Positions 1-64,000 of a DNA stretch of 64,000 nt are shown here, one piece after another (the first letter of the stretch is position 1; every line of letters starts with the position of its first letter). The position numbers were made by a program, and so were the translations under genes. The notes beneath the pieces are model-generated. The model was not told where the DNA came from and made no database searches. It was given only the letters and a program-made list of their open reading frames with translations. The DNA comes from Procambarus clarkii. Lineage: Eukaryota > Arthropoda > Malacostraca > Decapoda > Cambaridae. The DNA lies in assembly GCF_040958095.1 (NCBI RefSeq), contig NC_091181.1, forward strand, positions 27,492,904 to 27,556,903, in the 5' to 3' direction.

Positions 1-70
1 GTGGTGGAACATTTGAGAAGCCGCCGGCTTCCTGTCCTCGTCGAAGCCACAAGAGAGACAGTGGCCCCTT
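1..70 (+). mobile_element. 3' end of a LINE (fragment cut by window edge)
   Basis: The first 70 bases match, on the opposite strand, the 3' end of the antisense LINE at 1490-2010: both share a segment reading about 'cgtcgaagccac' followed by an 'agagacagtggcccc' tail. This is therefore the extreme 3' end of a LINE read on the + strand, with the rest outside the window. The match is by eye only. Confidence 0.5.
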
Positions 71-1290
71 GGTTATGATAAAAATCCCCAATACCCAACG
101 TAAGATCCCTTATAATTAAAAGTAAACGTTTATTACATTTTGTGGGGTGGTCCTTAGTTCCTGGGAGAGAGGAGACGCTGGGGCGGACCTGTACACTGCT
201 CGATCTCTGCTGGCCATAATCACACTGCTCAGCTTAATTTTACGTCTGACGCTAGTTTAGGTTGCGCAAATCCAAATCTGGCCATGTAAATTTAGACCTA
301 TGTCAAAAAGTGTTTGTACCGTGGTGTGTTAGAGGTTAGTGAACGGTGGTGGTAGCGGCGGCAACAGCTGCTTCACGCAGCCACTCACCTGCATGTGTGG
401 CCGCTCCCCTCAACACCAGCCCTCACTCATGCTAGATGCTCACAAGTAACTCTCAAAGGTAACGCCACGAATTTGGGAAGCGAGTGAACTGCGAGAGTGG
501 TGCTTCCACCCGAGTGGCACCATTCCTGAGCAGGTAACAAAGGTGTACAAGGTATACCTCCCCGCCTCCCACTTCCCAGTTGTTCACCAGTGATTTTTCA
601 TCATGTTTGAAGAAACATGGGTAATGAATATTTATTTTCGTAGCAGTGGATGATGTTAAAGTTACAGCCAATCAAGTTAGTTACTTTGGATTGGCCAGTA
701 ACTGGCAAAGTAAATTTACCTGAATTTACCTAATTTGTTATTTACTCATTATCTGCTGATGTAGACCTGACCAGGTTTACAGACCAAATGTAAACTGTCA
801 CCAAAATTATTCACGCACACTCCATCACTATGTGATGGAGTGCGAAAAGACATGTGAATTCAGAGACAATTCTATAATAAATGTTCCAGAGATGTGTAAA
901 TATTTCATTCAAAATGATCTGCTACCAGAAATCTTAGCCAAATATCCCCAGTTTGCAAACTGTAGGTAGTAACTAAGTGACTGTAACCTATCCACTGCTG
1001 CCCACTGGATGGGGGGCGGTGTGCAGGACAAACATATCAATTGTGACACTAGCTCTCCATATATGTCAGTTGCTTAAATTAGAAACTTTAATTGTGGTCG
1101 ATCGAATCCCATTGATGATGCGACGATGTGTATTTAATTTTGTAACTAGCTCATCTAGATTGTAACTTGCTTAGTAAATGAATTGTCGGGTTCAGTCCCT
1201 GAGCCCATTATGTGCCTCTGTAACCCTTTCCACTACCGCCCACAGGATGGGTATGGGGTGCGTAATAAATGAACTAAGCTAAACTTTATT
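71..1290. other. Non-coding stretch with a diverged direct repeat
   Basis: No convincing gene is seen. A segment near 985-1022 (containing 'cccactggatgggg') recurs in diverged form at 1218-1260 ('cccacaggatgggtatgggg'), about 235 bp apart in the same orientation, so part of the stretch is an old interspersed or tandem repeat. The small open frames at 453-671 and 977-1165 have no recognisable domain or splice context and look like chance frames. Confidence 0.4.
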
Positions 1291-1297
1291 TACTTGG

Positions 1298-2010
1298 CCA
1301 CTATCTCCCTAGTGGTCTCGACTTCTATCGGGATTTTAAAATGAAGTAATATCATGGTGGTTCCATGGGTTTATTACCATATGGGTGAAAACAATGCATC
1401 TGTTTTCTGCTCTACATTGTGGCTTGATGAGCATGTAGTTGTTGCCCATTGTATACATTACATTTGACCTTTTACCTGAATATACCTGAGGGGCCACTAT
1501 CTCTCTAGTGGTTTCGACGAGAGCAGGAAGCTGGCAACTTGTCAGAGGTCCCTTCCATTTGTCCTAAGGGTGATGATTTTATCAAGCTGTATTTTGAAAT
1601 TCTGCAGTGTTTTGGCATTTACAGCATCAGTCGGTAGGCTGTTTTGTTAATTTATAACGTTGTGGGTGAATAAACGTCTCATGTTTTCTGTCCTATGTTT
1701 TGGCACCTTGTTCAAGCTTCATTTGACCTTTTGAAGAAGTTGTCTTAATTACGTATCCTCCAAATTGTTCAATAGTTTAAAAGTTTCGATGAGATCCGCC
1801 CTGTCATGTCTGGTTTGCAATGTTGTTAGCCCTGAGGGCCCTCAATTGTTCCTGGTATGAGAGTCAACTTAGTCCTGGAATTATTTTTTGGCCCGGTGTT
1901 GAACTTACTCCAAAGCAGATACAGTGTGTCTTTCTGAAGATGGGGTCTCCATGCCTGGATACAATAATCCAAGTGCATGTCTTTGGTGCATGCACCAAAG
2001 ATTTATACAG
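1298..2010 (-). mobile_element. Two overlapping degenerate LINE 3' ends, antisense
   Basis: Read on the - strand, 2010 down to 1490 encodes, with stops and frameshifts, the C-terminal tail typical of CR1/L2-like LINE reverse transcriptases: a 'RADLIETFK'-type block, then a segment like 'VNAKTLQNFKIQLDK', ending in an untranslated tail at 'cactagagagatagtgg'. The same tail recurs at 1298-1325, so a second, shorter and more decayed copy lies at about 1298-1480. No catalytic RT motifs are present because both copies are 5'-truncated. Confidence 0.6.
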
Positions 2011-2019
2011 TTAAATAAG

Positions 2020-2870
2020 TACTGTACCTTTTTTGTTGGTCTCTCTTCACTACAGTATATGGAAATAATTAGTTGCCCTAATCACTTCCTTGTCCAATAT
2101 ATCCAGAATGAGGGTGCATTTTTTATGACAAGGTAATTTTATTTAGTGAAAAGTACATGCAAAATGAGTTAAAAACAGAATGTTGTAATGCTGCCTGGTG
2201 CCAAGGGGTATGAGGGGACCACGATTAAGCTAGATTCAGTGACATCATCTTAGATAGGCAAAAATACACGAACAAAGCTGGACAAATGACCCACACACAT
2301 TTAAACTTAATTAAATTGAAATTTATTGGCACTGCAAATTCTGATTATCAAAATTTTTCTAGTTTTCCAGGTACAGATATTTAATCTAGGTAATCAAGGT
2401 TTGAGCAAACATATCTAGATCACAATCCTTCTGATGTATCCAGACCTCTGTTGAATTGAGTACTGTTTGAGCAAGGCATCAGTTCATTACTATTTAACTA
2501 TGTATTCCACACATTTCACTACTAGTTAAAATTAACTTTTATTATTAGAAACTGCTTTTAATTTGGTACCTCCAGTTGTTATTAATTTGTGCTTTATTTA
2601 CTTAATTAGAAATTGTAGCTGCATCATTCTTTGTCATATTTTCATTACTAATTGCTGCCAATTTGTTACTGATGTATACAGTACTGTTTTTACTGTATAG
2701 TAACCTACTTTACAATTTATATTATACAGTACTGTAACATTAATTCTTAGGTGAGAACGATATACTATTAGTCCTACTTTATACTGAATTACTTACATTA
2801 TATGCACCACTGTTTGCAACCAAACTAATTCTTAATGACATAATCTATTATATCTTGACTTATTTTACTA
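2020..2870. other. AT-rich non-coding DNA
   Basis: AT-rich sequence with many 'tacagtactg'-type words and no gene, hairpin or recognisable element. It ends in a polypyrimidine stretch and AG that form the acceptor of the exon at 2875. Confidence 0.4.
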
Positions 2871-2874
2871 CTAG

Positions 2875-3029
2875 GTGAATGCAGGCAGGAGGTGGTGCAA
2901 GGAATCTCACCCAGCATTAATGCTGCCTGGGAGCTAATTTTGGCCTCATTAAGCTGTGAGCCTAGAGTGCAGCTAACATTCTTCGAAAGACTTCACTGTT
3001 CTGCAAGACAGTTTGCTCAGCTTCTACAT
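2875..3029 (+). CDS. Orphan internal exon of an unrecognised protein
   Basis: A 155-bp open segment lies between a good acceptor (polypyrimidine then CTAG at 2871-2874) and a consensus donor (GTAAGG from 3030). It reads as 2 nt of a split codon plus 51 full codons, beginning ECRQEVVQGISPS and containing AAWELILASLSCEPRVQ and ERLHCSARQFAQLL. The composition (Trp, Cys, Arg, Leu, no low complexity) is that of a conserved helical protein, unlike the surrounding repeats. It ends in phase 0, whereas the next coding exon (4285) begins with a 2-nt split codon, so it does not splice in frame into the BTBD2-like gene. It may belong to another gene, a pseudogene fragment or an exon whose partners lie outside the window. 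I do not recognise the family. Confidence 0.55.
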
Positions 3030-3669
3030 GTAAGGGGTTCTCTTTTTTTTGCTTATATTACTTTGCATATACAGTATTTCTGATAAGGCCCCCCCCCCTC
3101 AGTAGCTTACCAAGTTTATACACTTGTATTACCAAAACCTTGACTCCACACACCACAAGGTCTTTAAGACTCACTCATTTGTCACCTACTGGAAGCTATG
3201 ACCAGAATCCGTCTCGCTCCACAAGGCAAGGGAAGCCTTTGAATCGGAGAACTCAAAAATGCGAGAGAGAAAAAAACAAAGTACACGAGTAACATAAGGT
3301 TATTACAGTACTTGAAGGAAATTAGGTTCCCCAGGTAAATAAGGCAAATGAATGTTGCTGTTGGGTAAATAACCTAACTGATGCCTGTGACTGCCACTAG
3401 ATGGCAGCCTAAGTCACTCAAAAGTTCCAGCCAGCTCACCCCCATCACTTGTTTCCTTGGTGTGATATCTTTTTCACCTGCTGTCTCTTACAGCTAAGTG
3501 GTATTTATGCCACCCACATTGAGTTTCCACTACTCTCCGACTGGCCAGGATACCTTCCCTGAGATTGACTTGTCATTTTCCTGTAACCTACCAGAATTAC
3601 CTGCTGTGAGGGATTGTTGGTTTTTACCCTTTACATATTGGACTACAGCTGGGTCAGTTGATGGGAGGA

Positions 3670-3850
3670 AGGAGTCTTTTTCTGGGAGAAGTCCCTTGGT
3701 GTCTCCATGAATCTTATCTCACTGAGATGGCTTCCCACTACTGAGCCTCATTAGTCATAAGAGTACTATCTCGTCTACCTGGAACCAGTGCCACAACCTA
3801 GCTTTCCTCTTAGAGGTGCAGAGAGCTATTGAAGTTTTCAGCTAATGACT
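3670..3850 (+). repeat. Interspersed repeat related to DIRS terminal repeats
   Basis: Starts near 'tttttctgggagaagtccc', followed by 'ctcactgagatggcttccc'. The same block recurs at 5065-5160 and, more diverged, at 17797-17850, and resembles the terminal block near 22800-22850 read in reverse, which lies beside tyrosine-recombinase sequence. It is therefore probably a solo or decayed terminal repeat of a DIRS-like element. Boundaries are approximate. Confidence 0.4.
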
Positions 3851-4304
3851 GGAAATGACTTTGAATCAGCCAGTGTGCTCCTATTAGCTGCCGATGATGT
3901 CGTTGTGTGACATCATTGTAGAAACTGTTCATCTGAACATTTTTAAACCTTGCAGCATAAAAATAGTAGAGAAATAACGCTCACTCCAGGTGAGGTGAAT
4001 GTTATGGAGTACTGAGCACTCATAACATATCTTAATGGCAAAGTTGAGTCAGACACAGGCTTATCCATGTTTCCAAGATCTCTGAAAATTTGTTGCTATG
4101 AAGATGTTTTTCAATGTCCTGTACACTTTGTCTTTAAAAGTTAGTGGTGTTACAGCTACAGTAGAGGATAGAAGGTAATTGACTGTACAGAGATCAGTTA
4201 TTCTGGCTAACATGCTTGTATCATTTTGTATAATAGCTTTATCTATTAATATTAATATTTCATTGTAAATTTTGTTTACACCAGGTTACGAGTGTGATAC
4301 AGCT

Positions 4305-24036
<19,732 letters not shown>

Positions 24037-25100
24037 ATGCATGGTCTATCATTTATTAGGCATAGATCTCATACTTCAAGTTGGTTCGTGTTTCCCAGGT
24101 AGTTAGTGGTTTATATGTGCAGTTTTTATAGCAAAAAAAAAAAAAAAAAAATTGGGCTAAATATATTAACTGAAAAAGAAAAATTTTATAAGCTGCTCAG
24201 ATACTTAAAATCACTAATAAGGAACGTCGTGTAAGAGTATGATTTTTATCAATGCAGCCAGATTGCACTAATACATTTGCTCAAACATACATTATTTATA
24301 TTTATTTTAAGCTGTAAACAGTCTTTCTTTATGAAAGATGACTTTGGTGGCATTTATTTACTGTTCATGTCAGAATAATGCATTTAGAGTTTTTTGGTAG
24401 ATTGAACTAATATAAAAGTTTTCATAAATGCATATTTGTAAAGATTATGTCAATCAGTACAGGAATCAGAGGTGCTGTAATTATTCACTATTAGATTAGT
24501 TGACCAAGTTGGTAAACAGTTCTATCAGTATTAATGAGTTTATATGAATTTTAAGAATACAAGTATGGTATTTAAAGTATGGTACAATATTAAAATTCTG
24601 TGTGTGTACAAACAGTGAAGTAATTTCAAAATTGTGCTCTATAATATAATGTACAGATATACTGTAAATTATTAATATGATTTGAAGCTTAAGAATTGCG
24701 CAAAGAATTTCTGCAAATAATTTCCATGGCATGGTGAATGTTGGACTGATATCACTGAGGTGTCAGTAATGGGATATACAGTATTACTAGGAATGATATA
24801 TTTCATTACAAATTGGTAATTTGTTTCTAATACAGTATTTAAAAATGTGAAATAAATTATAAGAATTAAACATTTGTCTTGGGACAGGGACACACAGGTC
24901 TGGACTAAGGATATAGCTGAACTGAACTTTGAGTAAACCAAAGAGATTATATCATCACCACCTAATATGATATGATTAGGTGGATATAATTGACCACCTA
25001 ATTATATCACCACAAACAATGAAATCTTGGTAAAGAAACGTATAGCTATTCAGCTTGTATGAAAAGGTTAAACTAGTTGCTTATAAGTCTGTTGTAAATT
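24037..25100 (+). other. 3' UTR and downstream flank of the BTBD2-like gene
   Basis: AT-rich, no further coding sequence. Candidate AATAAA at 24851. 24944-25015 contains a short duplicated 'cacctaat' / 'ttatatcac' motif pair. Confidence 0.4.
24851..24856 (+). promoter_or_regulatory. Candidate polyadenylation signal of the BTBD2-like gene
   Basis: AATAAA lies about 815 nt after the stop at 24036 and is the first clear canonical hexamer I found downstream. The 3' UTR between is AT-rich, with an A-run at 24134-24150. Confidence 0.3.
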
Positions 25101-25104
25101 TATA

Positions 25105-25333
25105 CAATGGCACCTCGATTAACGAGTTTAATCTGTTCCGGCACCGAGCTCGTCATGTGGAAAACTCGTCTTGCGAAACAACAACAAAACTGTCGTAAAA
25201 GGTGTCCGAGAACCAGCGGAAACACTCGTTAATCGAGGAAAAGCTTGTTGGTAGAGACAAATGTTCAGCGAGTGGCTTGCTCATTACTCGAAATGTTCGT
25301 AGATAGAGCCGTTCGTTAATCGAGGTGCCACTA
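25105..25333. mobile_element. 229-bp pogo/Tigger-type MITE
   Basis: Left end CAATGGCACCTCGATTAACG; right end, in reverse, TAGTGGCACCTCGATTAACG; flanked by TA dinucleotides. Inner inverted words extend the arms to about 25 bp. No coding sequence. The target and termini tie it to the Tigger-like elements at 18756, 32319, 44569 and 62588. Confidence 0.8.
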
Positions 25334-25749
25334 TATACCCGTGTTCCTCAATGCAATGGTTATTTGAACTAAATCTTCACAAATAGTAATATTAGGGCTA
25401 CATATAGATGGAAGTTACCACTTTGCCTGGCCCAACACGCGAGGCCCAGCCTACCTCAAGGTCGGCCTGGTATTTCCGATGAGCGCTCACCCGCATTAAA
25501 ATGTGTGTACTCTTTTCAGTTTTATCAGCTCAATTTTCATGTTATGTCGTTCATTTTTGAATCAATTTGTTTGCAATAGAATGCTATAACGGGATATATG
25601 CATATAAGGGCAAATGGAAAAACATTACCAATACCATAAAAATAAAGTACATAGTCATGTGAAAAGTACGGCTTTTCGTCATTATTTATACTTGTTATTC
25701 GTTCCCGACATTATTTGTTGCACTATTTCATTCATTTTTGTCTTACTTC

Positions 25750-26260
25750 CTTCACATATGTGCTTGTACAACAATATCGTATGTATAAGAAAATGAACAT
25801 GTCTGTACTTACCACCCAATGATGTTGGTAGAGCATGAGTTGAGCATTAGGTTGAACCACTCCTCCTGCTCCAGTTAAATGTTTCCTGAAGTTTCTCAAC
25901 CCATGTTGTATAGGTGGAGTGGATGGTGGGTAAGCATTACTGCTTATCCACCCGGTATCTCCTCTTTCGATGGTACAAACTGGAGCATGGTGCAGGACAC
26001 AGTGCCACACCACACGACTTGCATTTATACCTGGTGGTACCAGACTTGTAGCAGACACGACACTTTAGATCTTTCTCGATGCGAACTAAGGAATGGTTCA
26101 AAGTTCTGTTCAGACATTCGGGTTTATCCGCAATACAAGGTCTTCTCCTAGCAGCAGCACCACTAGTTGTCTGAACCTCGTTCAGATGAGTCAGATGATT
26201 CTTCATTTCGAGGTGAAGAAGGAAAGAGTGACCGCCTCACACCTGATGGCCCGGGGGGAT
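25750..26260 (-). pseudogene. piggyBac-like transposase C-terminus (remnant)
   Basis: The - strand frame 26206-25937 ends in a cysteine-rich segment, KCRVCYKSGTTRYKCKSCGV followed by ALCPAPCSSLYH. This is the C-terminal zinc-binding (RING/PHD-like, C-x2-C ... C-x2-C ... C-x3-C-x4-H) tail of piggyBac transposases. Upstream of it is a typical low-complexity region (TSGAAARRRPCIADK). Downstream, shifted frames continue to about 25750 with no DDD catalytic core. It is therefore a short relic; nothing indicates expression. Confidence 0.75.
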
Positions 26261-26439
26261 GCAAACATTATCGCCAGTAGATCTGCTCTCATCCTCATGT
26301 ACATCACCAGCATGTATAATGTCATTTTGGAGAGGCCAATTCTTATACTCAAAGTTCAACAGTGACTAAACTGTTACTTCGTGAAACTGAAGCAATGAGA
26401 GTTTCATTGTACCAGTTGTGTAACTATTCAATCATTCAT

Positions 26440-27040
26440 CCATGATTGTTGGCATGATCGTTGGGCTGGCATTACAGATACTAAACTGCATGCTTTTTAA
26501 AAGTGATCTTTCCCCTTGGTCTTCCTCCTACCACCATAATAGGCAATGGCAAATGGCTTTGACTAGGATGCATGTAGGTCTTGCTCACCTAACTCATTGT
26601 CACTTAATGGAACAACACCCTGATTCCTTTTGTTCAGACTACATTGTCCCACTTAGTTGTGCACCTCCTTATCGATTACCCTAATTTGGGGGATGTTTGT
26701 CTTGGTTTTGTAGTGTCCCTATGAGTTGTTTATCTCATTAGACTCTGTGGCAAGTCTTATACCTTGATATCATTTGTTTGTGTCCTGTTCTCATATTGGC
26801 ATCTTAAGTGTCATTTGGCTTATTTTGAAGAACTTGTGACACCGATGGTGCTATATAGTCGTCCCAGTTTTGTGCCTTCTTTAATAATTACTTGTTTGTC
26901 CCTTGTTAGAAGCCTTAGTGAATCTGATACCTTTGATATCATTCGCCATATGTCCATTTTTCTTGAATTGGCATCTTGAGTGATATTTAGTGTCCCAGAC
27001 GGTGCTACATAATCCTCCCGGCTTGGCACCTTTTGATAAT
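26440..27040 (+). mobile_element. Jockey-like LINE 3' end, 5'-truncated
   Basis: 26442-26684 encodes an RNase H C-terminal block of Jockey-like LINEs: LSPWSSSYHHNRQWQMALTR, then HVGLAHLTHCHLMEQHPDSF and a Cys-containing tail. The following 3' UTR ('gaatctgatacctttgat', 'ggcatcttgagtgatattta', 'cggcttggcacctttt') is shared with 28590-28690 and, in reverse orientation, with 36085-36310. Dead fragment. Confidence 0.75.
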
Positions 27041-27689
27041 TACTTACTTGCCACCTTGTGTTCAGTCCTCTTATTTATTCCAACTACTGTGCAATGCTGA
27101 ATGTTCATTTGAAAGTTACATTAAGTCACTCTCCTTGGATATCGGCACAGTACAGCGGGACTCTTGATTTTGTGGATCTATGGGTAGACTGGATTGTTTC
27201 AACCCAGTTGACTAGGCTGTACTCTGGTACAGCAGCAGAAAGCAGAATTATTTTGATCAACCATGGGAATCTGTTGAGGTGAGCAGCATTGCTTCAAGAA
27301 TGTGATGCTTGATACAATTAAAAAAGCTCAACAAAATATTTATCAATTAAGTCTTCCAAGTAATTTTGGTATCAAACTATGAACAAAATTGGTAAACTAA
27401 TTACAACATGATAATTGTGGAAAAAATGGGTTAAAATAGCAAAGATCGGAATTGTTATAGAAAAAAATGGTGTAGGTTAAAATCTCAAGTGTAATTCCAT
27501 CTTTCATCATTATTCCATATTTAATTTTTAATAATTTTTAAATAAATTCTTCTTCTCAGATATTAAGGTTGTCTTGGTACTCAAATGTGTTAATTCATAA
27601 ACCAAAATTCTTAATAATTAAATAATTGTTCATATTTTTTTATTCTTCATTGTTAACTCGAAATCCCACATAGACTTAATTTATGAATG

Positions 27690-28340
27690 TATGAATGGAA
27701 ATGCTTTGGAAGAATTGCAATAAAGTGGTGTGGAAATGTTACTTTACATAATGACTATAATGTTAAAAGTATTTACCTTGTTTTAAGCTTATTCCTAGTA
27801 ACACAAGGCAATGGGAAGGATGGTACATTTGCCATAGGGAATGTTCTGTTTCAGATATTAGGTATTGCATGTCAAACTACATAGGTTTAAATCTAGGAAT
27901 AATTACACTATTTTCCTAATATGATTCAAGATTGTAGAAAAATATACCAGAAAAAAAGTTAACATAGTGTGTAATATTTTAATTTATTAGAAGTTTTCCA
28001 AATTCCAGAGCATTTTTATTTAAATTTTTTTATTACTTTTCATATGCCAATTATCATTTATTATTATGGTCGACAGTGTTGAGTCGAGTCTCGTGGCCCT
28101 TGAATCCTTAACGCCTTGTCCAGTTGTGATCGAGTTCGGACACTGATCTGTACAGTCGAGTTTTGCAGGGATCCCATTCATATTTGTTTTGTCTCTAGTA
28201 ATGTTGTAAATGCTGCTGTTAAAGAAGTTGCTTATTCATGTCTTATTTCTTAGAAATGAGTTCCTTATAATTTAACCATAATGCAATCCACAACAATTAA
28301 GAATTGATGGTTTGCTATTCCGAATAACAAATTACATACT
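27690..28340. other. AT-rich non-coding DNA
   Basis: No gene recognised. 28070-28180 is a more GC-rich patch ('gtcgagtctcgtggccc') just ahead of the next Jockey fragment and could belong to it. Confidence 0.3.
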
Positions 28341-28349
28341 GTAAGGTGT

Positions 28350-28720
28350 AACCATTTTTCGTAGCCTTCCTCCTGTTACTGAAACAGGAAAGAGAAAAAG
28401 TCTTCGGCTAGGTCACGTATTGTCCTCACATGATGGATGGATGGATGGAACTCAATATGACGGAACAGAGACCTGCACCTTATTGTCAGAACTGCATTGT
28501 TCCATTCCATTAATGGACATGCACCTCATCAAATGTTCCAATTTTCAGGACAACTGAAAATTTTGGTTTCCCCATTTCCTTTGAGTCATAAGTCTTTTGT
28601 TAAAATTCATGATGAATCCGATTCTTTTGACATTACTGTACCTGTCTTGTGTCTTTTGGCTCTCATATTGGCATCTTGAATGATATACTATATGTAGGAA
28701 CTCTTGAAATATTCTGTAAC
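28350..28720 (+). mobile_element. Second Jockey-like LINE 3' end
   Basis: Decayed frames contain LRLGHVLSSHD and EQRPAPYCQNCIVPFH, the same Cys-x2-Cys RNase H tail as at 26600. They are followed by the shared 3' UTR words 'gatgaatccgattcttttga' and 'ttggcatcttgaatgatata'. Confidence 0.6.
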
Positions 28721-28729
28721 AGAGTGCAC

Positions 28730-29630
28730 TATCAAGTAAAGATGATGAATGAGTCATAGATGACTTTTTTGGGGAGGGGGAGGGTGTTTTAGAATATTTT
28801 CATTATAGAACTAAGGTATAATGACTGGAGGCAATTACATCTCAAAGATTATAAAAAAAATTAAATTAGTATGGAGCTAAAGGTAAGGCTTTGTTCGATG
28901 CTGAAGAATAAATGTACATTGTCAGAGACTTTGGAAAAATACTGCATATTGTAAAAAAAATGATGCGCTTGAAGAAAAGAATTGGATTAACATTTCAACA
29001 CTCTTAAAATTACTTTATATTTGATGGGAGAATATATAAATGTAAGTTATTTATAGATAGTAAAGATAATATAGAATAAAGGAGTGATTTAAAATTGTTG
29101 GAGGTTTGAAGAAAAGAAGAGAGGGGAGGTTTGGTATTAAGAAAATGAAAGAATGAATATTAGGATAAAGAAAGTACTTTTCACAGATATAGGGAGGTGA
29201 AAAGTAGGGAGACAGGTGGATGAGATTGTAAGGGAACATCAGAGCAATGAAACTCGAGATAAATGAATGATTTTTCAACTAACTAGAAACTAGTTAGAGA
29301 AATTATAATGAATACCAAGACTTGGGCCTAAATGTGTTGGTGTCAATTATTTGAGAATAATCCCTGCAAACATTTTTTAGTTTTGATATTAATGCTTTTT
29401 AAGTTACAACACTATAAACGTTGTAGCAACATAAAGTAACACTGTAGCTACATTGTGTGTTTACTGGGACAAATATAAGTGTAATACTGTATGGTATGTA
29501 CAGTATATATATATGTATGAATGTATATATATAATATTTATACATACATACTGTATATGCAACAGTGATCACAAAAACACTGATCCAAGTATGCAGAAAA
29601 AGCACATGTGAAAAAGAGACTGCTAAACGC
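28730..29630. other. AT-rich non-coding DNA
   Basis: AT-rich with a small TA/TG cluster at 29505-29555. No gene recognised. Confidence 0.35.
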
Positions 29631-29634
29631 ATTT

Positions 29635-30357
29635 TCGGCTTAATTTGCCTTCATAAGAGCATTTTAGAATGAAGAAGGAAACGTGGACGGCAACCTTGTA
29701 TCCGCCAAGGTAGGTCACCTGACCACCAAGAACATAAGAATAAAGGCCAATTGACCTATATACAAGAATAAGAAAGGGGATCCCTACGGATAAAAGGGGA
29801 CAAAAAAAAAGAGGTTAAATGTATGCTATATTGTATTGATATGCTATGTTGACACTTATATGGGGATCTAATTTGTACATGCTAGGGCTTACATTAAGGC
29901 TGTTACAGTGTTTGATCAGAGCAGACTCGATCACATTTCATTCAACGAAACCCTTACTTTTAACAATACATCTCACCCCTGTGAAGTTGATAGAATTATC
30001 ACATAAACTGGAATGTAAATACAATGAACTGGAGTGCTGGGCTGTACGAATAGCATATGAATGTTGTTTTAAACGTGAGGAAAGAGTTTTACCAGTCTCG
30101 TCAATATAAACACGTGTACAATCATTGCAAGGGATGAAGTAGACACAACCTGCTACAGACGATGGCGAGTTCTTAATTAACATGGGCTCAACTGTGTTAT
30201 TATTTTTGAACACTGGGTTAATTTTAAGGTTTTTCAGGGCTGGGGCAAGATTTACTAGTCCATCAAAATATGGTAATACCAACAAGTTTTTTATTTCTGG
30301 CTTAGACTTGGGAACTTGTTTGTAGAACGTCCTTTTTGCTTGAAGAACAACATTCAT
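29635..30357 (-). mobile_element. Penelope-like element, endonuclease end
   Basis: The - strand frame 30357-29938 encodes a GIY-YIG endonuclease of Penelope-like retroelements: GCVYFIPCNDCTRVYIDETG (the two motif cores), KTLSSRLKQHSYAIRTAQHS (catalytic Arg region), ending IVKSKGFVE. A 3' tail follows down to 29635. The YIG position is YID. The reverse transcriptase is absent. The upstream edge (30345-30357) is the junction with an inverted second copy (30340-30795), so the protein's first residues are antisense to that copy. PLEs use the GIY-YIG nuclease for insertion (family knowledge). Confidence 0.85.
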
Positions 30358-30795
30358 ATGCTATTCGTACAGCCCAGCACTCCAGTGCATTGTATTTACA
30401 TTCCAGTTTATGTGATCATTCTATCGACTTCAGAGGTGACGAAATGTACAGTATTGTTAAAAGTAAGGGTTTCGTTGAATGAAATGTGACGGGTCCGCTC
30501 TGATCAAACAATGTAACGACAGCCTCAATGTAAGCCCTAGCATGTACAAATTAGATCCCCCATATAAGCTTCAGTATAGCACATCAATACAATATAGCAT
30601 CCATTTAACCCCTTTTCCGTCTCCCTTTTAAGCATAGGGATCCCCTTTCTTATTCTTGTATATAGGTCAATTGGCCTTTATTCTTATGTTCTTGGTGGTC
30701 AGGTGACCTACCCTGGCAGATATAAGTTTGTCATCCACGTTTCCTTCTTCATTCTAAAATGCTCTGATGAAGGCGAATTGAGCCGAAAATGTGTT
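30340..30795 (+). mobile_element. Inverted second copy of the Penelope-like 3' end
   Basis: From 'aacaacattcatatgctatt' onward this matches the reverse complement of 30070 down to 29635, with roughly 90% identity by eye. It therefore carries the endonuclease C-terminus and the same 3' tail in + orientation. Together the two copies form an inverted repeat with arms of about 440 bp and a loop of about 275 bp. Confidence 0.85.
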
Positions 30796-30832
30796 TAGCA
30801 TTCTTTATTTTTCACATGTGCTTTTTCCGCAC

Positions 30833-30837
30833 ATACA

Positions 30838-30866
<29 letters not shown>
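30833..30866 (+). repeat. (CATA)n microsatellite
   Basis: About eight copies of CATA directly after the Penelope-like tail. Confidence 0.9.
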
Positions 30867-30870
<4 letters not shown>

Positions 30871-30905
30871 TTATATATACATATATATATTTACGTACAT
30901 ATAAT

Positions 30906-31248
30906 GTCGTACCTAATAGCCAGAATGCACTACTCGGACTAGTATGCAAGGCTCGATTTGCCTAATAGGCACAACGATTTTCATCATTTAAAATTTGCTT
31001 TCTATGGGTTTATTTGAAATACTGTAATATTATTATATTAGTTTAGGTTAGGTGGGTTAGGTTTGGTAATATTTGTTAGTTTTAACTAAAATTACAAAAG
31101 AAAATTAAGATCACATGTAATGTAATACAAAGCATATATCATTTCAAAAGAATAAATAGAAAATATATAACTATAAAAACTTGTCTTATTAGGCAAATTG
31201 TTCCTTGCATAGTAGGTCAAGTAGTGCATTCCAATTATTAGGTACAAC
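30906..31248. mobile_element. Palindromic MITE with about 60-bp terminal inverted repeats
   Basis: Left end 'gtcgtacctaatagccagaa', and the reverse of the right end 'gttgtacctaataattggaa'. Both continue through 'tgcactact' and 'tatgcaaggc/a' to 'tttgcctaata' (arms about 62 bp, roughly 85% identical). The interior has 'ttaggttaggtgggttaggt'. I recall similar palindromic repeats from decapod genomes (memory, not verified). The element sits between ATAT-rich sequences. Confidence 0.75.
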
Positions 31249-31250
31249 AT

Positions 31251-31469
<219 letters not shown>

Positions 31470-31499
31470 CATAGTATAATATGCAGTACTGTATATATA

Positions 31500-32315
31500 T
31501 TTTTATATATGTTTAAAATATTTTACACAGTAATGATTTTTGCATCTTTCCAGCTTAGAAAAGTAATCTTGAGCAAATCTTTCTTTGTTAATTAAAGAAT
31601 GAGTGTTGGAATAACTTTTTCTCCAGGTTTTATCATGATCAATTAAAGAGTAAAGAAAAGATACTCAGAAAAGATATTGGATACAAGCATGGTGTCAGCA
31701 GGGTGACTGTGCAGGATAAGGTTCTTTAAAGAGACAAACCCAACATTCTTGATATGGTTTGTCAAGAATAATGTATTATGGTACTATTGTAGGTTTATTT
31801 GGAACAAGGTTGATTAATAATATTGTGCAAATGATTTTAAGTTATGTATTTTGAAGAGAACAAGTACATGGGGGATTAAATAACTTTCCATAGATTAAGA
31901 ATTAGGTTGGTAGAATTTTGTGAAATAAAAAATCAAATTTGTATGTAAATGTATAATTTGAGTACTGTATATGTGTAAAAAGATGTATTTTAGAGTATGA
32001 TAACCTAAGTAATTTTATATAGTTTTGAATTTTTTATGGTGCAGGAGAATATTTGACTACCAAATGAAGCTGTAAATATGAATGTAAGCATGATAAATAT
32101 GAGACGTTTCCTTAACATCTGTAGAAGAGCTAGTATGTATGTATGATCCAAGCCTAACTGGTCCTCTATGTTAATTATATTCTTGGGGAACTTAGTCTTA
32201 TGAATGTTCATATGTTAGTCATATCTGACAACATCCTTAGACTATTCAATGCATTGTAACACCTTGTGAATGTGCTGCAACCAATTGCTTTGGAGAATCT
32301 AAAATTTGATGAAAA
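31500..32315. other. AT-rich non-coding DNA
   Basis: No gene or element recognised. Confidence 0.35.
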
Positions 32316-32318
32316 ATG

Positions 32319-33187
32319 TAGTGGAACCTCAGTTGATGACTCACTCTCTACGAATTTTTTGGGTTACGAGCTCAATTTATTCGTAAAATTTGACTCGGTT
32401 GACAACCTTTACTTGGTGACTTTGTTGATACATGTATGGGCTGACTTAGCGCATGGTGCGCAGTCAAAGTTTACCAGTGTCTCCCGCCTAGTGATAACTG
32501 CACTTTAATTCTTTGTAAAGAATTTAAATTTTTTATTTTTTTTTTGCTTTTATTGGTTTCTGAACATAAAAGTTATTATATATCATGCCATGGGTCTCTG
32601 AAAGTGTTTCAGAGGCCATCATTTGTGAAAAAGCAAGACTATTGCATGAAGGTCTTATAAAGAAAACCCCCCCAATCCCTCCTAGAACAAGTGATGCAGA
32701 TATGAAAGCATTTAAAGTGAGCAGGGGATGGTTTGAGAAATTTAGAAAATTAATTGGTATTCATATTGATGTGAGGCATGGGGAAAAACAAATGTCTATA
32801 GACAGAGTCTTAGACAAGCAAGCAGTAAGCCACAACCAGGTCCAAGAGGTATGCCTGCAAAATGTAGGAGTGTGCGTACCCCAGAAATGTCATTACTGCC
32901 TAATGTTATAATGGAAGGGGACTCCTCTTCCAAACACTAACACCTCTCCTCCTCCTCACCGTCTTCCATACGCCAACAAGAGTCATCAATAAAGGTAAGA
33001 TGCAACTTGTACAAAATATTTGTAGTATTATGTATGAAATGTATTTTGAAGTTAATATTTTTGGGAGTGTGGAACGGGTTATTCACTTTACATCTTTTCT
33101 TATGGGAAAATTTGTTTCGGTTTACGAATTTTACGTTTACAACCCGTCTCTGGGAACAGATTAAATTAGAAAACGAAGGTACCAATT
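32319..33187 (+). mobile_element. Tigger-type element, internally deleted
   Basis: Left end TAGTGGAACCTCAGTTGATG; right end, in reverse, CAATTGGTACCTTCGTTTTC. The + frame 32585-32911 gives the CENP-B-type HTH of the transposase (SEAIICEKARLLHEGLIKK, FKVSRGWFEKFRKLIGIHID). After VRHGEK it jumps straight to the C-terminal tail ([18 protein letters not shown]), which shows that the DDE core was deleted. The 3' part repeats 'aatggaaggggactcc', as at 53805 and 63233. Confidence 0.85.
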
Positions 33188-33189
33188 GT

Positions 33190-34075
33190 CCAATTATATA
33201 ACCAATAGAAGACATTTATAGATTTTTAAGCAATGTTTGGCATTTTGCCACTCAAGTAAAAGTTTGGTATGAAAATGTGTGGGCTGGCAAGGTTGTTTGT
33301 CAAGTACAGCAGGCATATTTGTGCTCTGTATTAAGCTGGTTGCTCTCCTCGGAGAGGTAAGACTGGGAGATGGTCTTACAGTAATTATGTTAGCTTTAGA
33401 CGGTAATTTTTTGTTTATAAGTATGTTTATATAATATTTGCATTTATCTTGGCTGTAGTACAGTATTTGGTTGTGCATTTATCTTGCAGAGATACAAGAT
33501 TTTATTTTCAATAGTACAGGTATTCATTTATTCAACCAAGTGATGTTTATACATGTTTCTGAACAAATTGTACTAAATTAATGTCATATATTGGTAAGTA
33601 TTTGGGTTGTTTATGTAGTCTTAGTGCTCAATTTGTGTCAATTGTTTACACCCTGTTTGTGATTTTATCCAACTAGTCCTGTTGGTTAGCTTTCAAAGCC
33701 TAAGAATTATGTGATTTTATTCAATAGATCATTTGTTTGCATTTGATTAGCAACTTAGAAAAGAACCTCATGTGTCTGGGAGTGCTCTAGTCATTGTATA
33801 AGTCATGAAAACTTATCCCTTTACTCAATTTTTTTTATTAGTTAACTCAGTTATATTTATTAAATGCTTTCTTTTTTGTGCCCAAATCCTCTGTGATGGA
33901 AGATTTATAAACAAATTCTAATAAATATAGAAGATGGTATATACAAAGTTTTTTCCTGAGCATATTTTTAATAAGAGTTAAGAACTGATAATTAATTGCT
34001 TGCAGCAGATTGTTGAAGGAAAAAAAGACATTGTAGTCAGAATCCACCAATCACTGAAAGTTGCAGAATAAGTGG
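33190..34075. other. AT-rich non-coding DNA
   Basis: No gene or element recognised; scattered 'tttataag'-type words only. Confidence 0.35.
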
Positions 34076-34079
34076 GAGG

Positions 34080-34265
34080 GAGGGCTTTTATCAAGGAAAA
34101 GCACCAAACCATTACTACTACTGTATATAGCACTTGGAAGGGGTCAGGATTAGGAGTTGCGATGGGACGGGTGGGGGACAGGAATGGTACTTGAACGGTT
34201 GGGGGTTGAACGCCGACCTGCATGAAACAAGACCATTGCTCTACCGTCCAGCCCAAGTGGTTGGA
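34080..34265 (-). mobile_element. tRNA-derived SINE (type 2)
   Basis: On the - strand the head reads 'ttgggctggacggtagagca' (A-box-like) and about 35 nt later 'ggcgttcaacccccaacc' (B-box-like), the spacing of a tRNA-derived pol III promoter. The body runs to a 'tggtttggtgcttttcc' segment. It is adjacent to a LINE remnant. Confidence 0.65.
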
Positions 34266-34279
34266 CAGAATAAGTGGAA

Positions 34280-35270
34280 GCTGCAGTAAAAAGGCAAACC
34301 AAATCCTTGGAATACTCAAATGAACCTTTGACTTTAAAGAAAAGAAAGTAGGTACAGGTACAACTATAAATCTCTGGTGTGCCCTCATTTGGACACTTGA
34401 ATTCAAAGATGGAGCCCTCTTCTTTGGCTCTAGAAACAGTTCATTGCCAGGTGACAAAAATCATCCCGAATCAGGTCATACCAGGAAAGATTGAGGTCTA
34501 ATAACACTGCAAACTAGACATGATTGCTGATAAGAAAATCAGTAGGATCCATGAAGATGATTCAAACCTGTACACACACCTTAGACTACTACACCACATG
34601 GTCAAAACCGATGCAACCTGGGTATCCTTAGGATACCCAGGAAACTGAATCCCCCTAAGGGTCCTGAGGCTTCCACTAAAGCCCAGTCAGGGTTTCACAT
34701 GACTGGGGTCTAGGAGTTCGCCTCCAATGCATCTCTTTAAATGCACAACGAAATTACATTAACGTGATGAATCAATGAGAAAATCGGGAGGACCCATGAG
34801 GATAGCTCCTAATTTTGCACCCAGGGTATTCCCACACACTTCTTGTTCGAATCCTCCTCATGGCTCCTACTGATTTTCTCATTTCTCATCACGTTAATAT
34901 AATTTCTTTGTGCATGACGGCTGATCTCATCGAAACTTAAAATACTGAACAATATGAAGGATATTGATTCAGACCTATTCCTTAAAAGGTCAGATGTAAC
35001 ACACAAAGAGCAATGGCTTCAAGCCATAATATAGGACAGTAAACAGATGATTTCACCAATAAGGTTATAAACCCATGGAACCACATACTCGCCTTGCCAT
35101 TTAAGGCCAATGTTTTGGTCTTAAATGCCAAAACATTGCTGCAATTCAAAAACCAGCTGGACAAAACCATTAAGATGAAATTTGTTTTCTTCAAAAATAT
35201 TTTTCAGTCAAATATATAGGATTTAGTGTCCTCAACGAGGATGCTACAGTCCTAGCCAAGGCCAGTAGTG
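34280..35270 (+). mobile_element. CR1/L2-like LINE remnant split by a SINE
   Basis: 34300-34500 resembles the thumb region of a LINE RT, with stops (word order like 'HLEY..W SP', then 'VTKIIPNQV'). 34910-35200 continues it: 'gctgatctcatcgaaactta' (ADLIET), then AKTLLQFKNQLDKTIK. This is the same C-terminal block as in the antisense LINE at 1490-2010. Between the two lies a fold-back SINE (34505-34918), evidently inserted later. Confidence 0.65.
34505..34918. mobile_element. Fold-back SINE with opposed tRNA-like arms (copy 1)
   Basis: 'acattaacgtgatgaatcaa' then 'tgagaaaatc' (34752-34785) is mirrored by 'gattttctcatttctcatca' and 'cgttaatata' (34872-34903). The right arm, read on + strand, has a B-box-like 'tgttcgaatcctcctca' near 34846. 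An earlier arm at 34520-34620 ('catggtcaaaaccgatgc') matches the same family at 52535 and 52648. See the copies at 42895 and 52450. Confidence 0.6.
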
Positions 35271-35559
35271 AGGTAAATTCAGGTGATATTTTTCTTATTG
35301 TCTAAATACAAGTTGATTATCATAAAGATTTAATGAAAGGCAATAGACCATGTTTTTTAGTAAATGTCATTGTGCATGTATTAGTTGCCAATAATTTAAC
35401 ACTTTTTCCCACTGTCATTCACTGCTATATGCTTAACATTTTGATTACATACCAGTCATTCAGTCGATCTTAAATTTTTCCCAAAAATTTCTTTACAGTA
35501 TTTTGATGTAAAATCATTCAAATATCACACACCAAAGGTGGACACAACTTACAGTAGTT

Positions 35560-35725
35560 AAACCATTTATCAGGTGACCAATCTTATGATTGTCACTGTC
35601 CATTCCTTCCCCCTGTCCTATCCCAAATCCTGACACCTTCCCAATGTTATATAGTCATAATGGCCTGGCACTTCTCCAGATAGTTCCCTTCTCTTCATGC
35701 CTTTAATTTATTCCCCAAATAAATC
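35560..35725 (+). mobile_element. Jockey-like 3' UTR remnant
   Basis: 'aatgttatatagtcataatg' then 'cctggcacttctcc' and 'agatagttcccttc' match the remnant at 9062-9120. No coding part. Confidence 0.4.
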
Positions 35726-36321
35726 CCCACCCCGAGTTATGTCAATGTGATTTCTTATGATTTTTCATGACTATAGTAACGTTTTGTGCTGGCACTGTTA
35801 GTGATATTGTACATAAGGCTATAATGAAGTAGAAAATCAAAGATGTACCTGAACAATTAGAAAGAAAGTATCCTTTACTAAATAACATCTGAGAACACTT
35901 TCAGTGTCTGCAGTTATATCCACTGAAGTTTGCAGTGGTAAATATTAAGATGCTTAACAACAACAGTTGGTAGGTACACCATGGAATTATATGTTACATT
36001 TGCGAGCTTAATATGTTCCAATTTCTTATTCCCCCTAACATAAGAGGCATCGCTTGCACTCGTATACATAAAGAAAAGTAATTAATTATCAAAAGAAGGC
36101 ACCAAGCCGGGAAGACTATGTAGCACCATCAAAGTTGCAGGATGTTCAAAAGGAGCTAAGTATCACTAAGGATGCCAATATGAGAGCAAAAGTACCTAAG
36201 GTGAGCAATATCAAAGATATTGGATTCATCAAGGATCTTATCAAGAGAGAAATGACCACAAGGGACAGTCGGGAAGCAAGACACACGAACATTCTGAAAA
36301 TCAGGATATTCAACAAAGATG

Positions 36322-36598
36322 TATTCACCTAGTTATGCTTGCGGGGTTGAGCTCTGCTCTTTCGGCCTGCCTCTCAACTGTCAATAAACATTTTTTTTCT
36401 CTCAACCCCCTTCCTCTCCAGGAAGCAGCCCATAACAGCTATCTAACTCCCAGGTACCTATTTACTGCTAGGTAACAGGGGGCATGAGGGTGAAAGAAAC
36501 TCTGCCCATTTGTTTTCTGCCATCGCCGGGGATTTAACCCGGACCCTAGAATTACGAGTCCCAAGCACTGTCCACTCAGCCACAGGCCCTACAAATTG
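36322..36598 (-). mobile_element. tRNA-derived SINE (type 1) inside the Jockey-like LINE
   Basis: On the - strand: head 'gcctgtggctgagtggacag' (A box), 'gtccgggttaaatccccgg' (B box), body with 'gggcagagtttctttcaccc', 'acctagcagtaaataggtac' and 'agctgttatgggctgcttcc', then the tail 'ttgagaggcaggccgaaaga'/'gcagagctcaaccccgcaag'. The same architecture occurs at 54375, 50665 and 59755. Confidence 0.85.
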
Positions 36599-37065
36599 TA
36601 TGACCGTAAGAGGGATAATGCAGTTCAGAAAATAAGAAGCAGGGCAGTGCTACATTAAATGCCCACAAGTTAAACGTGAATGGCCAATATGTAACCTTGC
36701 CAGAGCCGCTTCCCATGCCAGTTACAGTGGGAGGAAGAAATCCAAGGGGACAGGTTACCCTTAGGAGCACTCAGTTTGTTACCAGTAACAGAAGACCAAT
36801 GACCCCTGCTAACAGGCACAGATTGAGGAATGAATGACTGGGTAGAAATTGGAATAAGGAATGTCTTTGTGGGAAATAGGACAAGTGCGGATATTCTCCT
36901 TAACGGAAGTGTCTGCACACTCATTTAAAGAAAAGCCAATATGGCTGGAAACCCAGCAAAACCTGACTGTCATGAATCTGCTGGAGATAAAAGACAGTCA
37001 ATGTTTAATTTTTACTACCACAGGATGGATTAAATGATTCTAGAGCCATGAGGGCACTGCGAGTC

Positions 37066-38030
37066 ATTGTAAGAGAGAGACCATTGTGCAGGGAGAAATA
37101 ACGGTGTTAAATGTTGAAAAACAGTCTGGAACTCTGACCCCTTTCAGATGCACAGAGCATTATTTCAACAGGAAAATGTAATCTAAAAAAACAATATAAA
37201 CAAAAGAGATAAAAGAAAAGAAAAAGCAGATTCAATGCAAGAAAATATAGAGAAAAAATAGTGTTAAATGTAGAAAAACAGCCTGGAACATTATAAGACA
37301 TATAAATGAAGTATTGGGAAATGAGTATAACATGTATAGGGATGGGACATTATTGGAACCAGGCAGGCAGGGACATGTGCAAGCCCCTATCAGTCACTTG
37401 GGAGAGAGAGGCAGTGGCAACCACACCAGTGTTGTGGATGGGATGGTCTCCAACAAATACGATAAGTGCAGTATTATAGAAGTTTATAGCGGTGCTTTCC
37501 CCTTTTCTTTATGAGTTAGAGATAGGAATTTGTGGAAATAAGGATTTTTGGAACCCTGTGTGTAGGGAGAGTGGTGTGTTGTTAATTCAGGTGTATGTGC
37601 TCAACTGTGTGGGATTATCCACATTTATTTTGTATATTCATTTGTAAACCCAGGCCCTTTATAGTGACCTATGAGGAGTGGAATAGAGTAATGATCTTAA
37701 GTCCCAGGTTGTAGAGGGAGGAATGAACCTCCTACCCCCCCCCCCCCTTTCCCACCTTTTTTGTCTGTATCAATCCTGTGGTGGATCCAAGTCCACCCCC
37801 CTCCCCACCCCCCTGTTCTAAGAAGTGTGAGGAAATCTGGTATTTGTTAAATAAAATCCTTTTTGTAAAATTGTACCCCAAGGTGTATTTCTTGTCCCAT
37901 GTAGTTAGAATTGGTGACTATTACTATATAGACCCCTGCACTTCCATTACTTATAAGAAAGTAAGAGCGGGTGTTGTTAGCGATACTTTAGGGTACAGCT
38001 TTCAATCTCGTACCTTACATCATCTACAGT
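37066..38030 (+). mobile_element. Candidate solo LTR inserted in the RNase H region
   Basis: The Jockey RNase H coding sequence stops at 38031 (from the 3' side) and resumes at about 37065. The intervening sequence starts TGTAAGAGAGAG and ends CATCTACA, i.e. TG...CA. It has an AATAAA (in 'gttaaataaaatcc', about 37848-37856) followed by GT/T-rich sequence, and no ORF. This fits a solo LTR of about 965 bp. A 30-bp word ('gttaaatgttgaaaaacag') recurs 159 bp later within it. A clean target duplication is not evident, so this is tentative. Confidence 0.4.
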
Positions 38031-38284
38031 GACAAAGGAATATTGACAGCAAAAAAGAAGTTAATGAAGAGCATACAAAATTGAATAAAGTTCTGCCATG
38101 AGGATGCTAGTTTCCAGGGGCAGGTGGCATATACAGTATAGGTGCAGTCAGGAAAGACACTGGAGTAGCCTACACCATCAGCAAACGTAGACCCATCTGT
38201 GAATATATTAGAAGCCATGTCTACCATGTCTTGGACTTCTACCATGTCTAAGAGGTAGAAGCCTTTGCTATGAGGGTCAAGGCT

Positions 38285-39747
38285 TTACAAAATTTTAGAA
38301 GCGAGACCTTCCATGCGAGGCAAAGATGGAATGACACAAGGAAAAATATAGGTAACATGAACCGAGAGAGAATCTTGCAAGCAAGATATCCATACAGAAA
38401 AAGGAAGGTGGTGAAAGGGAACAGGGTAAACAGGAGAAGTAATGGTCAAAGCGTGGCATAAGCGAGCGAGAATGTTGTAGGGACTGCACAATTTAGCGAA
38501 CACAGCAACGATCATAACGATCCTGTAGAGACAGGATTCTGGTCTCAACATACAGACTAGGGTAGGGCATGAATGAAAGGCACCAGGGCTGAGGCGTAAC
38601 CCAGTATGATGTAGAGCATCAAGACGACGAGGAGTCAAAGGAGAGGCAGACAAGTAAGAGGGACAGCCATAATTGAGTTTAGACAGCACAAGAGAGGAAT
38701 GTGAAGATATGATCAGCTCTCCAGGAACTATGGAACAAGACTAAGTTAAGGGTCTTAGAGCTCAGAGGTAAGAGATATGAGGTAATCAAGACAAACGGGT
38801 GTCAAAGAATAACCCCAAAAGTTTAGCAGCATCTTTATACAATAGAGGATTACCACAGAGGAACAAAAAAGACCTGCTTCCGAGTACAGGTCATAGTACA
38901 AGTCTTTGTTGTAGAGAACTTGAAGCCATGATTGGTGGCCCAGGACAATACGGCATCAACTGCAAGTTGAAGTTGTTGGAGGAAAGGCGAGTCATCACCT
39001 TGACAGCAGAGGGTAAGATTGTGAGAGCTGAGAAAATTCTAGAGGGAAGGGAGGAGAGGAGACCATTGAGGGTAACCAGGAAAAAAAAATAGTAGTGCTC
39101 AGAACACTACCTGGGGGTACCATTCATATTGCCAGAAAGAGTCAGAGAGAGTGGTACCAAGACTCACTCTTAAATGAATGATTAGAGAGGTAGCTTTGTA
39201 GGAAGATTGCCATGAAGGCCAAAAGAAGGGAGTTCAGACAGAATACGGTATCTCCAAGTGGTGTCATATGCTTTTTCCAGGTCAAAAGGACAGCAACAAT
39301 GGAGGTCTTTGTAGCAAAGGCAGTATGCCTTGAACAGGCATCCAAGGTAAGGAGTCCAACAGGTGTTTAAGATTAGGAAGAGAAAACAGAACATTTGAGG
39401 GGAAGATAAATGGAACAGAGTGTATCATTTATTCAGAAAAATACGAGCAGCAGAAGAATGAATGAGCGAATGGAAAAGAAGGGGAACAAAGGAATAGCAT
39501 TACAGATCAAGAGTGCAATAGAGTTAGGGGCTCCAGCAAAAGATGGTGGGGAGGAGAGGAAGGAAAAACCACGGAAGCAATCAGGATGAGCGCAATGCAC
39601 TGGCTCCTGGAGACATATACAAAGCCGCAAAAACTGCGTGATCAGAAGTTGGAGGTCATGGAAATTGGCATAAAAACCACAAATATTCCATTGAAGAATA
39701 GACATTGTCCAAAACAGATATAACAATGGAAAGAAAAAGAACAACAC
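38285..39747 (-). pseudogene. Endonuclease-RT remains of the Jockey-like LINE
   Basis: Pieces in order on the - strand: an APE endonuclease N-terminus (39720-39480), an RT palm block FDLEKAYDTTW (about 39310), and a thumb/connection block (38690-38490) with 'SYLSASP..RRLDALHH.GLR'. The RT YADD-type box between 39140 and 38700 is not seen intact. Frameshifts separate the pieces. Confidence 0.75.
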
Positions 39748-40629
39748 AATATACTAGATAGGGTCAGTATCAGGTTCAGTGAAATCAGGATTACAGGATA
39801 CGGGTAAATCTAGCAAAGATGATCGAGTCAAGGGGGCAGTAGGATGGGCCAAAGGTGGACTGACACTCTGGAGCAGGAGGAGGCATCAGAGAGAGGTGGT
39901 CAAGGAAATTGGGATGAGGAAGGTCAGAAACAGGTAGGTGCACTTACCAACGGTGGCACCAGAGAGAGACTCGAGGGACAATGAAATCTCCAGCGCTAGG
40001 ACAGGCAACTCTTCCACTGAAATGGGAGGAGATGTAGGGATAGATTCAGAAGCAGAAGGCGAGGGATGTATTGATGCCTTCTTACCCACCAGGGAGGAAG
40101 GAAGAGGAGGAGCCAGGTTTACGTTTCTGACTTAGAAAGACAGGTGTATCAGCAGCAATATATTGGGCGACAGCATCCACAGCCTCAGCAGGAGAGGTAG
40201 AATAAGAGTGGTCAACATGAAGACAGCTGGAAATAGGATGAACAACAGCCAGGACGGACAGATGTTGTGGAGGGCCAAAAAAAAGGGGGAAGAGTTAAGA
40301 AGAATGATGGGGTCAAGAAGAAAAGGAGGGCACAGGAGACAGGAAAGACGGCTGAGGTGGGGAAGTGACATGAAGACAACAGGTAGAAAAAGACTGGGAA
40401 TGGAGAAAACACCAGGTAGGGAACCATGAAGAAGACCCTCAGTTTCGGAATGCAAAGGAGCAAAAGGAGGGGTGTCGGGGTCCAAGGCCTGGAAATGGTT
40501 GCGAAATTGAAAAAGTGGGAAAATGCAAAGAGAAGTGGAACGCACCACATGAGCATAAGGTATACCTGAGAAAGAGGGTAAATGGGGAACCTGGCATCTC
40601 ACCTCGGGGAAAGATGAACTATCACGATG

Positions 40630-40945
40630 CTTTAAATTGAGGATAGCTTCCTCAAATTTGTAGTGCACACATGCAGCAGAAAGCAGGGTGGGTGTCATTG
40701 CAATTGATGCAGTGAGCTGGAGGAGAAAAATACTCTGTCTTAGAATGACCCAAGACTCCACACAAGGGGCATAAAGACACCTTACTCATGCACTTGAAGG
40801 GCCCATGTCTAAATCTCCAGTACCTATTGCAGAGGCGAGGAGATTGAATGTACTCCTCAATGGAGCATATGGCACCTGCAAGAATTACAGAGGACAGAAG
40901 GGATCTACTATGCAAAGAGGCTGACGACGACCATGAGGGGGTCAA
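40630..40945 (-). pseudogene. Gag-like zinc-knuckle segment of the Jockey-like LINE
   Basis: The - strand frame 40945-40652 contains GPFKCMSKVSLCPLCGVLGH and HCINCNDTHPAFCCMCAL, with regularly spaced Cys and His matching tandem CCHC zinc knuckles of Jockey ORF1. Upstream (41226-40942) lies a PRE-C2HC-like domain segment (VTAPSQEAANCLATLSCIGE, MGTVILPHHVTTDDRNLKDC). Reading frames are broken between pieces. Confidence 0.7.
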
Positions 40946-42159
40946 GTAAACATATCAATCTGGAGGATGGAATGGCCTTGGGCCTCAACAATATACAGTA
41001 TATTTAATATCCCGTGGCAGTCTTTGAGGTTCCTATCATCAGTTGTAACATGGTGCGGGAGAATAACTGTGCCCATGCTAGCATTTAACCGGGCATTTTT
41101 GGAGATCCGAACTGAAGTCTCACCAATGCAGGACAACGTAGCCAAGCAGTTGGCTGCCTCTTGAGAAGGGGCTGTAACTACATCTGTTCCAATTCGGATG
41201 GGGTTAAAAGTGACAAAGATATCCAATGAATCAACTAGTGTTTATGGATGAATAAATCATCAGGATGTATATGATCAATGGGACTGAGATAAAAATACTT
41301 AGTCCACTTAACAGGACCAAACAAATCCTGGAATATAGTAGATTGGGAAGGAAACATGCGTGTTTGTGTGGAGGTGACGGTGTTAAGCTTCCCCAGTAAG
41401 GAGGCGGGGTAAAATGTGCAGTTGTCACAATGAGAGATGGAGTCACTTCAGGTGATGAGGTGGTCACAACTGGGTGTTCAGGGCTCAACCCTGCCATGGA
41501 GGTGGGTGGGGAGCAGAGAGTCAGTCAGTTAATGCAACAACTTGGTCTGAGCTCAACAGAGCCCGTCCTTCCATCATGGTCCATTTCTGGGGCCTGGTCA
41601 CCCACCTCATGAGTCTGAGAAGTTGAAAGAGGGTCAGATGTCAACATGGAACAAACAAGAAGAAAGTTTCATCCATGATTAAGCCCTTACATATAACATG
41701 GAGCCACAATTAAAGGATAGGGAACCCAACAAAATGGGGCCTTCCTAGGGGTGCATAGTGGGTATACACCCTGCAAGTTTCACATTAAGAACTGTCAGTC
41801 TAGTGAGACCAGGTTCAGCAACGAGGGCAGGTTTCGACATAAAAATTTCCCCTCTTGCTCGACCACGTCAGGTACCACAATTCTACAGGCGAGAGTGCTG
41901 TTTCAACTCACCCTGCATCAAAATAGAAGAAGACAGTGTTAAGAACATTCAAGAACGGAACCAAGTCTGCAGAAAGGAGAAGTGGTGGAGAAGGAAAATG
42001 AAACACGAGGAAGAGAAAACAGGATCCAGCAAAATTAGTAAAGATGACTGCAGGAGCATAAGGCCTCAAAAGGATAGAGGAAACACTGTCCCATGGAGCA
42101 TCACACTCTGACAGCCGCCCACCAAGCCCCCCACATGCCAACAATGGGCTGGAAAGTGA

Positions 42160-42890
42160 GGGGAATGCTAAAGGTAAAACTTCAGTTATATACAGTGTAC
42201 AGTCTGTAGCTTTTTATATGATCGTTTAAATATTTGTATAACATTTCATCTTTACATTTTCATGGTGGGTTGTCAAAATTACTATGTAGTTATGTGCTTG
42301 CATTTAATTCCTGCAACAATACTATTTTGTATAAAACCATGATATCTGTTCAACTACATTAAATACAGTAGCATAAAAATCAGAAACTTTACCCATAAAT
42401 TACAAAATCACACAATTAAAATTTATATAAACATTCAGGAGATATCAGATTAAGAAAATAACTTCCTCTGAACACATTTCAAAACTCACTGTAAAAATCC
42501 ACTTTCCCTTTATAGAAATAGTTACTTTGAGGTAATAACCTTACATGTACTAGTGTAAGTATTTACACTAGTAAAGTAAGTGGTAGTACAGTACTAGTAT
42601 AAGTACTGCCACTCATGTAGGCAGTACTTGTACAACTGTAGTATCTTGACATGAGTACTGTACACCTTTACAATGAAAACTTTACATCACGCAAGAGTTG
42701 CAGTGAACACATAGTATGGCTAAGATTTAACACCTATATTTTTTAGTTTAAACGTAAATTTGACAAATCATACCAGTAAAACCATTACTACAGCTCAAGA
42801 AAATCTGATGAAGGATAGTACAGTACTGTGCACATGTTTAATTTAACGATATTATTATCATTACAGTATTATTATTATTATTATTATTAT
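42160..42890. other. AT-rich spacer
   Basis: No gene. 42540-42660 contains repeated and inverted 'actagtgtaagta' / 'gtactagtataagtactgcc' words with short palindromes; 42868-42892 is an (ATT)n run. Confidence 0.4.
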
Positions 42891-42894
42891 TACA

Positions 42895-43172
42895 CAGAGA
42901 AATCACATTAACATGATATATCAATGAACAAATCCACAGGAACCTTAATGAGGGTTCAAACCTATGTGCTGGACGTAGACAGAGCCCGAGTGCATAGGGG
43001 AATTGTGTGAAACCCCGGTTAGGCCTCAGTGGAAGCGTCAGGACCACTGTGGGTGCAATAGTATCCCAGGTTGCAATTCTTTTACCATGTCGTGGTGCAG
43101 TCGACTAGAGCATGTTTGGGAACACCTAGCGCATGGGTTCGAACCCTCATCAAGGCTCCTGTGGATTTGTTC
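42895..43172. mobile_element. Fold-back SINE with opposed tRNA-like arms (copy 2)
   Basis: The left arm 'aacaaatccacaggaacctt' then 'aatgagggttcaaacc' (42929-42963) is mirrored by 'gggttcgaaccctcatcaag' and 'gctcctgtggatttgtt' (43135-43171), about 36 bp with three mismatches. The right arm, read +, has A-box-like 'tggtgcagtcgactagagca' and B-box 'gggttcgaaccc'. The left arm has the same boxes on the other strand. The central 120 bp is not tRNA-like. Confidence 0.75.
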
Positions 43173-43353
43173 ACTATTATTATTACTACAGTACTTGTAT
43201 TATTATTATAACAAATATCTTGTACTGTATATACCATACTAAAAAAAAAATTATTGTAAAGCTCAATCTGTTTTTGTACTATGTATACATCAATACAAAT
43301 AGCATATTTTACCTTTGTGGTTGAATGTTAAAACTGTGTTGATATGTGGTTCT

Positions 43354-43559
43354 TTATTTATCACAAGCATTTAAGATATGTTTCACTTTTGTTTCAATAC
43401 CAAATAGGTGAGAATCTGACACTCCAACATTTCTCATAGCTTCAGCTAATTGGAATAGATACTCTGAATTAGAACCACTTGGGCCAACTGCTGAAGCTAT
43501 TATTTCAGCAATTGTGTCTTCATTTGTTGGGCCTGTATAGAAGGGATTGGAATCGGCTC
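43354..43559 (-). CDS. CHAC2: ChaC2-like alternative terminal exon, set 2 (second part)
   Basis: Acceptor TTTTCTTGCAG (ends 43560). Encodes [54 protein letters not shown] and NACDK, then TAA (43356-43354). [14 protein letters not shown] is the conserved ChaC C-terminal helix block. An AATAAA overlaps the stop codon (43358-43353), so a later signal is probably used. Confidence 0.9.
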
Positions 43560-46500
43560 CTGCAAGAAAAAATGCAGCATATGATGAGTCACAGTAACAT
43601 GGCTGAAGAGTTGATACCCAACCCACACCTCTTCCCTTTGCCCAAAATGCTTTGTGCAATAGTGACTTCATTAGTATGTGTAACTCCTGTCCCTACAATT
43701 ATACATTATTCTTATATTCTTTGTACACACACTCCTATGAATACAAATTGTTATTATTATTATTGTTATCTGAAACTAAGGAACTGACAAAGTTTCGGTC
43801 ATCCTGAACCATTATCAAGTCTTGATGGACTGAAACATCATTGGTTCTTCATTTTCAGATGTGAGGGTTGTCTAAAAAGGTGCACATTTGACAAATACTG
43901 TACAGAATAATAAATCATCGTTGCTACCCCAAATGGTGGGGAAGAACCTGGCAAGAAGGATGGAAAAGTATTAGAAAGGTTGGTCAAGATATGGTGGAGG
44001 AAACAAAATGTATGTAAACATAACTTTTGATGTTGGCCAGATGCCTGTTGCATTTAACAGATTTCAAAACAGTATGCACAGGGAACTGATGAATGCTGCA
44101 TACAATTTTATATCTACAGGTATTTATATAATGTAGTTGTCCTAGGCATAAATGTACCTAGGTAGATAGTAAGGTGCCACGGATGAATGGAACAGTCGAG
44201 TGGGTGAAAGAGAACTGATTTACGAAGATAACCATCTTTCTCACGATGATCAAGATGAGCCATCACTTTATCTTGCTCTTCATCTCTAATCTTATATGCT
44301 ATGCCCCATACTTGGTCCTGTAAATAAGTAAAATTGTTAAAATATGATAAATTAATGATGCATGAGATTACACTTACAATCAGTACAATAAATATAACTG
44401 AATTCTGAAACTAAGATAATTACTAGCCAGGCTTAGTAAATATGGAGTGTTAATATGGTTTATGAGACAAAGACTTTCTACCAATGGTTGTAATATTAGC
44501 AGAACATTTATAACCAAACAAACTCTACCTTAACAAATAAAATTTGGTACCATAGATAAATAGAAATACAGTGGAACCTCGAATAATGAATTTAATCCGT
44601 TCTGGCGCCATGGTGGTCATGTGAAACGGACGTCATACAAAACGAATTTCCCCATTGATAATAATGGAAATCAAAATAATCCGTTCTACCACCGAAAAAC
44701 ATCAATATGATATTCGCTGTTTTAAATAATGAAGCAGCCTACCTTACATACACTGAACAAACCTTTATGACATCTTTCTTTTGTCAAATTTGTTCAATTT
44801 TTCATTTTTATTATAGCGAAAGGTGCGTTCGGTGTTCAGCAAGTAGGCTGCTCTATGTTCCTTAATAAAAAAAAAATTAAAAAATAAAAAATAGTTTAAA
44901 CACTTTGAAAAACGGACAAATGCCATAGAGCTTCGTTCCACGTTTGTTGGGTAGGCTGCTCCATTATGACAATCTTTCTTTGTTTCAAGTGTATTCCATT
45001 TGTTTTGTATTTTTCATTTGTCTCAATAATGGAGCAGCCTTCCCGACAAACACTGAACGAACTTTATGGCATTTGTCTGTTTTTCAAATTGTTTAAACTA
45101 TTTTTTGTTTTATTTTGTTTAAGAAACATGGAGCAGCCTACCTGCCGAACACCGAACAAACCTTTTTGACATTGGTTGTTTTTCAAAACATTTCATTTCT
45201 TTTTTATACATAAAAGTCAATGCTTTGCAACATCACAACAGTCACCCCTTTATATCCCAGCATCATTAGCATCTTTTAAAAAAAAAAAAAAAAAAAAAAA
45301 TTATTTGCATCGTCGGAGGCGTCCGAGCATGTTACCTGGTTGATACCTGGTTGATGGGGTTCTGGGAGTTCTTCTACTCCCCAAGCCCGGCCCGAGGCCA
45401 GGCTCGACTTGTGAGAGTTTGGTCCACCAGGCTGTTGCTTGGAGCGGCCCGCAGGCCCACATACCCACCACAGCCCGGTTGGTCCGGCACTCCTTGGAGG
45501 AATAAATCTAGTTTCCTCTTGAAAATGTCCACTGTTGTTCCGGCAATATTTCTTATGCTTGCTGGGAGGACGTTGAACAACCGCGGACCTCTGATGTTTA
45601 TACAGTGTTCTCTGATTGTGCCTATGGCACCTCTGCTCTTCATTGGTTCTATTCTACATTTTCTTCCATGTCGTTCACTCCAGTACGTTGTTATTTTACT
45701 GTGTAGATTTGGTACTTGACCCTCCAGTATCTTCCAGGTGTATATTATTTGATATCTCTCTCGTCTTCTTTCTAGTGAGTACATTTGGAGGGCTTTGAGA
45801 CGATCCCAATAATTTAGGTGCTGTGCACCATGTGCGAGAAGCAGCGCGACCCAACCATGTGGTGTTGTCGATATTCAAACGAGCGCTCGCCATATGAGAC
45901 GAATTGTCGGCGATCTGGGCACTCGTTACCCAAAATGCTTGCCAACTGAGGCGGTCATCACTCGAGGTTCTACTGTACTGTATACAAATGGAAAGAAACC
46001 TGTACGTACATTACATATGGATACATACAAAACTGGTAGAATGTAACAGAAAATAAAGTGAAGATAAATTTAAATGCTTGAGGAAACACAGTGAGAAAAT
46101 TTGAGCATCCAGGTAACTTTTTCAAGTTACAAGAGATAAATAAATGCCAAATTCGATTAACCTCACTTTACTCCATGCATTTATTGAGGTACTTTCTAAC
46201 ATACCTGGCATAATTAGTGGCTTTATAAAACATACAACTACTGTGCATAATGTGTAACCACTAAAATCCTATCCATTGTACTGAGTTTCAGAGAAGAACA
46301 GAGGTAAAATATTACGGAGGAAGGAATGGAAGATTGAAGAATTATTAACCTAGCATAGTTGTAAGAACCTTTTGACCCAACAGCCATTTACTCCTTTTGT
46401 TATTTATAGTATACCAAAAAGTAAATATGCAGGGGGGAGCAATCAGAAACCATTCACCCCTGTACACCCGACAGTAATTAGGTTCCCTAATTACTGTCGG

Positions 46501-49500
46501 GTGTACAGGGGTGAATGGTTTCTGATTGCTCCCCCCTGCATATTTACTTTTTGGTATATAAATATAATATATAAATATATTATATTTATTATAAATATAT
46601 TATATATTATATAATATATAAATATAATATATTTGGTATATAAATATAAATATAAATATAAATATATTATATTTATTATAAATATATTATATATTATATA
46701 ATATATAAATATAATATATTTGGTATATAAATATAAATATAGAATATAAAGTCATCATGTTATGGGGGAAACAAGGTATTGAATAACCTAGCCATTTCCA
46801 GAATCTAATCCTGAGGCCTTAATCCCAGCACATGAAAAACAAAACTAAAATAATTGGCCTATAATGTTTACTTCCTTTCAAGTAATGATCATCTTCAGCA
46901 GGTATAATGCAATACAGTAACAATTTTGGCAGACAGCTCAGAGCAAGGGTATACAGCCCAGGTGTATACACTTGGGCTGTACATAAACCTGGCAAGATGA
47001 GATGATGCTTTTCCTAGCTATGAAAAGCAACAAAGAGGACCAGGCCCACAACCAGGAACCCCAGGAAAAAAAAAAAAGCACATTATCAGGGCAAAGAGCC
47101 TGTGATAGGTTAATCAGCCCAGGAGCCTGGGTCACTAGTGCAAATAACAAAGGGCACTGGGGCACCAGAAACTATGACTACAACCTCACGTATTTCCGAG
47201 CCTTTCTTGTAATTTTGCAGCCATTTCATAAAGAGCTCACTAACATGGATAGTTAAAAAGAGGAAACACACTCAACTGTGTGCGGTATGCAATGTATGTG
47301 TAAAAATAGTGTTTTGTCCAATGGAGCAAGTACAAAAGGAGCCCAACTAACCAACTATAATTCTGCATGATGGTTACCCTTTCAACTTTAAACTGTCAGA
47401 GGTTAAGATTAAATAAATATTTTTGTATTTGTATAAATACAAAATTTGTATTATTTTGTATTGTGTTTTGTATGTGTTTGTTTGTATTATTTTTGTATAA
47501 ATATTTTTGTATTTTTGTAAATATATTAATATTTATGTAACTCTTGTATGTAAAAAACTCTTGTAAATAACGACAGCAGCCATGTACAAGACAGAAGCAA
47601 GACACATGACCTCTATGAAGGAAATGCAAATAAAGTGAATTTATGGACAATTAGTGTAGTTAAGATGAAATGATACACATTTGCTTTCATACACCACAAT
47701 AGCAAAGAATATTAAACTCTTAATGCATAATTAGAGTAACCCATGTCCACAAAATAATCATTACAATTAATGAAGCTGAATATGAACTTCTTGGATATTT
47801 TTTCACTCGAATACCATTAAAATCTTAGAATTATTCGTGCATTAATGATTGTTCTATATACAGTATAACTGAGGTGAAAGTTTTTATTGATTAACAAAGA
47901 GTATATTCAGGATTAACTCAAGTCAAGAAAGTCATACCCATTAATGTTCACTATGATGGTGGTCAGTATGTGTATGGCCTTTTCTTGACTTGCTGAGGAA
48001 CTCATTAACGGCAGCCTCAAGTTGGAATAAATGATCATCTTGAGCTTGTGGTACCTCATCCCTCATGAATCTTGCCAACTGGAACACGTATTCAGAATTT
48101 GCACCTGAAGGTCCATGACTCAGGCCAATTTGCTCAGCCATTCTTTGCAGAGGAGCATCACCCAACAAGAATTCTGGCTCATTACTTCCCACAAATACTA
48201 GTACAGGATGGGATAATGGCACTCCACTGGGACTATACATTGTTACAGACTTCCGATTATCAAAGCGTTGTTCACGTACATTTAACTGCTTTGTAATATT
48301 TATCTCTTGCTCTGGAGGAATTTCATAGGCCACACCCCATACCTGAGCCTGAAGCATATGCTAAGGTTCAGTCAGTTTCAGTGAAGGGAGTAAAATATTA
48401 TCAGGAAGGTTATATATAATATGTATATGAATAAGTACAGCATATGTACTGTACTGGGCCAGGTGTACAGCAATGGTAATGGAACAACAAGTGATCTGGA
48501 TGGGAGCTATAGTTCTATTTGTAAGTAAATTCATTGATCTTTCAGACTCTTCCTGGTTGAATAATGCTAAAAGGTTAAGCAACCGAACAAAATGTAGGCT
48601 AATTAAAAGACAGAACAGTATTTTGTAACCATGCCCAAATGGCCTAAAGCAGTGAGCGACTGCAATTCAGTAATTTTTGGCTGGATGAATAAGGTACAAT
48701 GATCAGACAGATCCTAGTACAAATCTTGGTGGACATATGGGGATATAAGGCATTTGAAGCAAAGGAAGCAAGTAGGGTCACCCTTTCTCACACTGATGAT
48801 ATATTTTTTATTCAGCTACACTCACTGTTAGAAATTCCAATAATCACTCAATGCCATAAGCATTATATAATGCTTATGGCATTAGGTCATAATTTTAATT
48901 GTTCAAGTTAGGGCATAGTGAGGTGAAGAAATGTTGGAGACAAAATTTGTATAATTAATTTCAAATAAACTATCTGTATTAGATTTATCCTTATCAAAAA
49001 TATCTTTCTGCTCCATAAAAGTAATTTAAATTTTGCACGGCATCAATGATTCCAAGCAAAGGTAACAGTAAATGGTAGGTGATGCACCTATATGGTGCCA
49101 ATTTTGTTTAATAATGCTCAGGAAGGTAACTAAGGCTTTCACAATTTTTTCTCAACGTGGCAAATGATTGTCAGAGATCTTAAATGTAGAATGACAACCA
49201 CAGAGAATATTAAGTGACACATTAAAAAAAACTGTTTCATAAACAACAGGAGCAATGTTGGACTAATGTTTGAGATTGACTGGAACAGTTTAAGGGTTAA
49301 TAGTGTACTGGAAACCAGAGCCAGACCCCTGGCCCCCATCAAAGAGGTACTGGAAGCAGAGGGAAAACTTCACAATCAACCTCGCCAAAAGAAACATCCA
49401 GAAAGTAAGCGAAATGGAATGGACAACTAATTGTAATCATTCGTTGTGTCGGGGGACAAGGAGCCAGTGTGTATTCACACAGCTGTATTCACCTAATATT

Positions 49501-50844
49501 GCTTGCGGGGGTTGAGTTCTGCTCTCTTGGCCCGCCTCTCAATTGTCAATCAATCAACTGTTACTAACTACTAATTTTTTTTTTAACACACACACACACA
49601 CACCATTGTGGTCTCTGTGGTTGGAAAATATTGGAGGGGTGACAGGTAAGCTAACATGAATGAAAAATTTTCTGACTGATAGAAAAATGAGGGCAGTAAT
49701 GAGAGGCAATGTATCGGACTGGAGAAATGTCACAAGTGGAGTACCACACTGGTTCTTGCACCAGTGATGTTTATTGTCTACATAAATGATCTACCAGTTG
49801 GTATACAGAATTATATAAATATGTTTGCTGATGATGCTAAGATAATAGGAAGGATAAGAAACTAAGATGATTGTCATGCCCTTCAAGAAGACCTGGACAA
49901 TATAAGTATATGGAGCAATACTTGGCAAATGGAATTTAATGTTAATAAATGCCATGTTATGGAATAGGAGAACATAGACCCCCCACACAACCTATATATT
50001 ATGTGAGAAATCTTTAAAGAATTCTGACAAAGAAAGGGATCTAGGGGTGGTTCTAGATATAAAACTGTCACCTGAGGATCACATTAAGAACATTGTGTGA
50101 GGAGCCTATGCTACACTTTCTAACTTCAGAATTGCTTTTAAATAAAGCAATACTGAAGAAATACTAAAGAAATTGTTCACAACTTTTGTTAGACCAAAGC
50201 TGGAATATGCAGCGGTAGTATGGTGCCCATATCTTACGAAGCACATCAACAAACTGGAAAAGGTGCAACAACATGTCACTAAGTGGCTCCCAGAACTGAA
50301 GGACAAGAGCTATGAGGAGAGGTTAGAGGCATTAAATATGCAAAAACTAGAAGATAGAAGAAAACGAGGCGATATGATCACTACATATAAAATAATAACA
50401 GGAATAAATAAAATTGATAAGGAAGAATTCCTGAGACCCGGAACTAGAGGTCATAGATTTAAACTCACGAAACAAAGCTGCCGGAGAAATATAAGAAAAT
50501 TCACTTTTGTAAACAGAGTGGTAGACGGTTGGAACAAGTTAGGTGAGAAGGTGGTGGAGGCCAAAACTGTCAGTAATTTCAAAGTGTTATATGACAAAGA
50601 GTGCTGGGGAGACGGGACATTACGAGCATAGTTCTCATCCTGTAACGACACTTAGGTAATTACACACACACAGGGGCCTCACCCCCATGTAGGAGCTCCT
50701 GGGGGTCTTAGTCCTAATGGCCCAGATTCAATTCCTGGCGGAGGCAGAAACAAACGGCGAGAGTTTCTTTCACCCTAATACCCCCTGTTCACCTAAGCAG
50801 TAAATAGGTACCTGGGAGTTAGACAGCTGCTATGGCTGCTTCCT

Positions 50845-50932
<88 letters not shown>

Positions 50933-53900
50933 AGAAAAGAATAAGAAAAAAAATCAGTTGATTGATTGACAGTAGAGAGGCAGGCCCAAAGAGTCAGTGC
51001 TTAACCCCCACAAGCACAACTAGATGAGTATACACACACACACACATACATATTAGGCTTATATCAAGGCCCCACACCCAGGGTTGAATTACTGACTCTC
51101 CCCAGGATGCAACCCCAAAACAAGCTCACTAACTCCAGGGTACCTATTTACTGCTAGGTTAACAGTAGCATTAGGTGATAGGAAATGCGATCGGGTTTCG
51201 AACCCAGAATTCTTAACTGCAAGTCGAGAACGAATCCGACTGTACTATGGGGCCCCTATAAAACTCTGTGAACTGCAGGGTTCACTGAGAAAAGAGTAAT
51301 TAAGCAGCAAATGACAATCCACTTAGTTTTCAGTTTGAGCTCCCTAGTTAAAGCTGGCAACCACACAGTAGCATCACCCAAAGAGGTGCCATTTTCCATG
51401 TAAACATTATTCAGTCCTGAACCTAAAACTATCAACCAACCTAAGACATAATAGAAAAGACCATGTTCTAAGTCATGACAAAAGACCAGAATTCAAAAGT
51501 CTAAAAAAAAAAGTGTTGGAAGAGTCTGACAATCATGGACACTTCTTTAATCTAAATTTTTAAATTTGAAGAATGCATTTATGCTTCCAATGATTTTGTT
51601 AATCTGGAGTGTTCACTGTTATACAAAACTCATAACAGCAGATACATGTTAAAAATATAATTATTCTAAATGATATAGGTACTATACAGTATTGCACTAA
51701 CCTCTGGATCTTCAGATGGGACTAAAGTGACAACTCTGCCAGGCTGTGTGGATAAAATAAAATACACAATATCATCATATGTATACACGTATGCAGAAAA
51801 TAATTTTGGTAAAAGAATTAACATGCATTATAGTATTCTGCAAGTTTACAGCTAAAATGGAGCATCAAGGTTCTACATGATGCTATATATCATGTTCATT
51901 TGATTCTAAACAGACTACCATGCCTTAAACCTTATATATTTCCCCAACACTGGGTTGAATGCATTAGAAACAACTCAGAATGAAGCCTTGAGGATAATTC
52001 TTGGTGCCACAGATACACAAGACTCACCAATATGAGAGAGGAATTGAAACTCCCCACCATATGGGAAAGCATTGTGCAACTTAACATGACCTTCAGTGCG
52101 AAGGTCATGAGAAATTCAACATCAGTAGAGCTTTTTAGAAACAAACTCTCTGATTCTATTGTCAGGCCAGCAAGTGCTGCATATGCACCAGCAGGCAGTC
52201 TGCAAACAAAGTGGTCAACCTCATCAAATTGAGTATTCCTATTGTTTGCAATGTAACAACTAATGATATTCTACTATCTGTACCCTGTAATACAAATATC
52301 ATACACATTCATTAGCAAAAAGAGAGTAACAGAAATCCAGTGCTTATTAACTCCCTACATGCAGCAATCAATTTAGAGACATGCCTACAATAAAAAAAAA
52401 AAACTTGTAGAATGATTAATTTGGATGCAAAATGTAAAGAAAAGTGAAAATAAATAAATCAACAAGGGCTGTGAAGAGAGTTCGAACTTACGTCCAGGAT
52501 GATCCCAGACGCATCTTAATCGACTGAGACACAACATGGTCAAAAGAATGACCAAGTGCATGGCGGAATTGTGTAAAACCATGGTTTGTGTCTCGGAGAG
52601 ACTGCGGGATTCGTGTGAGAGCAGTAGCAATCCCGGTTGCAATTCTTTTGACCATGTTGTGGCTCAGTCGATTAAGGCGCATCTGGGATCATCCTGGACA
52701 TAAGTTCAAACCCTCATCACGGCCCTTGTGGATTTATATATTTGATATATCATGCTATTGTCATTTCTGTGTGTAAAGTGAAAATAACTGTCAACATTGT
52801 AGCCCATTTCGTGCACTGAACAAATTGACTGTATGGCAGCATGTGGCAGCGGACTCCAACTCCAGAGCTGTCAGTAAAACACACAGCTCAAGCCAAATTT
52901 TCTTTAATGTTGACCTCAGATGTCTAGACAATCAAATGTATGAATTTATGTATCAATGAATGGATGTATATACCAGTGAAAGAATTTATAAATACAGTAC
53001 ATCAATGAATGTATGAAACTATGTACTATTAACCCATATAAGGCAGTTCCTATTTATATAAATCATATAAATAGGAAATGCCTCCTATTTATATCCTCCC
53101 AAACTCATTCAGTATGGGCCTATTGGCTCACTCGAGGCCTCTCCTATTTATATCCTGGGTATAAACAGGAGCTGCCTTATAGCCTATACTATGCAGCTCC
53201 TATTTATATAATTCCAAACTCATTAATATACAAGTCTACTGTCTCATACGAGGCAGCTCTTATTTATATCATGGATATGCTTTCTCCAGTATCTCTCTAG
53301 CAACAGTAGTACCAAGCAGGGATGTATGAAAATATCCCTGTTGCACTGCTGCAGAATGTCAGCTTCTTCTGTTCAGTCATTTCCATGGAACCAGTAGGAT
53401 CTTGCCTAAGGAAGCAAAAGTGTGTTCTGATGAGAAAGAAGCTACTACGATTGCACTTGAATTCTTTGTAAAAAAAATAATTGTTTTTCTGTTTTTTTGG
53501 TTTTTGAACATAAAAGTAATTACAGTATTATGTATCATGCCATGGATCCCAAGAAAGACAGTGGTAAGGTTCAACCTAAGAAAACAAATGTGAGGATGCC
53601 AATAAAGGAAAAAAACAACAGATCATTCATAGTGAGACAATGTGATGTCTCACTACAGACAAGTGTTAAAATGTAGGGAAAACAAGTGTGTATAGGCAGA
53701 TTCTTAGTAGGACAAGCAAGCAGTGAGCCACAACCAGGTCCTAGTGGTATGCCTGCAAAATGTAAGAGAGAGTACCCCAAAAATGTCATCACTGCCTGAT
53801 GTTATAATGGAAGGGGACTTCCCTTCCAAACACTAATGCCTCTCTTCTTCCCCCCCCCCCCCTTCCCTCCTCACCATCTTCCATACGCCAACAAGAGGAG

Positions 53901-54830
53901 CCACAAGGACGTAATACAGTATACGACAAATCAATAAATGTAAGATATAACTTGTACATAGTATAATGGTTCTATTGTTACGTAAAGTATGGTGACAATA
54001 AACACAGACACTAAGAGAATATATATATATTTGAGTACAAAATATTTGTAGTATTATGTATGAAATATATTTTTAAGTCAATATTTTTGGAAGTGTGGAA
54101 TAGATTAATTCAATTTACATCATTTCTTATGGGAAAATTAGTTTTGGTTTACGAACTGTCTCTGGGAACGAATTAATTCATAAACAGAGGTACTGTACCC
54201 CTGAACTTCAAAACTGGCATCAATCCAAACCATGAGGTATCATTTCCTTTCAGCTATCATCTCATTAACAATTTTAATAGTAGGAGATAGTTAATAAAGT
54301 TTTTGATTAAAGGAGAGTCTTCATGTACAGTGTGATGTTTTAGTGAATTCATGAATGGTATGTATTGATGACATCTTGAGGTTATCTTGAGATGATTTCG
54401 GGGCTTTTTAGTGTCCCCGCGGCCCGGTCCTCGACCAGGCCTCCACCCCCAGGAAGCAGCCCGTGACAGCTGACTAACACTCGGGTACCTATTTTACTGC
54501 TAGGTAACAGGGACATAGGGTGAAAGAAACTCTGCCCATTGTTTCTCACCGGCGCCTGGGATCGAACCCAGGACCACAGGATCACAAGTCCAGCGTGCTG
54601 TCCGCTCGGCCAACCGGCACGACATGAATAAACAAAGGAAATATGCTAGTCATTTTATTGCTGTACTCTTGTTCAAAATAGATTACCTTGCCTGGTACAC
54701 CACGGTGATCAATGCTTGCTTGCCAGAACCTTCGAACATAGCCTTTAATATAGCCCACTACACGTTGACAATAAGGGAAGTCCACTTTCCAAGTAAGTGA
54801 TCCGTACCCAAAAATCCACATTCTTGATCC
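43354..54830 (-). CDS. CHAC2: ChaC2-type glutathione-specific gamma-glutamylcyclotransferase with two alternative 3' exon sets
   Basis: Cytosolic enzyme that splits glutathione to 5-oxoproline and Cys-Gly (family knowledge). Exon A (54830-54687) starts at ATG 54821 with [20 protein letters not shown], the substrate-binding YGSL loop, and DHRGVPGK. Exon B (51743-51702) encodes [14 protein letters not shown]. From there two phase-0 acceptors are available. Set 1 is one exon (48348-47941, [10 protein letters not shown]...), giving 194 residues. Set 2 is two exons (44317-44158, [10 protein letters not shown]..., and 43559-43354), giving 180 residues. Human CHAC2 has 184 residues. The catalytic Glu is kept in both (REQ in set 1, REK in set 2). 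An acceptor just before the ATG means 5' UTR exons lie beyond 54830. The gene is convergent with the BTBD2-like gene. Confidence 0.9.
44158..44317 (-). CDS. CHAC2: ChaC2-like alternative exon, set 2 (first part)
   Basis: Acceptor TTATTTACAG (ends 44318), donor CTAG|GTACAT. Encodes [37 protein letters not shown] (catalytic Glu in REK) and WHLTIYLG. It is closer to canonical ChaC2 than the corresponding part of set 1. Ends in phase 1, matching the exon at 43559. Confidence 0.9.
44569..45975. mobile_element. Tigger-like MITE with palindromic interior, interrupted by a LINE
   Basis: Left end CAGTGGAACCTCGAATAATG after TA; right end, in reverse, CAGTAGAACCTCGAGTGATG, followed by TA (45976-45977). 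The interior holds a reiterated motif 'gaagcagcctaccttac'/'cactgaacaaacc' in direct orientation (44731, 45022, 45130) and inverted (44820-44855, 44905-44965). A family C LINE 3' end (45335-45832, antisense) sits inside. No transposase frame. Confidence 0.75.
45335..45832 (-). mobile_element. Second family C LINE 3' end
   Basis: On the - strand it encodes [20 protein letters not shown], then the [20 protein letters not shown] block and [20 protein letters not shown], about 90% identical by eye to 14120-13640. It ends in duplicated 'acctggttgat'. A poly-A run (45279-45300) lies outside. Confidence 0.85.
46411..46557. repeat. Perfect palindrome, arms about 70 bp
   Basis: From 'ataccaaaaagtaaatatgc' (about 46411) to 'gcatatttactttttggtat' (to about 46557) the sequence is its own reverse complement through 'gtaattagg' / 'ccctaattac' at about 46484, with almost no loop. 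I see no mismatch in roughly 70 bp per arm. It is followed at once by duplicated AT-rich sequence. Confidence 0.9.
46558..46745. repeat. Two tandem copies of an AT-only unit of about 96 bp
   Basis: 'aaatatattatatttattat' through 'aatataatatatttggtata' occurs twice in a row (about 46571-46640 and 46666-46735), directly after the palindrome. Both copies end in 'ttggtatataaa', the word that also closes the palindrome. Confidence 0.85.
46750..47395. other. Non-coding, intronic or between alternative exons
   Basis: Lies between the two ChaC2 3' exon sets. Contains a short hairpin 'tacagcccaggtgtatac' and its mirror (46950-46983). The frame at 47002-47256 has no recognisable content. Confidence 0.35.
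47405..47530. repeat. TTTGTAT-rich low-complexity tract
   Basis: About 125 bp of irregular 'tttgtataaatatttttgta' units. Confidence 0.8.
47883..47888 (-). promoter_or_regulatory. Polyadenylation signal for ChaC2 set 1
   Basis: AATAAA on the - strand, 53 nt downstream of the set 1 stop codon. Confidence 0.55.
47941..48348 (-). CDS. CHAC2: ChaC2-like alternative terminal exon, set 1
   Basis: Acceptor ATGCTTCAG (48357-48349). Encodes [36 protein letters not shown] (catalytic Glu in REQ), [37 protein letters not shown] and [15 protein letters not shown], then a His/Lys-rich tail ([11 protein letters not shown]) and TAA at 47943-47941. The usual EKGGY core reads EQRFDN here. An AATAAA on the - strand at 47888-47883, 53 nt after the stop, supports a real 3' end. 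Confidence 0.9.
   Translation of the reverse strand, partial: AQVWGVAYEIPPEQEINITKQLNVREQRFDNRKSVTMYSPSGVPLSHPVLVFVGSNEPEFLLGDAPLQRMAEQIGLSHGPSGANSEYVFQLARFMRDEVPQAQDDHLFQLEAAVNEFLSKSRKGHTHTDHHHSEH
48849..48886. repeat. Short perfect palindrome
   Basis: 'caatgccataagcattat' and its inverted partner 'ataatgcttatggcatta' form a hairpin with about 17-bp arms and no loop, in the ChaC2 intron. Confidence 0.8.
48900..49480. other. Intronic DNA, no element recognised
   Basis: No convincing coding or transposon signature. The stretch 49285-49470 is less AT-rich and repeat-like but I could not place it. Confidence 0.3.
49482..49585 (-). mobile_element. SINE/LINE A 3' tail fragment
   Basis: On the - strand: 'ttgagaggcgggccaagaga' ... 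'gaactcaacccccgcaagca', the tail shared by type 1 SINEs and LINE A. Only the tail is present, followed by a CA run at 49588-49603. Confidence 0.65.
49620..50660 (+). mobile_element. LINE B copy, 5'-truncated
   Basis: Begins in the RT ('aaaatattggaggggtgaca' then 'gaatgaaaaattttctgact'). It runs through the YADD-type region (NMFADDAK equivalent near 49818), the thumb ([17 protein letters not shown]) and the C-terminus ([20 protein letters not shown]), ending 'cacttaggtaattacac'. 50173-50631 is open for 152 codons. It has stops elsewhere. At the point where LINE B 55696-59480 has lost one base (58461), this copy has the intact reading. Confidence 0.9.
50665..51040 (+). mobile_element. tRNA-derived SINE (type 1) with (GT)n insert
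   Basis: The A-box part is weak. B-box-like 'cagattcaattcctgg'; body 'cgagagtttctttcacccta', 'agcagtaaataggtacctgg', 'cagctgctatggctgcttcc'; a (GT)n stretch of about 85 bp (50846-50930); then the tail 'ttgacagtagagaggcaggc'/'cttaacccccacaagcacaa'. It immediately follows the LINE B copy. Confidence 0.8.
50846..50930 (+). repeat. (GT)n microsatellite
   Basis: About 42 GT units, expanded at the body/tail junction of the SINE. The same junction in the SINE at 59755 carries a shorter GT run (59938-59956). Confidence 0.98.
51045..51262 (-). mobile_element. tRNA-derived SINE (type 3), antisense
   Basis: On the - strand: head 'ggccccatagtacagtcgga' (A box region), then 'tctgggttcgaaacccgat' (B box), then a body with 'agcagtaaataggtaccctg', 'gagttagtgagcttgttttg' and 'gggtgtggggccttgatata'. 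It shares the 'agtaaataggtacc' core with type 1. Confidence 0.7.
51702..51743 (-). CDS. CHAC2: ChaC2-like exon B (42-bp micro-exon)
   Basis: Acceptor CCACACAG, donor GAG|GTTAGT. Fourteen codons, [14 protein letters not shown], correspond to the segment after GVPGK in ChaC2. Phase 0 at both ends, so it joins either downstream acceptor without changing the frame. Confidence 0.9.
51890..52235 (+). mobile_element. LINE C-terminal remnant in the ChaC2 intron
   Basis: Broken frames read [20 protein letters not shown] and [20 protein letters not shown], then [19 protein letters not shown]. This is the 'xxIQNxALRLILGAxxTT' thumb block of Jockey/CR1-type LINE RTs. No catalytic core. Confidence 0.6.
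52450..52745. mobile_element. Fold-back SINE with opposed tRNA-like arms (copy 3)
   Basis: The right arm (+): 'atgttgtggctcagtcgatt' (A-box region), 'aaggcgcatctgggatcatc', 'cataagttcaaaccctcatc' (B box). The left arm is the same on the other strand (52542 to 52460; 'atgttgtgtctcagtcgatt', 'taagttcgaactctcttcac'). Both arms are about 85 bp. The centre (52545-52645) matches the centre of copy 2 ('ggaattgtgtgaaaccccgg' versus 'ggaattgtgtaaaaccatgg'). Confidence 0.8.
53025..53300 (+). repeat. Tandem array of diverged CTCCTATTTATAT units
   Basis: Five or more spaced copies of 'ctcctatttatat' (53046, 53084, 53142, 53200 and 'gctcttatttatat' at 53255), interleaved with 'ccaaactcatt' (two copies, 53099 and 53214) and 'gaggc/gcagctc'. 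This implies a higher-order unit of about 110 bp. Confidence 0.7.
53435..54200 (+). mobile_element. Tigger-type element, 5' end eroded
   Basis: Starts within the 5' UTR ('tttttgaacataaaagtaat', 'atcatgccatggatccc', the transposase ATG region). It jumps to the C-terminal tail ('gtatgcctgcaaaatgtaag', 'aatggaaggggacttccctt') and ends 'cataaacagaggtactgta', the reverse of CAGTACCTCTGTTTATG. Same deletion style as the copies at 32319 and 62588. Confidence 0.75.
54372..54625 (-). mobile_element. tRNA-derived SINE (type 1), clearest tRNA head
   Basis: On the - strand: 'gtgccggttggccgagcgga' (A box TGGCCGAGCGG), then 'ctgggttcgatcccaggcgc' (B box GGTTCGATCCC), spaced as in tRNA-Ser/Leu-like promoters. 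Body as in the other type 1 copies ('gggcagagtttctttcaccc', 'agctgtcacgggctgcttcc'). This copy ends in a different tail ('cctggtcgaggaccgggccg', then 'gagataacctcaaga'-type sequence) rather than the LINE A tail. Confidence 0.9.
54687..54830 (-). CDS. CHAC2: ChaC2-like exon A (start codon, YGSL loop)
   Basis: Acceptor AAATTTTCAG lies just upstream (54840-54831). The ATG at 54821-54819 begins [18 protein letters not shown] and 45 codons end DHRGVPGK before donor GTAATC. The YGSL motif and the RRFWQ(A/G)S.DHRG block are diagnostic of ChaC proteins. The exon ends in phase 0. Confidence 0.95.
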
Positions 54831-54963
54831 CTGAAAATTTAATTACTGCTAATATCATATTTTTAATTAATGTACAATAGTAAAACAGCAAGACAAATAA
54901 TACAAAATTAAAAGTTCTCTTATATAGAATATATATATAAGAATTAACACACACACACATACA

Positions 54964-55695
54964 GGGCACTGTACTCGGTCCTATCTTGTTTCTGATGTAT
55001 GTAAATGATCTCCTGGAGGGTATTGATTCATTTCTCTCAATGTTTGCGGACGTTGCTAAAATTATGAGAAGGATTAAAACAGAAGAGGACTGTTTGAGGC
55101 TTCAAGAAGACCTAGACAAGCTGAAGGAATGGTCAAACAAATGGTTGTTAGAGTTTAACCAAACCAAATGTAATGTAATGAAGATAGGTGTAGGGAGCAG
55201 GAGGCCAGATACAAGGTATCATCTGGGAGAGAAATCTTCAGGAGTCAGAGAAAGAAAAAGACTTGGGGGTTGATATCACGCCAGACCTGTCTCCTGCAGC
55301 ACACATCAAGAGGATAACATCAGCGGCATATGCCAGGCTGGCCAACATACGAATAGCATTCAGAAACTTTTGTAAAGAATCGTTCAGAACTTTGTATACC
55401 ACATATGTCAGGCCAATCCTGGAGTATGCAGCCCCAGCATGGAGTCCACATCTAGTCAAGGATAAGACTAAACTGGAAAAGGTTCAAAGGTTTGCTATCA
55501 GACTAGTACCCGAGCTGAGAGGTATGAGCTACGAGGAGAGACTACGGGAATTAAACCTCACTTCGCTGGAAGACAGAAGAGTTAGGGGGGGGGGGACATG
55601 ATCACCACATTCCAGATTCTGAAGGGAATTGATAGGGTAGATAAAGACAGGCTATTTAACACAAGGGGCACACGCACTAGGGGACACAGGGGACT
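54964..55695 (+). mobile_element. LINE A, left part (interrupted by LINE B)
   Basis: RT from the palm on: GTVLGPILFLMYVNDLLEG, NVFADD-type box degenerated (SMFADVAKIM), then KLKEWSNKWLLEFNQTKCNV, a frameshift near 55255, and YVRPILEYAAPAWSPHLVKD, KLEKVQRFAIRLVPELRGMS. It ends near 'cacgcactaggggacacagg'. The missing continuation (HRWKLSAQ...) is found at 59482, after LINE B. CR1/L2-like. A G-run at 55587-55595 marks another probable indel. Confidence 0.85.
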
Positions 55696-56553
55696 TTGAA
55701 TAGCAAAGTTTTATGTCTTGAGGGTTTAGTGAAAGACTTGCGCAAGGATAAGAATCAATTGGAAACAAATTGCAAAGCCATGGAAGAAGAAAATAAACTC
55801 TTAAAAATAGCTTTGGAAGAAGTTAAAGTAAATTTAAACATAAATGACTACAATAGGTTAGGCAAGGAAATTCAACAGGAGAAACAGCTTTTGTCAGCAC
55901 AGATGGAGGAAGTTACACAGGGAATAGAACAGTGCAAGAAAGATATGCAACTCACTTATGCACAAGTGGCCAAGGAGAAGGAAAAAATAGAAGAAGCAGT
56001 AAAGGAAGTCAAACACTGCAGCAACCATGATAAAACAAACATTAGGCTAGAAGTGAGGAAAGAATTGGCATCTAACCCGAAGTTGGTGCAAAACACAGTT
56101 GATCGGAGTAAGTCCCTGATCATTTTTGGCTGCAAAGAAAAGGCGATAACATCTAGGTCAGAAAGAGCTGTAGAAGAAGCTAAAGTAGTAGATAAAATTG
56201 TTGGCCTCGTGGAAGGTCTTACAAACAGAGAGAATGTGTGCGACTACAGGAGAATAGGCAGGTACGTAAAAGGGAAAGATCGACCTTTGAGGATCACCCT
56301 AAACGGTGCCAAACAGATGGAAGAAGTACTAAGGAATGCTAGAAAATTGCAAAGGGATGAGGATGGGAAAGGGTGGTCGTTAAGACGAGATCTTTCAAAA
56401 GAAGATAGAGAGAAGCTGAAACTGAACCTCGCCGAGGCAAAACATTTAAATGAGAGCAGGAATGAAGAAGAAATAAATTCTTTTTTCTACAAAGTGATAG
56501 GGGTAGGCAAACCAGTAAAGTGGTACATAAAGGCAAACCAACAAAATCAATAG
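55696..56553 (+). CDS. LINE B ORF1 (coiled-coil RNA-binding-type protein, N-terminus missing)
   Basis: 285 codons open to TAG at 56551-56553. First half: charged heptad-rich, likely coiled coil (LRKDKNQLETNCKAMEEENK, QAQMEEVTQGIEQCKKDMQL-like spacing). Second half: a folded segment (SLIIFGCKEKAITSR, NVCDYRRIGRYVKGKDRPLR, LRNARKLQRDEDGKGWSLRR) resembling the RRM-like/CTD pair of LINE ORF1 proteins. By comparison with 61761-62081 about 70 N-terminal residues are lost by 5' truncation, so there is no true ATG here. The last 29 codons overlap ORF2 in the -1 frame. Confidence 0.85.
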   Translation: MNSKVLCLEGLVKDLRKDKNQLETNCKAMEEENKLLKIALEEVKVNLNINDYNRLGKEIQQEKQLLSAQMEEVTQGIEQCKKDMQLTYAQVAKEKEKIEEAVKEVKHCSNHDKTNIRLEVRKELASNPKLVQNTVDRSKSLIIFGCKEKAITSRSERAVEEAKVVDKIVGLVEGLTNRENVCDYRRIGRYVKGKDRPLRITLNGAKQMEEVLRNARKLQRDEDGKGWSLRRDLSKEDREKLKLNLAEAKHLNESRNEEEINSFFYKVIGVGKPVKWYIKANQQNQ

Positions 56554-59434
56554 AGAGAGGGGGAGTGAAGAATAAGGAAAGGGGGAACAAGTTCCTGAAG
56601 ATTGCATACACCAACATAGATGGAGCGAGATCGAAGATACTGGAGTTAAGTGATGTAATACAGCTGCAGACACCAGACATTGTTGCACTCACGGAGACAA
56701 AACTTGAAGATGTAATTTTAAATGAGGTCATATTCCCAAGGGGCTACTCAATTTGGAGACGGGACAGAAAAATTAGGAAAGGCGGTGGCGTTGCTGTGCT
56801 GGTAAAAGAACACCTAAAGGTGAAGGAAATAATGACTGCCAATCCACAAGAAGTTGACATAATAGCACTAGAGATCTGCTATGAGGATGATAAACTAATG
56901 ATGATAAATGCATATAGTCCACCGCCAAGCAGCACATGGTCAAAGGAGGAGCTAGATAGTAAACGTGAAGGTCTTATAACAATAATGAGAGAGATTATAG
57001 CGAGAGCGGATAACGATAGATCACGACTGTTGATAGTCGGTGACTTCAACTTGAAATCCATAGACTGGGAAGCATATGAAGCTAAAACAGAAGATTTTTG
57101 GACCTGTAAATTTGTAGACCTCATCCTGGAAACATTCTTGTATCAACATGTTAAACAAGCTACGAGGATGAGGGAAGGGGACGTTCCCTCCATGCTAGAT
57201 TTGATATTTACCAGGAAGGCGGAAGAGATATTTGACATTCAGTACCTTCCTCCCTTGGGTAAAAGTGACCATGTCTTTTTGGGAATAAAGTATGCAATGC
57301 GTTATAAGCTGGAAGAAAATAAGGAGGTTGAAGCAGTTGAAAAACCAGACTTCAGGAGAGGACATTATGGTGACCTTAGAAATTTTTTTAGTGAGTATAA
57401 TTGGACAGACTTGATGCTAGGCAAGGAAGTGAATGAGATGTATGGCAAGTTTTGTGAAATATATGATAAAGGCACAAAAAAATTTATACCAAAACAGAGA
57501 TGCAGAACTAGGAAACAGGATTGGTTCAATAGAAATTGCGAGAGGGCTAGAGACCGAAAGACACAAAAATGGAATCAATACAGGAAGAGGCCGAACCCCC
57601 AAACATACCAGCGATACAAAGATGCGAGAAACAACTACACGGCAGTGAGGAGAGAGGCAGAAAGAAATTTTGAAAAAGGGATTGCGGACAAATGTAAAAC
57701 AGAACCAGGTCTATTCTATAAATTCATAAACAACAAATTGCAGGTAAAGGATAATATTCAGAGGTTGAAAATGGGAAATAGATTCACGGAAGATGAAAAG
57801 GAAATGTGTGAAACACTAAACGAAAAGTTCCAAAGTGTGTTTGTACAAAATGAAATCTTTAGGGAACCAGATACAATAAGAATTCCAGAGAACAACATAG
57901 AACACATAGAGGTGTCTAGAGACGAAGTGGAAAAAATGCTCAAAGAGCTCGGTAAGGACAAAGCAGCTGGCCCAGATGGCGTTTCACCATGGGTTCTGAG
58001 AGAATGTGCATCTGAGCTCAGCATTCCACTTCACCTGATCTTTCAGGCATCCCTGTGTACAGGAATCGTAGCAGACGGGTGGAAACAGGCTAACATAGTT
58101 CCAATCTACAAAAGTGGAAGCAGGGAAGACCCCCTCAATTATAGACCTGTATCATTGACAAGTGTAATAGTGAAAGTATTGGAAAAACTAATCAAAACTA
58201 AATGGGTAGAACACCTAGAGAGAAATGATATAATATCAGACAGACAGTATGGTTTTCGATCTGGAAGATCCTGCGTATCGAATTTACTAAGTTTCTATGA
58301 TCGAGCCACAGAGATATTACAGGAAAGAGATGGTTGGGTTGACTGCATCTATCTGGACCTAAAAAAGGCTTTCGACAGAGTTCCACATAAGAGGTTGTTC
58401 TGGAAACTGGAAAATATTGGAGGGGTGACAGGTAAGCTTCTATCATGGATGAAAAATTTCTGACTGATAGAAAAATGAGGGCAGTAATCAGAGGCAATGT
58501 ATCAGAATGGAGAAATGTCACAAGTGGAGTACCACAGGGTTCAGTTCTTGCACCAGTGATGTTTATTGTGTACATAAATGATCTACCAGTTGGTATACAG
58601 AATTATATGAACATGTTTGCTGATGATGCTAAGATAATAGGAAGGATAAGAAATTTAGATGACTGTCATGCCCTTCAAGAAGACCTGGACAAAATAAGTA
58701 TATGGAGCACCACTTGGCAAATGGAATTTAATGTTAATAAATGTCATGTTATGGAATGTGGAATAGGAGAACATAGACCCCACACAACCTATATATTATG
58801 TGAGAAATCTTTAAAGAATTCTGATAAAGAAAGAGATCTAGGAGTGGTTCTAGATAGAAAACTATCACCTGAGGACCACATAAAGAATATTGTGCAAGGA
58901 GCCTATGCTATGCTTTCTAACTTCAGAATTGCATTTAAATACATGGATGGCAATATACTAAAGAAATTGTTCATGACTTTTGTTAGGCCAAAGCTAGAAT
59001 ATGCAGCTGTTGTGTGGTGCCCATATCTTAAGAAGCACATCAACAAACTGGAAAAGGTGCAAAGACATGCTACTAAGTGGCTCCCAGAACTGAAGGGCAA
59101 GAGCTACGAGGAGAGGTTAGAAGCATTAAATATGCCAAAACTAGAAGACAGAAGAAAAAGAGGTGATATGATCACTACATACAAAATAGTAACAGGAATT
59201 GATAAAATCGACAGGGAAGACTTCCTGAGACCTGGAATTTCAAGAACAAGAGGTCATAGATTTAAACTAGCTAAACACAGATGCCGAAGAAATATAAGAA
59301 AATTCACCTTCGCAAATAGAGTGGTAGACGGTTGGAACAAGTTAAGTGAGAAGGTGGTGGAGGCCAAGACCGTCAGTAGTTTCAAAGCGTTATATGACAA
59401 AGAGTGCTGGGAAGACGGGACACCACGAGCGTAG
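56466..59434 (+). CDS. LINE B ORF2: APE endonuclease and reverse transcriptase, one 1-nt deletion
   Basis: The frame is open from 56466. Endonuclease: FLKIAYTNIDGARSKILELS, ALTETKL, GGGVAVLV, VGDFNLKSIDW (GDFN box), SMLDLIFTR and GKSDHVFLGIKY (SDH box, catalytic His). [99 protein letters not shown] and MFADDAKII (catalytic Asp pair), then the thumb [14 protein letters not shown] and [20 protein letters not shown]. One base is missing near 58461 (TTT-C-TGA), which splits the frame at 58463. The sister copy at 49620 is correct at that spot. No AUG precedes the endonuclease domain in this frame. Confidence 0.9.
56481..56487 (+). promoter_or_regulatory. Candidate -1 ribosomal frameshift heptamer in the ORF1/ORF2 overlap
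   Basis: T_TTT_TTC lies in phase with ORF1 (codons TCT TTT TTC, Ser-Phe-Phe at 56479-56487). ORF2 lies in the -1 frame and is open from 56466 through the overlap (56466-56553), so a slip here would make an ORF1-ORF2 fusion. Slippery sites of the form U_UUU_UUC work in other retroelements (established knowledge). Use by this LINE is inference. Confidence 0.4.
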
Positions 59435-59480
59435 CTCTCATCCTGTAACTACACTTAGGTAATTACACTTAGGTAATTAC

Positions 59481-59740
59481 AGGTGGAAACTGAGTGCCCA
59501 AATGAGACACAGAGATATTAGAAAGAACTTTTTTAGTATCAGAGTAGTTGACAAATGGAATGCATTAGGAAGTGATGTGGTGGAGGCTGACTCCATACAG
59601 TTTCAAGTGTAGATATGATAGAGCCCAACATGCTCAGGAATCTGTACACCTGTTGACTGACGGTTGAGAGGCGGGACCAAAGAGCCAGAGCTCAACCCCC
59701 GCAAACACAACTAGGTGAGTACAACTAGGTGAGTACACAC
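59481..59740 (+). mobile_element. LINE A, right part and 3' tail
   Basis: Resumes LINE A after LINE B: WKLSAQMRHRDIRKNFFSIR, VVDKWNALGSDVVEADSI. The 3' UTR 'ctgacggttgagaggcggga' and 'agctcaacccccgcaaacac' ends in 'aactaggtgagtacaactag' and a CA run. The tail is shared with type 1 SINEs. A second copy of this end lies at 61195-61515. Confidence 0.85.
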
Positions 59741-59754
59741 ACACACACACGCAT

Positions 59755-60059
59755 GCTGGTAGGGAAGCCGGCGGCTGAACGGACAGTACGCTGGACACGT
59801 GATTCTGTGGTCCCACGTTCGATCCCGGGCGCTGGTAAGAGAAATGATGGGCAGAGTTTCTTTCACCCTATGCCCCTGTTACCTAGCAGTAAATAGGTAC
59901 CTGGAAGTTAGTCAGCTGTCACGGGCTGCTTCCTGGGGTGTGTGTGTGTGTGTGTGCGGAAAAAATAGTAGTAGTAGCAGTAGTAGAAACAGTTGATTAA
60001 CAGTTGAGAGGTGGGCCGAAAGAGCAGAGCTCAACTACCGCAAGCACGACTAGGTGTAT

Positions 60060-60065
<6 letters not shown>
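59755..60065 (+). mobile_element. tRNA-derived SINE (type 1) with the LINE A tail
   Basis: Head 'gccggcggctgaacggacag' (A box), 'cccacgttcgatcccgggcg' (B box), body 'gggcagagtttctttcaccc', 'acctagcagtaaataggtac', 'agctgtcacgggctgcttcc', a short GT run, then the tail 'ttaacagttgagaggtgggc' and 'gagctcaactaccgcaagca' with a CA run. The tail matches LINE A directly upstream (59655-59725). Confidence 0.9.
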
Positions 60066-60100
<35 letters not shown>

Positions 60101-60130
60101 TACACACACACTGTGTGTGTGTGTGTGTCA
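60060..60130 (+). repeat. (CA)n/(GT)n microsatellite, self-complementary
   Basis: A CA run (60060-60111) turns into a GT run (60112-60128), so the two halves can fold back on each other. Confidence 0.9.
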
Positions 60131-60134
60131 CATT

Positions 60135-61195
60135 GGAGGGGTGACAGGTAAGTCTCTAACATGGATGAAAAATTTCCTGAAAGAAAAATGAGGGCCGTAA
60201 TCAGAGGCAATGTACTGGATTAGTGGAATGTCACAAGTGGAGTACCACAGGGTTCAGTTCTTGCACCGGTAATGTTCATTGTCTACATAAATTATCTACC
60301 AGTTGGAATACAGAATTATATGAACATGTTTGATGATGATGCTAAGATAATAGGAAGGATAAGAAACTTAGATGATTGTCATGCCCTTCAAGAAGACCTG
60401 GACAAAATAAGTATATGGAGCACCACTTGGCAAATGGAATTTAATGTGAATAAATGCCATGTTATGGAATGTGGAATTGCAGAACATAGACCCCCATACA
60501 ACCTATAAATTATGTGAGAAATCTTTAAAGAATTCTGATAAAGAAAGAGATCTAGGGGGTGGTTCTAGATAGAAAACTATCACCTGAGGACCACATAAAG
60601 AATATTGTGCAAGGAGCCTATGCTATGCTTTCTAACTTCAGAATTGCGTTTAAATACATGGATGGCGATATACTAAAGAAATTGTTCATGACTTTTGTTA
60701 GGCCAAAGCTAGAATATGCAGCTGTTGTGTGGTGCCCATATCTTAGGAAACACATCAACAAACTGGAAAAGGTGCAAAGACATGCTACTAAATGGCTCCC
60801 AGAACTGAAGGGCAAGAGCTACGAGGAGAGGTTAGAAGCATTAAACATGCCAAAACTAGAAGACAGAAGAAAAAGAGGTGATATGATCACTACGTACAAA
60901 ATAGTAACAGGAATTGATAAAATCGACAGGGAAGATTTCCTGAGACCTGGCACTTCAAGAACAAGAGGTCATAGATATAAACTAGCTAAACACAGATGCC
61001 GAAGAAATATAAGAAAATTCACCTTCGCAAATAGAGTGGTAGACGGTTGGAACAAGTTAAGTGAGAAGGTGGTGGAGGCCAAGACCGTCAGTAGTTTCAA
61101 AGCGTTATATGACAAAGAGTGCTGGGAAGACGGGACACCACGAGCGTAGCTCTCATCCTGTAACTACATTTAGGTAATTACACTTAGGTAATTAC
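60135..61195 (+). mobile_element. LINE B copy, 5'-truncated
   Basis: From 'cattggaggggtgacaggta' through 'gagtaccacagggttcag' (VPQGS), MFDDDAKII (the FADD box changed to FDDD), and 60559-61149 open for 196 codons (thumb to C-terminus, ending KALYDKECWEDGTPRA). The tail is two copies of 'cttaggtaattac'. It is about 95% identical to 58440-59480 by eye, with a frameshift near 60555. Confidence 0.9.
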
Positions 61196-61515
61196 AAACA
61201 TTGAAGGATTTATAGAGTTAGTACATACAATGCCTAAAGCCACTAAAGCCATTCTCAGGGGTATTAACAGGATAGACATGAATGGATTATTTAACATGTG
61301 TGATACATGCACAAGGGCACACAGGTGGAAGCTGAGTACCCAAATGAGCCACAGAGACATTAGAAAAAAATTTTTAGTGTCAGAGTAGTTAGTAAATGGA
61401 ATGCATTAGGAAGTGATGTGGTGGAGGCCCAGGAATCTGTACACCTGTTGATTGACGGTTGAGAGGCGTGACCAAAGAAACAGAGCTCAACCCCCGCAAC
61501 CACAACTAGGTGAGT
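61195..61515 (+). mobile_element. LINE A 3' end, second copy
   Basis: 'ggggtattaacaggatagac' (GINRIDMNGLFN), then HRWKLSTQMSHRDIRK, a stop, and the shared tail 'gattgacggttgagaggcgt'/'gagctcaacccccgcaacca'. It abuts the LINE B copy. Confidence 0.8.
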
Positions 61516-61524
61516 ACACACACA

Positions 61525-62587
61525 CTGTGTGTGTGTCATCTCCCAACACACAGTACTGTAGTTGAAAGGTGACACCCTCTTGTGTCAACACCTGCATCAG
61601 AGGAGCTCCAGGATATTTCAAAATTCCTAAGTATTGCAGAACAGGTTGATAGTGAGTGGTGTCCCATGGAATATAAAGGTGTAGTGCTTTTGAAAAATAG
61701 GCAAGATAACACGAATGTGCCTGGGGAAGTGAAAAAATTGGATGAGAAAAAGTTGCCCTAGTGTTAACAGTGCAGACTATGAAATTCAAGATGGCTGCCG
61801 GCAAGAGGAAAAACAAAACAGAGCTAGATTTTGGTTTCGGTGAAGAAAGCATTGATATAAGCAGTCTACACAACAAGTTGGCAAAATTAGATATTATAGT
61901 GAACTATCATAGAGAAATAATCAGCAAATTGAGAGAAAGTAATGACCACTTGAGTAGCAAAGTATTAGGTCTTGGGGGGTTAGTGAAAAATATATGCAAG
62001 GAAAAGAATCAGTTGGAAACAAATTGCAAAGCTATGAAAGAAAAAAAACAAACTCTTGAAAACAGCTTTGCAAAACATTAAAGCAAATTTAAACAAATGA
62101 CTACAAAAGGTTAGGTAAGGAAATTCAACAGGGAAAAACAGCTTTTGTCAGTACAGATGGAGGAACTTACACAGGGAATAGAACAGCGCAAGAAGGATAT
62201 GCAACTCACTTACTTACAAGTAGCCAAGTAGAAGGAAAAAATAGAAAAAGCAGTAAAGGAAGCTACAATGCAAACACTGCTGCAACCAGGATAAAACAAA
62301 CATTAGGCTGGAAGTCAGAAAGGAATTGGCATCAAACCCAAAATTGATGCAAAACACAGTCGATCGAAGTCCTTAATAATTTTGGTTACAAAGAAGAAAA
62401 GGAGATAATTTCTAGGTCAGAAAGAGCTGTAGAAGAAGCAAACGTAATAGATGCAATTGTTGGGCTAGTGAAAAGTCTTACAACCATAGAGAATATCTGC
62501 GACTACAGGAGAATTGGCAGGTACATAAAAGAGAAAGATTGACCTTTGAGGATCACCCTAAATGGTGCCAAACAGATGGAAGAAGTA
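61525..62587 (+). mobile_element. LINE B 5' region (5' UTR and ORF1 start)
   Basis: 61525-61760 is a likely 5' UTR. The ATG at 61779 (MKFKMAAGKRKNKTELDFGF) starts an ORF1 that stays open to 62081 and then shows frameshifts and stops. Downstream words match 55860-56340 of the nearly intact copy. It supplies the N-terminus missing there. It ends at 62587, where a Tigger element begins. Confidence 0.8.
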
Positions 62588-63455
62588 CAGTGGCACCTCG
62601 ACTTACGATTACCCTGACTTACGATAATTTTGAGTTACCATATAAATTTGATCGGAAAATGCAACTCGACTTACGATAGTGTCGTCGACTAATGATATTT
62701 GTTGATACACGTTTGGGTTGACCGAGCACATGGTTCCCTGTCACACAGGCCGACCTGCCTCAGTTTACTAGAGCCACCCGCTTAGTGACGATCACGCTTA
62801 TGAGAAATTCTATTTTTTTGGTGATGTTTTGCTTTTTGAACATAAAACCAATTATTATATATCATGCCATAGGTCCCACGAAAGTCAGTGATAAGGTTCA
62901 ACATATAAAAACACATGTGAGGATGACCATAGAGGCAGTACAGAATATCCCTTCCTCAAAAATTAAGAAAATTTTTGCAGCATGGGAAGAACTGAAAACT
63001 TTTGCTGAAATGACTCGCCTAAATCAAGCAGCAGTAGGCTGTTGCCTTAACCTTTTTAATGACACTGTGATGCATCACTACAGGTAAATATTAAAATGAA
63101 GGGTAAAACAAGTGTCACTAGACAAATTTTTAGTGAGACAAACTAGCAGTGAATCACAACCTGGTCCTAGTGGTATGCAGGCAAAACGTAAGAGAGTGTA
63201 CCCCAGAGAAATCATTACTGCCTGATGTTATAATGGAAAGGGACTCCCCTTCCAAACATTAACACCTCTCCTCCTCCTCCCCCCTCATCACCATCTTCCA
63301 TACGCCATCAAGAGTCCTCCATAAAGGTAAGATAAACGTATGTACTGTATTGTAGTTAGAAAAAAAAAATTGTATTCAATATAAAATGTATTTTTAAGTT
63401 AAGATTTCTGGGGCTGTGGAATGGATTAATTCAATTCCCTTTATTTCTCTTTATA
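62588..63455 (+). mobile_element. Tigger-type element, 3' end lost
   Basis: Left end CAGTGGCACCTCGACTTACG after TA (62586-62587), inserted in LINE B ORF1 sequence. The frame 62785-63087 includes the start region and then jumps to the C-terminal domain (WEELKTFAEMTRLNQAAVGC, LFNDTVMHHYR), indicating an internal deletion. The right end is not found; sequence changes to LINE B 3' part at about 63456. Confidence 0.8.
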
Positions 63456-63825
63456 GGAGAGATTAGAGGCATTGAATATGCCAAAACTAGAAGATAGAAG
63501 AAAAAGAGACGATATCATCACTACATATAAAAATAATAACAGGAATCGCTAAAATTTATAGGGAAGAATTCCCGAGACCTGGAACTTCAAGAACAAGAGG
63601 TCGTAGACTTAAACTAACTAAACAAAGCTGCTCAAGAAATATAAAAAAATTCCCCTTTCACAAACAGATTGGTAGACAGTTGGAACAAGTTAGGTGAGAA
63701 GGTGCTAGAAGCCAAAACCATCAGTAATTTCAAAGCGTTATACTAGTATGACGAAGAGTGCTGGGAAGATGGGACACCACGAGCATAGCTCTCATTCTGT
63801 AACTACAATTAGGTAATTACTCACT
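63456..63825 (+). mobile_element. LINE B 3' end, degenerate
   Basis: 'gagagattagaggcattgaa' onward matches 59111-59460 (thumb to tail), with frameshifts, ending 'acaattaggtaattac'. It carries none of the RT core, so the middle of LINE B is absent between 62587 and here. Confidence 0.8.
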
Positions 63826-64000
63826 ATGTTAGTATTTAAAAAAGAAAGAGCCATATAGAGAAATATTAAGATGAGGGGTAGACAATTTGTAGGTAACATT
63901 GCTTTTGTAAGGGCTTTATGAAGTCTAACAGTGATATACACGACTAATGCTAATAAAGAGGAAAAAAAGAAAAAAAAATGATTGAGGTCAGAGAGGCAAC
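63826..64000. other. Window end, AT/AG-rich, nothing recognised
   Basis: No gene or element identified in the last 175 bases. Confidence 0.4.

Follow-up and report, generated by a model that had tools for sequence, protein, structure and literature searches.

ORF2 of LINE B, an apparently young LINE family of Procambarus clarkii, has probably lost an ancestral AUG start codon and would now be made without a usable AUG, and −1 ribosomal slippage near the end of ORF1 is the route that we tentatively put first. In intact young copies a slippery heptamer stands in phase with ORF1, the −1 frame is open around it and no AUG precedes the endonuclease, and an AUG is present at the start of the endonuclease in most older relatives.

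Organization of LINE B in the window

The copy from which the analysis started lies in a 64,000-nt stretch of DNA, referred to hereafter as the window. LINE B is an APE-type LINE by virtue of its ORF2, which encodes an APE endonuclease and a reverse transcriptase (RT). That is, the first piece of ORF2 matched Pfam families PF03372 (6.1e-15; residues 50–269 of the frame starting at 56466) and PF00078 (1.9e-14), and the second piece matched PF00078 (2.1e-12), the ORF2 of the window copy being disrupted near 58436–58463, a break that the preliminary description does not mention. The Pfam search of ORF1 returned no family at 0.001, and an AlphaFold2 model computed from the single ORF1 sequence without relatives predicts long helices at residues 24–100 and 103–159, a possible coiled coil, the rest being mostly of low confidence (mean pLDDT of the whole model 55.5). 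The features relevant to ORF2 expression are the following:

55697–56553, + strand: ORF1, 5′-truncated here (339 aa in intact copies), with a UAG stop at 56551–56553
56466–56553, + strand: ORF1/ORF2 overlap of 29 codons including the stop, with ORF2 in the −1 frame
56466–58463, + strand: first piece of ORF2, endonuclease and start of the RT, broken at its 3′ end in the window copy
56481–56487, + strand: T_TTT_TTC phased to ORF1, the candidate −1 slip site
56550–56553, + strand: AUAG, in which an ORF2-frame AUA, a candidate non-AUG restart codon, overlaps the UAG stop of ORF1
56565–56567, + strand: GUG in the ORF2 frame, beginning 12 nt past the ORF1 stop; candidate restart
56589–56591, + strand: AAG, presumed lost ORF2 start codon (ATG in 9 of 12 older relatives)
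56598–57272 (approximate ends), + strand: APE-type endonuclease domain of ORF2, from PF03372 and the exonuclease III alignment
56832–56834, + strand: first ORF2-frame AUG, downstream of the endonuclease YTN and TETK motifs
58436–59434, + strand: second piece of ORF2 in another frame, remaining RT and C-terminus

The truncation point of ORF1 at 55697 was judged by eye from the sequence. The preliminary description had placed ORF2 in the −1 frame of ORF1, overlapping its last 29 codons, and this arrangement holds, with the stop-to-stop frame of ORF1 extending over 55681–56553 and that of ORF2 over 56466–58463. The heptamer had likewise been described as phased to ORF1 within the overlap; its TTT (56482–56484) and TTC (56485–56487) are indeed ORF1 codons. 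The window holds only one such junction, as the other partial copies (49622–50665, 60132–61195, 61950–62588 and 63455–63820) miss it.

Absence of an AUG ahead of the endonuclease

In the window copy, no AUG was found in the ORF2 frame upstream of 56832, and the four AUGs that follow the ORF1 stop before that position are all out of frame. The alignment with E. coli exonuclease III starts at residue 40 of the frame from 56481, i.e. at about 56598, in agreement with the earlier claim that ORF2 has no AUG before the endonuclease and that its first Met comes after the endonuclease start. The YTNIDG (56607) and TETKL (56691) motifs, presumed to carry the catalytic Asn and Glu residues, both lie upstream of 56832, so initiation at the first AUG would give an incomplete endonuclease. 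Moreover, LINE B has no AUG overlapping the ORF1 stop, as in the stop-start arrangement of SART1, the sequence at 56550–56553 being AUAG, and no in-frame AUG near the ORF1 stop that could serve AUG-dependent re-initiation, since 56589–56591 reads AAG.

Ribosomes might instead terminate at the ORF1 UAG and restart in the ORF2 frame at the AUA (56550), at the GUG (56565, which has G at −3 and A at +4) or at another near-cognate codon. Such non-AUG re-initiation would be the remnant of an ancestral stop-then-AUG arrangement, and we regard it, equally tentatively, as possible. The absence of a remaining in-frame AUG near the ORF1 stop counts against it. The available portions of the literature are more favourable: ORF2 translation dependent on ORF1 is reported for SART1 and L1 (PMC2881922), calicivirus re-initiation tolerates changes of the start codon (PMC5972666), and AUG-independent initiation is deemed likelier for the ORF2 of mammalian LINEs (PMC5009743).

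Properties of the candidate slip site

The −1 frame opens 15 nt upstream of the heptamer and is open through to the endonuclease, and a canonical heptamer phased to ORF1 lies inside the overlap, as in a −1 frameshift cassette. When ORF1 codons were shuffled, some canonical phased heptamer occurred in 3324 of 20000 thirty-codon stretches and T_TTT_TTH in 22 of 20000. When overlap codons were replaced by synonyms and the spacer was shuffled, 2489 of 20000 trials left the −1 frame open as far as 56594, or about 12% by chance. Singly these figures are unimpressive; jointly they are suggestive. Non-AUG re-initiation leaves unexplained why the −1 frame should be open back to a phased slip site, although the chance expectation for this is fair.

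A stem-loop or pseudoknot 5–9 nt downstream had been put forward as supporting evidence, and was not borne out. No significant structure was obtained on folding the 113 nt from 56488 (z −0.55) or the 68 nt from 56493 (z −0.84), a rough script for H-type pseudoknots after the slip site gave none below zero, and the best hairpin starting 5–13 nt after the site was weak, being equalled by 3 of 60 shuffles. The slip site thus has no convincing downstream stimulator. Codon-position counts in the overlap resemble those of dual coding, but this was dropped as evidence, as the tree places just 13 overlap changes on inner branches, which is too few.

Near-identical copies of LINE B

A search of the 4.03-Gb genome with the junction (56300–56700) gave 1,094 first-look candidates, the best 40 of which were scored; all 40, the window's own copy included, were at 100% identity (rounded). 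Twenty other near-identical copies, chosen as top matches to the window junction, were examined with their flanks. The TTTTTTC heptamer and the −1 phase are present in 20/20, an agreement that is partly due to the choice of copies as best matches, and both ORFs are intact in seven (L010, L013, L014, L015, L019, L020 and L023), intactness not being biased in this way. The expectation that the heptamer and the phase are conserved among full-length copies was therefore upheld, within a sample picked on the junction.

Average divergence among the seven intact copies is 0.5%; in each, ORF1 encodes 339 aa and the ORF2 frame spans 989 codons, the first Met being at index 122. Among the other 13 the first Met is at index 91 in L022 and 144 in L025, L012 reaches the end of its frame without a Met, and in the rest the first Met is again at index 122. 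In none of the 20 near-identical copies does an ORF2 AUG precede the endonuclease. To judge from these copies, LINE B is a LINE family of recent origin in which some members are still intact, and since young intact copies lack the AUG, its absence is likely to be the way in which the active element is built.

Older relatives and loss of the ORF2 AUG

Relatives were sought with a divergent ORF1 piece of the window (61950–62588), which gave 2,856 candidates, the best 40 of which were scored. Thirty of these became loci L029–L058 and nine junctions of the remaining ten were added; two were left out, L029 because it is the window's own copy and lacks the junction, L037 because its match was too short. 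The final set comprised 57 copies, or 58 rows with the window. Copies of LINE A were also found, two loci of which (L069 and L070) had no readable ORF1–ORF2 junction and so have no bearing on LINE B.

In the 45 copies at ≥94% identity, 56589–56591 reads AAG in 41, GAG, -AG and ATG (L066) in one each, and is deleted in one. In the 12 copies at ≤91% identity the same position reads ATG in nine, AAG in two and ATA in one. A point new to this analysis is that the older relatives mostly carry an AUG at the start of the endonuclease where LINE B has AAG. A tree of 45 distinct rows, with the 81% copy as root, places the T to A change at 56590 on an inner branch. Loss of the AUG probably occurred in the descent of LINE B, by a change from ATG to AAG; it was no clean single step, since L066, a close copy (94%), has ATG.

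The surroundings of the ORF1 stop differ as well, with AUAG in 40 of the 45 copies at ≥94% and CTAG in 9 of the 12 at ≤91%. The ORF1 stop and the AUG are 35 nt apart in L030 and L051, and 28 nt apart in copies lacking 7 bases downstream of the stop, a loss common to 7 of the 12 distant copies. The older form thus probably consisted of the ORF1 stop followed, after about 28–38 nt, by an AUG. An AUG at such a short distance in older relatives is what re-initiation would lead one to expect, and the AUAG of the close copies, as against the CTAG of the older ones, also speaks for it.

Reading frames were determined over stretches of about 3.6 kb in nine distant copies (L030, L033–L036, L047 and L049–L051), eight of which have the ATG, and none looked intact in both ORFs, so that the argument for an older AUG start is drawn from sequence alone. 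The preliminary description had held that intact family members with an in-frame ORF2 AUG would refute frameshifting; this applies in part, since AUG-bearing members do exist (9/12 at ≤91%), but none of the eight that were read looked intact. We also considered the group at 90% as an active AUG-bearing sister family and dropped the idea: its seven members have the 7-base loss in common (six with ATG, one with ATA), and several also have the same downstream break.

ORF2 could further be provided by another mechanism, for instance internal ribosome entry, or its protein could be supplied in trans by an AUG-bearing relative. AUG-bearing relatives do exist, as trans supply would need. However, 0/8 of those with frames read looked intact, against 7/20 LINE B copies intact in both ORFs, and this retention of reading frames in LINE B favours use of ORF2 in cis. 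Intact AUG-bearing relatives may occur among the lower matches, as only the best were examined. We consider this whole group of explanations very unlikely.

Variation of the slip site among copies

The slip site could be read in 57 of the 58 junction rows, L068 being unreadable there. In 45 rows the ORF1 length is kept through the site; eight have one extra base, which fuses the ORF1 and ORF2 frames at that point, three have one base fewer and one has two fewer. Among the 45 rows that keep the ORF1 length, 44 have a phased canonical heptamer (40 with T6, two with T9, in L061 and L066, and two with A_AAA_AAA, in L042 and L065), the sole exception being C_TTT_TTC in L056. That is, four of the five rows with changed letters and unchanged length (L042, L061, L065 and L066, not L056) keep a slippery run. 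L042 has a whole ORF1 and 308 ORF2-frame codons before a stop, and L065 lacks one base immediately downstream of the site. These counts are not independent, as the 57 rows share ancestry and many of them carry breaks.

T_TTT_TTC also occurs in five AUG-bearing copies at 88–90% identity (L035, L036, L047, L049 and L050), in which the −1 frame runs into stops. The need to encode the ORF1 peptide NSFFYK can therefore account for its conservation, and as evidence for conservation beyond ORF1 coding the 44/45 rows have to be weighed against retention in AUG-bearing relatives and the relatedness of the rows. The six-T site probably predates the loss of the AUG and would then not have arisen for frameshifting; slippage, if real, would have co-opted an existing ORF1 sequence.

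The rows with altered length raise the alternative that RNA polymerase or the element's own RT slips in the six-T run, giving a share of RNAs or of new copies with T7 in which ORF1 and ORF2 form one frame. One extra base in 8/57 rows and fewer bases in four, together with T7 on different backgrounds (L038/L039, L052, L058 and L067), are consistent with it. Nevertheless, changes in run length are expected in dead copies, and among the nine homopolymer runs of the element used as a control, other runs vary too, A7 at 57476 being nearly as variable (6/40), so that part of the variation at the slip site is ordinary homopolymer change. Furthermore, no intact T7 copy was found, L038, L039, L052 and L058 being otherwise broken and L067 being known over 701 bases, and a run of six is short for slippage during transcription. 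We regard this alternative as unlikely.

Comparison with known elements

The closest formal likeness is with gag-pol of LTR retrotransposons and retroviruses, in which a structural ORF is also followed by an enzyme ORF in the −1 frame, with a phased X_XXY_YYZ in the overlap; U_UUU_UUA is the slip site of HIV gag-pol. LINE B differs in being a LINE and not an LTR element, in having no stimulator that could be found and in having relatives whose second ORF has an AUG. With SART1, a silkworm LINE using UAAUG stop-start coupling, LINE B has in common that the ORF2 frame meets the end of ORF1 and that a restart codon could overlap the stop, but LINE B has AUAG, and no AUG, at the stop. To our knowledge, synthesis of the second protein of LINEs has been little studied outside L1 and SART1.

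In the available excerpts, a structure is described downstream of the SART1 stop-start (PMC5972666), and human LINE-1 resembles LINE B in a helical ORF1, an APE-RT ORF2 and a possibly AUG-independent ORF2 start (PMC5009743). In L1, nevertheless, a 63-nt spacer separates the ORFs and ORF2 has an AUG (PMC5972666, accessible part), whereas in LINE B the ORFs overlap and the AUG is missing. CR1/L2-type LINEs are like LINE B in their two ORFs, APE endonuclease and RT, and long (predicted) ORF1 helices, and CR1 and L2 are described, in the portion of PMC4120745 at hand, as having L1-like type II ORF1s; LINE B differs in lacking an ORF2 AUG, and its CR1/L2 label, taken over from the preliminary description, is putative.

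The accessible text of the reviews on LINE ORF2 translation names L1 and SART1 and ascribes their ORF2 to re-initiation, not to frameshifting (PMC2881922, PMC5972666). No LINE ORF2 made by −1 frameshifting at a heptamer appeared among the matches listed, which consisted of titles and abstract openings, with subscription papers mostly outside. The nearest statement in the available excerpts concerns the gag gene of HeT-A (PMC5009743), and the parts consulted of PMC1925062, PMC2734521 and PMC9115989 contained nothing bearing on LINE ORF2 frameshifting. Protein searches of viral contigs and phages gave no relative, and that of plasmids gave six weak bacterial matches of no use.

A tentative model for ORF2 expression

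In the −1 slippage model, a minority of the ribosomes approaching the end of ORF1 would slip back by one nucleotide on U_UUU_UUC and continue through the open −1 frame, producing an ORF1–ORF2 fusion that would be the working protein, while the AUG of the older relatives would have been the ancestral start. Slippage and non-AUG re-initiation are about equally probable. We give a slight lead to slippage because the site, the phase and the open frame coincide and because rows with changed letters mostly stay slippery (4/5); what weighs against it is that no stimulator was found, that the site is of older origin and that reviews assign ORF1-dependent re-initiation to known LINEs. Re-initiation figures in the preliminary description just as the usual route of the clade. 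The fusion proposed in the preliminary description thus stands as regards site and phase (20/20) and the missing AUG, and finds no support as regards a stimulator or selection on the site itself. More doubtful is the further proposal that, at about 10% divergence, the family switched from stop-then-AUG re-initiation to a −1 frameshift fusion, the site itself changing between T_TTT_TTC and A_AAA_AAA with the frames preserved.

Whichever route is used, a single family here offers a before-and-after pair, intact young copies without an ORF2 AUG beside AUG-bearing relatives, and by virtue of this comparison within one family the question of how ORF2 of LINE B is started could be tested with short reporters.

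Boundaries and internal features of LINE B copies

The features considered here are, in window coordinates unless stated otherwise:

approximately 59449–59482: terminal GTAATTACACTTAG repeat of LINE B, with the corresponding 3′ ends of the 20 near-identical genomic copies (L009–L028)
57383–57389: run of seven T's within ORF2
54962–55690, and 14201–15009 (minus strand): pieces belonging to LINE families other than LINE B
upstream of ORF1, approximately 1,170–1,300 nt before the slip heptamer: 5′ junctions of LINE B with repeats, e.g. in L011, L017, L021, L023, L025, L028, L040 and L053

LINE B terminates in two to three copies of the 14-base repeat GTAATTACACTTAG, which lies directly 3′ of ORF2 in 15 of the 20 near-identical copies. 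Within ORF2, the reading frame is lost after the T7 run in two otherwise close copies, L028 and L042, whose ORF2 frames end in ...DLRNFF.

L038 and L039, two nearly identical copies with seven T's at the slip site, lie approximately 36 kb apart on one contig (C58). Since they share, besides this near-identity, an upstream repeat and a later break, they probably represent a single insertion within a duplicated stretch.

The pieces of other LINE families are mostly 30–36% identical to the LINE B protein, and a genome search with part of the 54962–55690 piece returned 192,742 first-look candidates.

At the 5′ end, several LINE B copies adjoin microsatellites of the (AC)n or (TA)n type; in L014 and L052 the neighbour is a longer array, and some copies adjoin the GTAATTACACTTAG tail of another LINE. 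An array of some kind was detected upstream of ORF1 in 23 of 41 scanned copies (raw count). That LINE B 5′ ends adjoin such repeats is a hint that simple repeats and the tails of older LINEs may serve as insertion targets.
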